Assembly: GCA_003135055.1 (NCBI GenBank) | Contig: PLDF01000349.1 | Location: forward strand, 1-64,000 | Direction of reading: 5' to 3' | DNA from: Bryobacterales bacterium | GTDB taxonomy: Bacteria > Acidobacteriota > Terriglobia > Bryobacterales > Bryobacteraceae | DNA: 64,000 nt | Shown here: piece by piece, positions 1-64,000 of the stretch | Layout of the letters: each line of letters begins with the position of its first letter | Position numbering within the stretch: position 1 is the stretch's first letter | The notes under the pieces: model-generated | Told to the model about the DNA's origin: nothing | The model's input: only the letters and a program-made list of their open reading frames with translations | Database searches by the model: none | Program-made: the position numbers and the translations under genes

Positions 1-186
1 GAGGCGCGGAGTGGCGGAGGAAAACGCGGAGTTCCTTGAGGGATCTTGAGATCTGGCATCTCTCGACTATCGGGGCGGCCGATTATTTTCAGGCGAGTCA
101 GCGGGACCACGTGAGCGGATGGAGGCAGCGGAAAGATCAGAGCAGGGGAATGTCTTCTCCGCGTTTCCTCCGCCGCTCCGCGCCTC
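1..186. repeat. Inverted repeat pair of about 30 bp
   Basis: Bases 1-31 are, allowing one substitution and one extra A, the reverse complement of bases 157-186. The arms are purine-rich on one side (GGAGGAAAACGCGGAG). The spacer of about 125 bases has no convincing gene. It could be a dispersed-element remnant; no transposase is nearby. Confidence 0.6.
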
Positions 187-268
187 CGCGTTGAAGACCG
201 ATTTGGCGGTGAGTGACGCGAGCCGGCGGCAACCGCGCCTCCGCGTTGGGGGCTAGTTTGGCGGTGAG
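181..268. repeat. Two direct copies of a 33-bp unit
   Basis: Bases 181-213 and 236-268 share the same start (CGCCTCCGCGTTG) and the same end (TTTGGCGGTGAG), with a variable middle. The second copy overlaps the last codons of the MEDS-domain gene, so the C-terminus of that protein is encoded by repeat sequence. Confidence 0.6.
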
Positions 269-1041
269 AGCAGGTAATACCCGCGGGCGCGCGCTAGAAT
301 CTCGTCGGCGTATTCGGGCAGGTTGTCCCGAATCCAAAGCACGGTGGTTTCGCCCTTCGGCAGAACCTCCCAAGATGCCGCGCGGGAATCGGCAAGCCGT
401 GGCAGTCCCCTGGGTTTGGCGCCGAGCACTTCATGCATGGCGCGGCTCACCGCGCCATTCAGATCCCCGTTAATGCCCTCGGGCTCCAGATGGGTGTGCG
501 CGCACAAAATCTCATCGATCACGCCGGCTTGAAACTCCTTGCCGAAGACATCGATTTGGTAGGCACAGAAAAGCTGCAAGCCGTTCTCGCTCAGCACTTC
601 GTTCCAGAGGTGTTCCAGCCGCACCGCGGCGGCGGAATTCCCGGCGTTCCAAAGCAGGCTGACCATCTCGCCATAGACGCGGATTTCGCGGTTGCCGGTC
701 ATCCTTCGAAGCTGCCGAAACACAACTCCTAGTGCGCTCCGGAAACTGTCGCGGTCGGGTTGTCCATCGACCATGAATAGCGAGAGGGTTTCCTCGGCGC
801 CCAGAAATACCAGATGACCTTTGCTGATGGCGCGCGTTGGGTCGTATCCGTCTTCCGCAAGCCGATTGGCGAACGCCCGAATGTGCGCGGGCGTGGCCAT
901 CGCTACAAGACCTTCGCCTCTTTGCAGCCCGTCCCCGAGATAACGGCTGACGTTTGCGGCCAAAGCGTCGTCATTGCGGCCGTAAAACTGAACCCTATGC
1001 TTCGGCGGCGCGGATTCCGCGGCCACCGGCAAGGAAGACAT
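253..1041 (-). CDS. MEDS-domain sensory protein (DcmR-like)
   Basis: A 262-residue soluble protein. The N-terminal two thirds match what I know of the MEDS domain found in DcmR-like regulators: HRVQFYGRNDDAL near residue 15, then a GDGLQRGEGLVAMATP stretch and a YGEMVSLLW segment. There is no signal peptide and no DNA-binding domain in the C-terminal 70 residues. The ATG at 1041 follows a GAGGGG ribosome-binding-like sequence. MEDS proteins are often paired with histidine kinases. The PAS kinase at 1310 is divergently transcribed 268 bases away, so the two may be one signalling unit; that link is inference. Confidence 0.75.
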   Translation of the reverse strand: MSSLPVAAESAPPKHRVQFYGRNDDALAANVSRYLGDGLQRGEGLVAMATPAHIRAFANRLAEDGYDPTRAISKGHLVFLGAEETLSLFMVDGQPDRDSFRSALGVVFRQLRRMTGNREIRVYGEMVSLLWNAGNSAAAVRLEHLWNEVLSENGLQLFCAYQIDVFGKEFQAGVIDEILCAHTHLEPEGINGDLNGAVSRAMHEVLGAKPRGLPRLADSRAASWEVLPKGETTVLWIRDNLPEYADEILARARGYYLLSPPN

Positions 1042-1309
1042 CTATCACCCCTCGCCCTATGATAGCTAGAGTCCAATCAATCGGGTATCACCCCGATTGC
1101 GCATTATTTGAAAACAGTATCCGACTTCACTAAGGAACCATGCTTCTACCCACCGATTGAGCTCGATTCAGTGCACTTGCTCACAATTCCAGCCTGTGCC
1201 TGGGTTGCGAATTCGCTCACCCGTGGGCAAGGTAGTAACGAGGCTCACCGCGTGCCGCTCCACGGCACTGACGGCGATGGGCAAGCTAAAGCGTACCCCG
1301 CCCTGAAGC

Positions 1310-3271
1310 ATGCATTCCACGCACACAAAATCGGCTGCCGATTCCGAGGGCGACGGTATCCCTGGCGAGCCGCCTGGCGCGCTGGTGCGCTTCGCCTCGA
1401 TCGTAGAATCATCGGAAGATGCCATCGTCAGCAAAGATCCGGACGGCACAGTTCTGACCTGGAACCGGGGAGCGGCGGCGATTTATGGGTATACGGCGGA
1501 AGAAATGATCGGCCGATCCATCTACCTGCTGGTTCCGCCGGAGCGCCGGGACGAAGAGGAATCGATCCTGGCGCGGATTCGCGCGGGCGAGCGGGTTCAG
1601 CACTTCGAGACAGTCCGGATCAAGAAGGGCGGGGCGCGGCTGCATGTTTCCCTGACCATCTCGCCCATCCGCGAGGGCGGCCGTATCGCCGGGGCGTCTC
1701 ACGTGGCGCGCGATATCTCCGAGCGCAAGCGGTTGGAATCGGCCAACGCGCAACTGGCGGCGATCGTGGAATCCTCCGAGGACGCCATCATCAGCAAAGA
1801 CCTGCAAGGCGTCATTCAGACGTGGAACGCTTCGGCGGCCCGCGTCTATGGATACGCTGCCGACGAGGTGGCAGGGCGGAACATGACCTTCCTGCTGCCG
1901 CCCGGACGGGAGAATGAGGAGGAGCAGATTCTCGACAAGATCCGGCGGGGCGAGCGAGTGGAGCACTTCGAAACCACGCGGCTGCGAAAAGGCGGCGCGG
2001 CGATTCACGTGGCGTTGACGATTTCACCGATTCGCAACCGCGAGGGCGCGCTGGTGGGTGCGTCTCACGTGGCCCGCGATATTACCGAGCGCCGGGCATT
2101 CGAACAGCAGATGCGGCAAGCGCAACGGCTGGAAAGCCTGGGAGTGCTTGCCGGCGGGATCGCGCACGATTTTAACAACCTGCTGACCGGCATTATCGGA
2201 AATGCCAGCCTGGCGGCCGAAACTCTGGCCGACGCGCACGCCGCCCGGGGGTACCTGGCCGAACTCACGCTTTCGGCCGAGCGGGCGGCCGATCTGACCA
2301 GACAATTGCTGGCCTACTCGGGCCGCTGCCAATTTGTGGTTGGGCCGGTGAACGTCTCGGACGTGGTGGCCGAGATCAGCACGCTGGTGAAGGCATCCAT
2401 TCCGAAGACTGTGGATGTCCGCCTGGAGTTGGAGCGACGCATCCCCCCGATTGAGGCGGACCGGAGCCAGATTCAGCAGTTGGCGATGAACCTGGTGATC
2501 AACGGCGCCGAAGCCATCGGCGAAGACCGGCCAGGCAGGGTGGTGGTGAAGACCGGCGCGGATTGGCTGGACGGCGATTTCCTTCGCGCGGCTTTTCCCG
2601 CGGCGCAGATTGAGGCGGGGAATTATGTCTTCATCCAGGTGGAAGACGATGGCTGTGGGATGGACGAGCAGACGCGGGCCAGGATTTTCGACCCATTCTT
2701 CACCACGAAACTCACCGGACGCGGTTTGGGGCTGGCGGCCGCCATGGGGATTGTGAAGGCGCACAATGGCGCGATTCGCGTGGCCACCGCGGCCGGCAAG
2801 GGAACCGCGTTCAAAGTGATTTTCCCGGTACGCCGGGACGAGGTTGTCGAGGAATGCGAGTCCAAAAAGGCTGATAGTAATGGCGCCGTCAAGGGCGTCG
2901 TCCTGATGGTGGACGACGAAGAGATTGTTCGCAAGGTTGCCAAGGCGGCTCTGGAGATTCGGGGCTATCGTGTGATTCTCGCTGGCGACGGCAGAGAGGC
3001 GGTGGAGGTGTTCCGTGGGATGTCCGATTCCATTTCGCTGGTCATCCTCGACCTCACGATGCCCGTGATGGGCGGCGAAGAGGCGCTACGGCATCTTCGC
3101 GACATTCGGCCGGATGTGACGGTGATGCTGTCCAGCGGTTATACGGAGACCGATGCCATGCGCCGGTTTTCGGACGACGGGCTTGCCGGATTCATCCAGA
3201 AGCCATATACCAGCGCGCGGTTGCGGGAAAGGGTGGACGCGGTGGTGCAGAATTTGCAGCGCGGCAAGTAG
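1310..3271 (+). CDS. Hybrid histidine kinase (PAS-PAS-HisKA-HATPase-REC)
   Basis: A 653-residue cytoplasmic hybrid sensor kinase. Two tandem PAS domains (about residues 25-140 and 145-265) are near repeats of each other; both contain IVESSEDAI and a terminal GASHVARDI motif. The phosphoacceptor His lies in LAGGIAHDFNNLL (about residue 285). An HATPase domain follows (DDGCGMD, then GRGLGLAAAMGIV). A C-terminal receiver begins VVLMVDDEE near 530, with the phospho-Asp in VILDLTMP near 580. No transmembrane segment is visible, so the stimulus is probably intracellular. The domain order resembles the second kinase at 53101, suggesting related paralogues. The partner regulator is not apparent. Confidence 0.9.
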   Translation: MHSTHTKSAADSEGDGIPGEPPGALVRFASIVESSEDAIVSKDPDGTVLTWNRGAAAIYGYTAEEMIGRSIYLLVPPERRDEEESILARIRAGERVQHFETVRIKKGGARLHVSLTISPIREGGRIAGASHVARDISERKRLESANAQLAAIVESSEDAIISKDLQGVIQTWNASAARVYGYAADEVAGRNMTFLLPPGRENEEEQILDKIRRGERVEHFETTRLRKGGAAIHVALTISPIRNREGALVGASHVARDITERRAFEQQMRQAQRLESLGVLAGGIAHDFNNLLTGIIGNASLAAETLADAHAARGYLAELTLSAERAADLTRQLLAYSGRCQFVVGPVNVSDVVAEISTLVKASIPKTVDVRLELERRIPPIEADRSQIQQLAMNLVINGAEAIGEDRPGRVVVKTGADWLDGDFLRAAFPAAQIEAGNYVFIQVEDDGCGMDEQTRARIFDPFFTTKLTGRGLGLAAAMGIVKAHNGAIRVATAAGKGTAFKVIFPVRRDEVVEECESKKADSNGAVKGVVLMVDDEEIVRKVAKAALEIRGYRVILAGDGREAVEVFRGMSDSISLVILDLTMPVMGGEEALRHLRDIRPDVTVMLSSGYTETDAMRRFSDDGLAGFIQKPYTSARLRERVDAVVQNLQRGK

Positions 3272-3338
3272 GGTTTCCGGGCGCCAACACCCTGGCCCCA
3301 GTACTGTGACAGAGTGATTCTGCGCTCTTGTTGGACGA

Positions 3339-3373
3339 CACTCCCTTACGGTCGTGGCTCCGATTCGGAGCCG
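3339..3373. repeat. Dispersed palindromic repeat, CGGAGCC family
   Basis: Contains ACTCCCTTACGGTCGTGG followed by GGCTCCGATTCGGAGCC. The same unit is found in opposite orientation at 10506-10538 and 34165-34197. The core GGCTCCGATCGGAGCC is self-complementary. Confidence 0.6.
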
Positions 3374-3423
3374 GTAGAGTAGACGCGAAAACACGAGTCC
3401 GCGGTCTGTTACGATGGTGCGAA

Positions 3424-4456
3424 ATGCGCCGCCTGCTTCCGCTAACTCTTGTAATATCGCTTGCTCGCCTGGCTGCCGACGCCGCCGAAGCTTCGTTTGG
3501 GCGATGAGATCCGTCCGGTAAAATACGCCGTGGACCTCACGCTTGCGCCGGGCATGGCAGGTTTTTCCGGGGCCATCGATATCGATGTCACACTCGCCAA
3601 ACCTGCATCCATGATTTGGCTGAACGCGCGGGAAATCGCGATTACAGAAGCGCGAGCGACCGCCGGCGGCAAGACGCAAGCCGCCACAGTGGAGCCGGGC
3701 GGCGAGCAATTCGTGGGGCTTCGCGTCCCCGCCGCCTTGCCCGCGGGCGCGGCCCGGCTGCACATTCAATGCAAGGGCAAGATCAGCGATAAGAGCAGCG
3801 CCGGAATCTTCAGCGGCCGCGATGGCGATAACACCTGCCTGGTCACGCAATTCGAAAGCATCGATGCGCGCCGCGCGTATCCCTGCTTCGATCAGCCGGA
3901 GTTCAAAACGCCATGGCAAGTGACGCTGCACGTGAAGAAAGATCAACTGGCGTTTTCCAACACGCCGCAGGTTTCCGAAAGCGGCGAACCGAACGGCATG
4001 AAGAAGGTGGTCTTCGCGCCCACCAAGCCGCTGCCCAGTTATCTGGTGGCTTTCGCCGTGGGTCCATTCGAGATCGTTCCCGCGGGTACAGCCGGCAAGA
4101 ACCATGTCGCTGTCCGCATCGTCACGCCCAAGGGCAAGGCGTACCAGGCGAAATACGCCGCCGAGGTCACCGGCCCCATCCTCGATCGGCTGGAAAATTA
4201 TTTCGGCATTCCTTATCCGTACGAGAAGCTGGACGAGGCCGCGATTCCCCTCACCTTCGGATTCGGCGCCATGGAGAATGCGGGGCTGGTCACTTATGCG
4301 CAAGACATTATTCTTGGCGACCCGGCCATCGATACCGAGCGCCGGCGCCGCGGATATGCCGAGGATGCGGCCCATGAACTGGCGCTCCAGTGGTTTGGCG
4401 ATCTGGTAACTACGGCATGTGAGAGAGCAGCCGACCGCACATTTTCAATTGCTTAG
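3424..4456 (+). pseudogene. Broken M1-family (gluzincin) aminopeptidase
   Basis: The ATG at 3424 begins a signal-peptide-like stretch (MRRLLPLTLVISLARLAADA) that runs into a stop at about 3506. The mature domain continues in another frame from about 3490 (PKLRLGDEIRPVKYAVDL). From there an M1 N-terminal domain is recognisable, including FDQPEFKTPW and the substrate-binding GAMENAGLVTY. The zinc site should read HELAHQWFGD but reads HELALQWFGD, a CAC to CTC change of the second zinc His. The frame ends about 20 residues later, so the second zinc Glu helix and the C-terminal half are missing. There are three independent lesions (frameshift, lost ligand, truncation), so this is a pseudogene. Confidence 0.85.
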
Positions 4457-4628
4457 AGCGCTCTTATAACCACCATAGAAAGATTCGATTTCCCTTTCGG
4501 GGAGCTCTGGCTTATTCTATAAACGTAAGCTGTGAACGCGCTTACAGTCACAACGGTCCTCGAGCGTCACCCTTGTAGTTCGCGCTTTCGACCCGCCAAA
4601 AATTCAACGGAGAGATGTCCTAAATATC

Positions 4629-4952
4629 ATGAAAAAAACGCTAATGATCGGTGTGTTTGCTCTGGCCAGTCTCGCTTTCGCGAGCGGCAAAACCTACAAT
4701 GTCACTCTTTCCAAGCCTGCCAAGGTTGGATCGCTGCAACTGCTCGCCGGCAACTACCAATTGAAGGTGGATGGCGCCAATGCCGTGTTCACCGACGCCA
4801 AGCGGCACAGCTTCAGCACCACTGTTAAGGTGGAAAACGGCGCCAAGAAGTTCGAATACACGGCCGTGGATTCTACCGAATCCGGCGCGACTGAGCTGGT
4901 TCACTCCATCACCTTGGGCGGATCCGCCACTAAGATCGAATTCGGCGACTAA
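4629..4952 (+). CDS. Small secreted protein, conserved type, unknown function
   Basis: A 107-residue protein with a clear signal peptide (MKKTLMIGVFALASLAFA) and a beta-rich mature part starting SGKTYNVTLSKPA. It resembles small secreted proteins that I associate with soil Acidobacteriota, but I cannot name a domain. It starts at ATG 4629. The two upstream hundred bases carry only the tail of the broken aminopeptidase. Two hairpins follow the stop, suggesting a single-gene transcript. Confidence 0.75.
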   Translation: MKKTLMIGVFALASLAFASGKTYNVTLSKPAKVGSLQLLAGNYQLKVDGANAVFTDAKRHSFSTTVKVENGAKKFEYTAVDSTESGATELVHSITLGGSATKIEFGD

Positions 4953-4960
4953 CTAGGCAA

Positions 4961-4991
4961 AGGCTTCGCCCTTGATATCCCTGCGGGATAT
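4961..4991 (+). terminator. Tandem hairpins after the small secreted gene
   Basis: AAGGCTTCGCCCTT (4961-4974) is followed directly by a perfect 7-bp stem ATATCCC-TGC-GGGATAT (4975-4991). There is no T-run, so intrinsic termination is uncertain. Confidence 0.45.
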
Positions 4992-5317
4992 GGGAGTCAG
5001 GAGACAGGAGTCAGCCCTGCCGGCGGCGCTGGATTGAACAGGTCTGTGACTTTGGCGCGTCAGCGATCTCTACCCTGCTCGTGGAGGGGAGCGAGTCACA
5101 GACCAGGAGTCAGAAAGCGCGGCGGCCGATTGAATCGAATGGGCTTGTCAACACAATGAAAACAAAATTCTCGTTGCCGGCCGTATAACGGGAACTAACT
5201 GCATGGTCCGCCAGCTTGCCGTTCCTGCGTTTTGGGACCGGTGGGCTGGCTCGGGCTATTTGCCGGTGCGCTCGGTTCTTGGGCGCTGGCCCTGACCAGA
5301 TAGTCTGCATTTAATTA

Positions 5318-5362
5318 TGGGGCGGACCCCCTGGTCCGCAGCCGGCCCCCTGGCCGGCAAGC
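5318..5362. repeat. Two dispersed-family hairpins
   Basis: GCGGACCCCCTGGTCCGC (5322-5339) and GCCGGCCCCCTGGCCGGC (5341-5358) share the loop form CCCCCTGG with different, fully paired stems. They belong to the same variable-stem family as the elements near 40.1, 42.6 and 63.8 kb. Confidence 0.7.
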
Positions 5363-5968
5363 TGCAATCCTAATTCGCCAATTTAGGCTAGTGGTTCTCT
5401 CTCACAATGGCGTTCTCACAGTCGTTCCTCAGCTCGTTGCCGCAATGAGCCGCCTGCCTTCTCGCCCGATCCATCAGCCGAACGTATGCCGGCGGGTCCG
5501 TTTTGCCGGCATTAAGATTCACGACGCCCGGATGATGCGGCTGATGGAGGTGCTGCTCCGCGGCGGTACAAAACGTGGATGAAGGCAACTGGAAGGAGCT
5601 GTGCGAGAAATAGCTGCACCCCAGAAGCGCTACCGGCCATTCATGTACGTGACCACGATCGCCGTCCTATCCGCCCCCTCCGCCCGGACTATGTCCAGTA
5701 CACACGAACGCACGGGCAGCAATCGTGGCTGGGCGTACCGGTTCACGGAGCGGCTGTCGATGGGGCATTCGTCTCGCATAGGATCCGCTGGACCAATAGT
5801 GAATGTTACGATTTCGCGGCGCTCGGCGTCCACCTTCAGATTCATCGGAAAAAGTTGCCTCGGTGACCACGGGATGCGGGTGGGAAATGCCATAGCGGCC
5901 GGCAGGCGAAAGCGCGGCCCAACGTTGAATGGATCCCCAGTACCTAAAGTACATGCTTAACTAAAAGC

Positions 5969-5991
5969 AACTTGTTGGCTGGCCACAAGTT
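5969..5991. promoter_or_regulatory. Inverted repeat upstream of the AAA+ ATPase gene
   Basis: AACTTGT and ACAAGTT arms flank a GC-rich centre about 100 bases before the ATG at 6094, in an AT-rich stretch. It may be an operator or hairpin; no regulator is identified. Confidence 0.35.
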
Positions 5992-6093
5992 AGTTCAAAT
6001 AGAATCGGTAAGGAAATCCACCAAAATCTTACCCGCAGAAGTAATAATAGAAGAACAATACTTTTCTAAGATTCCACAGGTACTGCAGACCCA

Positions 6094-8052
6094 ATGGATA
6101 CTCAAGACCGCCAACCAGGCGCCCCGCCCGAACCCGAATCGCTCGAACAAACCGGCCTCACGGTCACGCTTGTGGAGCATCTGATCATCAAGATCCTCTA
6201 CTTCCGCGGCGAACTCTACGGCCAGGATCTGTGTCAGGCTATGGCGCTGAGGTTCAGCGTGATTCAAGAGGTGCTGGAAGCTCTGATTCTTCAGCATCAG
6301 ATACAGGTCAAGCGGTCTTTGGGGGTGGGCAGAATCTCATCGTTGCTGGCGCTGACCGAATCCGGACGGAGCCGCGCCCGCGAATACCTGGACGCCAATC
6401 AATACGCCGGGGCGGCGCCGGTTCCGATGGAACAGTACGCCGAAATGGTGCGCCTCCAGCGGCCGCGCGAGGGATGGCTCACCAAAGAAGCGCTGCGCCA
6501 GTCCTTCGCCAGTATGGTGGTCACGGAGCGCCTTCTCTCGCAAATAGGGCCGGCTGTGAGCGCGGCGAATTCGTTGCTGCTCTATGGGAAGCCCGGAGAT
6601 GGAAAGACTTTTCTGGTGGAGCAGCTCAACAATCTCGAAAGCTCGCCCGTCTTTCTGCCCTACGCGATCGAATGCCAGGGCAACATCATCCAGGTTTTCG
6701 ACCCGATCTTTCACCAGCGCCTGGACAACGACGAGCTTTCCGTGCTGACCATCGCCGTGGATCGCTCGTACGACCGCCGATGGGTAAAGTGCAAACGGCC
6801 GTTCATCGTCAGCGGCGGCGAGCTTTCACTCGATATGCTCGATCTCCGCCACAACCGCACATCGAAAATCTACGAAGCGCCGTTCCAGTTGAAGGCCAAC
6901 AACGGCATCTACCTCGTTGACGATTTCGGACGCCAGCACGCCACGCCCGCCGAAGTGCTCAATCGCTGGATTGTGCCTATGGAGCGGCGGGTGGATTATC
7001 TCAGCTTCCTGACCGGCGGAAAAATGACGGTGCCGTTCGAGACGTTCCTGGTGTTTTCCACCAACCTGAACCCGTCCAATCTGGGCGACGAAGCGTTTCT
7101 GCGCCGCATTCAATACAAGCTGCTGTTGCACAGTCCTTCGGAGGCCGAGTTTGCGCAGATCTTCGAGCGCGCCTGCGCCGCGCGCCGCATACCCTGTTCG
7201 CCCGGTCTGTTGGGCCGTTTTTTTGATAAACGGTTCCGCCGCACGGGCAAGCCGCTACGCCGTTGCCATCCGCGCGATTTGCTGTTCCACGCGCTCAACC
7301 TGATTCACTTTGAAAAGTTGCCTCACGCGCTGACCGATGAGATTCTGGACCGCGCTTTTGAAAGCTGTTTCGTAGAGGAGCAGGAGACGGCGGCGCCACA
7401 GCCAGCCGCCGCGGCAGTGCCGCTGCCATCCGCCGCACCAGCGCCACAGCCATCCGCCGCACCAGCGCCACAGCCATCCGCCGCGGCAGCGCCGCTGCCA
7501 TCCGCCCCGGCAGTGCGGCAACCATACGCCCCGCCGGCGCCGCTGCAATCTGCCCCGGCAGCGCCGCAGCCATCTGCCCCGGCAGCGCCGCAGCCATCTG
7601 CCCCGGCAGTGCGGCAACCATACGCCCCGCCGACGCCGCTGCAATCCGCCGCGGCGCCGCTGCCATCCGCCCATCCGCCGCTGCCATCCGCCGCGCCGGA
7701 CCAAGCCGCGCAAGCGAACCCGATTCCCACCGTCTTTGGCCGGTTGTGTTTCCTAGCCGAGCATCGCGAGCAATCCGGGCCGGGCAGGGACGCCCGTACG
7801 CCTGCGAGCCTTCACCTGCAGGCATTTCAGGATTGGCTCGATTTGACGCTCGAACAGAAGAGCCGCGACCTGAAAGGCTATACCAGCGTTGCCGCCAACC
7901 GCGCGAGGATCTCGGGCGACCGCGCCGCCTTCATCGAACGGCTAACGCCTGCCGGGTTTCTCGCGGCAGAGGGCGAGCTCTTCGCCTATGGACTGAATAC
8001 GCTGCTCGATATTTGCACCCTGAACGGCGTCGAGGGCCTGGCCGCTGCGTGA
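6094..8052 (+). CDS. Winged-helix AAA+ ATPase with proline-rich linker
   Basis: A 652-residue protein in three parts. Residues 20-150 look like a winged helix plus linker (LVEHLIIKILYFRGELYGQDL). Residues 160-430 are an AAA+ core with Walker A GKPGDGKT (165-172), Walker B GIYLVDDFGRQ, a sensor-1-like FLVFSTNLNP, and LRRIQYKL in the arginine-finger region. Residues 430-535 are a low-complexity Ala/Pro/Gln/Ser linker built from octapeptide repeats. The last 110 residues form a small helical domain. There is no signal peptide, so it is cytoplasmic. The family is known to me only as acidobacterial ATPases of unknown role; remodelling of a secretion or pilus component is one possibility, without direct support. 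Confidence 0.8.
   Translation: MDTQDRQPGAPPEPESLEQTGLTVTLVEHLIIKILYFRGELYGQDLCQAMALRFSVIQEVLEALILQHQIQVKRSLGVGRISSLLALTESGRSRAREYLDANQYAGAAPVPMEQYAEMVRLQRPREGWLTKEALRQSFASMVVTERLLSQIGPAVSAANSLLLYGKPGDGKTFLVEQLNNLESSPVFLPYAIECQGNIIQVFDPIFHQRLDNDELSVLTIAVDRSYDRRWVKCKRPFIVSGGELSLDMLDLRHNRTSKIYEAPFQLKANNGIYLVDDFGRQHATPAEVLNRWIVPMERRVDYLSFLTGGKMTVPFETFLVFSTNLNPSNLGDEAFLRRIQYKLLLHSPSEAEFAQIFERACAARRIPCSPGLLGRFFDKRFRRTGKPLRRCHPRDLLFHALNLIHFEKLPHALTDEILDRAFESCFVEEQETAAPQPAAAAVPLPSAAPAPQPSAAPAPQPSAAAAPLPSAPAVRQPYAPPAPLQSAPAAPQPSAPAAPQPSAPAVRQPYAPPTPLQSAAAPLPSAHPPLPSAAPDQAAQANPIPTVFGRLCFLAEHREQSGPGRDARTPASLHLQAFQDWLDLTLEQKSRDLKGYTSVAANRARISGDRAAFIERLTPAGFLAAEGELFAYGLNTLLDICTLNGVEGLAAA
7405..7700 (+). 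repeat. In-frame minisatellite coding for APQPSAAP-type repeats
   Basis: Near-identical 24-base units (GCGCCACAGCCATCCGCCGC) and a larger repeated block (GTGCGGCAACCATACGCCCC) occur in tandem inside the ATPase gene. The pattern implies unequal crossover or slippage, always keeping the frame. Confidence 0.85.
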
Positions 8053-8054
8053 GC

Positions 8055-8336
8055 TTACTCGCCCAACCATTTGCGGAATGCCGCCGCGCGTTCCTGGCTC
8101 ACCACCACTTCTTCCGCGGCCGCGGGCTTGAGATCCAATAGCAACTTGCCCTTGCCGTAGGAACGGCAGCGCGCAACCGCGTCGATATTCACCAGGAAAG
8201 CGCGGTTCGCGCGGAAGAACCGTTGCGGGTCCAGTTCCGATTCCAGCTCTGCCAGCGGCCAGTCCAGGTGAAAGCGCGCCGCACTTTTTGTGGTGAGGAA
8301 TACCAGCTTATCGGAGGCGCGCTCGTGTGAATGCGC
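8055..8336 (-). pseudogene. Truncated LytTR response-regulator C-terminus
   Basis: Reading the minus strand into the TAA at 8055-8057 gives the C-terminal part of a LytTR DNA-binding domain: DKLVFLTTKSAARFHLDWPL, then FFRANRAFLVNIDAV, ending RKWLGE. The receiver domain and the start of the LytTR domain are missing, and the sequence upstream of about 8336 does not continue the family. It ends 3 bases from the stop of the AAA+ gene, tail to tail. I treat it as a relic of an AlgR/LytR-type regulator. Confidence 0.8.
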
Positions 8337-8384
8337 TTTCGAATTGAGCCGGGACCGGAGGTGTTATGCCGGGGTTAGGCCCGG

Positions 8385-8876
8385 TCAGTCCGCCAGCGCC
8401 TCCGCAACCGTAGTGTCGTCGCGATCATACTCAAGCTGCGCCAGCGCTGCGGCATCCACCGTCATCTCACACGCCGCTATCTCCTCTTCGCTCGCGCCTT
8501 CGAAGCATAACTCGCAAATGCCGACCGCTCCCGAAGCTCCGCGTACCGGCGGCCCGAACAGCCGGCAGGTGAGCGGGCGCGATTCGTAAAGCTCGCAAGT
8601 CTGCGCTTCGGGGTCGAGCGCGGGACACGCAGTCTCGTCGGCTTCCTCTTCAGCGAGTTGCGCGAAGCGCTTCGCGCGATCCGCTATTCTGGCCGCGCGG
8701 ACGGAATCGCGCGCCTCAAGTTCCGCAAAGCCGGCACGCAACCGGTCCGCATCGAGCTCGCTGATTTCGAAAGAGCCGATGCAGCACTCCGCGCATCCGG
8801 GCCGGCAGACCAGCCACGGACCGGCCTTGTGCGCGGCTTCCGCCAACGCGGCATCGACGATGTGGATCAGGTCCAC
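8385..8876 (-). CDS. YkgJ-type CxxCxxCC cysteine-cluster protein
   Basis: A 163-residue protein. It has the family's Cys motif near residue 25 (CRPGCAECC) and the second Cys block CPALDPEAQTCELYESRPLTCR in the middle. YkgJ-family proteins are thought to bind zinc or an Fe-S centre; their biochemical role is mostly unknown. It has no signal peptide. It lies 16 bases downstream of the TonB-family gene on the same strand, so the two may be co-transcribed. Confidence 0.85.
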   Translation of the reverse strand: MDLIHIVDAALAEAAHKAGPWLVCRPGCAECCIGSFEISELDADRLRAGFAELEARDSVRAARIADRAKRFAQLAEEEADETACPALDPEAQTCELYESRPLTCRLFGPPVRGASGAVGICELCFEGASEEEIAACEMTVDAAALAQLEYDRDDTTVAEALAD

Positions 8877-8892
8877 GTTTCGAGCATAGCGT

Positions 8893-9627
8893 TTATCGGT
8901 CGAGGCGGAAATTCACGGTGATCGGCGCGATCACTTCCACCCGTTCTCCGTTCAGTATGGGCGGCGCGTAAATCCACTGACTCACCGCGTCGATCGCCGC
9001 TTTGACTAACAGCGGATTGCCGCTGAGCGCCTTCAATTCGCGGATGTGGCCGTCGGTTCCAATCACGCCTGTGAGTTCCACGGTTCCCTGGACGTGAATC
9101 ATCCTCGCCATTTGAGGATAGACTGGCTCAACCCGATGGATCACGCGAGCCAGCTCTATGCTGCTGGTGCGGACGCGCCGGGGTGCGGTGGCCTCGGGCC
9201 CGGCGTCAGGCGGTTTCACTGCGAGCGGCCGCGTGGGAATCGCGGGCTGGGCATTCAGGATGCCTGTAAGCAAGCCGCCGGGCTCGCCGCTAGCCGGGCC
9301 GGGGCCTGGAACGCCGCCAACGACTGCGGGCGGCTCATCCACGGCCATGAGTACCGACGTCGGAATGCGCGTCGGCAGAGTGAAGCGCATCGGCGTGATG
9401 GGCGCGTGCGTTGCGCGGGGCTTGACCACCACGTCTGCGGGCGGCGGCACGGGCGCCGGCGGAGTGAGTAGCATCAGCAGAGCCTGCGGCTTCGGCATTG
9501 CCGCCGGCCAGATCATCGGCGCAAGCGCGATGAACGCGACGAATGCGGCTTCACCCGCGAAGCCCAGTCCGGTGGTCCATGCGCGGCGGCCTGCGTTGGC
9601 GCTCGATAGCGTAGCTTGTTCGAACAT
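8893..9627 (-). CDS. TonB-family energy transducer-like protein
   Basis: A 244-residue protein. There is a short cytoplasmic N-terminus, one membrane segment at about residues 20-50 (GFAGEAAFVAFIALAPMIW), and a proline-rich periplasmic spacer. The C-terminal TonB domain is recognisable by VEPVYPQMARMIHVQGTVEL and ends in VIAPITVNFRLDR. TonB proteins couple the proton motive force to outer-membrane transporters, but acidobacteria carry many solitary copies, and no ExbB/ExbD or receptor is adjacent. Confidence 0.85.
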   Translation of the reverse strand: MFEQATLSSANAGRRAWTTGLGFAGEAAFVAFIALAPMIWPAAMPKPQALLMLLTPPAPVPPPADVVVKPRATHAPITPMRFTLPTRIPTSVLMAVDEPPAVVGGVPGPGPASGEPGGLLTGILNAQPAIPTRPLAVKPPDAGPEATAPRRVRTSSIELARVIHRVEPVYPQMARMIHVQGTVELTGVIGTDGHIRELKALSGNPLLVKAAIDAVSQWIYAPPILNGERVEVIAPITVNFRLDR

Positions 9628-9833
9628 GGTTACTCTCCTTGTACGGACACACTTGGGGCCTCGTGCGCCCGGAGGTTCTAAATTGAGTAGGGCAGATTGC
9701 TAACCTGCGGCCGGGCAAGTTGCGGACCAGCTCTAGGGCGTCCGCCCCCAATTGGCCTCTTGTCTCTTCCCTCGACCCTCGCCCAACCTGCTCTGCAAAA
9801 GTAGACACCGCCTCACATGAGTAAGTTCCGGTT

Positions 9834-10424
9834 ATGATGATGTCGATGATCAACCGCGAACAAGCTTGGGAACTGCTCTGCGAGTTTACAAAAACCGAAG
9901 GACTGCGCAAGCACGCGTTGGCCGTGGAAACCTGCGTGGCCGCGTATGCGCGCAAGCACGGCGAAGACGAACCGAAGTGGGCGATTACCGCGCTGCTGCA
10001 CGATTTCGATTGGGAGATCCATCCCACGCTCGAAGAGCATCCGCAGAAGGGCGAGCCGATTCTGGCCGAGCGCGGCATCGACGAGGAGGTCCGCCGCGCC
10101 ATCCTCTCGCACGCCAACCATTTGGGCGTGAAGCGCGAAACCCCGCTCGAGAAGACGCTCTACGCCTGCGACGAGCTGGCGGGATTCATCACCGCCATCT
10201 CATACGTGAAGCCGCACCGCAGCGTGTTCGAAGTGGATACGGCGTCGGTGAAGAAGAAGATGAAAGACAAAGCCTTCGCGCGCTCGGTAAACCGGCAGGA
10301 CATTATCGACGGCGCGCAGGAACTCGGCGTGCCGCTAGACGAGCACATCGAATTCTGCGTCAAAGCCATGCAGGCGCGCGCCGAAGAGTTAGGGCTGAAG
10401 GGCACGATGGAAGCGGGCGCGTAG
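9834..10424 (+). CDS. HD-domain protein (HDIG type)
   Basis: A 196-residue soluble protein. The metal ligands of an HD fold are visible: LRKHALAVE (first His), then ITALLHDFDWE (the HD pair), and later ILSHANHLG. This points to a metal-dependent phosphohydrolase of the small HDIG group, substrate unknown. Two consecutive Met codons precede MINREQAW, and the start at 9834 or 9843 cannot be decided. Neighbours on both sides are on the opposite strand, so it is probably monocistronic. Confidence 0.85.
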   Translation: MMMSMINREQAWELLCEFTKTEGLRKHALAVETCVAAYARKHGEDEPKWAITALLHDFDWEIHPTLEEHPQKGEPILAERGIDEEVRRAILSHANHLGVKRETPLEKTLYACDELAGFITAISYVKPHRSVFEVDTASVKKKMKDKAFARSVNRQDIIDGAQELGVPLDEHIEFCVKAMQARAEELGLKGTMEAGA

Positions 10425-10505
10425 TTTAGGCGGTTGCCACTCAGTATGACTAGTCCCCCGCCCGTGAGATTCGGTGCTGCCGCAAGACCGCTTGCTCACG
10501 CGCGC

Positions 10506-10538
10506 GGCTCTGATCGGAGCCACGACCGTAAGGGAGTG
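10506..10538. repeat. Dispersed palindromic repeat, CGGAGCC family
   Basis: GGCTCTGATCGGAGCC followed by ACGACCGTAAGGGAGTGG. It is in the opposite orientation to the copy at 3339 and parallel to the copy at 34165. Confidence 0.6.
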
Positions 10539-10588
10539 GTTGCTGGCAAAAGCACAAAACCACCCGGTCACACCACCGCGCGCGGCGC

Positions 10589-10987
10589 TCAACCACCCTG
10601 TGCGTCCGGCTTGCCGGTACCCGCGGCGTCGTTGACGGCTTGCGAAACCGTGCCGGCCATATCGGCCTGCTCGTCCGTTGCGCCCACGCTGGAATCGGTG
10701 GAGGATGCCGATTCGGGCTTGGGGGCGGTTGCGCTGTGAGTGTTGCGTTCCACTACCACCGTGAAATTCTTCACCATGCCGGCGATGGCTGCGACGGCGG
10801 CAAGCAGCGGCGCGGCGATCACCCCAATCGCAGCCACCGTCAGTGGAATCTCCATGAAGGTGTGGCCGTTCTCGTCCTTAACGATGATGCGGCGCACGTT
10901 GCCTTCGTGGATGAGCTCCTTGATTTTGGCGGCTAGGTCTTTGCCGTGAACTTTGAATTGCTCGAATGCGTTGTCGAACTGGTTCAT
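10589..10987 (-). CDS. DUF4342 family protein
   Basis: A 132-residue protein. The N-terminal 80 residues fit DUF4342: KELIHEGNVRRIIVKDENG, then a hydrophobic segment (FMEIPLTVAAIGVIAAPLLA) that can span the membrane or pack as an amphipathic helix. The C-terminal 45 residues are Ser/Ala/Thr-rich and probably disordered. The function of DUF4342 is not known to me. It sits just downstream of the ADOP permease relic on the same strand. Confidence 0.75.
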   Translation of the reverse strand: MNQFDNAFEQFKVHGKDLAAKIKELIHEGNVRRIIVKDENGHTFMEIPLTVAAIGVIAAPLLAAVAAIAGMVKNFTVVVERNTHSATAPKPESASSTDSSVGATDEQADMAGTVSQAVNDAAGTGKPDAQGG

Positions 10988-10994
10988 CTCTCAA

Positions 10995-11547
10995 TTATCG
11001 TTCGAAGCGCAACGCGTTTGCGGGATCCACGCGGGACGCGCGCCGCGCGGGAATGTAATTGGTCAGGAAACCGATCGCGGCGACGCCCGCAACCACTGCG
11101 GCGTAAGCGGCCACATCGTGCGCGCTCACCCCAAATAGCAGCGATTGCAGCAGCCGCGCGGTGAACTGCGAGGCGATCAGTCCGGCAACGGCGCCGATGC
11201 CCGCCACCGTCATGCCGCTTGCGAGCACGGTTCGCAGCACCTGCGAGGGCCGCGCTCCCAGAGCCATGCGGATGCCGATTTCGCGCGTGCGGCGGCTCAC
11301 TCCGAATGAGATTACGCCGTAAATTCCGGCGGCGGCCAGCACAATTGCCACCGCCGCGAAGGCTGCGAAGAGCCACGAGTAGGCGCGGCGCTTCCAAAGC
11401 GAATGCTGGAGCTGCGCGGCCATGGTCCGTACGCCGAAGATGGGCAGGTCGGGGTCCAGTTGCGCGATAATCTGCCGCGCCGGCGCCACTGCTGTTTCGG
11501 GATCGGCGGCGGTGAAGAGCACGATGGCCATGACGGCGGCCGGCCAA
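10995..11547 (-). pseudogene. C-terminal fragment of an ADOP-type ABC permease
   Basis: About 184 codons of the last part of a MacB/FtsX-like ABC permease. It opens with the end of the periplasmic domain (LDPDLPIFGVRTMAAQL), then three membrane segments with the family motif RRTREIGIRMALGA, and ends YIPARRASRVDPANALRFER. Full-length members are around 800 residues, so roughly three quarters is missing. It follows directly on the stop of the PadR relic with no start codon of its own. In acidobacteria a PadR gene commonly precedes a full ADOP permease, which fits a large internal deletion of such a pair. Confidence 0.85.
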
Positions 11548-11904
11548 TCAGGCATATTCCACTCCGGTGATGCGGCGGATGGCCTCCACGAAAGCGTCCC
11601 CATCCGGTGCGGCGCTCGGCGAGAATCCGGCGGCCGGCGGCGGTGAGGCGATAGTAGCGGCGATAGTAGCGGCGGCGGCGCTGGCCGGCCTTTTCCACCC
11701 AGCGGCCGGAGATCCAGCCGCGATCTTCAAAGGCGATAGAGCAGCGGGTAGAGCGATGCGACGCGAAAAACGGACGCAACCGCCGGAGCGGGTTTCGATG
11801 AGCTTGGAAATCTCGTATCCGTGGCGCTGGCGGCCGTCGAGCAGCGCCAGAACGAGAAGCTCCGCCGAGCCCTTCTTGATGTCGCGTTCGGATTGCGGGG
11901 ACAT
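11548..11904 (-). pseudogene. PadR-family regulator with several frameshifts
   Basis: The ATG at 11904 gives MSPQSERDIKKGSAELLVLA, LLDGRQRHGYEISKLIETRSGG, a clear PadR N-terminus. The family continues in a second frame (RVASLYPLLYRL), a third (EDRGWISGRWVEKAGQRRR, then YYRLTAAGRRILAERR), and returns to the first for FVEAIRRITGVEYA before the stop at 11548. At least three small indels are therefore needed. A 12-base tandem duplication adds an extra YYRR to the wing. The open reading frame is destroyed, so the regulator is dead. Confidence 0.85.
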
Positions 11905-11950
11905 GTTGTTAACGATATATTGCCGAACAGCATGTCTGGCGAGCGCACGT

Positions 11951-12031
11951 GTTTGCGGCGCGCGCACTCATGCGGCGCACTCCGGCGTGCAGCGTTCACA
12001 CTCGCGTGAAGGCGTCTTTTGCCGCGCAAGG
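11951..12031. repeat. Diverged copy of the GCGTGCAGCGTTCACAC repeat
   Basis: Contains GCGCGCACTCATGCGGCGC and GCGTGCAGCGTTCACACTCG, followed by GTGAAGGCGTCTTTTG. It is alignable with the better conserved copies at 33065 and 50522. Confidence 0.55.
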
Positions 12032-12070
12032 CTCGCACTCCTGCGGGCGCCAAATCCTTCCGCCGCCGGT

Positions 12071-12591
12071 TCAGCCTCGAAGTTTCGGCAGCAACTTTCG
12101 AGCACGCGCCTTCATTGCCGGCGTCCCCGTACGGGAAGCCTGCTCCATGACGCCAATCGCCTCCCATCGAAGCTCCGGAGAACCTTGCGCCCATTCCGCG
12201 AGCCCTTGGAGGGCGCAAGTTTTCACAATCGAGCTACGGTCGCCCAGGAACTCTTTGAGCGGCGCAATCGCCCGTTTGCGTTCCGTAGGCGTCAATGGAA
12301 GCCGGGGAATCATGAGTGTAAGGCGCCATCGCAGTTCCGGTTGACCGGTTTCCCCGGCGAGGCCGAGCAGTTCCGCTTGGAAGGGATGCAGAAGCCCGGC
12401 TCTTTGCGCCGAAGCTTTCTCCGCCGCGTCGGCGGCGCGCATGCGACTGCCGGATCGTCGCACCATAAGCACTCCAGTAATTCCGCAAAGCGCTTTGGTT
12501 GGCCGAGAATCGGCGCTGCCACCTCATTCGACCGGCCGGGCGATCTTCGATCGCCGCCTTGCAGAATCGACGATAGCGTTGTTTGAGCCAT
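12071..12591 (-). pseudogene. HEAT-repeat-like protein, single frameshift
   Basis: The minus-strand ATG at 12591 starts MAQTTLSSILQGGDRRS and runs to ECLWCDDPAV near 12447. The protein then continues in another frame as RMRAADAAEKASAQRAGLL and stays open to the stop at 12071, ending KARARKLLPKLRG. Restoring one base at GTC-GCATG would give one continuous protein of about 173 residues with alpha-helical repeats (ETGQPELRWRLTLMIPRL). It is either a recent pseudogene or a sequencing error. There is no homopolymer at the site, which argues slightly for a real mutation. The function of the family is unknown. Confidence 0.75.
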
Positions 12592-12816
12592 TCGATGCTG
12601 CGAGCATTATAGCCGGGCTCGGCCTAAGGACATCGTCGCCCTGCAATTGCCTGCCGGTGAGCGGCCGGTCACACTCATGACGCACGCGCTGTACTCAACC
12701 GGACCCCAGCGATCAAATGAGTACGGCGCCCGAGGCGTATAGATGTTACTCTTCAAGCGAGGCCCAAGCCAGAAGCAACGTTGGCGGCTAAAGACATTGG
12801 TGAGAGGGACTTTTCG

Positions 12817-12972
12817 ATGAGTACGAAGAATAAGTGTGATCACCCGGCATGTAACTGTATTGCTCCGGAGGGCAAAGCTTACTGCAGCGATTCCTGCGAG
12901 AGTGCGAAGAAACTAACTGAATTGGCTTGCCAGTGCCAGCATCCGGAGTGCCAAGGAGAGTTGTTGAAGTAA
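12817..12972 (+). CDS. Bacterial metallothionein-like protein
   Basis: A 51-residue Cys/His-rich protein with the layout of bacterial (SmtA-like) metallothioneins: CDHPACNCIAPEGKAYCSDS, a following Cys, and CQCQHPEC near the C-terminus. It has nine Cys and two His. Such proteins bind Zn, Cd or Cu in the cytoplasm and buffer metal. The ATG at 12817 follows an AGAGGG ribosome-binding-like sequence at a suitable distance. No metal regulator of the SmtB type is adjacent. Confidence 0.9.
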   Translation: MSTKNKCDHPACNCIAPEGKAYCSDSCESAKKLTELACQCQHPECQGELLK

Positions 12973-13031
12973 GCCGCCGGCTTCGCGGAGTTCCGCGACG
13001 GTGTGCGGTATGTAACAAGAAAAGGGAAACC

Positions 13032-13325
13032 ATGTTTCATAAAAAGTTGATCGGAATTGTTTTCGCCGGCGCGCTGGCTTTTAGCGCCGCGGCTGCTGAC
13101 GTTGTAATTCGTCTTCGTCCGCCCATCGCTATCGTCGAGCATCGCGGGGCGCCTCCCAGCCGCGATCACGTGTGGGTTAACGGGTATCATCGTTGGGACG
13201 GCAACGCTTATGTATGGAGCCCCGGAAGCTGGCAGATGCCGCCGCAACCGCACCAACACTGGGTAGCGCACCGCTATGTTCACCGCAATGGCGGATACGT
13301 CCTGGTAGACGGCCACTGGCGCTAG
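13032..13325 (+). CDS. Secreted YXWGXW-type repeat protein
   Basis: A 97-residue protein with a signal peptide (MFHKKLIGIVFAGALAFSAA). Aromatic repeats follow: YHRWDGNAYVWSPGSW and GGYVLVDGHWR, related to YXWGXW lipoprotein-like repeats found in envelope proteins. The start at 13032 follows AAAGGGAAACC. It lies 59 bases after the metallothionein gene; co-expression is possible but not shown. Confidence 0.75.
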   Translation: MFHKKLIGIVFAGALAFSAAAADVVIRLRPPIAIVEHRGAPPSRDHVWVNGYHRWDGNAYVWSPGSWQMPPQPHQHWVAHRYVHRNGGYVLVDGHWR

Positions 13326-13506
13326 AGAGTGGGACAGACCATCGGGTTTGGTGGTCTGTCGTGCCTCGCTAGCACGGTCGCGGACAGAGGACGAATGGCG
13401 GTCGTTTGTCCCAGAAGCCGGGCCGCCACCCATTAATCGCCCGCCCGGCTTCTTCACTTCCCCCCCAAACTTACCGCCTCCAACTCGTCTAAGTCCCGAG
13501 GCGACC

Positions 13507-15191
13507 ATGGAAACCGTCCTGCAGGATCTGCATTAGGCCATGCGCACGCTCGCGCGGCAACCGACCTTTACCGCCGCCGCTGTCTTCACCTTGGCCGTGG
13601 GCATTGGCCAACACCGCCATCTACAGACGCCACCTTGTTGCGCACGCTGCCGTTCGCGGATCCCGGCCGCCTGATGAAAGTCTCGCTCACTGTTCCGCCA
13701 TCGCCCACCCGGCGCGCGCCGCAAACTGCCAGGCGACATAGTGTGGTCGTATCCGAAGTATGAGACCTTCGGCCATTTGCAAAAGGTCTACCGGCACACG
13801 GCGATCTATCGCACGGTCGACTTCAATCTGACGGGCGCCGGCGAAGCGGAGCGGTTGCGCGGCGACATCGTGGGCGCCGGTTACTCTCCCGTGCTGGGCG
13901 TGAACGCCGAAGCAGGCCGCACGTTTCTGCCGCAAGAGGACGCCGTCCCCGAGCGCGATTTCGTGGCCGTCATCAGCCGGTGAGGAATCCGCGAGGTATC
14001 GCGCCGGCGGCCTTGAGCGCGTCGGTAAGCTGGGCACGGGAGCCTTGCCACGGCGGTAGCAGTCTCACCGGCGCCGGGCTGATGATCAAAAGCTTCGGGC
14101 GGCCGATCGCAACCGGAAGCGGCGTCGATCCGGAAAAAGTCCTCACCGTACGCATCAATCTGCCCGACGCAGCGGCCGGCCACGGCGCGTCCCATGACGG
14201 ATCCACGGCCTTCTTCAGCGAACTGGAACAGCGGGTTGCCGGACTTCCGGGAGTCACTTCGACCGGGATGGCAAACTGCCACGCGCTCGCAGGCGGATGC
14301 AATGTCACCATCATCCGGTTTCGCGACCGTCCGCCGGTCCCTCGCGGCGCCGAGCCATCCGTCGGCGTCCTCTTCGCTTCGCCCGATTTCTTCAAGACGC
14401 TAAAGATTCCCCTGCTGCGCGGCCGCTGGTTCACAACCGCCGACCGGCAAGGCGCGCCGAAGGTTGTGCTTGTCAGCGACGTTGCCGCGCGCAAGTTTTG
14501 GCCGGGCGAGAACCCTATCGGCAAGCCGATCGCCAATAGGCTCGAAAGGCATCGTGGGCGACGTCCGTTACGGGCAGATGGACGAAGCGCCCAAGCCCGA
14601 CGTGTACGTCTCGTATTTGCAATCGCCGCGCAGCAGCCTGGTTTGTCTTCGCGCGCACCGCCGGGAACCCGCTGGCGCTCGCCGATGCCGTCCGCGGGCA
14701 GGTGCAATCGCTCAACCGGAATGTCCCGGTTTACGACGTCAAAACCATGACCGGGCGCACTCGCGAATCCACCGCGAAAGCCCGTTTCAGCGCGCTGCTA
14801 TTGGCCGTATTCGCCGCCATCGCGCTGGTTCTGGCCGCGATTGGCATCTACGGTGTGATGTCTTATCTGGTAACGCAGCGCACGCGCGAAATCGGCATCC
14901 GCATCGCGCTGGGGGCCCGCTCCTTGGACGCGCTCAAACTGGTGGTCCGGCGCGGCGCCGCTCTGGCGGGCGCCGGAATCCTCATCGGCGCAACGCTGGC
15001 GCTGGCGGCCACACGCGCTCTGGCCGCGCTGTTGCGCTCTGGCCGCGCTGTTGTATCGGGTGAAGCCGGACGATCCGGAAACCTACGTGGCGATCGCCGC
15101 CGTGTTGGGCCTGGTGGCCCTGATGGCGAGTTACCTTCCGGCGCGGCGCGCTACCTGGGTGGAACCCTCACAGGCCCTGCGTTCGGAGTAG
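13507..15191 (+). pseudogene. Decayed ADOP-type ABC permease, copy 1
   Basis: It begins METVLQDLH, then TAG, then AMRTLARQPTFTAAAVFTLA, the typical ADOP N-terminus with a nonsense codon where Tyr is expected. The rest is spread over all three frames: PKYETFGHLQKVYRH, GAGLMIKSFGRP, FFKTLKIPLLRGRWF, FWPGENPIGKPI, then QRTREIGIRIALGA. It ends with the remains of a WVEPSQALRSE tail at 15191. About 700 bases are missing compared with an intact gene, mainly near 13980. A 19-base tandem duplication (15015-15052) shifts the frame in the last membrane segments. Confidence 0.9.
15015..15052. repeat. 19-bp tandem duplication inside the ADOP relic
   Basis: GCGCTCTGGCCGCGCTGTT occurs twice in succession. 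Nineteen is not a multiple of three, so this duplication alone breaks the frame. Confidence 0.85.
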
Positions 15192-15260
15192 CGGCGAGCC
15201 ATGTATAGCCCAGCCGTATACCAGCGGCATTACGAAGAGCGTGCGATCGACGCGTTCGAG
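15192..15260 (-). pseudogene. Duplicated 3' end of cdsA
   Basis: Bases 15189-15260 match 17506-17577 with only a few differences. There the same sequence is the last part of the intact cdsA gene on the minus strand. Here it is followed by unrelated DNA, so only the cdsA tail was copied, together with the upstream ADOP 3' end. Confidence 0.85.
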
Positions 15261-15280
15261 TTGCCGGCCTGGATTGCGCT

Positions 15281-15495
15281 TCATCCAACTGGAATCTCGA
15301 CTTCGATCTCCTTTAGAAAAGCGGTCGGCGAGGCCTCAGCTTGCACACTTTCCCAGTACATCTGAATCGCCTCGGTGGCGCGTCGCGTCAACTCTTCCAC
15401 CGATCTCCCGGTGACAAGGATGGCCGGCAACTCGGGAACTGTGCGCTGTAGCAAGATTCGTCGCCTTCGATCAAAAGCGAATATTTCCTGATCAT
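15281..15495 (-). pseudogene. HicB-like antitoxin relic, one-base deletion
   Basis: A strong AAAGGAGG precedes the ATG at 15495, and the frame starts MIRKYSLLIEGDESCYSAQ, as in HicB-family antitoxins. The expected continuation VPELPAILVTGRSVEEL, then TRRATEAIQMYWES, is in the next frame and ends EIEVEIPVG at a TGA (15281-15283). The span is 215 bases, one short of 72 codons, so a single base was lost near CACAGTTCCC. No HicA toxin is adjacent. Confidence 0.8.
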
Positions 15496-15819
15496 TCCTC
15501 CTTTATTCTAGTTGGACCACTGGGACGACACTCGGAGCAGAGCGGGATACAGCGGCACAGTGTGGCGCTCACGCCGCGGGGTGATACCCCGAGGCTTTTC
15601 ACATGAGGATTGCCAACCCTTGATTTCAGCTCTGGTGGCATTTCAGATTCATGCAAGTCATTTGGAAGATGGAGTGCTCTGCATACATCCCGTCAGGCTA
15701 CCAGTTCCAGCTTTGCGGCGCTAAAGGCAAGAGTTTGAAACCAATCTGCTTTGCGTTGGCATTTTCATTGAGCTGCGAGGCGCGGGAGCACGCCAGCCAT
15801 CCGCTGGCTTACGGAATGA
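15496..15819. other. Gap without a supportable gene
   Basis: Short plus-strand frames here have no recognisable family and do not keep good codon use. The end of the gap leads into an ADOP permease fragment. Confidence 0.5.
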
Positions 15820-15960
15820 TTCTCCATCGCGACCGGCAAGCTGTTCGGCTTTCTGCCAGCGCTGCGATTCGCGCGTCTCGACCTCCATCGGGCCATGAAA
15901 GAGGAAGGATCTGTTTTCGGCGCGCGTTTCCGCCGGTCGCGTCCGCGGGCCGGCGCGGCG
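15820..15960 (+). pseudogene. Middle fragment of an ADOP-type permease
   Basis: One frame reads ATGKLFGFLPALRFARLDLH then RAMKEEGSVFGARFRRSR. This matches the conserved segment of ADOP permeases before the second membrane block (TGLLFGLxPALxxxRxDL). This segment is missing from copy 1 at 13507. It ends shortly before the secreted-protein gene at 16004. Confidence 0.65.
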
Positions 15961-16003
15961 CGCATTGCGGGTTCGATCCGGATGAGGGCCCTAGCTTAGC
16001 GAC

Positions 16004-17062
16004 ATGAATAAATCCTGGGTGCTGCTGGCGGCTCTCTCGCTTCCTGTGAGCGCCGCGGATCGTGTTTTTACCGGGAGTCTCGAACGCGTCAGGCACGCAT
16101 CGATCTCGATCCGGATGGCCGATGGCCTGGTGGTCGATGCCGTGCTGCCGGGCGGGATTGCCGTCTCTTACAATGTCGCCGACCAGGTGGAGATCACCTG
16201 CACGCCGGCCAAGACTGTGTATGATGCGCAAGCGGGGCGTCACTACCATTTGCAACTGAAGAGTCTTCGTCTTGTGCGGACGGCGTCGCCCGAGGAGCGG
16301 GCCGAGACGATCGAGTTGCTATCGTGGCAACGAGGAGAGAACCTGCTAAAGCTGCCGAGTACAGCCGTTCCAGCCGGAGAGCAGTCCGAACTGGATCGCG
16401 TGCGCCAGGCGAACCTGGAGTATCTCTCGAAGAGGGAGAATTTTGTAGCCGATGAGACGGCCAGGCGCTACATCAGCGACGATGCCGGGAAACCGTGGCG
16501 GCTTGAAGACACGATCGAGGATGAGATCGCTTTCAAGGAAGGTCAGCTCACTCGTGTGAACATCCGCAAGAACGGCAAACCGTGGGTCAAGCCGTTCGGG
16601 AAACTTCCCGGCATCATTTGGGGCGGTTTCGGCGCCCAGATCAAGCCGCTCTTCGACCCGGCCTGTCCCACCAAAATCGATTTCGCCGGAAGCCAGGAAG
16701 CGAGCGGCAAACCGGCGTTGGCGTACCTTTTCATTTCTCCGCCGAATGCGTGTTTCGGCCCATGTACATGGAACGACCACCTATATAATCCAGCCCGGAC
16801 CGGCCGCATTTTGGTCGATCCCGCCCGGGGCAGCGTCATCCGGTATGAGGACGAATCCAGTGGCTTCCCCGAGAAATTCGGGGTGGATCGGGTAATGTGG
16901 GGGGATTCATGGGATTACGTGACGATCGGAGGAACTTCCCACATTGTTCCCATCGCGTCGGACTTACTTGTATCCACACAGGGTGGTACAAGTTATCGTG
17001 TGATTGCGGAGTACAAGAATCACCGTCATTTTGAGGCATCGACGAATGTCACATTCCATTAG
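16004..17062 (+). CDS. Secreted protein of unknown function
   Basis: A 352-residue protein. The signal peptide is MNKSWVLLAALSLPVSAADR. A small beta domain follows (FTGSLERVRHASISIRMADG), then a charged helical region, and a C-terminal domain with an aromatic and Cys-containing patch (SPPNACFGPCTWNDHLYNP). I do not recognise a named domain; the style is that of Solibacter-type secreted proteins. It lies between two ADOP fragments, and a copy of its first 49 bases is found at 17099. Insertion or duplication brought it here. Confidence 0.75.
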   Translation: MNKSWVLLAALSLPVSAADRVFTGSLERVRHASISIRMADGLVVDAVLPGGIAVSYNVADQVEITCTPAKTVYDAQAGRHYHLQLKSLRLVRTASPEERAETIELLSWQRGENLLKLPSTAVPAGEQSELDRVRQANLEYLSKRENFVADETARRYISDDAGKPWRLEDTIEDEIAFKEGQLTRVNIRKNGKPWVKPFGKLPGIIWGGFGAQIKPLFDPACPTKIDFAGSQEASGKPALAYLFISPPNACFGPCTWNDHLYNPARTGRILVDPARGSVIRYEDESSGFPEKFGVDRVMWGDSWDYVTIGGTSHIVPIASDLLVSTQGGTSYRVIAEYKNHRHFEASTNVTFH

Positions 17063-17098
17063 TCTGCCAGCGAGTAGAACCCGATGTGGCTCTGCGGC

Positions 17099-17147
17099 GT
17101 GAATAAATACTATGTGCCGCTGGCGGCTCTCTCGCTTCCTGTGAGGG
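17099..17147 (+). pseudogene. Duplicated 5' end of the 16004 gene
   Basis: GTGAATAAATACTATGTG followed by CTGGCGGCTCTCTCGCTTCC matches the first codons of the gene at 16004. It encodes only the signal-peptide region, then breaks off before an ADOP 3' fragment. It is a paralogue remnant. Confidence 0.75.
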
Positions 17148-17188
17148 CAGACAACTCAGAAGCGGGACGGTTTTAGGTAGAGGTTTCG

Positions 17189-17508
17189 CCGGCGTGATCT
17201 CTTATCCGGTAACGCAGCGCACGCGCGAAATCGGCATCCGCATCGCGCTGGGAGCGCGCTCCATGGACGTGCTGAACCTGGTGGTGCGGCGCGGCGCCGT
17301 TCTGGCGGGCGCGGGAATCGCCATGGGCGCGGTTGGCGCATTCGGGCTGCGCGTGCTCTCGCAGCGTTGTTATACCAGGTGAAGCCCGGCGATCCGGAAA
17401 CCTATGTTGTGATCGCCGCCGTATTGGGCGCCGTGGCGCTGATGGCGAGTTACCTTCCCGCGGCGCGCCACCTGGGTGGAACCCTCACAGGCCCTGCGTT
17501 CGGAGTAG
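17189..17508 (+). pseudogene. C-terminal fragment of an ADOP-type permease, copy 2
   Basis: The frame reads VISYPVTQRTREIGIRIALG and continues to GAVGAFGLRVLSQ, then stops. Further ADOP sequence continues out of frame to the same tail as copy 1 (stop at 17506-17508). It aligns with 14849-15191. The tail overlaps the 3' end of cdsA on the opposite strand by 24 bases. Confidence 0.85.
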
Positions 17509-18294
17509 CGGCGAGCCGTATATAGCCCAGCCGTATACCAGCGGCATTACGAAAAGCGTGCTATCGACGCGGTCGAGGAATCCGCCGTGCCCCGGCAAAA
17601 TCGCGCCGCTATCCTTTACGCCCGCGCCGCGCTTCATCGCCGATTCGCACAGGTCGCCCAGTTGCCCCGCGGCGTTGGCGGCCGCGGTGAGCAGAATCGC
17701 TTCCGCAATGCCCACGTACGGCACGAAATGGACCAGATAGGCGCCGGCGATCAGGACCGCCGTGACCACGGAAGCCGCCGCGCCCTCCCACGATTTCTTG
17801 GGACTCACGCGCTCCGCCAGCCGATGCCGTCCGAAACTGCGGCCCACGTAAAACGCCCCGATATCGCCCACCCAGCTCACCAGCAGCGCGTACATCAGCC
17901 AGTGCGGGCCGATCCCATGCAGGCCCAGCGCACACTTCCAGGCGCCGAAGATGTAGACAATGCCGGTGACCAGCAGCGCCGTGCGCGGCAGCGCTTTCGC
18001 CAGATCGTCCGCGCGCAATGCGAATGCGAAAGCGATCAGCGCCGCCGCCAGCAGAATCAGCCACGCATCCCCGCGACACGCAGGGAATAGGTCGCAAAAC
18101 AGCAGCGCGGCGCCGGCGGCATAGCCCAGCGGACCGGGCGCGCCGAAGCCGTAAGCGGCCGCGATAGCGTCGTATTCGCGATAGCTGAGGAACGCCGCCG
18201 CCGCCAGCACCGCCGCGAAAACCCAATAGTTCGCCGCGAGCGTTACGTAAGCAACAATGGGAATCAGCGCCGCAGCGGTAATTACGCGCTTCAT
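17485..18294 (-). CDS. cdsA: Phosphatidate cytidylyltransferase
   Basis: A 269-residue polytopic inner-membrane enzyme that makes CDP-diacylglycerol from phosphatidate and CTP, the branch point of phospholipid synthesis. The family signature is near the C-terminus: SPKKSWEGAAASVV, then GQLGDLCESAMKRGAGVKDS and LPGHGGFLDRVDS. The ATG at 18294 overlaps the stop of uppS (ATGA), so the longer in-frame upstream extension is not used. The order uppS-cdsA is the conserved bacterial arrangement. The last residues (LLRTQGL) are encoded by sequence shared with the ADOP relic tail, so the original C-terminus may have been altered. Confidence 0.95.
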   Translation of the reverse strand: MKRVITAAALIPIVAYVTLAANYWVFAAVLAAAAFLSYREYDAIAAAYGFGAPGPLGYAAGAALLFCDLFPACRGDAWLILLAAALIAFAFALRADDLAKALPRTALLVTGIVYIFGAWKCALGLHGIGPHWLMYALLVSWVGDIGAFYVGRSFGRHRLAERVSPKKSWEGAAASVVTAVLIAGAYLVHFVPYVGIAEAILLTAAANAAGQLGDLCESAMKRGAGVKDSGAILPGHGGFLDRVDSTLFVMPLVYGWAIYGSPLLRTQGL

Positions 18295-19133
18295 GATTCG
18301 CGCAGCGCGGGCTGCAGCGACTCTTCGTTGATCGTGACGCCGGCCGGCAAGCCCCTTGGCGCGCTCAGCCCGCCATAGCGCCGGTCGCGCTTCTGGTATT
18401 CCAGCACGGCCAGCAGCAAATCGGTGCGCGTGAAATCGGGCCAAAGCGTCTCGGTAACGTATAACTCGGCGTAGGCGATCTGCCACAGCAGAAAATTACT
18501 GATGCGCATTTCGCCGGAGGTACGGATCAGCAGATCGGGGTCGGGGCACGACGCGGTATAGAGGCTGGTCGCGATCAGATCCTCGTCCATCTTCAGGGTG
18601 TGGATGCTGCCATCGAGGCGCGCCATGTCGAGAATGGAATTGACCGCGTCCACAATCTCCGCGCGCCCGCCGTAGTTGATCGCCAGATTCAGCACCATGC
18701 CGCGGTTGCTAAAGGTGGCGTCGATGGTGGCATCGAGCTCGCGCCGGACTTCGAGGGGCAGCGCATCCACACGGCCGATCACCTGCAACCGGATATCGTT
18801 CTTCTGCAGGGTGGGCAGCTCTTGCTTGAGGTAGTAACGGAGCAGCCGCCACAGCGTTTCCACTTCGTGCCGCGGGCGCTTCCAGTTCTCCACCGAAAAG
18901 GCGAAGAGCGTGAGGACCTTGACGCCCAGCCGGGCGCACGTTTCGGCGGTAACGCGCACCGGCGCCACGCCCGCTTTATGGCCCGCCACGCGAGGCAGGA
19001 AACGGCGGCCGGCCCAGCGGCCGTTGCCATCCATGATGATTGCGATGTGCTCGGGCAGGCGGGCGGGATCGATTGCACGGGCCAGCTCCGAGTCCTTATC
19101 TCCAGGCCGGAGCGATTCCAAAAGGGCCTTCAT
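18291..19133 (-). CDS. uppS: Isoprenyl transferase (undecaprenyl diphosphate synthase)
   Basis: A 280-residue cytoplasmic cis-prenyltransferase that makes the C55 lipid carrier for peptidoglycan synthesis. Motifs are in order: IAIIMDGNGRWAGRR with the catalytic Asp near residue 35, FAFSVENWKRP, NLAINYGGRAEI, and DLLIRTSGEMRISNFLLWQ near 220. The length is slightly above the usual 250 because of a longer N-terminus. It is translationally coupled to cdsA by a 4-base overlap. Confidence 0.97.
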   Translation of the reverse strand: MKALLESLRPGDKDSELARAIDPARLPEHIAIIMDGNGRWAGRRFLPRVAGHKAGVAPVRVTAETCARLGVKVLTLFAFSVENWKRPRHEVETLWRLLRYYLKQELPTLQKNDIRLQVIGRVDALPLEVRRELDATIDATFSNRGMVLNLAINYGGRAEIVDAVNSILDMARLDGSIHTLKMDEDLIATSLYTASCPDPDLLIRTSGEMRISNFLLWQIAYAELYVTETLWPDFTRTDLLLAVLEYQKRDRRYGGLSAPRGLPAGVTINEESLQPALRES

Positions 19134-19206
19134 GAAGTAATCATTTATAGTACAACATGGCTGCGGCGCGAACCGGCGTAGGCTAAACTTTGGAATGTAG
19201 CCTCGC

Positions 19207-19283
19207 GGGCGCGTAGCTCAGGTGGATAGAGCACCGGCCTTCTAAGCCGGTGGTCGCTGGTTCGAGTCCAGCCGCGCCTACCA
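19207..19283 (+). tRNA. tRNA-Arg (anticodon TCT)
   Basis: A 77-base cloverleaf. The acceptor arms are GGGCGCG/CGCGCCT, the anticodon arm CCGGC-CTTCTAA-GCCGG gives anticodon TCT, the T arm is GCTGG-TTCGAGT-CCAGC, and CCA is encoded at 19281-19283. Confidence 0.95.
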
Positions 19284-19762
19284 ACATTTCGCGCCATCCC
19301 TTCGCGCCTAAGGCCCCCGATAAGCTCCGGACTGCGTGGCTCTGGAACTGGTCCGGAAGTGTGTCGTCTGGCAAGCCGCAGGTCCCGCTTGCAGCCGCCG
19401 CTGAGTGAAAGGACTCACCGTGCTGAAGCTGTTTGCGACGGGCCGCGGCACAGGCGGGATGACTGCCGGCAATTAGCCGAATACGCGACATTTGTGGCCG
19501 AATATTGTGTCGATCCAGGGCTCCGGGTATGGAAGTGTTTGATTATCCGCCAATTGCTTGGAATTGCGAATAATCGACGCGCAGGATGGAGGCTGAAGGC
19601 GTAGCCAATGCTCAGACGATTCTTGATGCTCGGGATTCTCTGTTTGCCGTCGGCGACCAGTCCAGGCGGGGCTCAGACCGCCTTGCATCGATTTACCCGC
19701 GAAGTACCCCGAAGTCGTAAAATGTCATAGACCTGAAATGAAAACCGGAGACAATTACCTAG
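19284..19762. other. Gap without a supportable gene
   Basis: Open frames here are short or are antisense to the tRNA. I see no repeat family member and no clear promoter, apart from the GTG start region of the next gene. Confidence 0.5.
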
Positions 19763-21202
19763 GTGCATAAACTCATACCCGTAACTGCGCTCCTCATTCC
19801 CGCGGCTCTGCTGCTGAGTCAGGCGTCCGGTCCAACCGAAGGCGCTTTCCTGGAAAAGCCGTACCTGCAACTGGGCGATTCCCCGCAGCTCAAAACGGCG
19901 GAGAGTCTGGTACTGATGTGGCAAACCGCGGATACTCCGGTCGATTGGAAGGTGGAGGTTCGGGACGCGAACACCGCGAATTGGCGGGCCGCTGAAGCCC
20001 CCGCGGCGCAAACTATTGCCGTTCCGGGCATCCCGCCGCACCGGGTTTATCGCGCGCATCTCACGGGTCTCGCGCCGGGCCGGGAGTTTCACTATCGCGT
20101 ACTGAAATCGGGCCAGGCCGTTTTCGAATCCGCCGCCACCGCGCGAAAATCTTTCGATCAACCCTACCACCTGGTATTGTTTGGCGACTGCGCGGCCGGC
20201 ACGCCATCCCAGCGCGCGGTGGCCTACCGCGCCTCCCTTGAGAAACCCGACTTCATCTTTATTCCCGGCGACATTGTGTACAGCTACGGCCGCATCTCCG
20301 AATATCGCCAAAAGTTCTATCCCGTATACAACGCCGAGCAGTCCTCCGCGGACGTGGGAGCGCCGCTGCTGCGTTCCACGCCGTTTATCGCCGCGGTAGG
20401 CAACCATGACACGGCGCTCGGCAACTTTGAGAAATACGCCGACGCGCTGGCGTATTTCTTCTATTGGGATCAACCCATGAACGGGCCCATCGCCCCCGAA
20501 AACGCGCCGCGCGCCCGCCATGTTCTCACGGGCAATGAGGACGCCCAGCCCGCATTTCTCGACGCCGCCAAGCCGCGCTATCCGCGCATGGCTAGTTTTT
20601 CGTTCGACTATGGTAACGCCCACTGGACGGTCCTCGATTCCAACCCTTACATGGACTGGACGAATCCCGCTCTTCGCGACTGGGTCGCGCAAGATCTGGC
20701 TGCGGCGCGCGGAGCCACGTGGCGTTTTGTCGCCTTTCACCATCCCGGCTTCAACTCGTCGAAGACTCATTTCACGGACCAGTGGATGCGCGTCCTGTCG
20801 CCCGTATTCGAAGCCGGCCGCGTGGATATTGTTTTTGCCGGGCACGTACACAATTACCAACGCACTTTTCCGCTGCTGTTCGCGCCCATCCCGCAGCCCG
20901 GCGGCCAACTGATTGGCCCCAGAGGCGAAGTCGACGGCGAATATAAATTCGATAGGGACTTTGTGGACGGAATGTCCGCCGCCAAGCCCAAGGGCGTGAT
21001 TTATATTGTGAGCGGGGCCGGCGGCGCCGGTCTTTACGACGCCGCTCAGCAAGCCGATCCCAAGTCGTGGCAGCCCTTCACTTACAAATACGTTGCCGAC
21101 GAGCACTCGTTCAGCGTGATCGATGTGAAGGGCGGGACCTTGCATCTGAAGCAGATCTCGGAAAGCGGTAAAGAGGTGGATAGTTTCCAAATCGTCAAGT
21201 AG
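19763..21202 (+). CDS. Secreted purple acid phosphatase-like metallophosphoesterase
   Basis: A 479-residue protein with signal peptide VHKLIPVTALLIPAALLLSQ (GTG start). An N-terminal fibronectin-like domain (YRAHLTGLAPGREFHYRV) precedes a calcineurin-type metallophosphoesterase domain. The metal-binding blocks are in order: LVLFGDCAAG, FIPGDIVYSYG, AAVGNHDTA, VAFHHPGF and FAGHVHNYQR. This is the two-domain layout of purple acid phosphatases. It probably hydrolyses phosphate esters outside the cytoplasm; the substrate is unknown. It stands alone on its strand. Confidence 0.9.
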   Translation: MHKLIPVTALLIPAALLLSQASGPTEGAFLEKPYLQLGDSPQLKTAESLVLMWQTADTPVDWKVEVRDANTANWRAAEAPAAQTIAVPGIPPHRVYRAHLTGLAPGREFHYRVLKSGQAVFESAATARKSFDQPYHLVLFGDCAAGTPSQRAVAYRASLEKPDFIFIPGDIVYSYGRISEYRQKFYPVYNAEQSSADVGAPLLRSTPFIAAVGNHDTALGNFEKYADALAYFFYWDQPMNGPIAPENAPRARHVLTGNEDAQPAFLDAAKPRYPRMASFSFDYGNAHWTVLDSNPYMDWTNPALRDWVAQDLAAARGATWRFVAFHHPGFNSSKTHFTDQWMRVLSPVFEAGRVDIVFAGHVHNYQRTFPLLFAPIPQPGGQLIGPRGEVDGEYKFDRDFVDGMSAAKPKGVIYIVSGAGGAGLYDAAQQADPKSWQPFTYKYVADEHSFSVIDVKGGTLHLKQISESGKEVDSFQIVK

Positions 21203-21410
21203 CGCGCCGCTGCCGATCAGGCCGCCCGCCGGCTGGCCGTCGCGAATTCTTCCATCCCGGCGAGCGTCAGCCGCTCCAAATCGCTCATGCGAATTGTCGT
21301 TCATCCGCGGCATCCCGCAGTTTGGTTTCAGGCTCATCATGCATTAGACAATTCTCCGGCTTGCGCAAGCGGCGCCGGTTGGGTAAAGTGGAGGAGTTGG
21401 TCTTACCGCC

Positions 21411-21487
21411 GCGCCCGTAGCTCAGTTGGATAGAGCGTCTGGCTACGAACCAGAAGGTCGCATGTTCGAGTCATGCCGGGCGCACCA
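21411..21487 (+). tRNA. tRNA-Arg (anticodon ACG)
   Basis: A 77-base cloverleaf. The acceptor arms are GCGCCCG/CGGGCGC, the anticodon arm TCTGG-CTACGAA-CCAGA gives anticodon ACG, and CCA is encoded at 21485-21487. Its 3' 44 bases are repeated at 24059-24102, which suggests that it served as an integration site. Confidence 0.96.
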
Positions 21488-21676
21488 TTACAATCAAGAA
21501 CTCGGCGACAGCCGTCCGCCGAAATTGCGTACCGTGAGCGCAAATGTGGGTGGGCGGTTGGGTGGGTTGTTGATCTTCTGGCGATTAACAGATGGTCCGA
21601 CAATGCGGTTTTCAGAACTGGGGATGAGGCGCCGGCCATATGCCGTTGGCCCCTTTGGCGTGCTCGCTGGCCTGGG

Positions 21677-22126
21677 TTAGCCGCGATACTGGCCATACCA
21701 CGGATGATCGAGCGTCGGCAGGTAAGGCCAGTTCCCTTTTCCCGGCAGTGATCGCCGCGCCGTCTCGCACTCAGACTTCGTAAGAAACATCCCTCCCAAC
21801 TCGTTGCCGCCGTTGATCGCATAGAGGCGGTATTCCGATTTCGTCAGTTGGTCGTTGACAATCTTGAAAAAGGCATACGCCGCTCTTCCCCAGCTTTGAC
21901 CTTCATCATTCGGAACCTCGGGTGAGTAGATCAGATACTCCTGGTCACCGCATCGAACGACGTAGCTGGGCGCGTCGCTATCGACGACCTCCCGCACTTC
22001 CGCGGGCGGCGAGATATGCCGGCCGAGATCACGCGCCAGAGAATCATAGGCCTTCTTGATTCCGGCCTCCGCGAGATCCTCGGCGTCGAGGAAGAGCATA
22101 TTGTCGTAGTTGAGTGTGAAGGCCAT
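21677..22126 (-). CDS. Conserved hypothetical protein in the tRNA-bounded island
   Basis: A 149-residue soluble protein (MAFTLNYDNMLFLDAEDLAE, ending DHPWYGQYRG). It is balanced in charge, with no signal peptide and no recognised domain. The middle part (QEYLIYSPEVPNDEGQSWGR) and the C-terminal MFLTKSECETARRSLP look structured. It is the first gene after the tRNA-Arg and runs towards it. Cargo of the small integrated island is likely; the function is unknown. Confidence 0.6.
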   Translation of the reverse strand: MAFTLNYDNMLFLDAEDLAEAGIKKAYDSLARDLGRHISPPAEVREVVDSDAPSYVVRCGDQEYLIYSPEVPNDEGQSWGRAAYAFFKIVNDQLTKSEYRLYAINGGNELGGMFLTKSECETARRSLPGKGNWPYLPTLDHPWYGQYRG

Positions 22127-22225
22127 ATGACCCGGAGAGTATCACGGACATGACAGCACCGGCTTGTGCCCTGGCTTGTGCCCGGCGCCCTCATCGTGTC
22201 AGGATGGATTTGTCGGCAGGGCTGA

Positions 22226-22540
22226 ATGAAGAAGGAATACGTAAAGAAGCTTGAAGGCGCGTATCGTGTGGGGGAGACGCGTGTGTCCCTGGATTCCCTC
22301 GTCTTTCTCTTTCGCGAGGGAATGTCGGCCGAGAGCATGGTTGATTCCTACCCTGCATTGACCCTCGAGCAGGTGCACGGCGCGCTCGCGTTCTACCTCG
22401 CGAGCCAGAAGGAAATCGATGCGTACCTTATCGAAGGTCAGCGCGCCGCAGAGGTGCAACACCGCCAGTCGAGCCAAAAGAATGCCGAATTGATTGCGAA
22501 GCTCCAACGGGCACGCAATGCGAGTCAAATTCCAGGCTGA
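22226..22540 (+). CDS. DUF433 antitoxin-like protein
   Basis: A 104-residue protein. The DUF433 core is visible: YRVGETRVSLDSLVFLFREG, then SAESMVDSYPALTLEQVHGA and LAFYLASQKEIDAYL. DUF433 proteins are winged-helix-like and are typically encoded just before DUF5615 PIN-like proteins as predicted antitoxins. The C-terminal tail (QSSQKNAELIAKLQRARN) is charged and could wrap the toxin. It overlaps the next gene by 23 bases. Confidence 0.85.
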   Translation: MKKEYVKKLEGAYRVGETRVSLDSLVFLFREGMSAESMVDSYPALTLEQVHGALAFYLASQKEIDAYLIEGQRAAEVQHRQSSQKNAELIAKLQRARNASQIPG

Positions 22541-22868
22541 CGCCGATCTCGACGGCCGTATTCTGCGCGGGTTGCGAAGGGCGGCCCCCGAGATCGACAT
22601 TCGCACTGCCGCGGAGGCTGGCCTTACAGGTCTAAAGGATCCGGAAGTTCTGCGGATCGCCGCGGACTCAGGACGAATTCTTGTCAGCCAGGATCGGCGG
22701 ACGATGCCCGCACATTTCGCTCGCTTCACGTCTGACGCTCGAAGTCCCGGCGTTATTCTGTTACGCGAAGCGATTCCCATCTCGACGGCGATTGAAGAGC
22801 TCGTTCTAATCTGGAACGCGAGCGAAGCTGAAGAATGGGTCAACCGAATCGTGTGGATCCCGCTTTAA
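22518..22868 (+). CDS. DUF5615 PIN-like toxin candidate
   Basis: A 116-residue protein of the DUF5615 family, a degenerate PIN-like fold. It opens MRVKFQADADLDGRILRGLR, with the acidic D-A-D of the first active-site strand. RILVSQDRRTMPAHFARF supplies the second acidic site and the conserved DRRTMP. ILLREAIPISTAIEELVLIW closes the fold. A ribonuclease activity is inferred from the PIN relationship only. The ATG at 22518 lies inside the DUF433 gene, so the pair is translationally coupled. Confidence 0.85.
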   Translation: MRVKFQADADLDGRILRGLRRAAPEIDIRTAAEAGLTGLKDPEVLRIAADSGRILVSQDRRTMPAHFARFTSDARSPGVILLREAIPISTAIEELVLIWNASEAEEWVNRIVWIPL

Positions 22869-23040
22869 GAACTTCCCGTGCCGGTCGGAGAACGGTTTGC
22901 ACGCATGCCGGCTTTTCAAAAACGCTAACGCGACGTCCCTGCGTTGCCGAGTCAAGAGTTTTTATGGCACGATAGAGGTGAAGCCTTTTAGGTGAGGGCT
23001 TCTCGACCTCGGGGTCAACCAAAGAAGGAGCTTAAAGAAT

Positions 23041-23502
23041 ATGGCTATCGCCAAAGCATCGGAAATCGCCAGCTTCTTCCTCGCCTTCTCGCATGAGTGC
23101 GGTGATCCCATATCAAATCTCAAGCTGCAAAAGCTCTTGTACTATGCTCAGGCGTGGTGGCTCGCCATTGAAGACAAGCCATTGTTCGATGAGCCGATTG
23201 AAGCCTGGGTTCATGGCCCCGTCGTGCCGTCTGAATACCATCGATTCAAGGGCTGGGCTTGGAAGCCGATCGAAGACAATCCGGGAATGCCTGAGCTGGG
23301 CGCTGCGGTTCTGCTCCACCTTGAAGACGTGATGGATGTCTATGGAGTAATGACGGCTTACCAACTTGAGCTTTTGACGCATGAGGAAGATCCGTGGAAA
23401 CATGCACGCGCCGGCGTTGCGGCAGATGAACCTTCGAATGCGCCTATTTCTCAGGATTCGATGAAGATGTATTATCGCGCTCGCCTAAATGGGCAGAATT
23501 AA
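23041..23502 (+). CDS. Panacea-domain (DUF4065, SocA-like) antitoxin
   Basis: A 153-residue protein. The Panacea/DUF4065 signature is clear: ISNLKLQKLLYYAQAWWLAI near residue 25, then PLFDEPIEAWVHGPVVPSEY, and a final SQDSMKMYYRARL helix. Panacea proteins are known as versatile antitoxins that pair with unrelated toxin domains. The downstream gene overlaps it by 14 bases, the usual arrangement of a two-gene module, although classical pairs may have either order. It is probably expressed from the AT-richer stretch just upstream (22920-23030). Confidence 0.9.
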   Translation: MAIAKASEIASFFLAFSHECGDPISNLKLQKLLYYAQAWWLAIEDKPLFDEPIEAWVHGPVVPSEYHRFKGWAWKPIEDNPGMPELGAAVLLHLEDVMDVYGVMTAYQLELLTHEEDPWKHARAGVAADEPSNAPISQDSMKMYYRARLNGQN

Positions 23503-23989
23503 CCCAGGGCCACTTCCACACAAGATCGGAAAGATTCCGCAGCAGCGGTTCCCTGCGGACGACAATTTAACATTTTCCTTCAGGCATCTTGACCTCACTT
23601 CGAACGACAAATTCCACGTGAATCGATGTAAAGATGGATACCTCCCGAAGTTCCTTGAACGGCTGAAGAACTTGAACGGAATGCTTGCTAGCGAGTTGCA
23701 GCAAAACAAAACGAAAGCGCTTCGATGTCACCGCGTAGCTTGGGATGCGACATCCGAACCGGCTGGGTTCACCTGCCTTAATTCTCAGCTTCGCGACCTC
23801 CCCGCGTGGCAGTTTGAAATATCCGTGAACGAACATGGAAGAGTTCATGGATTCTTCCTTGATCGTACCTTTTTCATTGTCTGGATAGATCCTGAGCACC
23901 TGTTGTACGCCTGGGCGTTGTGCCGTGCCTTGGCTTCGCCGCCAACGTACCAATCGGACGGACCTCGGCGGAGACAGCGGACGGTATGA
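23489..23989 (+). CDS. Unrecognised partner of the Panacea antitoxin, toxin candidate
   Basis: A 166-residue soluble protein. The first 60 residues contain FSFRHLDLTSNDKFHVNRCK, and the second half has WQFEISVNEHGRVHGFFLD then FFIVWIDPEHLLYA, a beta-rich block. I cannot assign a catalytic family; the block recalls small RelE-like or nucleic-acid-acting folds, but this is weak. Its position, overlapping the Panacea gene by 14 bases on the same strand, makes it the natural toxin candidate. The last 20 residues (SPPTYQSDGPRRRQRTV) are basic and may be an add-on from the island border. Confidence 0.65.
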   Translation: MGRINPGPLPHKIGKIPQQRFPADDNLTFSFRHLDLTSNDKFHVNRCKDGYLPKFLERLKNLNGMLASELQQNKTKALRCHRVAWDATSEPAGFTCLNSQLRDLPAWQFEISVNEHGRVHGFFLDRTFFIVWIDPEHLLYAWALCRALASPPTYQSDGPRRRQRTV

Positions 23990-24058
23990 ACCGATCGTTG
24001 CCCGCAAGTCGCTGACAAGGGACAAGGGTGGAAGCGGGGGGACGGCGAGCCTTCGAAT

Positions 24059-24102
24059 TACGAACCAGAAGGCCGCATGTTCGAGTCATGCCGGGCGCGC
24101 CA
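24059..24102 (+). other. tRNA-Arg 3'-half repeat, att-like border
   Basis: Forty-four bases identical to 21444-21487 of tRNA-Arg(ACG) except for two substitutions. It begins within the anticodon loop and ends at CCA. No complete cloverleaf is possible here. It marks the far border of an element integrated at the tRNA gene; no integrase remains between the borders. Confidence 0.85.
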
Positions 24103-24228
24103 TAGTATCGGCAACGCAGTTCTTGGCGGTCTTGACCCAACCTCGACCGCTACTGAGCCAGCGTCGCCGTCAGATCCATGTAAACCCCCGTGTGGTCAAC
24201 GTCTGCCCGAGCGTCGTAAAATAACCCC

Positions 24229-25308
24229 GTGCCTCGCGCGCAGCTTCGGATCGCTACCGCCGCGGCGGTCTGCGCCGGCGTCGTCTGTGCGCTGGCCGCA
24301 ATAAAGCGCGCTCCCGCGATCATCCCTCACGTGGAAATCTCTCCTAACACGCTCTGGGCCGATGGCTATGACTCCGCCACTCTCACTGTTTCCCCGCCGG
24401 CCGGCGCACGCCCTCGCGTTTCGGTAATCGGCAATCCTCACATCGCCGTCGCCGGTCCCTTCGAACGCCGCGGCGCCGGTTGGACTTCCGAAATCCACGC
24501 GGGCGTTTTGCCGGGGACCATACAAATCCGCGTCGAATTCTCCGGCGCTGCGGCCGCGCGCGTCGTGTTTAACACGGCGTTTACCACGGCGCTTGCGGAG
24601 CGCGACGGCCGCGATGACGGCACGCCCGATTTTCTGCGCCTCGATAACGAACCGGCGCGCGCCGCCTTTCGGCGATGGTTCACCTATCTCGCCGAGGCGC
24701 AGTATTTCCAGCAGCCCGGCGCCCGGCCGGTGGAAATCGACGATTGCGCCGCGCTCATTCGCTACGCCTATCGCGAGGCCTTGCGCGCGCACGATGCCGC
24801 GTGGGCATCCGCGGCCCGTCTGCCCCTGGTTCCGGCGTTCGATTCACCAGGCAAGTACGAATATCCGTTCACCGCGCTCGGGGCTTCGTTATTTCGCGTG
24901 GCGCCCGGCCCATTCCGCGCGGCCGATTTATCCGCCGGGGCGCTCGCCCGGTTCGCCCAATTCGCCGACGCCAAAACCCTATGGCGCTTCAACACGCACA
25001 TGGTGAGCCGCAATCCGGACCGCGCCGACCCCGGCGACCTGCTCTTTTACCGGCAGCAACACGCCGAAGGCCCCGAGACTTTTCACAGCATGATCTTCCT
25101 GGGCGAAAGCCAGATCCATCCGGATCGCGCGCGCTACGTCCTCTATCACACCGGGCCGCAGAGTTCCGGTCCCGGCGAAATGCGGCGGCTCACGCTCGAC
25201 GAATTGCGCCGCTTTCCCGAAGCCGAATGGCGGCCCGATCCGGAAAATCCCAGATTCCTCGGCGTCTACCGCTGGAACATTTTAAGAAGCAGCGAGGCGA
25301 TTCCATGA
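24229..25308 (+). CDS. DUF1175 (YfaT-like) secreted protein
   Basis: A 359-residue protein with a GTG start and an N-terminal signal or anchor segment ([18 protein letters not shown]). An immunoglobulin-like domain ([20 protein letters not shown]) is followed by the DUF1175 domain. The latter contains [20 protein letters not shown] and [13 protein letters not shown], with a later FHSMIFLG, a Cys-His-Asp-like set typical of NlpC/P60-type folds. E. coli YfaT is the known relative, and it is also encoded next to an alpha-2-macroglobulin. The stop overlaps the start of the next gene (ATGA). Confidence 0.85.
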
Positions 25309-28300
25309 GAAGCATGCGCGCACTTCGATTCCTCACCCTGTTCGCCGCCGCTGCCGCCGCGCTTTGCCAGAGCGAGGACGAACCCTATTTCTCGCTGATG
25401 TCGCAGCACACCTACGCCTCGCACGGGAAGCCCGCCATCCTGCTGAGCGCCTGGAACGTGGACGCGCTCGATTTCCGCGTCTATCGCGTCGGCGATCCGT
25501 TGAAATTCTTCCAGCAGATTGAAGACCCGCACCAGTTCGGCGGCCGCGCGCCGGAGCCGTACCGCGAATTGACGCCCATTGAGCGGTTCCATGAGTGGAA
25601 GCGCGGATTGCGGGCGCGCATCCGGCGCTCGATACGCGCGCAGTTCACCGAATCCGTCAGCGCGCATTTCGAAAGCCCGCCGGCCAGCACTCCCGCGGCT
25701 TCGGCTCCGAAGGGCACGCAATACGCCGAAGCCCCGCTCTTGAATCCTCAGCAGCTCGTGCTTTCCTTCCGCGAGCCAGTGCGCAGCCAAAGCCGTTGGG
25801 ACCGGCAGACGGTGGCCTTACCCATCGCCGAAAAGGGCGTGTATCTGGTGGAAGCGGTGAAGGGCCAGCTACGCGCGTATACCATTCTGATCGTCTCCGA
25901 CATCGCGCTGATCACCAAGACCGGAAAAGGCCGCATCGTGAATCTGCTGCTCGACCGGCGCAGCGGCGAGCCCATCCCGCACGCCACGGTCTGGCTCGAA
26001 GGCCGCGACAAGACGCTGGGCAGCGCGGAGACCGATGCGAGCGGATTCGCGCTCTCGCCCTTCGATGGCAGCAAGGCCGACGATGTCCGCGTGGTGGCGC
26101 GCAACCATGACGATTACGCCGTGAGTACGCTCGCGGGCTACGCGTTCGGCGTCGATCGCGAGGAGTGGAGAAGCGACGTCTACACCGATCGTCCCGTCTA
26201 TCGCCCCGGGCACACGGTCCACTTCAAAGCGATTCTGCGGACGCAATCGGCCGCCGGCTACGAAGTCCCCGCCGGCAAAACGGTGAGCGTGCAGATTCAG
26301 GACGCCGACCAGAAGCCGGTCTATCAGAAGACGCTCACGGTCACCGCCATGGGCACGGTGCATGACGATCTGACGCTCGCTGCCGGCGCGACCCTTGGCT
26401 ACTACACGATTGAAATCCGCTCCGGCGAATTGTCCGCGAATGGCCAATTCGAAGTGCAGGAGTACAAGAAGCCGGAGTACGAAGTGCGGGTCACGCCCTC
26501 GAAGCCGCGCGTGCTCCAAGGCGACGCCATGCAGGCCGCCATCGACGCGCGCTACTACTTCGGCGAGCCGGTGAACGGCGCCAAAGTCGAATACGCCGTC
26601 TATCGCGACCGCTACTGGTTCCCGTTATGGTACGACCCCGAAGATGAAGCCATGATGCCGCAGGGCGATCGCGGCGACGACGATTCCGGCGACCAGATCT
26701 CGAAAGATACGGGAACTCTGGACGCCGATGGCAAGCTCACCGTCAACATTCCATCGCAGGTCTCCGAGCATCGCGCCGATTATATTTACCGCATCGAAGC
26801 GCGCGTAACCGATCAAGGCAATCGCGAAATCATCGGCAAGGGATGGATCGTCGCCACTTACGGCAGCTTCGTCCTCAACGTCGCGCCTGACCGCTACTTT
26901 TATTCGCCGGGCAACAAGATGACGTTCACCGTTCAATCGCGCGATTACGATAGCAAGCCGGTGAACGCGCACGTGCATCTGGAGCTGCTGCGATGGAATT
27001 ATCGCGGCCAGACGCGCGAGCCGGCGGGCGGCGCAACCGATGTCGATACCGGCGCGGATGGTTCGGCCACGGCCACGCTCGATGCGCCCGCGCGCGGCGG
27101 ATCTTACCAGGCGCACGTCACCGCGCGCACCCCCGAAGGCCGCGTCGTGGAAGACTACGGCTACTTCTTCGTCTCCGGCGGCGGCTTGACGGATTTCGGC
27201 CCGGCCGACAATCGCAATCTGCAGATTGTGCCCGATAAAAAAACCTACCGCGCGGGTGAGACGGCGCATTTGATGATCGTCGCGGGCAAACCGGATACGC
27301 CGGTGTATATCACCGTGGAAGGGCGCGATCTGCGGCAATATCGGATTGTGCGCTCGCCTGGTTCCACCGTATCGTTCGACTTCCCCATCGCCGCGGATGA
27401 CGAGCCGGGCATCACCGTAAGCGCCGCCTTCATTCGCAATGGCAATTTCTACGGCGGCCAAAAATACATCAAGGCCCCGCCCGTCGAGCACCAGCTGAAC
27501 GTAAAATTGGCCACCGATAAGCCGCAGTATCTTCCCGGCCAGACGGCCGATTATTCGCTCGAAGCGACCGATAGCGAAGGCAAGCCCGCGCCGCGCGCCG
27601 AATTCAGCCTGGGCGTGGTGGACGAAGCCATTTACGGCATCCGCAAGGACATGACGCCCGATCTGGTCAGCGTGTTTTACCAGAACGCTTGGAACCGCGT
27701 TTTCACCGACATCTCGCTCGATTACTACTTCAACGGCGAAGCCGGCAAACGCCGCATGAGATTGGCGGAATTGCGTCCCGCGTCACGGCTTGCCCAGCTC
27801 AAACCCGACCGCCTGGTGCAGCCTAAAGTGCGAAAGGCGTTCCCCGACACGGCGTTTTGGGCCGCGGATCTCACCACCGATGCCTCCGGCCACGCGCACG
27901 CGAAGGTCGATTTTCCCGATTCGCTCACCACCTGGCGCGCCACCACGCGCGGCGTCACGGCCGCCACATCGGTAGGCAGTGCGACGCTCAAGACCATCGT
28001 GCGCAAGGACCTGATTCTGCGTCTGGTGGTCCCGCGCTTCTTCGTGCAAGGCGATGAAGTGGTGATCTCGGCGCTGGTGCATAACTACCTCGCCAGCGGG
28101 AAGACGGCGCGCATTTCGCTCGATCTCAAGGGCCTCGACGTTCTGGATGGCGCCTCAAGAGACGTGAGCGTCCCCAGCCGCGGCGAAGTGAAAGTGGATT
28201 GGCGCGTGCGCGCACAGCAGGTGCGTTCGGCCACAGTGCTCGGCAAAGCCCTTACCGATGAGGAATCGGACGCGATGGAGCTCGATCTGCCGGTGAACGT

Positions 28301-29984
28301 GCCCGGCGTGCCGCTTTCCGCATCGCGCGGCGGGGTGCTGGCAGGCGCGGGGGCGAACCCAGGCGCGAACCCAGGCGACACCTCGTTCGATCTGACGTTC
28401 CCGGCGAAAGTGCAGCCCGGTTCGCGCTCGCTTTCCATCCGCGTCGCGCCGTCCATCGCCGGTTCGCTCTTCGGCGCGCTGGAATATTTGACGTCGTTCC
28501 CCTACGGTTGCGTCGAACAGACCATGTCGAGTTTCCTGCCCAACATCGTCGTGCGGCAAGCGGTGCGCGATCTGGGCCTGAAGGTGGATTTAGACGACGC
28601 CGATTTGCAGGTAAAAATCCGCGCCGGCCTCGACCGCCTCTACGCGTTTCAACACGAAGACGGCGGATGGGGCTGGTGGCAGACCGACGATACCCACCCC
28701 TTCATGACGGCGTACGTAGTAGCCGGCCTGGCGCAGGCGAAGGCCGCCGGCGTACAGGTCAACGACGATGCCGTCGACAAAGGCGCCGCGTGGCTGCGTC
28801 AGGATCTGGAACGCGATTCAAAACTTGCGGCCGATCTGCGCGCCTACATGGCGTATTCGCTCGCCGTGGCCGGCCAGAACGCCGCGGCCGGCCAGAGCGC
28901 CGCCAGCCAAAATGCGGCCAGCCAAAACGCCGCGATTTCGGCTGCCTACAATGACCGCGCAAAACTCTCGCCCTACGGAGCGGCGCTGCTCGGCCTAGCC
29001 ATGGAATCAGCCAAAGACGCGCGCGCCGCCACGCTGGTGGCTGCGCTCGAATCGTCGGTGCAGCAGGATGCGGAACAAGCGTGGTGGGCCGCCACGCGCG
29101 ATCCTCTGCTCGATTTCTCAGAGGACGCATCGGCCGAGGCCACGGCGTTCGCGGTGAAGTTCCTGTCGCACGAAAAACCGGATTCGCCGCTGTTGCCGAA
29201 GGCCGCGCTATGGTTGATGAATCATCGCGACGAAGGCTATTGGTGGAGCTCCACCAAACAGACGGCGATGGTGATCTATGGACTCACCGATTATCTGCGC
29301 TCCACTCACGAATTGAACGGCAACATCACGGCGACGGTGTATGTGAATGGCGCGGCCGTGCTCACCAAGAAGCTCGACCAGACGACCGCGATCGCGGCGC
29401 CGGAGCTGATGCTGGATGAATCCAAGCTTGCGGCGGGCGCGAACCACATCCGCGTGACGGCGTCCGGCGAAGGGCGCGTCTACTATTCGGCGCGCGCGCA
29501 ATATTGGTCGTCGGACGAGAAGTTGCAGAAGACCGGCACGGTTTCGCTCAACCTGCTGCGCGATTATTTCAAGCTGGCGCAGGGTAAGGATGGCGACCGC
29601 ATCGTTTACGACCTGAATCCGCTGAACGGACCGGTGGCGGTGGGCGATATCGTCGCAGTGCGTCTCACCGTGACGGGGTCGGAATGGAAATACCTGATGC
29701 TGGAAGATCCCATTCCGGCGGGCATGGAATTCATCGAGCGCGATGCCGCCTATGAGCTGCGCTCGAAGCCGCCATGGTGGCAATATTTCTTCACGCGGCG
29801 CGAGCTGCATGACGACCGCATGGCAATTTTCCAAACTTACTTCCCGCAAGGGCAGCAGCAGTATTTCTACCTGCTGAAAGTGGTAAATCCGGGCGTGTTC
29901 CAGGCGAGCCCGGCGCGAGTGCAGCCCATGTATCAGCCCGGCGCGATGGCCACCAGCGAGGCTCGCCGCCTGGAGGCGAAATGA
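25305..29984 (+). CDS. Bacterial alpha-2-macroglobulin (YfaS-like)
   Basis: A 1559-residue secreted or periplasmic protein. The signal peptide is [20 protein letters not shown]. Macroglobulin domains follow ([20 protein letters not shown]), then the bait region and alpha-2-macroglobulin core ([20 protein letters not shown]). The thioester motif GCVEQT has its Cys at residue 1069 and Gln at 1072. An alpha/alpha-barrel TED domain ([20 protein letters not shown]) and a receptor-binding-like C-terminus complete it. Bacterial A2Ms trap proteases that attack the cell. An Asn/Ala/Ser/Gln-rich repeat interrupts the TED domain near 28870-28940. The ATG at 25305 overlaps the DUF1175 stop. Confidence 0.95.
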
Positions 29985-30727
29985 AGCGGCTGGCGGCGGT
30001 TCAACTGGTGGGCAACGCAGCCGCGCTGTGCCTGGGGTATTACTGGCTGGGCATCGGCGAAGCTCGCGTCGGGCTGCTGGCGTGGAGCTTCACGGTGGCC
30101 CTGGTCGCGGCCTCGCTCTTCCTATGGATGCACGGCGCGGGCTTGGTTTATGGGCGCGATCCGGGGCGTCATCCGGGGGGTGATCCCAGGGGTGATCAAA
30201 TATCCGCGCCGTTTCGCGTGGCGTTGCGGCGCCTGCCCGCGCTGCTGGCGGCGGCGGCCGTAGCGCTGCTGCTCTACATCGCGCTCGCGAAGCTGCAAGA
30301 CGCTTCCGGTAATCCGGCGTTCCGTCTGGCCTCGTGGCTGACGCTGAAACTGCGCAAGCCGGTGAAGCCCGCGGCGGTATTGCGAATCTTCAACGCCGTG
30401 TGGTGGGTGGTGCGATGGGTGATCGTCCCCGTGCTGCTGCGGCCGTGGATCTCGGCAGTGGCGGAATTCGGATGGCGCGGATTCGCGCCGTCCCGCCTGC
30501 CGAAAAGAGTGTGGAGCGAGTGGTGTCTGACGCCTCTGCTGCTGCTCTGCGCGCTGTGGCTCCCGTTCAAGGTGCTCGATTTTAGACCGCCGATGAGCAG
30601 CTTCGGCCTGGAGATGGTCAGCTTCCTCGTGCGAGTTCTGATCGCCTATTTGGTGTTCACCGGCGGCCTGCTGGCGTTCGAAGGAATGCCGCTCTTCACC
30701 CAGCGCAAGACGTCGGTTTCACCATAA
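29981..30727 (+). CDS. Multi-pass membrane protein of the A2M operon
   Basis: A 248-residue protein with about five hydrophobic segments: residues 8-50 (two), 87-105, a segment around 140-155 (VVRWVIVPVLL), and two more near 185 and 220. A hydrophilic loop after the second segment holds a GRDPGRHPGGDPRGD repeat. No family is recognised. It starts within the A2M stop codon (ATGA), so it is translationally coupled and probably serves the same envelope system, for example by anchoring or exporting A2M. The 3' end overlaps the convergent SpoIID-like gene by 82 bases. Confidence 0.75.
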   Translation: MKRLAAVQLVGNAAALCLGYYWLGIGEARVGLLAWSFTVALVAASLFLWMHGAGLVYGRDPGRHPGGDPRGDQISAPFRVALRRLPALLAAAAVALLLYIALAKLQDASGNPAFRLASWLTLKLRKPVKPAAVLRIFNAVWWVVRWVIVPVLLRPWISAVAEFGWRGFAPSRLPKRVWSEWCLTPLLLLCALWLPFKVLDFRPPMSSFGLEMVSFLVRVLIAYLVFTGGLLAFEGMPLFTQRKTSVSP

Positions 30728-32130
30728 CGGCGCACCAGGTCGGCGACTGCCGCCGCCGCATCGGCATAGGCGCGGCGCGCACGGGCCGCATCCTTAGTCT
30801 GGCGCAGCTCGGCATCGCTGGGAATGCGGGCTTGGCTCCAGGTGGGCCCTCGGGGCGCCGCGGGCTCGCTAAGATATTCCACCAGGCCTTCGCGAAACCA
30901 GAGCGGCAATGCGGGCGCGGCCTGCGATTCCACCAGCACGTGGAGCAACTCGTGGCGCAGCGTGGCATCCCGATCGCGGGGCGGATCGCGAAGTTGCTGC
31001 ATCTCGATGCGCGAGCCGTGAGCGTAGGCTGCAATCCATCCGGGCTCGCCGGTGGCATCCCGGAAAGTCTGAGCGTCGGGATAAACGTGGATCTCGATGG
31101 CGCGCGGCGCGGACCAACCGGTGCGTTGCTGGTCGGCGCGTAGTGCGCGTTCGGCGGCGGCGAGCACGGGCGCGTCCTGCGCGGGCCGGGTGGTGTAGAG
31201 TGCGATGGATTCGCCGCCGAGCCGCTGCCAGTCGAATCCGCGCGCTGCGGCGCCGGGTGAAGTGCCGGGGAAATAGTACGCCAGAATCTCGCGATAGCCG
31301 CGCCCCTCGGCGCCCATCTGGTCCGCGCCCCGCTGGCACAGCCCCACGCCGTGGCCCGAGCCGCGGCCGGTGAAAAGCAGCTTGCCGTTGCCTGCGTGCG
31401 CATCGAACCAGTCGCTGCGCAGCGTGTTCCAGCCCAATTCCCGGCCGACGGCGAAACGGAACGCCCCGGCTGCGATGCGGAGGGGCGCATCGCCGTCAAG
31501 CTCCAGTTGCTGCGCGCGTCCGGAGGGCGTGCGTTGCACGACGCGGATTTCGGTAAGCCGCACAGGGGAGTGCAAGCCCTGGCGGAGCAGCGCCTCGGCG
31601 ATACCGGCGCCGCCGGCGGACCAGTGCCACTCACCGGACCCAGCGCGCGCGCAGTATGGGTCGTCGTGGCTCTTGAGATAGGGCGCGCTCTCTTCGGGCC
31701 AAACGGCCGAAGCGTCCTCCGTGCGTCCGCCGCAATCGAGCGAATAGGGGGTGAAGGCCAGTTTGCCGCCGAACCACAGCATCTCGCCCGCGGTAGCATC
31801 GGCAATTTGCTGCAGCCGCGGCGTCACGGCATCGGGATCGATGTGCTGGCAGTGCGTGCTGGCGCACAGATCGAAGCCTTCGGCCGCGTGACGTCCGCGC
31901 ATGCGAATCGCGTAAGTTCGCGCCACTACAGCCATCGCCTTCAGCGCTTCGCTGGAGCCGAACACGCTCGCTTCGCCGGCCAGCGCGGCGGCGACGTATT
32001 TCTCGATCGGAAGTTCGACGATTCGGTTGCCCCGCGGCGTCCGGATTTGCACTTTCAGCGTCGCCGCAGCGAGCGGCAGCGCCAGTAGCAGCGCTAGTGA
32101 CAGCTGTAAAAACCCAGCCGCCCGCTTCAT
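30646..32130 (-). CDS. SpoIID/LytB-domain protein with HExxH C-terminal domain
   Basis: A 494-residue secreted protein with signal peptide MKRAAGFLQLSLALLLALPL. Residues 25-300 form a SpoIID/LytB domain: IEKYVAAALAGEASVFGSSE, LKAMAVVARTYAIRMRGRHA, then FTGRGSGHGVGLCQRGADQM. SpoIID proteins cleave denuded glycan strands of peptidoglycan. The C-terminal part (from about 330) carries RDATLRHELLHVLVES with an HELLH zinc motif and LPLWFREGLVEYLS, as in gluzincin-type peptidase MA-like domains. This fusion suggests two wall-directed activities in one protein. It overlaps the preceding PBP-like gene by 4 bases. Confidence 0.88.
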   Translation of the reverse strand: MKRAAGFLQLSLALLLALPLAAATLKVQIRTPRGNRIVELPIEKYVAAALAGEASVFGSSEALKAMAVVARTYAIRMRGRHAAEGFDLCASTHCQHIDPDAVTPRLQQIADATAGEMLWFGGKLAFTPYSLDCGGRTEDASAVWPEESAPYLKSHDDPYCARAGSGEWHWSAGGAGIAEALLRQGLHSPVRLTEIRVVQRTPSGRAQQLELDGDAPLRIAAGAFRFAVGRELGWNTLRSDWFDAHAGNGKLLFTGRGSGHGVGLCQRGADQMGAEGRGYREILAYYFPGTSPGAAARGFDWQRLGGESIALYTTRPAQDAPVLAAAERALRADQQRTGWSAPRAIEIHVYPDAQTFRDATGEPGWIAAYAHGSRIEMQQLRDPPRDRDATLRHELLHVLVESQAAPALPLWFREGLVEYLSEPAAPRGPTWSQARIPSDAELRQTKDAARARRAYADAAAAVADLVRRYGETDVLRWVKSGIPSNASRPPVNTK

Positions 32131-33077
32131 AGCGTTCCTGCCCGGTACGCCGCAAGGATGCGCGCGGCCACGGGAGCGGCATCGGCGCCGCCGGAAGTTC
32201 CGGCGACCATCACGGCAATGGCGGCGCGCGGCGCACGGCTGGGAAAGAATCCGGCGAACCAGGCGATGCGGTTGCCGGCCGCGGTGCGAACCGTGCCCGT
32301 CTTTCCGGCCACGTCCGCGCCCGTCGCGCCACCCACCCGAGCTAAATGTCCCGTGCCATATTCCACGGCGCCCTCAAGACCGGCCAGAACAGGCGCGGGT
32401 GCGCTCAGCGCGAGCCATCGATATGCCATGGCGAGATCGGCGGCTGAAGCGAGCACGCCTTGCTCGCCTAGCGCTTGCAAGCGGGCGCCGTCGCCTTGTG
32501 CGAGCTGGAATCCATGCGTGAAGCCCGCGCGCTCGAGCGTCGATGCGAACTCGCCCCAAGCGAACCGTTCCGCCATGTGCGCCACGAAGCAATTGCAGGA
32601 ATAAGCGATGGCAGTCTCCACCCGCATCGGCGCGGTGAGCGGCGGATGCGAGCAATCGAGCTGCCGCCCCGCGATGGTCAGCTTGCCAGGACAGAGGAAG
32701 GGCTCCGCCGCGGTCAGCTTCCGTGCGGTCAGCAACGCCGTCAGCGCGAACGGCTTGATGGTCGATCCGGGCGGCGCCACCACGACATCGGCTTCATGTG
32801 CCGCGATGGCGCGGCGCGAGGCGATATCGAGCAGCAGCGCGGCGCCCTGCGCCGGCCCGAGGAACCTGGCGAGCGGTTTAGGCGTGGCATTATCCGCCTT
32901 GGCCGCCATGGCGCATCCCAAGAGAATCGCCACCGCCTCGCGGCGGCGAAGCGTGACTCCCGGGCAGGCGGCGATTGGCGCTCGCGATGCTAGAGTCCTT
33001 GGTCTGAGCAGAAGCCTCGTTAGTGTGTCCACAAATGACCCCGGCTCCATCTTCCGGCTGCACCGTGGCGCACGCAC
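32127..33077 (-). CDS. Transpeptidase-only penicillin-binding protein-like
   Basis: Up to 316 residues. The penicilloyl-serine transpeptidase triad is complete: STIK in APPGSTIKPF, SCN in IAYSCNCFVAH, and KTG in VAGKTGTVRTA. There is no glycosyltransferase domain. A signal-like segment RRREAVAILLGCAMAAKA lies near residue 45, so the true start is uncertain; the ATG at 33050 preceded by GGAAG is an alternative to 33077. It is translationally coupled to the SpoIID-like gene. Its proximity to A2M recalls the PbpC/A2M partnership of other bacteria, in which PbpC repairs wall damage while A2M traps the protease. Confidence 0.88.
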   Translation of the reverse strand: MRAPRCSRKMEPGSFVDTLTRLLLRPRTLASRAPIAACPGVTLRRREAVAILLGCAMAAKADNATPKPLARFLGPAQGAALLLDIASRRAIAAHEADVVVAPPGSTIKPFALTALLTARKLTAAEPFLCPGKLTIAGRQLDCSHPPLTAPMRVETAIAYSCNCFVAHMAERFAWGEFASTLERAGFTHGFQLAQGDGARLQALGEQGVLASAADLAMAYRWLALSAPAPVLAGLEGAVEYGTGHLARVGGATGADVAGKTGTVRTAAGNRIAWFAGFFPSRAPRAAIAVMVAGTSGGADAAPVAARILAAYRAGTL

Positions 33078-33145
33078 TTATGCGTGCAGCGTTCACACTC
33101 GTGCGAACGCGCTTCCGTCCGCCCGCGCCACTTTGAAATGGCACG
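33065..33145. repeat. Dispersed GTGGCGCACGCAC repeat
   Basis: GTGGCGCACGCACTTATGCG continues with TGCAGCGTTCACACTCGTGC and GAACGCGC, and ends TTTGAAATGGCACG. It closely matches 50522-50607. GCGCACGCACTTATGCGTGC and GTTCACACTCGTGCGAAC are both self-complementary, so the unit can fold as two hairpins. It lies at the start region of the PBP-like gene. Confidence 0.75.
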
Positions 33146-33172
33146 GTTATTTCGTGACAAGCCCTTCATATG

Positions 33173-34030
33173 TCATGCGTCGCAAATCTCGATGGCTTTG
33201 TTCAGCGTGGCGATGGGATCGTGGCCTTGCGCGGGGGAGTACTCGTGCGAGATGAAGCCGGTGTAGTTCAGATCGGCGATGGCTTGCGCGATGAAGCGGT
33301 AATTCAGCTCCTGCGACTCGTCGATGTCATGCCTGCCGGGATTGCCGCCAGTGTGGAAATGGCCGATCCACTGGAAATTGTCGCGAATATTGCGGACGAT
33401 ATCGCCATCCATTATCTGGGCGTGATAGATGTCGAACAGGATCTTCACTCTGGGCGAATTGACGCGCTTCATCACGTCGACGCCCCAGGCGATGTGATCG
33501 AACATGTAGTCCTTATGGTTCACCTTGCTGTTCAGGTACTCCATGCAGACGGTAACGCTCTTGTCCTCGGCGTACGCCTTGATTTTGTTCAGGAATGCGA
33601 CGCAGTTGTCGGCGCCTTCGCGATCGTCCATGGCTATGTGGTCCGTGCCTGTGCGGTTGCCGGAAAAGGTGATCACGTTGGGGACGCCATTGGCGGCCGA
33701 TTCGTCGAGCGCGGCATGCATGGATGCTTCCAGGCGCTCGTGATTTTCCTTGCGATTCAGCGCGTTCGGGATGGTTCCGCCCGGCCCTGGAGGATACATG
33801 GAGGGCGTAAGGCCGTATTTCTTGAGGGTGGGCCAGTCCTGCGGCCCGATGAGGTCGAAGCCTTTTATGCCGGATTGAGCGGCTGCGCGGCAGCAATCCT
33901 CCATACTCATATTACGCGCGAAGACGCCGCGGGTGACACCTTGTTTGATGCGGCCTTTCCGCTGCACGGGCGGCGTTTGTGCCAATGCGGCGGGCACTAC
34001 AAGAGCGGGCAAAAAATCGCGACGGCGCAT
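33173..34030 (-). CDS. Hydroxypyruvate isomerase-like TIM-barrel protein (Tat-type signal)
   Basis: A 285-residue protein. The start at 34030 is supported by a perfect GGAGGTAAC ribosome-binding site. MRRRDFLPALVVPAALAQ is a twin-arginine-like signal, so it is probably exported folded. The mature part is an AP-endonuclease-2/xylose-isomerase-like TIM barrel: GIKGFDLIGPQDWPTLKKYG, CMEYLNSKVNHKDYM (metal Glu), ILFDIYHAQIMDGDIVRNI, HFHTGGNPGRHDID, and a final GFISHEYSP. This pattern resembles hydroxypyruvate isomerase (Hyi). The natural substrate of the exported acidobacterial forms is unknown. Confidence 0.85.
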   Translation of the reverse strand: MRRRDFLPALVVPAALAQTPPVQRKGRIKQGVTRGVFARNMSMEDCCRAAAQSGIKGFDLIGPQDWPTLKKYGLTPSMYPPGPGGTIPNALNRKENHERLEASMHAALDESAANGVPNVITFSGNRTGTDHIAMDDREGADNCVAFLNKIKAYAEDKSVTVCMEYLNSKVNHKDYMFDHIAWGVDVMKRVNSPRVKILFDIYHAQIMDGDIVRNIRDNFQWIGHFHTGGNPGRHDIDESQELNYRFIAQAIADLNYTGFISHEYSPAQGHDPIATLNKAIEICDA

Positions 34031-34164
34031 GTTACCTCCAGTCACAGAACTCGATGAGGTTATTCTACTGCACCCCGACATCGATTTCCGCGGGCTTCGT
34101 CGGCTGCGATCGCGAGAGCGCACGAAAATCCGGACGTTGCCGCTTCACGGCTTCTGACGGTGGC

Positions 34165-34197
34165 GGCTCCGATCGGAGCCACGACCGTGAGTGAGTG
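34165..34197. repeat. Dispersed palindromic repeat, CGGAGCC family
   Basis: GGCTCCGATCGGAGCC (a perfect palindrome) followed by ACGACCGTGAGTGAGTG. It is parallel to the copy at 10506. Confidence 0.6.
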
Positions 34198-34454
34198 TCT
34201 TCCGGGCCCGCCTCCGCTCTGAGCCACCGGGTAGAGACCCGCCTTCACCTCATGTATCAGCGCGCCCTCCGCACCCTCATTATGCTGCGCCCAGCCGATA
34301 TGCCAAACGACCCCAGTCCCATTTCCGAACACTCGCCGGAAGCAGCGGAGCAACCGCTTCCGCCCCCACCCGATGTGGGGCATGATGCCATCCTGCGTGC
34401 CGGTTGCGAACCGACGCTATCCCAGCCAACCGCTGATTCCGAATCACTTATTTG

Positions 34455-34498
34455 GGCCTGTCAATCCTGGCTGCAAGCCGGCTTTCAGCCGGTCCTCG
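34455..34498. repeat. Two-hairpin dispersed element, form B
   Basis: CAATCCTGGCTGC then AAGCCGGCTTTCAGCCGGTC. The first stem is partly lost; the second stem is intact. Compare 48027 and 43815. Confidence 0.65.
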
Positions 34499-34824
34499 CC
34501 CGACGGACTCCGCCGCTTCCGCCGCCGGCAAGGTACCCGCCGCAAGGCCCCCGTCAGCCGCGCCCCCGCCAAACCGTCCGCCGCTTCCTCGCCCCCCGGG
34601 CCGCCGCCACAGCCGCCAGACCGTCCGCCTCGCCGCTGTGGCCAAAAGAATCCATCTGACCCACCCCAGCCCGCTGCCACCGCCCGCTTATCCGCGTCAA
34701 TCGGCCCTCACAGCCCGCAACCATCCACCAATTCCGCACACGCCGCCGCACGCCCGCCCTATCCGCCATGCCGCGTGTTAAGATAGGCATTCACCAACTT
34801 CTTCATTCCTGAGGTTCAATTCAC

Positions 34825-36087
34825 TTGGCGTTAGTTGAAGGTTGCCAGCACGCGCTGGAAATTTCGGTCCCGGTTCAGGAAGTGGAAAGCGAAACCGCGC
34901 GCGTCATCGCCGACGTGCAGAAGAAGGCCAAGCTCCAGGGCTTCCGTCCGGGCAAAGCGCCGGCTTCCATGATTCGCAAGTATTACGCCGGCGATATCCG
35001 GAAAAAGGTGCTCGAAGCCCTCGTCCCCAAGTTTCTGAACAAGCAGTTCGAGGCCGAAAACCTCAACGTCGTGGGCACGCCGGATATCACCGAAGTCCAT
35101 CTCAACGATGGCGAGCCGCTGCGCTTCAAGGCCAAATTCGAAGTGGTCCCCGAAATCGAGTTGAAGGATTATAAGGACGTCGAGGTGCCTTACCACGATC
35201 CGGAAATCTCCGACGAAGACGTGAGCCTGAGAATCGAAGAGCTCCGCGGCCAGAAGGCCGACTACGCCAACGTAGATCCGCGCCCCGTGGAAGTTGGCGA
35301 CCATGCCGTGGTCGCGCTCGAAAGCCTTTCGGGTGTGGAAGGCGAACCGGTGAAGACCGACGAAGTCGTGCTTGAGATCGGCGGCGGCGATACGCTCCCT
35401 GCCTTCACCGAAAACCTCCTCGGCGTCACCCCCGGCCGCGAACTCGAGTTCGAGGTGCCGTATCCCGCGGATTATGGCGCCGCGCGCCTCGCGGGCCGAA
35501 CCGTCAGGTTTCACGCCACCCTTAAGGGCATTCGCAAGAAGGAGCTCCCCGAGCTCAACGACGAATTTGCGCAGGATCTGGGCGATTACCGCACCGTCGA
35601 CGAGTTGCGCGAATCCGTCCGGAAGAACATCTTCGCGCAGCGGCAAATCGAGGCCCAAGAGGCGGCCAAGAACGAGTTGGTGGAAAAACTGGTCGACAGT
35701 CACGAGTTTCCGGTGCCGGAAGCGTTCGTCGACCGTCAGATCCGCAACCGCGTCGAGCAGAGCCTGCGCGCCATGGCGGCGGAAGGCATCGACCCCGGCA
35801 ATATCAAGCTCGATTGGGCAAAGGTGAAGGAAACACAGCGCGATAAGGCTCTCCGCGAAGTCAAGGCATCCATGCTGCTGGCCCGCATTTCCGAGCGCGA
35901 GTCCATTCACACCACTCGCGACGAAGTCGATAAAGAGGTTGAGCGCGTTGCGCGGCAACAGCGGGAACCGGTGGCCGCCGTGCGGATGCGCTTTGAGAAG
36001 GACGGCACGATCAGCCGTATCGCCAGCCACATCCAAACCGAGAAAACGCTTAACTATTTGTTCGAACACGCCCGGAAAACGGCATAA
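34825..36087 (+). CDS. tig: Trigger factor
   Basis: A 420-residue ribosome-associated chaperone and peptidyl-prolyl isomerase. The ribosome-binding signature GFRPGKAPASMIRKYYAGDI is at residues 39-58. The FKBP-like domain spans about 150-235 and is weakly conserved, as is common. The C-terminal chaperone arms are long and charged (ELRESVRKNIFAQRQIEAQE). A TTG at 34825 is the best start, since ALVEGCQHALEISVPVQEVE is the normal family N-terminus. It heads the tig-clpX-lon block. Confidence 0.96.
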   Translation: MALVEGCQHALEISVPVQEVESETARVIADVQKKAKLQGFRPGKAPASMIRKYYAGDIRKKVLEALVPKFLNKQFEAENLNVVGTPDITEVHLNDGEPLRFKAKFEVVPEIELKDYKDVEVPYHDPEISDEDVSLRIEELRGQKADYANVDPRPVEVGDHAVVALESLSGVEGEPVKTDEVVLEIGGGDTLPAFTENLLGVTPGRELEFEVPYPADYGAARLAGRTVRFHATLKGIRKKELPELNDEFAQDLGDYRTVDELRESVRKNIFAQRQIEAQEAAKNELVEKLVDSHEFPVPEAFVDRQIRNRVEQSLRAMAAEGIDPGNIKLDWAKVKETQRDKALREVKASMLLARISERESIHTTRDEVDKEVERVARQQREPVAAVRMRFEKDGTISRIASHIQTEKTLNYLFEHARKTA

Positions 36088-36291
36088 ATTCCCAAAAAAC
36101 GGCATAGATAGGATTACCGCCATAAAAGATATGAACCGCGCCACACAGTACCCCACTCGGCGGGGGTTATCGACTAGGGAATTGCTAAGATTGCCCTTTC
36201 AGGCGATAATAGAGACGAAGACGTACCCGGTGGGAGGCCTCTGCCCCTGCGGCAGGAGTAAAAACCCAATGGCTGAACAGGAGATAACTGC
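36088..36291. other. tig-clpX spacer, clpP not present
   Basis: In many bacteria clpP lies between tig and clpX. Here only 204 bases separate them, with no ClpP sequence. A short frame from ATG 36132 ends exactly on the clpX start (TTGA at 36292-36295) and might couple translation, but its coding value is doubtful. Confidence 0.6.
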
Positions 36292-37560
36292 TTGAAGCGT
36301 GCCGGATCCGACGATGCTTTGCGCTGTTCGTTTTGCCATAAGAGCCAGGACGTAGTTGGTAAGCTCATCTCCTCGCCCAGCGACTACCCTCGGGCGTATA
36401 TCTGCGATGAGTGCATCGCGGTCTGCAATTCCATCCTCGAAGACGACAAGGTCGAGCCTCCTTCCGGGTCTCCCAACAAGATCCCCAAGCCGCTTGAGGT
36501 CAAGGAATTCCTCGATCAGTACGTGATCGGGCAGGAAGCCACCAAAAAGAAGCTCGCCGTCGCCGTATACAACCACTGCAAGCGGATTCACATGAACCGC
36601 ATGCGCAATTCCGAAGTCGAGCTGCAGAAATCCAACATCCTGCTGATCGGCCCCACCGGCACCGGCAAGACGCTGATGGCGCAGACCCTGGCCAAGATCC
36701 TCGATGTGCCGTTCGCCATTGTCGACGCCACCACCCTCACCGAAGCGGGCTATGTCGGCGAGGACGTGGAAAACATCATTCTCAAGCTGCTGCAGGCCGC
36801 CGATGGCGACGTGCAGAAGTGCCAGCAGGGCATCATCTACATCGACGAGATCGACAAGATTTGCCGTAAGGACGAGAACCCGTCCATCACTCGCGACGTT
36901 TCGGGCGAGGGCGTGCAGCAGGCGCTGCTGAAGATTCTCGAAGGCACGGTGGCCAACGTTCCTCCGCAGGGCGGGCGCAAGCACCCGCACCAGGAATTCA
37001 CGCCGGTCGATACCACCAATATCCTGTTCATCTGCGGCGGCGCGTTTGTGGGTCTCGAAAAGGTGATTGCGCGGCGCACCGGCAAGAAGTCCATCGGTTT
37101 CGTGCAGGAAGAGGAAAAGAGCGTCTCGCGCGGTTCCATCAGCGGCCGCCGCGATATCGATTTGCTCACGCAAGTGCAGCCGCTCGACCTGATCAAGTTC
37201 GGCTTTATACCCGAATTTATCGGCCGCATGCCGGTTACGGCCGTGCTGGAAGATCTCGACCGCTCGGCGCTGATTCAAATTCTGAGCAAGCCGAAGAACG
37301 CTATCATTAAGCAGTATCAGAAGCTCTTCGAATTTGAAAACGTCCGCCTGCGGTTCAACGACGATGCCCTCGAAGCCATCGCCGACCTCGCCATGGAGCG
37401 TAAAGTGGGCGCCCGCGGCCTGCGCATGATCCTGGAAGACCTGATGCTCGATTTGATGTATTATTTACCTTCCTACAAGAAGGTTCGCGAGTTCCAGGTT
37501 ACGCGGGAGATGGTATTGTCGCAGAAGATCAGTCTCACGCTATTAGAAAAGGCCGGTTAA
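36292..37560 (+). CDS. clpX: ATP-dependent protease ATPase subunit ClpX
   Basis: A 422-residue AAA+ unfoldase. The N-terminal zinc-binding domain is [18 protein letters not shown] then CDECIAVC. Walker A is GPTGTGKT, Walker B is [10 protein letters not shown], and the pore and sensor motifs are normal. The IGF loop that docks on ClpP is intact ([10 protein letters not shown]), so a ClpP encoded elsewhere is expected. It has a TTG start with AGGAGA eight bases before. Confidence 0.97.
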
Positions 37561-37636
37561 CGCGCGGCTTCGCGATCCGTTCCTGCCCATAACAAGCCGC
37601 CAAAAGTCCGGGGACGTGGTTTCCCCGGGGAGAACA

Positions 37637-40051
37637 ATGCTTACCTCAAAGGAAAAATCCGACACCAAACGCCTGCCAATGATGCCCATCCGTGAGGTGG
37701 TCATCTTTCCGTACATGATGACCCCCTTCGTGGTGGGACGCGAATCGAGCGTCCGCGCCCTTGAAGAGGCCATGTCCGGGGACAAGAAAATCTTCCTCGC
37801 CGCGCAGCACGACGCCACCGTGGACGAGCCCGAGCCCAACGAAATCTACTCGGTGGGCACTATTGTAAACATCGTACAGAGCCTGCGGCTGCCCGACGGC
37901 AATATCAAAGTATTGGTGGAGGGCGTGGAGCGCGCCAAGGTGGTCTCGGTTTCCGACGACGAAGGTTTCTTCCGCGCCATCGTCCGCACCGCGAATTACA
38001 AGATTGAAACCGGCCCCCAGCTCGATGCGCTCATCAGCCGCGTCACCGGCCTGTTTGAACAGTACGTCAAGCTCAGCCAGAATCTCAACTACGAGACCAT
38101 GATCGCCGCCATCCGCGTGGACGACCCCGGCAAGCTCTCGGACACGGTGGGCGCGAACCTGCAGCTCACCATAGAAGAGAAGCAGGAGCTCCTCGAAATC
38201 TTCGACCCCATCGACCGGCTGACGCGCGTAGCCGAGATGCTCGATATCGAGATTGAAAAGCTCAATGTCGACCGCACCATCCAGGGCCGCGTGAAGCGCC
38301 AGATGGAAAAGGCGCAAAAAGAGTATTACCTCAACGAAAAAATCAAGGCCATCCAAAAAGAGCTCGGCCGCGGCGAAAAGAGCGAAATCGACGAGCTGAA
38401 GAAGCGCATTGAAACCGCGGGCATGACTCCGGACGCGTTAGAGAAGGCCATGGCGGAGTTGAAGCGCCTCGAAAACATGCCGCCCATGTCGGCCGAATCC
38501 ACCGTGTCGCGCAACTACCTCGACTGGCTGCTGGCGGTGCCGTGGAAGAAGAAATCGAAAGAGATTCGCGATCTGCGATTTGCGGAAACGGTGCTCGAAG
38601 CCGACCATTATGGGTTGGAAAAGATCAAGGAGCGCATCCTCGAGTTTCTGGCCGTCCGCCGGCTGGTGAAGAATCCCAAGGGCTCCATTCTGTGCTTCGT
38701 CGGGCCTCCGGGCGTGGGTAAGACCTCGCTCGGCATGTCCATCGCCAAAGCCACCGGACGCAAGTTCGTGCGCATGTCGCTCGGCGGCGTTCGCGATGAA
38801 GCGGAAGTGCGCGGCCACCGCCGCACCTATATTGGCGCGCTGCCCGGCCAGATCATACAGATGATGAAGAAAGCGGGGACCAAGAACCCGGTCTTCATGC
38901 TGGACGAAGTCGACAAGATGTCGACCGATTTCCGCGGCGATCCTTCGGCCGCGCTGCTCGAAGTGCTCGACCCGGAGCAGAACTTCATGTACGTCGATCA
39001 CTATCTCGACGTGGAGTACGACCTGAGCCAGGTCTTCTTCATCGCCACCGCCAATGTGCTGCACACCATTCCGCCGGCGCTGCAGGACCGCATGGAAGTG
39101 ATCCGCCTTTCGGGCTACACCGAGCTCGAAAAGATGGAAATCGCCAAGAAGTTCCTGGTCCGCAAGCAGGTGGAGCAGACCGGACTTTCCAAGGACAGAA
39201 TCGAGTTCACCGATGAAGGCGTCAACGGCCTGATTCAGTACTACACGCGCGAAGCCGGCGTGCGCAATCTGGAGCGCGAAATCGGCAACGTGTGCCGCAA
39301 GATCGCCCGGCAAGTGGTCAATTCGTCGACCGGCAAGGATAAGAAAACTCTCGGCAAGGCCGTGATCGACGGCGTCAAGCTTACCGATCTGCTGGGGCCC
39401 TGGAAATTCCGCGACTTGGGCGTGGAAAAGAAGAACGAAGTGGGTTCGGCCGTTGGCCTCGCATGGACCGAAGTGGGCGGCCAGATTCTCACCACGGAAT
39501 GCTCCCTGATGGCGGGCAAAGGCAAGCTCACTATCACCGGCAAGCTGGGCGAAGTAATGCAGGAATCGGCGCAGGCGGCATTCAGTTATATCCGTTCGCG
39601 CGCACTCACGCTCGGTCTGCCGCGCGATTTCTACCGCAACCTCGACGTACATCTGCACATTCCCGAAGGCGCCATTCCGAAGGATGGGCCATCGGCCGGC
39701 ATCACCATGGCGACCACCATTTGCAGCGCTCTTACCGGCATTCCGGTGCGCGCGGACGTGGCCATGACCGGCGAGATAACGCTGCGTGGGAGGGTGCTGC
39801 CCATCGGCGGGCTCAAAGAGAAGCTGATGGCGGCCCATCGTCATGGCATCATGGAAGCGATCATGCCTCGGGAGAACGAGAGAGACCTCGTCGACATCCC
39901 CGACGCCATCAAGAAAACTATGAAGCTGCACTTCGTCGACTCCATGGACGAAGTCCTGCGCATCGCCCTCGAGCGGGAAATTGTCGCTCTGCCGGTTCCG
40001 GGGGTTGCGCCGCTAGTGGATGTGATACCTGAAGAAGTCGTCGCGCATTAA
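37637..40051 (+). CDS. lon: ATP-dependent Lon protease
   Basis: An 804-residue LonA-type protease. The N-terminal substrate domain begins [20 protein letters not shown]. The AAA+ module has Walker [10 protein letters not shown] and [11 protein letters not shown]. The protease domain carries the catalytic Ser in [13 protein letters not shown] and Lys in [14 protein letters not shown]. The ATG at 37637 follows GGGGAGAACA and is preferred over the in-frame GTG at 37616. It follows clpX by 76 bases and probably shares its transcript. Confidence 0.97.
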
Positions 40052-40055
40052 TGCA

Positions 40056-40320
40056 TGTGGGGCAGGCAATCCTGCCTGCAGCCGCCTTTCAGGCGGCTCT
40101 TTCGAGCCGCATGTCGGCCAGGCCCCCCGGTCCGTTTCCGCGGGGCGTCTTGCGCACCAGGGTGCCGGCCATAGGCCGTATGTAGGACAGGCCCCCCGGC
40201 CTGTCTCCGTAGGGGCATGTCCCGGCCAGGACGGTGGGCAAGTCCCTTCTCAGGGCAGCGGGCATGTCGCATCCCGGGGCGCTGGGTATGGCCCGTCCCA
40301 GGGCGCGAGGCATGTGGCGT
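40056..40320. repeat. Cluster of degenerate hairpin units between lon and engB
   Basis: It starts with a full two-hairpin element, form A (40056-40104: GGGGCAGGCAATCCTGCC, then GCCGCCTTTCAGGCGGC). At least four diverged units follow, each beginning with GCATGT or GTATGT and carrying CAGGCCCCCCGG-like centres (about 40110, 40177, 40211, 40262). The last GCATGTGGCGTCCC overlaps the engB start codon at 40314. Long paired structures in the lon-engB spacer are likely. Confidence 0.75.
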
Positions 40321-40852
40321 CCCAACGGGTGGAATTTGTAGTAAGCTCAGGGAAGCCGGACCTTTTCCCCAAGGACCGGTTGCCCGAAGTCGCTTTTTTA
40401 GGGAGAAGCAACGTAGGCAAGTCCAGCCTGCTGAACGCCCTCACAGGGCAGAAACGGCTGGCATTCACAAGTAATACCCCGGGTCGAACGCAAACGATCA
40501 ACTTTTATCGTATCGATGGAGCGTTTTATTTCGTCGATTTACCCGGATATGGTTACGCTCGGGTTCCGCTGCCCATAGTGGCGGAATGGAAGAATCTGAT
40601 TGAGCATTATTTGGAGAAAAGGGAAACCCTGAAGCTTTCCTGCCTGATCCTCGATACCCGCCGCGGATGGATGGATAAAGATCTGGACCTGAAGCGGTGG
40701 CTTGAGCATCATGGCAGGCCGTACCTGGTAGTAGCCACAAAGACCGACAAATTGAATCGAACCGATCAAGAGCGCGGTTTGCTCGCCATCCGCAAGGAAG
40801 GCGTGGAACCGCTGCCGTTCTCGGCCGTTAGCGGCCGGGGAGTGAGGGAAAT

Positions 40853-42595
<1,743 letters not shown>

Positions 42596-42596
42596 T

Positions 42597-42712
42597 GTAC
42601 GACAGACCTCCCGGTCTGTCGCGGGCTTCCGCTGGGCTATGTAGCACAGCCCCCTGGTCTAAGTGGGGCAGACCCCCCGGTCTGCGCGGGTCCCCCTGGA
42701 CCCGCTTCGCGC
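42597..42712. repeat. Several dispersed-family hairpins after rho
   Basis: GACAGACCTCCCGGTCTGTC (42602-42621), GGGGCAGACCCCCCGGTCTG and GCGGGTCCCCCTGGACCCGC occur in a row, all with CCCCCGG/TGG centres and different paired stems. They may act in the rho 3' region as a terminator, but they are members of the dispersed family. Confidence 0.75.
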
Positions 42713-42758
42713 CCTGTGCGAGGCGCCGGGGCCAAGTTCGCCGCCGCCAAATCGCCCG

Positions 42759-43649
42759 CTACTTCTGCGAGTTCTCCACCGGCAATTCCGGATGGCGCGC
42801 CCACTCTTCCCACGAGCCGTCGAAGAGCCGCACGTCGTAGCCCAGGTAGCGTGAAACGAAATACAACAAACTGGCCTGCTGGCCGATGTGGCAATAGGCC
42901 ACGATCTGGTCGCCGGTCTTGACGCCGGCGGCGCGGAACTGCTGCTGCAATGCCTCGGCCGATTTCAGCTTGCCCGTCTCGTCCAGCAGGGAACCGTAAG
43001 GAATGCTGGTTGCGCCGGCGATATGTCCGGCGCGATTCCGGGAGGCGCTGGCGCCAGTGTAGTATTGCGGATCGCGCGCGTCGACGATGTCAGTTCCGGC
43101 GTGCCGCAGATTGGCGCGAACGTAGTCGAGGCTGGCGATGACGTCGGTCTGCGGGCAGGGTGTGATCTTGCCGGGCTTGACGGCGCGAACGTCGGTGGTG
43201 ACGCTCCTCGATTCCGCCTGCCAGATCGGCAGTCCGCCGTCGAGGATCGAGGTTCGGGCGCCCAGCCCCATCGCATCGAGCGTCAGATAGACGCGGGCCG
43301 TTTGCGTACTCCAATTGCCGGTCATGTACAGCACGATGCGGGAATCGCCGGTCACTCCGAGTTTGCCGAAAGTCTCAGCCAGTTCCGGCATAGGCGGCAA
43401 CTCGAGCGTCAGTCCGCCTTGCGCGCTCATGTCGTGGTAATCCAAATAAAGCGAGCCTGGAATATGGGCCTTCGCGTACTCGCTCTTGTCGCCGACGGCG
43501 AGGACGACCAGGTTAGCATCGTTCTGATGGGCCGCCAGCCAGGTCGTGGCGACGACCATGCTGCTACGGTCTCCGTGGCCGCCACAGGGTGCGGCCAGAA
43601 AGGTGGCGGGAGTCGCAAAGAGCACAGCGGCTAAGATCAAGGTGCGCAT
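42759..43649 (-). CDS. Secreted two-domain rhodanese (thiosulfate sulfurtransferase)
   Basis: A 296-residue protein with signal peptide MRTLILAAVLFATPATFLAA. The start at 43649 is preceded by GAAGAGG. Two rhodanese domains follow: the first (SEYAKAHIPGSLYLDYHDMS) lacks the active Cys, having MTGNWSTQTA at that place. The second has the CHIGQQASLLYFV loop with the catalytic Cys. This is the usual layout of thiosulfate and mercaptopyruvate sulfurtransferases. Export suggests periplasmic sulfur or cyanide chemistry; no neighbour supports a specific pathway. Confidence 0.9.
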   Translation of the reverse strand: MRTLILAAVLFATPATFLAAPCGGHGDRSSMVVATTWLAAHQNDANLVVLAVGDKSEYAKAHIPGSLYLDYHDMSAQGGLTLELPPMPELAETFGKLGVTGDSRIVLYMTGNWSTQTARVYLTLDAMGLGARTSILDGGLPIWQAESRSVTTDVRAVKPGKITPCPQTDVIASLDYVRANLRHAGTDIVDARDPQYYTGASASRNRAGHIAGATSIPYGSLLDETGKLKSAEALQQQFRAAGVKTGDQIVAYCHIGQQASLLYFVSRYLGYDVRLFDGSWEEWARHPELPVENSQK

Positions 43650-43729
43650 GATGGCCTCTTCTTTAAGTCGCTTACAACTATATCGTAATGCGCCGTAGTA
43701 TGCAATGTATACTATCCACTCATTTCTTT

Positions 43730-43870
43730 TGTGGGGCAGGTTGCCAAACCTGCTGCCGATTGGTAAATCGGCCTGCCGCGAGGAGGCCACCGGACTCTGA
43801 CAGCACGGCCGCTATGTGGGGCGGCCAATCCTGGCTGCCGCCGGCTTTCCAGCCGGCGCCTCGGCGCAGG
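43730..43870. repeat. Dispersed elements, forms C and B
   Basis: TGTGGGGCAGGTTGCCAAAC with CCTGC, then GCCGATTGGTAAATCGGC, forms one two-hairpin unit (about 43731-43780). GGGGCGGCCAATCCTGGC then GCCGGCTTTCCAGCCGGC forms another (43815-43862). Both keep the order stem 1, stem 2, but with different base pairs. Confidence 0.75.
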
Positions 43871-44006
43871 GCGCTGCGCCGGCAGCTAGTCTAGGAGGTG
43901 GGAGTTGAAGGGTCGGCGAAACGCAAGGGCGCCGCCGCGAGGCGGAGCCAAAAAGAACCGCAGAAGCCGTAAACCGGATGATCAATTCCTTGGTAAATTG
44001 CATTTG

Positions 44007-45782
44007 ATGAATAAACTCGCTCTGGCCATGTTTGCCGCCGCCGTGCCGATGCTCGCTCAGAATTACGCCCTTGGCCCCGATTCCCTGCCCCAGCCCGGCG
44101 TGCCCAAGGGATCTGTCACGAAATACAAGCTGCCGCCCGGCAAGTTCTACCCTGGCACGCCGCACGATTATTCCATCTACGTGCCAGCGCAATACGACGC
44201 CGCCAAACCCACGCCGTTCATGATCTTCTTCGATGGCAACGGATCGATCAACGGCGGCGAGCATGCCCCCACGGTCTTCGACAACCTCATCGCCAAACAC
44301 GAGCTGCCGCCGCTGATCGGCATCTTCATCGACCCAGGCGTTCTGCCCGCCGTCTCCTCTGAGGCGCAGAACCGCTTTGAGCGCGTCTTCGAGTACGATT
44401 CGCTGAGCGATCGCTATGCCAGCTTCCTCATCGAGGAAGTGATCCCCGCGGTCGCCAAAAAGTACAATCTCTCGCACGACCCGAACGACCGGGGTCTTGT
44501 GGGTACCAGCACCGGAGCCGTCTGCGCCTTCGCGGCCGCGTGGAACCGCCCCGACCAGTTCCGCCGCGTCGTCAGTTTCATCGGCACCTATGTCGCCATG
44601 AAGGGCGCCGACGCTTTGCCCGCGCTCATTCGCAAGACCGAGCCGAAACCCATCCGCATCTTCCTGCAGGATGGCAAGAACGACCACATCGTTCCCGCCG
44701 AACCCTTCGGCACTTTCTATGCCGGCAACTGGCCCATCAACAATCAGGTGATGTTCGAAGCCTTCGAAGCGGCCGGTTATGACGTCAAGTTGACCATTGG
44801 CGAAGGCGGCCACGACAAGCGGCAAGGCTCGGCCATCATGCCCGACGTCCTTCGCTGGCTGTGGCGCGATTACCCGAGCCCCATCGCGGTACATGAGCCC
44901 GCGTCCATGAGTCAGCCCGGATGGGACCCGCGCGGCAAAGTCTATTCCACCGTTTCGGCCGGCAAGCCGTGGGAACAGATCGGCGAAACGTACCGGTCCG
45001 TCGCCAGCCCCGCAACCGATAAGAACGGCAACGTATATTTCGCCGACCCGGCTGCCAATCGCATTTATAAGTCGGACCCGGATCGCAACGTCACCGTGTT
45101 CAAGGACAATTCCAGCGGCGCCACGGCGCTGGCAGCCGGGCCGGATGGACGGTTGTATGCATCGCAACTCGCGCGCAAGCGCATCGTGGCATACTCCGCC
45201 GCGGGCGGCGATGAAAAGGTAGTGGCCGCGAACGTGGAAGCGAGCGGCATCGCGGTCACCGCGAAGGGCGCAATTTATTTCGCCGATTCGGCCCACAAGA
45301 CGGTTGGCTATATCGACGCCGGCGGCAAGACCCGTACCGTTTACAGCGGCGGTGAAATCGCGCTGCCGTCGTCCGTCGCGCTCTCGCCCGATCAGGCCAT
45401 GCTTATCGTGGCGGATGCCCAAGCGAGATTCGCGTGGTCGTTTCAGCTCGCGCCCGACGGCTCGCTGATGGACGGCGAACCGTTCTATCGCCTGGAGATG
45501 CCGGAAACGGGATGGATGAGCGGCATCGAGGGAGTCGCGGAAGACTCCATCGGTCAGATCTATTTCGCCACCCCGCTGGGGATTCAAGTTTGCGAGGCCA
45601 ATGGCCGCGTCGCCCAGATTCTGAATCCTCCCGAGCACGGAAGCATTACGAGCGTCGCCTTTGCCGGAAAGGATCTGAATTGGCTCTACGTCACCGAAGG
45701 CGGCAAACTCTTCCGCCGCCCCGTCAAAGTGAAAGGCAACGCGCCGTGGGCTCCAGTGAAGCCGCCCAAGCCGCCGTTGTAG
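44007..45782 (+). CDS. Secreted esterase (enterochelin esterase-like) with beta-propeller domain
   Basis: A 591-residue protein, signal peptide MNKLALAMFAAAVPMLAQ. Residues 40-300 form an alpha/beta-hydrolase of the enterochelin-esterase type: MIFFDGNGSINGGEHAPTVF, the nucleophile in LVGTSTGAVCAFAA, and GEGGHDKRQG with the likely catalytic His. Residues 310-590 are an SMP-30/gluconolactonase-like beta-propeller (SVASPATDKNGNVYFADPAA). The fusion suggests sugar-ester or lactone hydrolysis outside the cell. An alternative TTG start at 43905 has a perfect AGGAGGT and would add 34 basic residues. Confidence 0.85.
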   Translation: MNKLALAMFAAAVPMLAQNYALGPDSLPQPGVPKGSVTKYKLPPGKFYPGTPHDYSIYVPAQYDAAKPTPFMIFFDGNGSINGGEHAPTVFDNLIAKHELPPLIGIFIDPGVLPAVSSEAQNRFERVFEYDSLSDRYASFLIEEVIPAVAKKYNLSHDPNDRGLVGTSTGAVCAFAAAWNRPDQFRRVVSFIGTYVAMKGADALPALIRKTEPKPIRIFLQDGKNDHIVPAEPFGTFYAGNWPINNQVMFEAFEAAGYDVKLTIGEGGHDKRQGSAIMPDVLRWLWRDYPSPIAVHEPASMSQPGWDPRGKVYSTVSAGKPWEQIGETYRSVASPATDKNGNVYFADPAANRIYKSDPDRNVTVFKDNSSGATALAAGPDGRLYASQLARKRIVAYSAAGGDEKVVAANVEASGIAVTAKGAIYFADSAHKTVGYIDAGGKTRTVYSGGEIALPSSVALSPDQAMLIVADAQARFAWSFQLAPDGSLMDGEPFYRLEMPETGWMSGIEGVAEDSIGQIYFATPLGIQVCEANGRVAQILNPPEHGSITSVAFAGKDLNWLYVTEGGKLFRRPVKVKGNAPWAPVKPPKPPL

Positions 45783-45822
45783 GATACGTCGTTATAATGA
45801 TGTCGTTATAAAATACGGACAC

Positions 45823-46221
45823 ATGGCCGAATTCGAAGGCATCACCCCATACCTGCATTACGACGATGTGGCCGCCATGATCGAGTGGCTCACTCGCGTA
45901 TTCGGCTTCACCGAGCGCGGACGCTGGGTGAACTCGCAAGGCGTCCTCCGCAATGCCGAGCTGTTCGCCGGCAACACCGAAGTCTGGCTGGAGGGCGATC
46001 CGGAATATTGGGCGCAGAAGGGACGCCGCCCCGAGGAGTGGATCGGCGTCTGGGTCGACGACGTCGATGCCATGTTCGATCAAGTGAAAGCCGCCGGCGT
46101 GGACGCCGCCCCCCCAGAGGACAAGTTTTATGGCATCCGTATGTTCCAGGTGACGGACCCCGAAGGATACACATGGGGCTTCATCCAACGCTGCGCCTAC
46201 GTGGCGCGGTTCGAGGAGTGA
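45823..46221 (+). CDS. VOC-family (glyoxalase/bleomycin-resistance) protein
   Basis: A 132-residue vicinal-oxygen-chelate protein. ITPYLHYDDVAAMIEWLTRV gives the first beta-alpha unit, and VWVDDVDAMFDQVKAAGVDA then VTDPEGYTWGFIQ gives the second, with metal-ligand-like His, Glu and Asp residues. Such small proteins act as dioxygenases, isomerases or ligand-binding resistance proteins; the exact activity cannot be told. The ATG at 45823 is 40 bases after the esterase gene, so one transcript is possible. Confidence 0.85.
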   Translation: MAEFEGITPYLHYDDVAAMIEWLTRVFGFTERGRWVNSQGVLRNAELFAGNTEVWLEGDPEYWAQKGRRPEEWIGVWVDDVDAMFDQVKAAGVDAAPPEDKFYGIRMFQVTDPEGYTWGFIQRCAYVARFEE

Positions 46222-46272
46222 CCTGAGGAGCAGCCCGGCGGAGACATCCCGGCTGGTTGTAAGATAGTCCGC

Positions 46273-46701
46273 ATGGCTCGATTGATTCCACTTTTGCCCA
46301 CTCGCAAGTACCTGAACCTTGCGGCGATCAAGACCATGGCCGCCGCCGCCGAGCACGAGGCTCAGAAGCGCAGCGTGCAGGTAACCATCTGCATCGTGGA
46401 TGAGAGCGGCAACCTCTTGTTTCTGCAGAAGGCCGACGGCGTGGGGCTGAACACGATCCAGTTCGCGCAGCGAAAGGCCCGCTACGCCGCGCTTTACGGC
46501 CGCCCCTCGAAAGCCGCCGCCGACCAGCTCAAGAGCGGCGATATCTCCGTGTTGGCCTTCCCGGACGCATTTCCCAACCAGGGCGGCGTGCCGATCAAGG
46601 TGGACGGGCAAACCATCGGCGCCATCGCCTGCAGTGGCGCGCCTTCGGAAGTGGACGAAGCCATCGCGCTGGCCGCGGTGGATGCGCTGCTGAAGCAGTA
46701 A
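46273..46701 (+). CDS. GlcG/HbpS-like heme-binding protein
   Basis: A 142-residue protein. It has the GlcG/HbpS pattern: AAEHEAQKRSVQVTICIVDE, SGNLLFLQKADGVGLNTIQF, QRKARYAALYGRPSKAAADQ, and VDGQTIGAIACSGAPSEVDE. HbpS binds heme in redox sensing, and GlcG is in glycolate operons; the cellular role of most members is unknown. There is no signal peptide. It lies 51 bases after the VOC gene on the same strand. Confidence 0.87.
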   Translation: MARLIPLLPTRKYLNLAAIKTMAAAAEHEAQKRSVQVTICIVDESGNLLFLQKADGVGLNTIQFAQRKARYAALYGRPSKAAADQLKSGDISVLAFPDAFPNQGGVPIKVDGQTIGAIACSGAPSEVDEAIALAAVDALLKQ

Positions 46702-46753
46702 AGCTTTCCGTCAGAGCCCCGACCGTCAGGGAGGGGTCGCCGCAAATCGCGCG

Positions 46754-47764
46754 TCAAATACTGACTACCGCCGCTCCATCCATCCCATCGCGCTTGATTT
46801 CCGCCAGCGCTTCATTGACGGATTCCAGCGGAAAGATGGTCACCTTGGGTTGTAAGTGGATCTGCCCGGCGATTTGCAGGAAGTCGCGCGCATCGGCGCG
46901 AGTCATATTCGCAACGCTGCGGATCTGCCGCTCACCCCAAAGAAGGCGGTCGTAGTCAAACTCGGGAATGCGATCCAGATGAATCGCATTGATCGCCACC
47001 ACACCGCCCTTTCGAAGGCTCTTCAGGGCGGCGATCACCACGTCGCCGCTGGGCGCGAAGGTCACCGCGCGGTCCAATTCCACCGGAGGCATTTCGTGTT
47101 CGCTCCCCACCCAAGCCGCTCCCAGCGATGCCGCGAGACTGCGGTGCGAACTGCCCCGGGTGGAGACGTAGACTTCACACTTCCAGGCATGCAGGACGGC
47201 GATCGCCAGATGCGCCGAGGCGCCGAAACCAAACAGACCCACGCGATCGCCAGGCTCCACGCCGGCCACTCGCAAACTGCGGAACCCGATAATGCCGGCG
47301 CAAAGCAGCGGCGCGATGTGGACATCGTCAAGACCGGCCGGAAGCGGGACCACGAAATCGGCGCGGGCCGCGCAGAACTCCGCATAACCGCCGTCCACGG
47401 AGTAGCCGGTGTAAGTAGGCGCATCGCACAGATTCTCCATCCCGCGGCGGCAATAGGGGCACGTGCCATCCGTGCCGCCGAGCCAGGATACGCCCACGCG
47501 AGTCCCCATCGGCAGATCGGCCGTCGCGCCGCCTGCGATCTCGCCAACAATCTGATGGCCGGGGATCAGAGGATGGCGCAAGACCGGTAACTCCCGCTCG
47601 ATGATATGGAGGTCGGTGCGGCAAACTCCACAAGCTCGCACTCGCAGCAAGACTTGTCCCGGACTCAGTTGGGGCATGGGAACTTGCTCGATGCGAAGCG
47701 GACCGGGCGGCGAATCTTGAGTGGAATCGAGAATTGCCGCTCTCATTGTTTGAGCCATTTCCAT
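46754..47764 (-). CDS. Zinc-dependent alcohol dehydrogenase
   Basis: A 336-residue cytoplasmic MDR-family dehydrogenase. The catalytic zinc Cys is in CGVCRTDLHIIE and the His pair in RHPLIPGHQIVGEI. The structural zinc Cys set is CPYCRRGMENLC. The NAD(P)-binding region is VGLFGFGASAHLAIAVLHAW. It is closest in style to the AdhA-like enzymes with LLCAGIIGFRSLRVAG. The start could be any of three in-frame Met codons (47764, 47758, 47746). It probably oxidises primary alcohols or reduces aldehydes. Confidence 0.92.
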   Translation of the reverse strand: MEMAQTMRAAILDSTQDSPPGPLRIEQVPMPQLSPGQVLLRVRACGVCRTDLHIIERELPVLRHPLIPGHQIVGEIAGGATADLPMGTRVGVSWLGGTDGTCPYCRRGMENLCDAPTYTGYSVDGGYAEFCAARADFVVPLPAGLDDVHIAPLLCAGIIGFRSLRVAGVEPGDRVGLFGFGASAHLAIAVLHAWKCEVYVSTRGSSHRSLAASLGAAWVGSEHEMPPVELDRAVTFAPSGDVVIAALKSLRKGGVVAINAIHLDRIPEFDYDRLLWGERQIRSVANMTRADARDFLQIAGQIHLQPKVTIFPLESVNEALAEIKRDGMDGAAVVSI

Positions 47765-47872
47765 CCGCTCCGAGCCTCAGGGTGTCACATTTAGCATCGC
47801 ACGCGGGCGTGCGACCGGGAGTACGTTATCGCCCAATCGAATCCCGGTGAGAAGCTACTATCGGGAAGGGCG

Positions 47873-48022
47873 ATGAGAGAATTGGATATGGATCCAAGCA
47901 AGGAAGAAAGTTCGCCGGATTTACTGGAAGATCTGCCCTCCGAATGGGCTAAAGAGGATCGCGTCATCGAAGACCGGAAACCGGACCTCGGCGAGATTGA
48001 AGAGGACACCTCGGAACTCTGA
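47873..48022 (+). CDS. Small acidic protein, unknown
   Basis: Forty-nine residues, very acidic (MRELDMDPSKEESSPDLLED, ending EEDTSEL), with one Trp. ATG 47873 follows GGAAGGG with good spacing. There is no known family. It is likely to be real because of the ribosome-binding site and the strong GC codon-position bias; it may be a small partner protein. It ends five bases before a dispersed two-hairpin element. Confidence 0.55.
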   Translation: MRELDMDPSKEESSPDLLEDLPSEWAKEDRVIEDRKPDLGEIEEDTSEL

Positions 48023-48026
48023 TCTT

Positions 48027-48076
48027 TGTGGGGCAGCCAATCCTGGCTGCAGCCGGCTTTCAGCCGGCTCTTTTCG
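48027..48076. repeat. Two-hairpin dispersed element, form B
   Basis: TGTGGGGCAGCCAATCCTGG, CTGC, then AGCCGGCTTTCAGCCGGCTC and TTTTCG. Compared with form A at 40056, C/G pairs are exchanged on both sides of both stems, which keeps the pairing. Confidence 0.8.
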
Positions 48077-48379
48077 CTTGCGCACCCGTCGGTTTCCGGC
48101 GCCAGGGACGTTCCCGCAGGAACCCTACCTCGCTTATTGTTCCACTTAGCCCTACCACCACTAATTGCGGCCCGCACTTCCTGCCAACGCTTCATCGCGT
48201 AAGCTGAAAACGGAACTATATGGGAGAATATCAGGAGTCATAATCGACTTTCGGAAGGTGGATCAGGTTGGATCAGGTAGTTACGACGTTGCGAAAGTCC
48301 GGCAATCCGGTAACATTGCAGCCCGGCCGATTGACCAGCGAGACACACCAGCGATACACCCCAGGGAGACACAAGGACA
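48077..48379. other. Gap upstream of the GH20 gene
   Basis: No gene is supportable. GGTGGATCAGG and GGTTGGATCAGG form a short direct repeat near 48257-48280, about 100 bases before the GH20 start. Confidence 0.5.
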
Positions 48380-50515
48380 ATGCGCGTAACCACAATGCTT
48401 TTCATGCTGGCGGCCGGCGCCGCTCCGGCCCTCTTCGCCGCCGAGCCGGCTCTCATGCCGATGCCCGTCAAAATGCAGTCTACGCCGGGAAAGCTTGCGG
48501 TCAATGCGAATTTCGTGGTGGAGACGGTTGGCGGCGCCAACGCCCGTCTGGCGCCGGTGGTGCGAGCGTTTCTCGCCCGTGTGTCGCGCCAGACCGGCGT
48601 GCTTTATGCGCCTGTACCTCCAGCCCCGGCGGACGCCCGGCGATTGGCGATCGACTGCGCGGGCGGCCCCGAGTATCCGGCTCTTGGCGAGGATGAATCT
48701 TACGCCTTGGATGTCTCGGACGCAGGGGCCCGCATCACGGCCGCGACCGCCGAAGGAGCCATCCACGGGTTGGCGACCTTCGCTCAATTGATTCAGCCCG
48801 GACCGGATGGTTTCGAGGTCGCCGGAGTACATATCGAAGACCGCCCGCGATTCCCCTGGCGCGGGTTGATGCTCGACGTTTGCCGTCACTGGATGCCGGT
48901 TGAGGTCGTCAAGCGGAATCTGGACGCCATGGCTGCGGTGAAGCTCAACGTGCTGCACTGGCACCTGTCCGAAGATCAGGGCTTCCGCGTGGAGAGCAAG
49001 CGGTATCCCCGCCTCCACGAGATGGGATCGAATTCCGACTACTACACGCAGGACCAGATTCGGGAGATCGTGGCCTACGCGCGGGACCGCGGCATCCGCG
49101 TAATTCCCGAGTTCGACGTGCCCGGGCACAGCGGCGCTTGGTTCCCAGGTTATCCGGAGCTGGCTTCGACGCCAGGGCCCTTCATCCTGGGAGGCAGAGC
49201 CGGCTCGGAGATGGACCCGTCGAAAGAGAGCACGTACGCCTTCCTCGACGGCTTCATCGGCGAGATGGCGCAGCTCTTTCCCGATCCCTACTACCACATC
49301 GGCGGCGACGAAGTGAACCCCAGGGCCTGGAACCAGTCCGAGAGCATTCAAGCCTTCGCCAGGGAGCATGGGCTGAAGGATGCGCCCGCCATCCAGGTTT
49401 ATTTCAACCAGCGCCTTCTGAAGATCGTTCAGAAGTATGGCAAGACCATGGTGGGATGGGACGAGATTCTGGTTCCCGGACTTCCCACCGACGCGGTGAT
49501 CCAATCGTGGCGCGGCCAGAAGTCGCTGTCCGAGGCGGCGTCCAAGGGATATCGCGGAATCCTCTCCTGGGGATACTATCTGGATCATTTGAGCCCCGCC
49601 TCGTTCCACTACGCGGTGGACCCGCTCGGCGGACCCGACGCAGCCAACCTCACGCCCGAGCAAGCGTCGCGCATTATGGGTGGCGAGGCCTGTATGTGGT
49701 CCGAGCTGACTGGTCCTGAGACAGTGGATTCGCGCATTTGGCCCCGCATGGCGGCCATTGCGGAGAGGCTGTGGTCGTCCCGCGACATCACCGATCCCGA
49801 CGCGATGTATGCGCGCCTGGACGCCGTGAGCCGCAATCTGGAATTCACCGGCGCCATGCATCGCGCGTACTACCAGCCCATGTTGGACCGCATCGCCGGC
49901 AACCAGCCAGTTGGGCCGTTGCGCGTTCTGGCGGATTCCATTGAGGCGCTTGGATTGGGCACTGGTCGCAATGGACGGCCCACCGGAACCATGCCCCTCA
50001 ACCGGTTTGTAGATGCCTGTCTGCCCGAAAGCGAGCTGGCGCGGTCCATGGAGTTCGCCGCCCGGAGATTTGCGGCCAACCCCGCGGGCGATAAGGACGA
50101 TGAGGCCAGGCTGCGGCGGCAATTTGAAACCTGGGCCGCCAACGACGCGCTCTTCCAGCCCCTGGTGGAGAATAACAAGCTGCTGGCCGAGGTGGCGCCG
50201 CTGTCGAAGGACCTTGCGGCGCTCGGAGAAGCCGGGATCAAGATGCTGGACTACCTGACGCCGCCTCCGGTTACGCCACCCGCCGAAAAGCCCAAAAAGC
50301 TGAGCGGCAAGGCCCGAAAGGCGGAGCTGGCGGCGCAGCAGGCGGCGCAAGCGGCCAAAGAGGACTGGCTCGCCAAGGAGAATGCCGAGTTGGCGCGCCT
50401 CGCGCAACCACCGCGCCGGGGCAACAATGGCGGCGCACCAAGCTCATCGGCGGATGTGCGCTTGGCCGCATTCCGCCCGGTCAAGGTGCTAGCCGACGCT
50501 CTGGTTCACAACTAG
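48380..50515 (+). CDS. Secreted beta-N-acetylhexosaminidase (GH20)
   Basis: A 711-residue protein with a signal peptide (MRVTTMLFMLAAGAAPALFA). The GH20b domain comprises about the first 150 residues (LMPMPVKMQSTPGKLAVNAN). The GH20 barrel begins DRPRFPWRGLMLDVCRHWMP and contains LHWHLSEDQGFR, IPEFDVPGHSGAW, and the catalytic Asp-Glu pair in YYHIGGDEVNPRAWN. The C-terminal 180 residues are helical and end in a Lys/Ala-rich region (LSGKARKAELAAQQAAQ). It releases terminal GlcNAc from chitin, glycoprotein or wall fragments. It is monocistronic. Confidence 0.95.
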   Translation: MRVTTMLFMLAAGAAPALFAAEPALMPMPVKMQSTPGKLAVNANFVVETVGGANARLAPVVRAFLARVSRQTGVLYAPVPPAPADARRLAIDCAGGPEYPALGEDESYALDVSDAGARITAATAEGAIHGLATFAQLIQPGPDGFEVAGVHIEDRPRFPWRGLMLDVCRHWMPVEVVKRNLDAMAAVKLNVLHWHLSEDQGFRVESKRYPRLHEMGSNSDYYTQDQIREIVAYARDRGIRVIPEFDVPGHSGAWFPGYPELASTPGPFILGGRAGSEMDPSKESTYAFLDGFIGEMAQLFPDPYYHIGGDEVNPRAWNQSESIQAFAREHGLKDAPAIQVYFNQRLLKIVQKYGKTMVGWDEILVPGLPTDAVIQSWRGQKSLSEAASKGYRGILSWGYYLDHLSPASFHYAVDPLGGPDAANLTPEQASRIMGGEACMWSELTGPETVDSRIWPRMAAIAERLWSSRDITDPDAMYARLDAVSRNLEFTGAMHRAYYQPMLDRIAGNQPVGPLRVLADSIEALGLGTGRNGRPTGTMPLNRFVDACLPESELARSMEFAARRFAANPAGDKDDEARLRRQFETWAANDALFQPLVENNKLLAEVAPLSKDLAALGEAGIKMLDYLTPPPVTPPAEKPKKLSGKARKAELAAQQAAQAAKEDWLAKENAELARLAQPPRRGNNGGAPSSSADVRLAAFRPVKVLADALVHN

Positions 50516-50521
50516 CGTCTC

Positions 50522-50607
50522 GTGGCGCACGCACTCATGCGTGCAGCGTTCACAATCGTGTGAACGCGTCTTTCGGTCCCCCGCGTGCCACGTTGAAATG
50601 GCACGCA
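50522..50607. repeat. Dispersed GTGGCGCACGCAC repeat
   Basis: GTGGCGCACGCACTCATGCG, then TGCAGCGTTCACAATCGTGT, GAACGCG and GTGCCACGTTGAAATGGCAC. It is nearly identical to 33065-33145, and the 3' part GTGCCA...TGGCAC can pair as a third hairpin. It begins seven bases after the GH20 stop. Confidence 0.8.
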
Positions 50608-50627
50608 TCCGTCGCTCGGCACTCCGC

Positions 50628-51164
50628 CTACAAATGGCCAGTCTCCGCCGGCGTAACGGGCGTAACTACTGCGCTTGGGATCGCATGCACGCCCCCTAGC
50701 GTCACCAGCGTGCGCCCGGTCGTCGAATCGAATATCTCAAGGGTCGGTATCAGCTTACAGTCAGCAACCATTATGGGTGTGACTCCCGTGGACGCTGGCG
50801 GCAGCAGCACCACTGGAACTGAGATCTGCGCGCGGATTTCGCGCCGCGCACCCACCGCGATGTTCAGGTCCGTATCGCCGGAAAGATCGGCCGATCCGCT
50901 CTTACCCGGCGCCACGCTCAGGGTCGAATTTTTCAGCAGGGTTCCGGTGGCATCGAAGAACGAAACGGCCGCCGTGCAGATCGCCCCGGCCGCCGGGGCC
51001 TCCACGCCCGGGTTCAACAGGTTCAGTTGGGCCGTTTGCCCTTGAGCCAAGCCGATCATGGCGGTAGTCTCCACGGTCGAAGCAACAGCCGTGGTTTGAG
51101 CCTGCAGTGCGAGAGCCGATAGAGCCAGCGCGCACGCCAATGGTACGTATTCGTATTTCAACAT
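50628..51164 (-). CDS. Small secreted protein of unknown function
   Basis: A 178-residue protein. The signal peptide (YVPLACALALSALALQAQ) is followed by a single beta-sandwich-like domain: GLAQGQTAQLNLLNPGVEAP and TLEIFDSTTGRTLVTLGG. It contains two Cys residues that could pair. I associate such proteins with Solibacter-type genomes, but no function is known to me. The start at 51164 lies near GGAGGCAAGAAAACC. Confidence 0.75.
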   Translation of the reverse strand: MLKYEYVPLACALALSALALQAQTTAVASTVETTAMIGLAQGQTAQLNLLNPGVEAPAAGAICTAAVSFFDATGTLLKNSTLSVAPGKSGSADLSGDTDLNIAVGARREIRAQISVPVVLLPPASTGVTPIMVADCKLIPTLEIFDSTTGRTLVTLGGVHAIPSAVVTPVTPAETGHL

Positions 51165-51640
51165 GGTTTTCTTGCCTCCGAGTTAGTAATGAAGACTTGG
51201 TTTGCGTCTTCTGCTGAAGAGAAACCCGGCATCGCTTATCAAGTTTCGCAAAATTCGAAAATGCTTAACGGCTTCGATGGTTAGATTTTTTGCGGGGCAG
51301 GCAATCTTGCCTGCAAGCCGCCTTTCCAGGCGGCTCTTTCGTGCGATGCGTGTCTTCGCACCCAACCAACGCAGGCTGAAAGCCGGCGGCAGCCAGGATT
51401 GGCAAACCAGGATTGGCCGCCCCACAATTTGTCACTCTAAGTGACATTCGATTGCTAACCTGCGGCGGATTCTTAATTCGCCTGCTGGAGTTACTCGCGA
51501 GCATCCCGGCATGGCAGGGGCGCGTCAAAGCCGGCGGGCAGATTCGGGGCGGCCTTTGGGCGGCCTTTGGGCTCCCTTTGGGCCCGCCGCGGATTTGCCA
51601 ATCTGCCCCGCAAAACCGGCCCCGGGGTGTAGTCTAAGTT
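51165..51640. other. Gap built largely of dispersed hairpin elements
   Basis: Form A at 51291-51341, a form B element in reverse at about 51373-51427, and further CCGCC/GGCGG hairpins up to 51615. No gene is visible until the small frame at 51641. Confidence 0.7.
51291..51430. repeat. Two opposite-facing two-hairpin elements
   Basis: GGGGCAGGCAATCTTGCC and AGCCGCCTTTCCAGGCGGCT (forward), then GCTGAAAGCCGGCGGC and CAGGATTGGCCGCCCCAC (reverse). They face each other across about 30 bases. Confidence 0.75.
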
Positions 51641-51808
51641 ATGGACAAGAGATTAGCGAAGCGCCACAAGCGTCAGGTTTCCCGCGCCAAAGAAAGCGTC
51701 AAAGTCTCCGAGCCCGACGTCCGGACCCAGGAACAGATTGAAGCCGCGCGGGCAGTCAGCCGCCCGGACAGCAACCGCGACGGCAATCCGGCTTTCCCGC
51801 GCAAATAA
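51641..51808 (+). CDS. Small basic protein, unknown
   Basis: Fifty-five residues, Lys/Arg/Gln-rich (MDKRLAKRHKRQVSRAKESV, ending DGNPAFPRK). It could bind nucleic acid by charge, but no family is named. It lies 15 bases upstream of the 91-residue gene on the same strand, so the two probably form a transcript. Coding is supported by clean codon-position GC bias. Confidence 0.6.
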   Translation: MDKRLAKRHKRQVSRAKESVKVSEPDVRTQEQIEAARAVSRPDSNRDGNPAFPRK

Positions 51809-51823
51809 TTAAGCGCATCCGCC

Positions 51824-52099
51824 ATGCTGGGCATTCTGGTCCACGGCGATAATCACTTCATCGTGCGCGGTCCGTTTCCCGGCGCCGGGGCCGCGCGGGC
51901 GCTCGCCCGCCACTGGTCCGTCATCCAAATCGGCGCCGCCACGCCGCCCCCTCTCAACCAATGGCGCATCAGCTCGCGCGAATTCCGCGAGAACCTGGAA
52001 TGGGCCGTAATCGTCCCCGGAGACGGCGAAATTTCTCCCGCGGTGGCTGTGCTGTTAGACGAACTGTCCGCGCGAGGAATCGCCATTCACCGATTTTGA
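51824..52099 (+). CDS. Conserved hypothetical protein, 91 residues
   Basis: A short soluble protein (MLGILVHGDNHFIVRGPFPG, then EWAVIVPGDGEISPAVAVLL, ending SARGIAIHRF). It looks like a compact alpha/beta fold without Cys. I do not recognise the family. It is likely co-transcribed with the 55-residue gene just upstream. Confidence 0.65.
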   Translation: MLGILVHGDNHFIVRGPFPGAGAARALARHWSVIQIGAATPPPLNQWRISSREFRENLEWAVIVPGDGEISPAVAVLLDELSARGIAIHRF

Positions 52100-52123
52100 A
52101 GCGGTGCTGGAATTGGTGTGAGG

Positions 52124-52984
52124 TCAGTTCTCCACCGGTATCTTCTCCGCATGATCCACCACCAGCATCTCCACCGGAGCTCTCTTCGCGTCCAGCTTTA
52201 AGCCGAGTTGCTCCTGGAGCGCCGTGAAGAGATCGGGGCCGGGATCGAGGTCCGGCGGAGGCGCCGGAGCGCCGGGAATTGGAATGATCCACGAGAGAGT
52301 AAAGGCGTATTCGCCTTTCAGACCGGTGGCGTCGAGCACCGGGCCGCCTGTGATGCCAGAGAGCCGTTCGGCGAAATTCGGCATCAATTCCTTTTCACCT
52401 CTCAAGCGGGCGTGGCCGTTGTTGATTAGCGAGAAGGATACGCCGGCGGGCAGCACGGCGTATCCATCGGCCCCCGCAGTCACTTTTTGAGAGCCCGGAT
52501 TAGCGGCGGCTTCGGCGAGCTTTCGTTCGTCGTCGGGGCTCCACGCTTTGAATTTGGGGCCGCCTTTTGCAACGGTCAGTTCGTCGACCGGCATCTCTTT
52601 CGCTTCGCGGTGCGCCGCCAGCTTGAAGCGCTCTGCCAGCAGATTCTGCAAGCATCTGACGGAATTGCTCTTCGGCAGCGCCTTCGGGAATCGTCGCGTG
52701 GATGTCGTAGCGTTCCGTGTTGAACCAATGTTGAACCATGCCGGCGCAGAGAGCCGGTAGAAAGGGAGATCGTATGCTCTTTGGACCACCGAGCCCAGGG
52801 TTATGCTTTGATAATCGATACGGCCGGGGTCGGAACTTCCCGGCCCTCCGCTAGTCCTCGGACGCCCGGGCAAACCACCAATCGGCGCGGAGACCTTAAC
52901 GCTGGCAGCTTCGAAGGCAGGCGGGGCGGGCTTCACGCCGAGAGACTGTGCGAGCGCAGCCACAGAGATGCCCGCAAGCCACAC
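52124..52984 (-). CDS. TIGR03435 soil-associated protein with scrambled internal segment
   Basis: A 286-residue secreted-type protein (LAGISVAALAQSLGVKPAPP at the N-terminus). TIGR03435 features: FEAASVKVSAPIGGLPGRPR, SITLGSVVQRAYDLPFYRLS, LQNLLAERFKLAAHREAKEM, and AFTLSWIIPIPGAPAPP at the end. Residues between PAWFN and LQNLLAER are out of register: the family sequence TERYDIHATIPEGAAEEQF, then RQML, is present but in another frame. An 11-base tandem duplication (TGGTTCAACA plus one base) followed by one extra base downstream restores the frame, leaving about 28 foreign residues. The family has no established function. Confidence 0.85.
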   Translation of the reverse strand: MWLAGISVAALAQSLGVKPAPPAFEAASVKVSAPIGGLPGRPRTSGGPGSSDPGRIDYQSITLGSVVQRAYDLPFYRLSAPAWFNIGSTRNATTSTRRFPKALPKSNSVRCLQNLLAERFKLAAHREAKEMPVDELTVAKGGPKFKAWSPDDERKLAEAAANPGSQKVTAGADGYAVLPAGVSFSLINNGHARLRGEKELMPNFAERLSGITGGPVLDATGLKGEYAFTLSWIIPIPGAPAPPPDLDPGPDLFTALQEQLGLKLDAKRAPVEMLVVDHAEKIPVEN

Positions 52985-53100
52985 GGTTCCTGCAATGTGC
53001 CGATAGCGGTTCTCATTCTAAGGGCCTCCCGCCACATCTTCTGCAATCCCGATTCCAGCGGGGACGCCGCGAGGCCGCGTCAGGTTACCGCGGCGCTCAA

Positions 53101-55137
53101 CTACCCCGCGAGCGCTTCCTTGACCTTTCCCGCCAGCGCCGCCGCCGTATAGGGCTTCTGTATGAACCCCGCCAGGCCCTTGCCCGCGAAGCGCTGCACC
53201 GCTTCCACCTCGTTGTAACCGCTGGTCAGCAGCACCTTCACCTTCGGGTCCATCAGTTGCAACTGCCGCAGCGTCTCTTCGCCGCTCATCACGGGCATGG
53301 TCAAATCGAGCAGCACCAGCGCCACTTTGCCGGGACAATTCCTGTAAGCTTCCAGCGCCGCTTCGCCATCCTGCGCCGGAATGCTCCGGTAGCCGTAACG
53401 CAGCAGGGTGTGCCTCGCGGCGGTGCGAACAATCTCTTCGTCGTCCACAATCAGCACTGTTCCGGCGCCTGTCAGGTCTTCCATTTTCGGCGCCGCCGCA
53501 GCCGCCACGGCGCCCGCCGATGCCGGAAACAACACCTTAAACGTGGTTCCCTGGCCGGGCTTGCTATACACCTTCAGCGCGCCTTTGTGCGCGCGCACAA
53601 TTCCCAACACCGCCGAAAGTCCCAGCCCGCGCCCCGCGAACTTAGTGCTGAAGAACGGGTCGAAAATCTTCGACAGCGTCTCCTCATCCATTCCGGCGCC
53701 CGTGTCGTGGACCTCCAGCGCCACGTAGCGCCCCGGCCGCAGCAGTTCCCCCGCCGACGACATGGTGCCGATATAGTGCTCGTCCACATCCTGCAAAGCG
53801 GTCCGCACCAAAACCGAGCCGCCTTGCGAGCCGATCGCCTCGGCGCCGTTGATCACCAGATTCATCACGATCTGCTGCAACTGGCCAGGGTCGGCATCGA
53901 TCCCCGGCAGATCGCCGGCAAGCTGCATCCGAAGTTGCGCGTGTTTCGGAAAGGAAGTCTGCACCAGGCTGCTGATTTCACGCACCAGCTCGGAAAGGTC
54001 GAGGGTGTGCATCACGAAACGGCCCTTGCCGGCATACGCCAGCAATTGGCGCGTGAGCTCGGCGGCGCGCTCAGCCGCCTTCATGACCTCTGCGATCAGC
54101 GGCCGGTTGGGATGGCTGGGCCCGATGTTGTCCATCGCCAGACTGGAATTGCCCAGAATGCCGGTCAGCAGGTTATTGAAGTCGTGCGCCACGCCGCCCG
54201 CCAGCACGCCCAGGCTTTCCAGTTTCTGCGTGTGCCTCAGTTGCTCTTCGATGCGGATGCGCTCGGTGATATCGGTATTGATTTCCAGGTATCCGGCCGG
54301 CTCGCTGTCGCCCGCCTTCCGCACGGCCCAACGGCTGGCCACTTTCAATTCCGACCCGTCCTTGCGCGTGTGCGTCAGTTCGCCTTCCCAATGTCCGATC
54401 GCTCTCAAGCGCTCTTGAATTTCGCCCATCGGCAGGGGAAATTCCGTCTTCAACAGTTTGTGCGAGATGCGGCCCAAGGCTTCATCCCCGGTCCAGCCAT
54501 ACAGGCTCTCCGCGCCCCGATTCCAGAAGCGAATGGTCCCGTTCCAATCGAGCGAAAGAATCGCGTCGTGCGCCAGGTCCAGTAATTGCGCCTGCTCCCG
54601 CAATTCTTCCGCCGCGCGCTGGGCGGCCTGCGCCGACCGCAGAGCCTCCGCGGTACGCTCTTCCACGCGCTGCTCCAATTCTTCGGCGGAGCGAGTCAGT
54701 TCCGCTTCCCGGCGGCGTCCGCTGGCCGCGATGCGGCTGATCAGAATCGAGACCAGCAACAGCAGCGCGAAACGGAGCGGGTCGGTGGGCTGCCGCTGCG
54801 CCAACCCCAGCGCCTTGGGAAGCACAAACGTAACCAGCGTCCAGGTCATCACGCCCGCGCCATAGCCCAGCCACGACGAGCCGAGCAGCACCAGGAAATA
54901 GAGCAGCGTGATCACCACGCCCAGCAGCCCCATCGAGCCGCGTGGCGCGCCGTGAACGAACGGATAGGCGGCGACGCTCAGCAGCGTCAGCGCGGAAAGC
55001 GCGATGGCGTAAGCGCGGATCGGCGCGGGAATAGAGGAGGTGGCCCTGTTGAGCACCCTGCCGGCAGCGGAGGTTTCGACGGAGCGAACCATGATCGGCG
55101 TGGACCCAGGAGGAGCCTCTTCACGGGCTAAAATCAT
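53101..55137 (-). CDS. Membrane-bound PAS hybrid histidine kinase with receiver
   Basis: A 678-residue kinase. The N-terminus has about four membrane segments (IALSALTLLSVAAYPFVHGA, LLGVVITLLYFLVLLGSSWL). It is followed by a coiled coil (RSAEELEQRVEERTAEALRS), one PAS domain (GTIRFWNRGAESLYGWTGDE), and the HisKA His in LAGGVAHDFNNLLTG. The HATPase has DTGAGMDEETLSKIFDPFFS. A C-terminal receiver (TVLIVDDEEIVRTAARHTLL) holds Asp in ALVLLDLTMPVMSG. The start is uncertain: ATG 55137 or 55093. It shares domain order with the kinase at 1310. Confidence 0.92.
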   Translation of the reverse strand: MILAREEAPPGSTPIMVRSVETSAAGRVLNRATSSIPAPIRAYAIALSALTLLSVAAYPFVHGAPRGSMGLLGVVITLLYFLVLLGSSWLGYGAGVMTWTLVTFVLPKALGLAQRQPTDPLRFALLLLVSILISRIAASGRRREAELTRSAEELEQRVEERTAEALRSAQAAQRAAEELREQAQLLDLAHDAILSLDWNGTIRFWNRGAESLYGWTGDEALGRISHKLLKTEFPLPMGEIQERLRAIGHWEGELTHTRKDGSELKVASRWAVRKAGDSEPAGYLEINTDITERIRIEEQLRHTQKLESLGVLAGGVAHDFNNLLTGILGNSSLAMDNIGPSHPNRPLIAEVMKAAERAAELTRQLLAYAGKGRFVMHTLDLSELVREISSLVQTSFPKHAQLRMQLAGDLPGIDADPGQLQQIVMNLVINGAEAIGSQGGSVLVRTALQDVDEHYIGTMSSAGELLRPGRYVALEVHDTGAGMDEETLSKIFDPFFSTKFAGRGLGLSAVLGIVRAHKGALKVYSKPGQGTTFKVLFPASAGAVAAAAAPKMEDLTGAGTVLIVDDEEIVRTAARHTLLRYGYRSIPAQDGEAALEAYRNCPGKVALVLLDLTMPVMSGEETLRQLQLMDPKVKVLLTSGYNEVEAVQRFAGKGLAGFIQKPYTAAALAGKVKEALAG

Positions 55138-55610
55138 GTTACAAGGTTTTTGGGCCGTCGAGAAAACCGCCAATTGGCACAATCGGCAAAACCATCCGCA
55201 GAAGGGCGCCCACACGTTTTCGGGAAGCCCCGTTTAAACTACTGCTCTGACGGTCGCGGTTCTGAGACTATCTGCAAACACGCGCAGTCGAAACCGAGAC
55301 GCGACTGCAACGGAACTGGGATTCTCGCGGCCGATCGAGGATTGGGCTAGCTGCTAGCCTGTCGTCCTCCATGTCGTCTCCCCCTGTCGTTTCCCCCTGT
55401 CGTCTCCTCCTGTCGTCCCGGCCTGGCCTCACACAAATTGTGGGGCAGCCCCCAGTCCGCCATAGCCGCTAAATTAAGGCCCATTTCACGCACCGAAGCG
55501 CAGCCCCCTGACAGCGCGGAGCACGCGCGCCGACTGACATCGTCGTTCATAGAGCGGGGAACCTGGGCGCCTCATTTAAAGCGAGAATCTGCCATTCGGC
55601 GACCTCGGCT
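55138..55610. other. Gap with short tandem repeats, no gene
   Basis: It holds the TGTCGTCTCC tandem units at 55360-55421 and a GTGGGGCAG fragment at 55440. Short frames on both strands have no family support. Confidence 0.55.
55360..55421. repeat. Short tandem repeat, about 13 bp, five units
   Basis: Successive units start TGTCGT and end in TCCCCC-like runs (TGTCGTCTCCCCC, TGTCGTTTCCCCC, TGTCGTCTCCTCC and variants). It is pyrimidine-rich on the plus strand. Confidence 0.8.
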
Positions 55611-55868
55611 TCATGACGCCTTGCGCAATTCTTCGCGGATCACTCGCCGCACGATCTCTTCGATCTGGGGCGCAGCCTTTTTGCCCTCCAGGTATTCGCG
55701 CAGTACGGCGTTAATTGCGGTCTGGTAGTTACCGCCGCCGGCGCGGTCGACTGCCTCGCGAAAGTAGTCCAGTATATCGGCGTCTAGCCGGATGGTGATG
55801 CGTTCCTTGCCGGGCGTGGGCAGCACCGCGCCACGTTTGCCTTTACTGAAGTCGTAATGATCTTTCAT
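55611..55868 (-). CDS. brnA: BrnA-family antitoxin
   Basis: An 85-residue protein. It opens MKDHYDFSKGKRGAVLPTPG, the typical BrnA lead, followed by the ribbon-helix-helix motif RITIRLDADILDYFREAVDR and a C-terminal helix. BrnA binds BrnT and represses the operon. The frame is fully open. Its ATG overlaps the stop of the brnT relic (ATGA), as in standard brnTA operons. Confidence 0.9.
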   Translation of the reverse strand: MKDHYDFSKGKRGAVLPTPGKERITIRLDADILDYFREAVDRAGGGNYQTAINAVLREYLEGKKAAPQIEEIVRRVIREELRKAS

Positions 55869-56133
55869 TGGTTTTCGTACTCCTGCCGTTCATGCGGGTT
55901 TGCGAGGCGCGCTGAAATCAACCGGATATCGCTGCCGCTCCATGCGTATACCACTACCAGGACTCGCGCCAGGGCATCCAATCCCAACGTTACGAAGCGC
56001 TCCTCGGCACTGGATGCGTAATCGTCGATGGTGACTGCGCGGGGATCTTCCAGCACCGGGACCGCGTCGCGGAAACGCACCCCGTGTTTTTCCACGTTGG
56101 CTTCGGCTTCTCCGGGTCCCAGACAATCGCCAC
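55865..56133 (-). pseudogene. brnT: BrnT toxin with one-base deletion near the N-terminus
   Basis: GTG at 56133 starts MAIVWDPEK, the normal BrnT N-terminus. After the ninth codon the frame must shift to continue as EANVEKHGVRFRDAVPVLED, ERFVTLGLDALARVLVVVYA, and RLISARLANPHERQEYENQ to the stop at 55865. One G missing in GAGAAGCC explains it. The RNase toxin is therefore inactive unless frameshifting occurs, while its antitoxin gene downstream is intact. Confidence 0.85.
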
Positions 56134-56367
56134 GCTTCAGTGTACATCGATATGCACAGCGCGAGCTGTGGTTCCACCCTCCGGCGGCGGGATGGAAAGG
56201 CACTGTGTAGGGTGCTGCCCGCCACGCGCCGAATGCAGCCTGGTACATCTCATTCGGGACAGCTTGGCGGCGGATTGGCCGATATAAAAGGACTTCAGGG
56301 GAAATTGGCCCGGCCTTCCGTCGACCCATCGGCTCGACGGCTATACTGAAGGAGGTGAAACGTCCGG

Positions 56368-56638
56368 GTGCGCTTCGACTTGGAATGCTCGCAAGGCTGC
56401 CTCGAACCTCCGGAAACATGGTGTCTCATTCGATGAAGCTGCGGGCGTGTTCCTTGATTCGCTTTCGGGAACGGCGACGATCCCGATCATTCCTCGATGA
56501 AAGGTGCTTCGTGACCTTTGGTATCTCATCTTCGGGGCGCCTGCTCGTGGTCGCACACATCCAAGATGACGAGTTATTCGGATCGTCACCGCTCGTCTCG
56601 CGACGCGAGCGGAAAGGAAGCTCTATGAGGAAGGCTAA
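56368..56638 (+). pseudogene. Second BrnT-type toxin, multiply frameshifted
   Basis: VRFDLE is followed in shifted frames by ARKAASNLRKHGVSFDEAAG, then VFLDSLSGTATI, then DERCFVTFGISSSGRLLVVA, HIQDDELF, and finally RIVTARLATRAERKLYEEG. This is the whole BrnT fold with at least three indels. GGAGGTGAA precedes the GTG start. The antitoxin frame begins at 56625 inside the last codons of the relic. Confidence 0.85.
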
Positions 56639-56861
56639 GGCGGTTGCCGCGGACGAACTTCGTGCCGAATACAGGCGCTCCGATTTTGGCGCGTTGGTCC
56701 GCGGGAAATACGCCGAGCGGCTCCGAACGAGCTCCAACGTCGTCGTCATTGCCCCAGAGGTGGCCGACCTGTTTCCGAACGCCACGGCTGTCAACGCTGC
56801 GTTGCGGTCCTTGGCGGAGATTGCCAGGCGCGCTGGATCCCGACGGACCCGATCGCGTTGA
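56625..56861 (+). CDS. Antitoxin of the second BrnT-type module
   Basis: Seventy-eight residues. It contains ELRAEYRRSDFGALVRGKYA, then SSNVVVIAPEVADLFPNATA and VNAALRSLAEIARRAG. This is the well-known VRGKYxxR...NVVxLxPDVAxxFPxxxAVNxALR antitoxin pattern that follows DUF4258/BrnT-like toxins. It is fully open, in contrast with its partner. Its start overlaps the relic. Confidence 0.87.
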   Translation: MRKAKAVAADELRAEYRRSDFGALVRGKYAERLRTSSNVVVIAPEVADLFPNATAVNAALRSLAEIARRAGSRRTRSR

Positions 56862-57090
56862 GTGGCAGCCAATGGCGAGCGGTCAGTGAGATGTGACCGG
56901 TTGAACTCGGGATTAATCATCTCCTCGAAGAGGAAACGGGGGCGGCGGCGGGCGCCTTCCTGAGCGCGGGAGGATTCTTTCTCCTTCGAAGAGCCGCGCT
57001 GCGGCGACACGCGATTTGAAATCCGACCGCCCGGCAGGTGCCAACCGATTCGTAATGTATCACGCATTTTGAGGTATCCTGTCAGTTGAA
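56862..57090. other. Upstream region of the ATPase gene
   Basis: GC-rich at first, then AT-rich over the last 50 bases (TTCGTAATGTATCACGCA), where a promoter for the ATPase is likely. No Shine-Dalgarno-like sequence is obvious before ATG 57091. Confidence 0.4.
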
Positions 57091-59223
57091 ATGGCAGAAC
57101 AAAGGTGGACCAAGAAGCAGTTGCAAGGCTTCCATGCGGCTGCCCAATCGCTCAAGCTTTACCGACGCGCAGAGCTTGAGCACGAAGGGACCAAGAAATC
57201 GCTAATCTCATCCTTGTACGTCGATCCGTTACCCAGCGACCATGTACTCGAGGTCGTTCTGAAGCCAAACACTACTTTTCTAATTGGCCGAAAGGGAACC
57301 GGGAAGTCCACAATATTTCAGCGCGCTCAGCACGAACTTCTGGGGCAAGATAGTTATGCCGCCGCGTACGTCGACATCAAGACCGTGTACGAATCCTCAG
57401 CGACCGACCCCGAACTACTTCAGAAATTCGGAGGCGGCCCGACAGCGCTGCCGCCTCAAATGCTTGAGCGTCTTCTCTTATATCGCGCGTTCCTTCGCGC
57501 CGTGATCACTGCCATAAAAGAGGATTTGAAAGCTAGACTCAAAGAATCGTTTTGGATCAGAATTAAGAATAAGTTTTCGGGAACCGTCGACGAGCTCTTC
57601 GAGTCTCTGGACTCGCTGTTGGAAGACGCCGCCTCCGACGAGTTTGTGAGCGTCGTTGGCGTAAAACAGACCAATTCCAAGTCTACAGGCGAACATCTGG
57701 CCACCGAAGAGGCTAAAGGCTCTGCCTCACTTCACCTGAACGCGAAACCGGCGCTGGAACTCGGCGGATCTCTGGGCTCCTCCACAACAACTAAGGCCAC
57801 TGAGGAGACGTCTTATGGCGACATCTTGATGCGCGTCTTCAATATTAAGGAAATGATCGCGCGGTTGAAGGGGGTCTTGGACACGGCTGGCGTCAGGCGC
57901 CTCTATATATTCGTTGATGATTTTTCTGAACTGCCTGAAGAAGCGATGAGAGTCGTGGTTGACAGCCTGCTAGCCCCGCTTAACAACTGGTCGGACGAGC
58001 TCATAAAATTTAAGGTGGCGGCGTACCCAGGGCGCATCTATTATGGCCAGATCGATAAGACGAAGATCGATGAAATCGCTTTGGACCTATTCAGCCTGTA
58101 CGGAACGACAGATGTATCTGATATGGAGGAGAAAGGGATCGATTTTACTCGAAGGCTAATCGAGCGTCGGCTCGAAGAGTACTGCGGGTCGAGCGCCAAA
58201 GCTTTCTTAGAGTCGGAAGATGCCAGCATCTGGCGGCAATTATTCTATGCTACTCTTTCGAACCCGCGAACTGTCGGTTATATACTGTTCTACCTGTATG
58301 AGTCCCACTTAATTTATCAGAAGCGAATTGGAAGTAAGGCAATTCGCGATGCCGCGCAGCGCTATTACGACGAGAAGATTCTTCCGTATTTCTCGATGAA
58401 CCACTTTCTCCACGAGACATTCGATGAGAAGGCATCTGTTCTTAGCTTGAGGGAATTACTGGAAACTATGATAAGAAAGCAACGAGATCTAAAGAAACAC
58501 CGTGAGTCAGCTGTCATGCGGGATATTTCGGGCACTCCGCCTACCAGCCATTTCCACATTGCTGTTCAATTTGAGTCCCTCCTCTCAACACTTGAGTTAA
58601 ATTTCTTTGTTACGAAATATTACGAGATGAGTGATCGCGACAGCCGTAAGGTGGCCGTCTACGCGCTCAACTACGGGCTGTGCCAGAAGTACGCCATCGA
58701 GTTTGGAAGGCCAGTGGACAAGCGAGAACAGCGGCTGTACTTCGTGGAGAGAATCTTTGATGCGACCTCGATTCTAAAGCATTTCATTCAGACAAATCAG
58801 GAGATCAGATGTGACCACTGCGGAGAAACGATCGAGCTAGAAAAGCTGGAGATGTTGAAACATTACGATATGCAGTGCTTTAAGTGTAAAACAGGGCGCT
58901 GTGCCGTAGTGAATCTTTCCAAGAAATTCGAACAAGTCATAGCTGGAGCGAAAAGTGAACTCCTCCTGCCTGTGGCCGAGCTTGGGATTCTACAGACGCT
59001 TGAGTCTGAGAAACGTCCCATGTTCGCGGCAGAAATAGCGGCAGAGCTGGATAGATCCTACCAACTTATTGGAAAGCGAGGGAAGACCCTCGCAGAGAGG
59101 GGGTTGGTGCTCCGGAAGGAATCCGAAAACCGACGGATCTTCGAGATTACGGAATTGGCTGAAAAAACCTACTTCGTTGGCAACCCTGGGGATGGGCTGA
59201 ATATTGACGAAGAAGCTCGCTAA
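57091..59223 (+). CDS. P-loop ATPase with zinc ribbon and winged helix; candidate undescribed system
   Basis: A 710-residue cytoplasmic protein, unlike its neighbours in base use (for example, 58261-58320 has 25 G/C of 60). The N-terminus is helical. Walker A is FLIGRKGTGKSTIF (G at residue 66) and Walker B is YIFVDDFSEL (DD at 276-277). Residues 130-250 are helical or coiled, with a low-complexity KSTGEHLATEEAKGSASLHL section. A RIYYGQIDKTKIDEIALDLF segment follows the core, with an arginine-rich helix after it. CDHCGE (574-577) and CFKCKTGRC (596-604) make a zinc ribbon, and residues 630-700 form a winged helix (ILQTLESEKRPMFAAEIAAE). STAND- or KAP-like defence ATPases are the nearest idea; no name can be given. 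Confidence 0.75.
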   Translation: MAEQRWTKKQLQGFHAAAQSLKLYRRAELEHEGTKKSLISSLYVDPLPSDHVLEVVLKPNTTFLIGRKGTGKSTIFQRAQHELLGQDSYAAAYVDIKTVYESSATDPELLQKFGGGPTALPPQMLERLLLYRAFLRAVITAIKEDLKARLKESFWIRIKNKFSGTVDELFESLDSLLEDAASDEFVSVVGVKQTNSKSTGEHLATEEAKGSASLHLNAKPALELGGSLGSSTTTKATEETSYGDILMRVFNIKEMIARLKGVLDTAGVRRLYIFVDDFSELPEEAMRVVVDSLLAPLNNWSDELIKFKVAAYPGRIYYGQIDKTKIDEIALDLFSLYGTTDVSDMEEKGIDFTRRLIERRLEEYCGSSAKAFLESEDASIWRQLFYATLSNPRTVGYILFYLYESHLIYQKRIGSKAIRDAAQRYYDEKILPYFSMNHFLHETFDEKASVLSLRELLETMIRKQRDLKKHRESAVMRDISGTPPTSHFHIAVQFESLLSTLELNFFVTKYYEMSDRDSRKVAVYALNYGLCQKYAIEFGRPVDKREQRLYFVERIFDATSILKHFIQTNQEIRCDHCGETIELEKLEMLKHYDMQCFKCKTGRCAVVNLSKKFEQVIAGAKSELLLPVAELGILQTLESEKRPMFAAEIAAELDRSYQLIGKRGKTLAERGLVLRKESENRRIFEITELAEKTYFVGNPGDGLNIDEEAR

Positions 59224-59356
59224 TTTTCTTGTTCGCAAACTGGTCCGGCCATAGCTTCAAGACGAATCGAAGGCCAGCCGGCGTTGCATCTCCGATTCCC
59301 GACCGGTCAAGATCCAGAAACGGCGGCTCCGGGAATTGTCTGACTCCGCGCGGGAG

Positions 59357-59582
59357 CTATTCGATTCGCACTCCAAACGGCGTCATGCCGCCGGTCAAAA
59401 CCGTTTTCGTAACCTCGCCGGAGCCGCAAATCATAAATGAGCCAAAGTCCTGTACCAATCGCCAACGGGCCAGTATTCACCTAATCCCGCAAACGCTGAA
59501 GATCTTGCAGAGAAATCCGACGCTCCTCGACGCGCGTGAGAATGTGTTCCCAGATAAGCCGCGGAAGACTAGATAATCGAAT
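59357..59582 (-). pseudogene. Second gene of the RHH module, copy 1, broken
   Basis: From a TTG around 59582: PKIRLSSLPRLIWEHILTRV, then EERRISLQDLQRLRD and a TAG where copy 2 has Trp. The rest is frameshifted (DFGSFMICGSGEVTKTVLTG is visible). It overlaps the end of the ribbon-helix-helix gene at 59569. The family of about 80 residues is not known to me. Confidence 0.65.
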
Positions 59583-59967
59583 CTTCGGCAATACCATCCT
59601 TCCCGAAGATTGCCCTGATCAGATCCTTACCCGCTTCGCCTTTGCGTTCGGCATCGGCCTCAGCCATGAACCGGCGATAAGTCGCTTTGAGATTATCGCG
59701 TGTGGCAGCCTCAGCCTCCACGCCCTGCTGCGCCGGCGCAACCAGCGCCCGGCTCATCGTGAGATGCATTTTCCTGGCGACGCGCTCGACCTCAATTGCC
59801 AGTTGCGCGGGAATAGTAACGCTTTGCCGCACGGACGGCGCCGTCCGCGCACGAGTCTTTGACGCCCTTTTCACAACCTGATCCTCTCAGACGCACCAGC
59901 CCGGTTGCACCAGCCTGTGCAGTTGGCTGTTTGGATTGCGCCCAAATCGGCTTCGTGCGAAAACTGG
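59360..59967. repeat. Segmental duplication, copy 1
   Basis: About 600 bases matching 60945-61533, beginning ACTCCAAACGGCG and ending GGCTTCGTGCGAAAACTG. It contains the RHH gene and its broken partner. Confidence 0.85.
59569..59874 (-). CDS. Ribbon-helix-helix-type antitoxin-like protein, copy 1
   Basis: A 101-residue protein. The basic N-terminus and SVRQSVTIPAQLAIEVERVA, RKMHLTMSRALVAPAQQG, suggest a ribbon-helix-helix DNA-binding domain; ATYRRFMAEADAERKGEAGK forms a C-terminal helix. It is the intact copy; the paralogue at 61162 is frameshifted. In a two-gene module with the small downstream gene it would be the antitoxin. Confidence 0.75.
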   Translation of the reverse strand: MKRASKTRARTAPSVRQSVTIPAQLAIEVERVARKMHLTMSRALVAPAQQGVEAEAATRDNLKATYRRFMAEADAERKGEAGKDLIRAIFGKDGIAEDSII

Positions 59968-60132
59968 TCCGGGAGACGGCGTTCGGGGAGATCCACGGCG
60001 GCCACGACTTGGCGGTTATGGTCACGGAATCAGTGCCTTGTTGTTCCAATCGTGTATTTTAGGAATTCAGGCGGGGCGGAACACCACCTTGCCAACACGG
60101 ATGCTCGCTCGGGACGGCTCCGGTATTGGTAA

Positions 60133-60297
60133 TCAGGCGCTCAACTTCTCTTTTTTCACAAACGACACCACCTTGTGCCCGGAACGGCGTTGCCGCCTTT
60201 TCGCAGCCACAAGGATTGCCTTGACATCGAAACCGTGCCTGGCCGCTTCGTGCTCGCGAACGCGCCGGACTTCATCGATGATGGGGTCCCTCATCAT
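60133..60297 (-). CDS. Small antitoxin of the VapC-like pair
   Basis: Fifty-four residues (MMRDPIIDEVRRVREHEAAR, HGFDVKAILVAAKRRQRRSG). This is the usual short antitoxin that follows PIN toxins with an LETTIPSYL start. ATG 60297 is two bases after the toxin stop, so translation is coupled. It is basic at the C-terminus. Confidence 0.8.
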   Translation of the reverse strand: MMRDPIIDEVRRVREHEAARHGFDVKAILVAAKRRQRRSGHKVVSFVKKEKLSA

Positions 60298-60299
60298 GC

Positions 60300-60773
60300 C
60301 TATTCTCCCATGAGTTCTTCCGGCGTGCAGATAACCGGACATTCGCATGCGTGCTCACGGCAGATAAACGCAAGCGCCTTGGCAATCGCCGCATTTGCAA
60401 TGTGCACGCAGTTCCAGGTTACCAGGAAGTCCATTCCGTGCGCTGCCGCGATGGCGATATGCGCAGCGTCGGTCGCAGCCTTACGAGGGATTTTGCCTGC
60501 GGCTAGAATACCGGTCGCTAACTCCGCGACCTGCGGCGTGATGTCCAGCAGTGGAATATGCCGGAGCACTCTCAACCGTTCGCGTGCCGCGGTGGGGTCT
60601 CCTGCGCTTACCTCATCAATGACAAGCTGTGAGACATAAAGCCGGAAAGAGCCGGTTCGTTTTTCCCACCATTCCCTGGTGATCTGCTGGTGGCCCGCGA
60701 CTATCAGATCCCGGCTTGGGCGCGAGGTCAAGTAGCTCGGAATCGTCGTCTCCAAATATAGGCGGGGCTTCAT
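60300..60773 (-). CDS. PIN-domain VapC-family toxin
   Basis: A 157-residue protein. The PIN start is MKPRLYLETTIPSYLTSRPS, with E replacing the commoner D at the first acidic site. VSQLVIDEVSAGDP gives the second acidic site and KAATDAAHIAIAAAHGMDFL the third and fourth. MDFLVTWNCVHIANA is family-typical. It is expected to be a tRNA- or mRNA-cleaving RNase. Toxin first, antitoxin second is the order here. The whole pair is intact and sits between the two 600-base duplicate segments. Confidence 0.87.
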   Translation of the reverse strand: MKPRLYLETTIPSYLTSRPSRDLIVAGHQQITREWWEKRTGSFRLYVSQLVIDEVSAGDPTAARERLRVLRHIPLLDITPQVAELATGILAAGKIPRKAATDAAHIAIAAAHGMDFLVTWNCVHIANAAIAKALAFICREHACECPVICTPEELMGE

Positions 60774-60948
60774 CCCTTGATCTTAACCAGTCCGAAATCA
60801 AGATCGGCAGTAATTCGGGCTCTCGCTGAGATCATTTGGCTCGGCATGCCGGATAACTGCGGCACACACCCCAGGAAAGCCCTTCTGAAAATCCTCTGGC
60901 CCCGCACGGGAGAATCGCAGCCTGCTCTTCCATGACCGCTATTCCGTT

Positions 60949-61158
60949 CGTATTCCAAACGGCGCCATGCCGCCGGTCAAAACCGTCTTCGGAACCTCGC
61001 CGGAACCGCAAATCACAAATGAGCCAAAGTCCTTGTACCAATCACCCGCGGGCGCCCGCAGGCCAGTATTCACCCAATCCCGCCAACGTTGAAGATCTTG
61101 CAGAGAAATCCGACGCTCCTCGACGCGCGTAAGAATGTGTTCCCAGACAGGCCGTGGA
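60949..61158 (-). pseudogene. Second gene of the RHH module, copy 2, without a start
   Basis: WEHILTRVEERRISLQDLQR, then WRDWVNTGLRAPAGDWYKDF, GSFVICGSGEVPKTVLTGGM, ending APFGIRTE. This is the clean version of the family, but a TGA lies just upstream and no ATG, GTG or TTG is in frame before the conserved part. It is complementary in its damage to copy 1. Confidence 0.65.
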
Positions 61159-61161
61159 AGA

Positions 61162-61469
61162 CTAGAGAATCAAATCCTCGGCATCCTCGGCAATACCATC
61201 CTTCCCGAAGATTGCCCTGAGCAGATCCTTACCCGCTTCGCCTTTGCGTTCGGCATCGGCCTCAGCCATGAACCGGCGATAAGTCGCTTTGAGATTATCG
61301 CGTGCGGCAGCCTCAGCCTCCACGTCCCGCTGCGCCACCGCAACCAACTCATCGTGAGATGCTTTTTCCTGGCGGCGCGCTCGACCTCAATTGCCAGTTG
61401 CGCGGGAATAGTAACGCTTTGCCGCACGGACGGCGCCGTCCGCGCACGAGTCTTTGACGCCCTTTTCAC
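61162..61469 (-). pseudogene. Ribbon-helix-helix-type protein, copy 2, frameshifted
   Basis: It starts like copy 1 (MKRASKTRARTAPSVRQSVT) but leaves the frame after HLTMS; the second half (RDVEAEAAARDNLKATYRRF to KDGIAEDAEDLIL) is in another frame. A short deletion relative to copy 1 explains it. Confidence 0.85.
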
Positions 61470-61653
61470 AACCTTACCTTATGCTATCAGACGGCTGTTT
61501 GGGTCGCGCCCGAACCGGCTTCGTGCGAAAACTGCCCCCAAAGGACTTCCTGGGAGTTTGGGCGCTCACTTCAGTGGAATGGGTCTTTCGTCAAACTGGC
61601 GCTTCGGCTCTATGCCTTTGACGACATAATGCCTTTTATGACATAATGAGGCC

Positions 61654-62003
61654 GTGTCGTGGGAGGTTGAGTTCTCCGATGAATTCGGCAAATGGTGGGA
61701 CAATCTTACCGCCGTTGAACAGAAGAGCGTCGACTTCAGCGTCAGTCTTCTGCAGCAGGCTGGCCCGGCGTTGAGAATGCCCTATTGCTCCGGGGTTGAG
61801 ACGTCGCGTCACACGCATATGCGCGAATTGAGAATCGGCATGCGGGACGGCCATACCGCGTCCTGTATGCATTCGACCCGCGTCGGACAGCGATGCTGCT
61901 GATCGGCGGTGACAAGACCGGCAACAATCGCTGGTATGAGGAGTACGTACCACTTGCGGATGCCATCTACGACCGGCATCTGCAAGAACTGGATGGCGTC
62001 TAG
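61654..62003 (+). pseudogene. RelE/HigB-like toxin with one-base deletion
   Basis: GTG 61654 gives MSWEVEFSDEFGKWWDNLTA, then VSLLQQAGPALRMPYCSGVE and HMRELRI, typical of HigB/phage-derived Gp49-like toxins. The continuation HAGRPYRVLYAFDPRRTAML, then GGDKTGNNRWYEEYVPLADA, is in the next frame and ends at 62003. The 350-base span is one base short of a whole number of codons. The toxin is dead while its partner is intact. Confidence 0.88.
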
Positions 62004-62056
62004 ATACTTTCTCCCAGCCCAGCAGGCTGGAGATCGCAATCGAGGGATTGAATAGT

Positions 62057-62662
62057 ATGGCTCGAAACTTCAAAGAACTTCAGGCAAAGATGGACCCCGC
62101 GAGCCGGGCGGACAACACGCGGCGAGTGAGCGACGAGCTACAACGCATGGCTCTGGAGGAACTACGGGGCGCCAAGCGACTCACACAGTCCGATATGGCC
62201 GAGATGCTGGATGTGCCGCAGAGTTCGATATCCCGTATCGAGCAGCGCGCGGACATGTATCTCAGCACGCTCAGAAACTACATTCATGCAGTAGGGGGAG
62301 AACTTCGGATCCAGGCTGTCTTTCCCGATGGGGGCGCCGTTGTGATCGATCGCTTCGGAGACTACGAAGAGCGTCCATATGTGGTCGATGCAATGGCGGA
62401 GAGCGGCGGCATATTTCGGCTCCGCGCGCGTCCGCTGCATCATCAAGGGGCTCAACTCTCAACAAAGCCCTTCAAAGCTTCCGGCCTGACGAAAACGATG
62501 AGAGCCCTGCATCTTCCGGAGGTTCAGATAGCCGGCATTAAGATGAATCTGGAGAGGAGTGCCGGCAAGGTCGAGATCGGTGGAAGCGGCCCTTCGATCC
62601 AACGCGTTTTCAGTATGAAGGACCTCGTAGCCGCAGGTTTTGACGAAGCGAGTGCCGACTAG
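62057..62662 (+). CDS. XRE-family antitoxin with extended C-terminus
   Basis: A 201-residue protein. Residues 1-100 are the usual HigA-type antitoxin: MARNFKELQAKMDPASRADN, LTQSDMAEMLDVPQSSISRI and IHAVGGELRIQAVFPDGGAV. Residues 100-201 are an extra domain with FRLRARPLHHQGAQLSTKPF and IKMNLERSAGKVEIGGSGPS, which I do not recognise and which is not part of normal HigA. It starts 54 bases after the toxin relic. Confidence 0.85.
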   Translation: MARNFKELQAKMDPASRADNTRRVSDELQRMALEELRGAKRLTQSDMAEMLDVPQSSISRIEQRADMYLSTLRNYIHAVGGELRIQAVFPDGGAVVIDRFGDYEERPYVVDAMAESGGIFRLRARPLHHQGAQLSTKPFKASGLTKTMRALHLPEVQIAGIKMNLERSAGKVEIGGSGPSIQRVFSMKDLVAAGFDEASAD

Positions 62663-63022
62663 ACTGGAGTTCCGGCACCGGGAGGAAGCCACCGAACAAC
62701 GGAGATTAGGCCAAGCCCAAGGCCGAACCCAGGCAGCAGCCCTGTTTTAACGCCTATGCCCCGGTCCGCGCGGGTTCCCCCCGACCCGCCCATCACCCAA
62801 CCGATTAGCCCCGCGCGATTCTCCGAAAGTCCGGCAAGGACATCGGCCGCAGACCGTGGATCCCGCCCTTTCCCGCCATTTTTCCGCACCCCCTCGCAAA
62901 CCCGTTCACAGCACTTTCAGGTTTATTTTCCACCCTTTTTCGCCAATTCTAAAGGACTTAGCCTCCGCCGCCTCCATCCAGCCCCAAAAACGCCTGCTAG
63001 TCTCTAATCGAGAGAGGCTCTT
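62663..63022. other. Gap without a supportable gene
   Basis: It contains GGTCCGCGCGGGTTCCCCCC near 62763, a possible dispersed-family fragment, and a pyrimidine-rich stretch before the next gene. No gene is seen. Confidence 0.5.
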
Positions 63023-63736
63023 ATGGCAACCCCTAAACAAACCGCGGCGAACCGCATGAACGCGCAAAAATCCTCCGGCCCCCGCACCACCGCGGGCAAG
63101 GCCGTATCCCGATTCAACGCCCTGAAGCACGGCATCTACGCCGTTCACCAGATCATGTTCGACGAAAAACCCGAAGATCTCGCCGAACTCGCCGCCGAAT
63201 ACCACGAACACCATAGCCCCGCCGATTCCGACCAGCGCTTCCTCGTCGACACGCTCGTCCACAACGAATGGCGTCTCCGCCGCACGCGCCGCGTCGAAGC
63301 CGAGCTCTGGCAGACCGCCAGCAACGCCTTCCTGGTAAAGAATATCGAGACCACCATAACCTGCACTTCGGGCGACGCCTTCGCCACCGATTCCTCCACC
63401 TTCGAGCGCCTCCAGCGGGTCGTCAATTCCTGCGAGCGGGCCTATCACCGCGCCCTCAAAGAGATCCAACGCCTCCAAGCCCAACCCAAAGTGGGGCAGG
63501 CGCTTCCGCCTGCCAACGTGCCTGCCAACCCCGCTCCTGTGTCGCAGAAAGCCACCCCCGAACCCGCCGCCCAACCCGAACAATCGAAACCCACTTCCGG
63601 CAAAATGGGTTCGGTCCGTCAAAATTCGAAAACCCCGCCCGCCGCCCCATTTGCCCAGCCCGGCCCCGGCGCAAACCCCGCGGAACCCCGGCCATCCAGC
63701 GCTGATCGCGACCCAAAGCCGCCGCGAACCGCCTGA
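63023..63736 (+). CDS. Conserved protein of unknown function with a repeat in its coding region
   Basis: A 237-residue protein. ANRMNAQKSSGPRTTAGKAV, then SRFNALKHGIYAV, is a widespread N-terminal motif (NAxxSTGPRTxxGKxxSxxNALKHG) of proteins of unknown function in Acidobacteriota and Planctomycetes. The middle is helical (FLVDTLVHNEWRLRRTRRVE). From residue 157 the product is Pro/Ala-rich and includes VGQALPPANVPANPAP, encoded by a GTGGGGCAGGCGCTTCCGCC dispersed-element copy. The C-terminal 80 residues are probably disordered. Confidence 0.8.
   Translation: MATPKQTAANRMNAQKSSGPRTTAGKAVSRFNALKHGIYAVHQIMFDEKPEDLAELAAEYHEHHSPADSDQRFLVDTLVHNEWRLRRTRRVEAELWQTASNAFLVKNIETTITCTSGDAFATDSSTFERLQRVVNSCERAYHRALKEIQRLQAQPKVGQALPPANVPANPAPVSQKATPEPAAQPEQSKPTSGKMGSVRQNSKTPPAAPFAQPGPGANPAEPRPSSADRDPKPPRTA
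63492..63530 (+). repeat. Dispersed hairpin inside a coding sequence
   Basis: GTGGGGCAGGCGCTTCCGCC then TGCC. The stem GGCAGGCG/CGCCTGCC is complete, and the frame is kept through it. Confidence 0.7.
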
Positions 63737-63775
63737 AGACTCCTTCCACCCGATTCTCAGACGGCCCAATCTCCC

Positions 63776-63868
63776 ATCGACGCAACTTCCAGGCGCCACT
63801 TTGCTGTCCTGGTAAGACAGACCTCCCGGTCTGTCTCCGGCCCATCAACGCAACTTCCAGGCGCCACC
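63776..63868. repeat. Direct repeat and hairpin at the right end
   Basis: CATCGACGCAACTTCCAGGC (63776) and CATCAACGCAACTTCCAGGC (63843) bracket a GACAGACCTCCCGGTCTGTC hairpin (63817-63836), identical to the one after rho. This may be the footprint of the hairpin element inserting with a duplication of its target. Confidence 0.65.
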
Positions 63869-64000
63869 CGGCAGGGGTTATCCCGTCCGGCTCTCAGGGC
63901 ATAGCCGCCATACGCTCCAGCAAAAGTGAAGAGCCCCTCACTAAATCGCCGCCAGCCCGAAAACAGCACCCTCGGCAACCCTCGGCAAAACCGAAGTTGC

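Follow-up and report, generated by a model that had tools for sequence, protein, structure and literature searches.

The question raised by this locus is whether two frameshifts that cancel within one member of a large paralogous family have created new protein sequence, have damaged a gene whose frame stays open by accident, or exist only in the assembly. The gene lies in a window of 64,000 nucleotides, which comprises positions 1 to 64,000 of contig PLDF01000349.1 from a Bryobacterales bacterium. It belongs to a family, TIGR03435/DUF3738, of which one genome can carry about 90 copies; a literature search found no paper that names either TIGR03435 or DUF3738.

Two insertions and a frame-swapped segment

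The translation of the window gene matches the TIGR03435 profile over its full length (model positions 1-241) at 197.6 bits against a cut-off of 40, and Pfam PF12543 (DUF3738) at 136.1 bits against a cut-off of 22. It resembles the Acidobacteria paralogues of TIGR03435 (Soli_TIGR03435) and PF12543 in this full-length match, a secreted-type N-terminus, the conserved core and the C-terminal motif, but differs from them in its 26 wrong-frame core residues and its out-of-frame start signal. By descent the gene is a family member, though a damaged one. Its features are the following.

52124..52984, minus strand: TIGR03435/DUF3738 family gene of 286 aa; open frame, weak GTG start, TGA stop
52718..52739, minus strand: imperfect 11-nt tandem duplication (+11 nt), TGGTTCAACA twice exactly with one base between
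52650..52651, minus strand: one additional T within ATGCTTGCAG (+1 nt), frame restored
52652..52729, minus strand: wrong-frame stretch IGSTRNATTSTRRFPKALPKSNSVRC, -2.2 bits against the family segment model
52650..52733, minus strand: family segment WFNTERYDIHATIPEGAAEEQFRQML, readable only in another frame and scoring 50.2 bits with the segment model
53014..53030, minus strand: Shine-Dalgarno-like site GGGAGG, 8-nt spacer and ATG (53016-53014), out of frame with signal peptide and body

Together the two insertions (+11 and +1) add 12 nt, a multiple of three, which keeps the frame open; the double, mutually compensating frameshift of the original prediction is confirmed in the sequence. The 11-base tandem duplication described there holds as a gain of 11 nt, but its layout is strictly TGGTTCAACA T TGGTTCAACA, with exact 10-mers 11 nt apart at 52718-52727 and 52729-52738 (plus-strand coordinates), which can be described as a 10-nt repeat plus one base or as an 11-nt duplication whose copies differ at one position. 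The single extra base, placed earlier about 75 bases downstream, lies at 52650/52651, about 78 nt downstream of the duplication, as ATG-CT(T)G-CAG, where relatives read ATGCTGCAG or similar. Scrambling of about 28 residues had been claimed; the scrambling is real, and its exact extent is 26 residues (IGSTRNATTSTRRFPKALPKSNSVRC, residues 66-91 of the modelled protein, 52729-52652) that stand in for a 22-residue family segment.

The family segment itself, TERYDIHATIPEGAAEEQFRQM, can be read between the two insertion sites in another frame. Against a segment model built from the corresponding segment of 49 intact relatives, with the intact scores obtained leave-one-out, this hidden reading scores 50.2 bits, the intact median is 49.9 and the in-frame reading scores -2.2, which bears out the claim that the normal segment is present only in another frame. 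The full family model picks up the other-frame piece unaided in a whole-genome search (profile positions 56-83, 21.9 bits, E 6e-4), and as a separate protein searched against all NCBIfam it scores 24.4 bits (E 2e-5). On the evidence of these scores, chance is excluded as the source of the match.

The protein core and the start of the gene

Modelling of the altered stretch had been proposed, and it argues against the idea of a foreign loop. For an intact relative, AlphaFold2 (mean pLDDT 91) predicts that the segment forms a beta-strand (68-74) and the beginning of a long helix (81-96), with pLDDT 96-98 there, whereas in the model of the window protein the mean confidence drops to 58 for residues 71-80 and lies below 50 for residues 68-72. 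The replaced stretch is therefore predicted to be a core beta-strand and helix start and no loop. The fold itself is predicted with high confidence (pLDDT 91, L104, G090:C938) yet has no PDB match: a PDB fold search with this model returned nothing at E <0.1, the best hit having E 0.69.

Outside this segment the gene resembles a working one. At a threshold of at least 80% conservation among 43 relatives, 56 columns qualify, and the window protein deviates at six of them. Three of the six belong to the segment, which has five such columns, and the three take in both columns that never vary in the 43 relatives, A77 and M91. The conserved core segment of the family (a strand, A.., and a helix start with M) is accordingly not found in the in-frame reading. 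Outside the segment, 48 of 51 strongly conserved columns are retained, and apart from its frameshifts the gene displays no decay and no in-frame stop. Because the hidden segment has not drifted and these outside columns are kept, the events would be either very recent or errors; if the double shift is not an assembly error, the state of the sequence marks it as very recent.

The start region suggests a further lesion. The Shine-Dalgarno-like site and its ATG sit just upstream of a signal peptide, AGTVWLAGISVAALAQ, that shares its frame with the body of the gene, and the open reading frame has no good in-frame start, although an in-frame GTG exists at 52984. In 37 of 62 relatives of ordinary length a start codon with a Shine-Dalgarno-like site is found in frame, usually an ATG 20-28 codons upstream of the FEVAS motif. 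Since this start signal lies in another frame, a third frameshift is probable, and the simple reading of the start-site argument is an indel between the ATG and the signal peptide; use of the GTG at 52984 would be the alternative.

Broken siblings and the quality of the assembly

We think it probable that the window gene is a very young pseudogene, or a pseudogene in the making, with two shifts that offset each other by chance. The +11 of a short tandem duplication and the +1 of an inserted base would have added up, by luck, to a multiple of three, leaving the frame open, and a further frameshift would probably divide the start codon from the body of the gene. The compensation would be accidental, with the garbled 26 residues destroying the core strand and helix start, in a copy that may be one of many redundant paralogues under loss. 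As lesions that could abolish function, the gene has a replaced core segment and a start out of frame, yet its frame is open; we infer both the loss of function and the order of events. In its short tandem duplication, single-base indel and many broken siblings the gene is like the frameshifted bacterial pseudogenes of expanded paralogous families. It is unlike the usual ones in that its two indels cancel, which leaves the frame open, and automatic annotation would take it for intact; cancelling frameshifts can in this way lead an annotation pipeline to mistake a damaged gene for a whole one.

The main rival holds that at least one of the insertions is absent from the organism, a sequencing or assembly error in an ordinary intact paralogue, and we judge it unlikely but deserving of serious weight. 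The source genome is a 10.7-Mb draft of 515 contigs, its contamination estimated at 9.3%, the gene carries two or three indels without other decay, and the one-base insertion recurs at a second locus in an identical 16-nt context. Published work has moreover shown that many apparent bacterial pseudogenes are assembly artefacts (PMC11017572). Against error at this locus, an 11-nt duplication is atypical for base calling, and control families in the same assembly have far fewer frameshifts.

That comparison can be put in numbers. A profile search gives 117 TIGR03435 matches in the source genome. Detailed reading of about 92 gene places showed at least 10 frameshift-split copies, the window gene not counted.

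Split siblings: C247, C325, C30, C489, two in C169, C268, C414, C478, C418

One of them, C489:81303-81983, carries another pair of opposite shifts, but with stops in the outer frame. In the same assembly about 3 of 29 RND pumps (each of more than 1000 aa), 1 of about 68 ABC ATPase domains and about 1 of 85 MacB-type permeases are broken. By these hand tallies, 10 of 92 split family copies compare with 5 of 182 controls (Fisher p 0.009), and frameshift breakage among the TIGR03435 siblings is several times above that in the three control families. The kinase gene that adjoins the window gene (53101-55215, 704 aa) is intact and the control families are mostly whole, which makes a general indel problem of the assembly unlikely, though a local one keeps some probability; general indel noise is supported neither by the control families nor by a 438-kb frame-scan, even if there are some other shifts. 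A systematic base-calling error at CTGCAG or GATGCTGCAGAA likewise found no support: depletion of CTGCAG is not markedly stronger than in relatives, and the assembly has GATGCTGCAGAAC, the intact context, at three further places. A genome-specific excess of short tandem duplications was set aside as well: for units other than multiples of three, loci that were not a random choice gave 5.9 per 100 kb in this genome and 3.4 in relatives, a difference that falls short of showing one.

Beyond the source genome, the relative G090 has 71 TIGR03435 matches, about a dozen of them fragments; in the two near-complete genomes searched, the 5 and 6 matches are free of stops and close to full length throughout. 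The window gene and its siblings document a heavy turnover of copies in this family, which is among the largest of the unexplained paralogous families of Acidobacteria. The frame-scan of the window identified clear mid-gene shifts in just one further gene, a decayed permease. This gene, named by eye as MacB/ADOP-type (13400-15280, plus strand), has at least three frameshifts near 14546, 14643 and 15039; the last lies at an exact 19-nt tandem duplication (15015-15053), a lesion type that matches that of the window gene.

Possible selection or recoding, and a shared extra base

The original prediction saw here a possible live example of new sequence. That the double shift made a functional segment held by selection strikes us as very improbable, and that the altered copy is expressed and its frame-swapped 26 residues took on a role, remodelling the core of the paralogue, as slightly more so. 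The open frame and the conservation of the remaining protein are what such a function would lead one to expect, but the invariant residues are lost, the predicted fold loses confidence there, and a third frameshift probably lies at the start. The segment is also unique to the window gene. No orthologue carries it in the same frame, either in a protein search of 237 family genomes or among 5 relatives returned by a GTDB contig scan, and the matches to the 26 residues that were checked are out-of-frame readings of normal copies, with the exception of the broken C247 copy. Among intact homologues, the foreign peptide appeared solely as an out-of-frame reading wherever the frame was checked (L018, L062, L108, L116, L119, L122). 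The suggested comparison with paralogues of the same genome yielded no other frame-intact copy with the segment. Taken with the absence of the segment from every frame-intact relative, the probable third shift and the many frameshift-broken siblings speak against new sequence. Were the altered protein functional, it would offer a rare and recent example of sequence from a swapped frame within a folded domain; the evidence points the opposite way.

The second locus with the extra base is a paralogue in the same genome (L133, C247:63156-63817), in which the identical T stands in the identical 16 bases, GATGCTTGCAGAATCT, at 63605-63631. The two copies are alike in this +1 base at the conserved MLQN codon, but the C247 copy is without the compensating duplication, has two other frameshifts and falls on a different branch of the family tree. 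When 237 genomes were scanned for additional bases at the MLQN codon, only the window gene, the C247 copy and one degenerate remnant in G076 came up, the remnant with a different extra base at that codon; the identical insertion is confined to the two copies of the source genome and absent from the genomes of 236 relatives. Shared descent of the insertion was considered and rejected: with moderate support, the tree groups the window copy with C495:59031 and the C247 copy with C342:64853, both partners being intact, and these different partners make common descent unlikely. By a rough estimate, the chance of a coincidence in both site and base among 16 independent insertions is about 4%. We leave the shared base as a coincidence or a weak hotspot, unexplained and within reach of chance.

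Scarcely credible is a programmed +1 frameshift site at ATG-CTT-G-CAG, with CUU slipping to UUG, in some members including C247: two non-sister paralogues do carry the identical insertion at one codon, and CUU is known to slip by +1 in other systems, but the site is not conserved among homologues (two copies in one genome, none in 236 relatives), there are two further frameshifts in C247, the site is followed by neither a stop nor a rare codon, and a +1 slip in the window gene would move the ribosome out of the main frame. Two further broken members, L137 (C325:23981) and L154 (G076:C19:1084), switch frame at or within 1-2 codons of the conserved MLQ motif. Since L154 was found through a pattern designed for the MLQ site, frame changes there do not establish a hotspot.

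Some copies in the source genome have open frames of 500-750 aa (e.g. C247:31687-33150 and C103:15014-16471) and are tandem or fused, with either two TIGR03435 domains per frame or the domain after a long N-terminus that by eye has the look of an M56/BlaR1-type membrane peptidase.

Follow-up and report, generated by a model that had tools for sequence, protein, structure and literature searches.

A solitary ORC/Cdc6-STAND-like AAA+ ATPase with a zinc ribbon, a MarR-like winged helix and a hypervariable insert: a horizontally mobile family with a probable role in anti-phage defence

The protein that we call P0001, the 710-residue product of positions 57091-59223 (+ strand) of the window (the whole 64,000-nucleotide stretch of Bryobacterales DNA that was analysed), belongs to a family of which about 50 further members were found. 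They share a single full-length architecture and come from more than 10 phyla, one mobilizable plasmid and phages. Comparison of predicted structures supports placing its core in the ORC/Cdc6-STAND class of AAA+ ATPases. Judging from the sequences of its members and the hosts that carry them, the family is horizontally mobile across phyla as a single gene, and we consider it probable that it acts as a stand-alone, mobile anti-phage (anti-invader) ATPase. The open reading frame listing of the window gives the gene as intact, with 710 codons, and it is the sole copy in its own 10.7 Mb genome. Its parts are as follows.

57091..59223 (+): whole gene, a solitary ORC/Cdc6-STAND-like AAA+ ATPase with zinc ribbon and winged helix (from the ORF, relatives and GC content).
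57091..57258 (+): N-terminal helix and conserved SLKLYRRAE and YVDPL motifs, residues 1-56 (invariant R26, A27, Y43 and D45; helix 8-22 in the model).
57259..57402 (+): predicted AAA+ core strand 1, Walker A GRKGTGKST (66-74) and strand 2, residues 57-104 (60% mean pairwise identity; model).
57403..57639 (+): predicted helical part of the insert after strand 2, residues 105-183 (helices 107-181 in the model; 27% pairwise identity).
57640..57837 (+): hypervariable, Gly/Ser/Thr/Ala-rich insert tip, possibly an amphipathic beta hairpin, residues 184-249 (19% pairwise identity; beta alternation).
57838..58110 (+): Walker B DDFSE (276-280), sensor strand and invariant AAYPxR..G..D..K, residues 250-340 (58% pairwise identity; alignment).
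58111..58380 (+): helical lid with invariant P392-R393 as candidate sensor 2, residues 341-430 (alignment, model and structure comparison).
58381..58725 (+): winged-helix-like middle domain, residues 431-545 (strands 507-514/520-526 in the model; span covered by the 2qen, 2fna and RdrA matches).
58804..58914 (+): zinc ribbon C574/C577/C596/C599, residues 572-608 (alignment of relatives).
58930..59184 (+): C-terminal MarR-like winged helix, residues 614-698 (3e6m, Z 13.3; MarR_2 in relatives).

The first-pass annotation of this DNA had described a Walker A/B NTPase core, a four-cysteine ribbon at residues 574-604 and a C-terminal winged helix in one 710-residue protein, and all three are borne out by the relatives. 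Among 34 full-length relatives, Walker A and Walker B (…FVDDFSE, ending at residue 280) hardly vary, if at all. The ribbon consists of C574-x2-C577 and C596-x2-C599; C574, C596 and C599 are invariant in the 34 members, and C577 is more than 90% conserved. The C-terminal domain is MarR-like over residues 622-697 or so, as judged by Pfam matches in relatives and by structure. The alignment of these 34 members further brings out the AAYPxR motif, H487-F488 and D654 of the winged helix, all invariant or nearly so, and three invariant arginines (R315, R360 and R393) as candidates for an arginine finger. A putative recognition helix around the motif DxSxQLIGxR is conserved among copies whose GC content ranges from 26 to 59%; this suggests that its target is nucleic acid in general and not an operator peculiar to one host. 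The earlier reading of the protein as a nucleotide switch joined to a nucleic-acid-binding end is supported accordingly as a reading, and the remark that the family had no known name agrees with our searches, in which P0001 reached the cut-off of no named family. No nuclease, NADase or protease domain was recognised in the chain.

The family alignment, with the row from the plasmid collection left out, was modelled with AlphaFold2 (pLDDT 78, pTM 0.77). In the model, strand 2 occupies residues 89-95 and is followed by helices and an extension up to residue 265; the Walker B strand lies at 270-276. Compared with the PDB, the model aligns with Cdc6 (1fnn, Z 13.3 over 254 residues at 4.0 A), 2qby (Z 13.2), RdrA (8hr8, Z 12.9 over 288 residues), TnsC (7plh, Z 12.1), MalT (8bob, Z 12.0), an archaeal STAND-type ATPase (2qen, Z 11.9, 312 residues over 16-535) and BrxC (9zdx, Z 11.7); these values are so close together that they support a class rather than one nearest family. 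Residues 622-697 by themselves match the MarR regulator 3e6m at 1.9 A over 74 residues. P0001 shows three features of the class: intact Walker A and B motifs and, in the predicted structure, a core with a helical lid and a following winged helix as well as a helical insert after strand 2. Sequence searches of the PDB with the ATPase part of P0001 as query returned no relatives, and with the family profile they returned only winged-helix regulators and weak, short matches to Walker A.

The most variable part of the protein lies inside its motor. Between strand 2 and Walker B, P0001 carries an insert of about 150 residues, and its tip (184-249) has a mean pairwise identity of 19%, versus 58-60% in the motor; even among relatives that are 73-81% identical overall, identity in the tip is 31-62%. 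The length of the tip, on the other hand, is held to 64-79 residues. Gly, Ser, Thr and Ala abound in it, Leu, Phe and Tyr are scarce, and Cys is absent. No other 40-residue block shows so strong an alternation of hydrophobic and polar residues (mean z 1.8 versus shuffles of the same residues); the value is above zero in 33 of the 34 sequences, although these, being related, are not independent. The tip has a pLDDT below 50, and strands are drawn in the first model only; in a second model, of a member from Bacteroidota, the insert is disordered (pLDDT about 30), and the case for a hairpin therefore consists of the sequence pattern. A relative from the family PF24389 (L062) has an insert rich in Ser, Gly and Lys at the equivalent place. 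In DnaA and ORC, the extra motif after strand 2 contacts DNA. Such an extra motif is a hallmark of the ORC/Cdc6 ATPases (PMC12839542). As far as the sequences can tell, a constrained length combined with sequence turnover fits a recognition tip that evolves in an arms race, or else an amphipathic hairpin acting as effector. A bolder proposal, that the insert is an amphipathic beta hairpin at the position of the initiator motif and that, in rings driven by invader DNA, these hairpins, one from each subunit, would form a beta barrel or fence as the effector (e.g. a membrane pore or a DNA clamp), we regard as a long shot. Were it true, P0001 would be an immune ATPase of the AAA+ type that carries its effector as an insert in the motor domain itself.

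The family is thinly but widely spread. A pattern scan of one genome per species yielded 45 loci, most of them full length and 34-63% identical. The plasmid member, found by tblastn, is 32% identical over 96% of P0001. Its carrier is a mobilizable Enterobacter hormaechei plasmid of 6 kb, on which the family gene and the 3' end of rep overlap; in the plasmid collection the family is present on one of 72,556 plasmids, and E. coli genomes searched with the plasmid homologue gave no match. Within the phylum Acidobacteriota, a protein query found one positive genome in 297, and a profile search at the level of the order found three in 250: the genome of the window itself, G515, and G378, in which the gene is split over contig ends. 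Each of the 33 host genomes that were checked has exactly one member, in two pieces in two of them. Two archaeal contigs from metagenome-assembled genomes also carry a member; these are short, and misbinning is possible. A tree of 47 members groups the hosts only in part. The window copy falls with other copies from Acidobacteriota (99%), while a starred branch unites isolates of Psychrobacter and Sulfurospirillum with Bacteroidota, and a starred clade of seven rows places a Pedobacter isolate among Pseudomonadota, Nitrospirota, Planctomycetota and Methylomirabilota.

Phages carry the gene too. Five contigs in IMG/VR have full-length family genes. On one of them (L068), the gene lies about 40 bp from a P2-type portal gene, in convergent orientation, and the terminase gene follows (PHROG E-values 1e-167 and 1e-173). 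In P2-like phages, the locus from gpA to gpQ (the portal), next to cos, is a hotspot for anti-phage cargo, and houses old and tin in P2 itself (PMC9122126). The copy in question sits on the hotspot side of the portal gene; this is a single locus, and since the contig starts 221 bp before the gene, only the portal side of the hotspot is visible. We regard this location as the strongest functional clue. The other contigs have genes for tape measure and terminase (L050), for terminase, a DnaB-like helicase and a RecT-like protein (L069), and for neck or tail completion (L070); the part of L049 that was read held no phage gene. Among curated phages, the family occurs in one only, as a fragment: the filamentous Vibrio phage KSF1 (L003/L071:6520-6873) has the first 114 or so codons, 72% identical to the P2-like copy. 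This identity indicates that the gene has passed between unrelated types of phage. Truncated in this way, the KSF1 gene keeps Walker A and lacks Walker B, and is possibly a decayed copy or a dominant-negative fragment. P0001 matched no family in PHROGs, and a search of BFVD gave nothing at E 0.001 or better.

In the window, the gene has a GC content of 50.2% (GC3 59%) between local flanks of 60.7%, and the neighbouring genes have a GC3 of 61-79%. The first-pass annotation had noticed this base use, unlike that of the neighbours, and the gene is indeed some 10 GC points below its surroundings, a trait common to the family. When each of the 51 family loci is compared with the DNA on either side of it, 50 prove AT-richer (mean -10.7 points, Wilcoxon p 7e-10). 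Because of this, the low GC of the window copy is not proof of recent import. The idea of such an import is weakened by the family-wide AT-richness and by the nearest relatives, all of which come from Acidobacteriota. The toxin-antitoxin setting described earlier is borne out in part: upstream lie BrnA/BrnT (PF14384 and PF04365), and downstream a gene with a PIN domain (PF01850) and an HTH gene that resembles HigA. The 101-residue ORF at 59569-59874 matched no family. That ORF lies in a duplication of about 530 bp (59356-59879 and 60938-61474, 90-98% identical); in the second copy it appears frame-shifted, and the PIN-domain gene lies between the copies. Directly downstream of the BrnA gene, at 55369-55420, are four tandem copies of a 13-bp unit (CCCTGTCGTCTCC-like). 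The BrnT ORF (55865-56419) has 184 codons, about 100 of which precede the toxin domain, and the true BrnT start is probably internal.

Around the family as a whole, no gene recurs. Clustering of 612 ORFs from about 48-49 loci revealed nothing beyond chance pairs, which suggests that P0001 and its relatives probably work alone; the single-gene unit that had been proposed from the sequence thus gains support. Individual loci do have defence genes next to them: a TIR-like protein (L006), AbiGi (L032), a methyltransferase/helicase pair (L049), a type I restriction-modification system (L030) and a D12 methylase (L060), those at L030 and L049 being called from PADLOC tallies, an HsdM search and the ORF sequences. 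Chromosomal copies are mostly found among ordinary genes, however, and enrichment in defence neighbourhoods does not show in the counts: HsdM occurs within 10 kb of the gene at one of 33 loci, where about 0.29 would be expected from the 66 occurrences of the type I methylase family in the 150.5 Mb of the 33 host genomes, and integrases account for at least three matches at two or more loci among the matches listed, against about 1.2 expected. The case for defence, then, draws on carriage by phages and a plasmid, the site beside the P2-like portal gene, transfer between phyla and kinship with RdrA, BrxC and STAND proteins, and not on enrichment near defence genes; the solitary habit, the defence genes beside some copies and the AT-richness of nearly all of them also speak for it. 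Against it weigh the mostly ordinary surroundings of chromosomal copies, the lack of a recognised effector domain, the weak similarity of P0001 to DS41_1 and the rarity of the family among curated phages and plasmids. If the role is indeed defence, a solitary habit outside defence islands would explain why screens based on guilt by association missed the family.

How might such a protein work? The ribbon and the winged helix could dock on nucleic acid that is made or exposed in infection. This docking, or a phage product, would trigger assembly of an ATP-dependent ring or filament, as in RdrA, TnsC or ORC, and the assembly might stop the invader or the cell directly, a step proposed because the chain is devoid of recognised nuclease, NADase and protease domains. 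The hypervariable insert, at the site of the extra motif of initiator ATPases, would serve as the tip that recognizes the trigger or acts as effector. If this is true, a single-gene defence family is added to the ORC/Cdc6-STAND ATPases, one whose members occur in bacteria, in phages, on a plasmid and on two archaeal contigs. The family would offer a compact system in which to ask how ATPases of the initiator type, elsewhere loaders of helicases and transposases, come to serve as immune switches, and how phage might be arrested by an ATPase in which no effector domain is recognisable.

Three other roles deserve to be weighed against defence. P0001 might help mobile elements to replicate or to be maintained, as an ORC/Cdc6-like accessory factor that loads on element DNA and later became stranded in chromosomes. 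Here the resemblance of the core to archaeal Cdc6/Orc1, its closest fold, the overlap with rep on the Enterobacter plasmid and the presence of the family in phages all speak in its favour, and the first-pass annotation had itself named an ORC/Cdc6-like match as a finding that would tell against defence. The core does have that fold, but a replication role is unlikely, because carriers have replication genes of their own (the plasmid and one phage encode Rep or DnaB-type proteins) and because the gene is solitary and sporadic: no rep, par or origin partner recurs in 48 loci, each of 33 host genomes has just one copy, standing alone, and KSF1 retains a mere fragment.

That P0001 is instead a transcriptional regulator of the STAND type, switched by ATP to activate or repress genes and binding DNA through its MarR-like end, is distinctly unlikely. 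Such a protein would account for MalT among the structural matches and for the type of the C-terminal domain, but it should have a target gene conserved nearby, and there is none; its putative recognition helix would not be expected to stay the same over hosts of differing phylum and GC content, as a reader of host-specific operators would vary; and phages and the plasmid offer no obvious regulon. Quite improbable, finally, is a cargo gene for counter-defence or superinfection exclusion from which the mobile element, and not its host, would profit. In its favour is the occurrence of the family on at least four phage contigs, on one plasmid and in the filamentous phage fragment; most members, though, are chromosomal, without integrases or phage genes nearby, and superinfection exclusion would still be anti-phage in effect, so that this alternative differs mainly in who benefits. 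A single-gene anti-phage ATPase that would sense nucleic acid of the invader and oligomerise remains the reading that we prefer.

By profile, the nearest named families are ATPase_Sll1717 (NF047389) and the ORC-CDC6-like family PF24389, followed by DS41_1 (NF053860). NF047389 matches 34 of 35 members (best 1.6e-15), and P0001 over residues 30-429 or so at 48.1 bits, under the curated cut-off of 75; the papers searched make no mention of Sll1717. The genome of the window also has a wider Sll1717-family member with in-frame stops (G000:C139:14628-15992; L057, L058). PF24389 matches 16 of 35 members (E up to 0.01, best 4.1e-9), and P0001 at 26.4 bits, 0.6 short of the gathering cut-off of 27. Its Acidobacteriota protein L062 aligns over 366 columns (E 1e-20), but lacks the zinc ribbon and C-terminal winged helix present in P0001. 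Four further ATPase relatives from Acidobacteriota (L051:1483-3912, L052:475-2919, L053:571-3000 and L063:520-2934) have a long N-terminal domain starting with FVAYPS or LLYPSD. One of these domains has a weak match to nucleoside deoxyribosyltransferases (PF05014), and is possibly a TIR-like effector. MADS gene 8 was considered as an identity for P0001 and rejected, its 20 bits being judged a generic ATPase match.

That ORC/Cdc6-STAND AAA+ ATPases take part in immunity is already known from RdrA, BrxC and DS-41. In E. coli, DS-41 has been validated as an anti-phage system (DefensePredictor, PMC13092281). DS41_1 matches 20 of 35 members (best 8.3e-13), and P0001 at 24.7 bits, below the curated cut-off of 370. 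Its protein L065 ends in a CxxC...CxxC pair like the ribbon of P0001, and unlike P0001 has no winged helix after it. An hhalign comparison with a single DS41_1 protein gave 25 columns and no full-length match; without an end-to-end alignment, common descent of the ribbon is a lead rather than a result. RdrA of RADAR (8hr8, 8fnt) is likewise an AAA+ defence ATPase, about 12% identical in sequence, and its ring suggests a model for the assembly of P0001; it is paired, however, with the deaminase RdrB, absent here, and the C-terminal domains differ. BrxC of BREX and other defence ATPases of the ORC/Cdc6 clade (PMC12839542) have, like P0001, an ORC/Cdc6-type AAA+ domain and then a winged helix, but BrxC has 1200-1300 residues and belongs to a multi-gene complex, whereas P0001 is solitary, with a zinc ribbon and a MarR-type end. 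Archaeal and eukaryotic Orc1-Cdc6 and TnsC share the core fold and the position of the insert after strand 2; P0001 differs in being mobile, solitary and not linked to origins or transposition genes, and in its additional zinc ribbon and second winged helix. KAP NTPases have transmembrane helices between Walker A and B, the place of the insert in P0001. The ribbon and MarR-type end, the stand-alone use and the hypervariable insert together define an unnamed subfamily.
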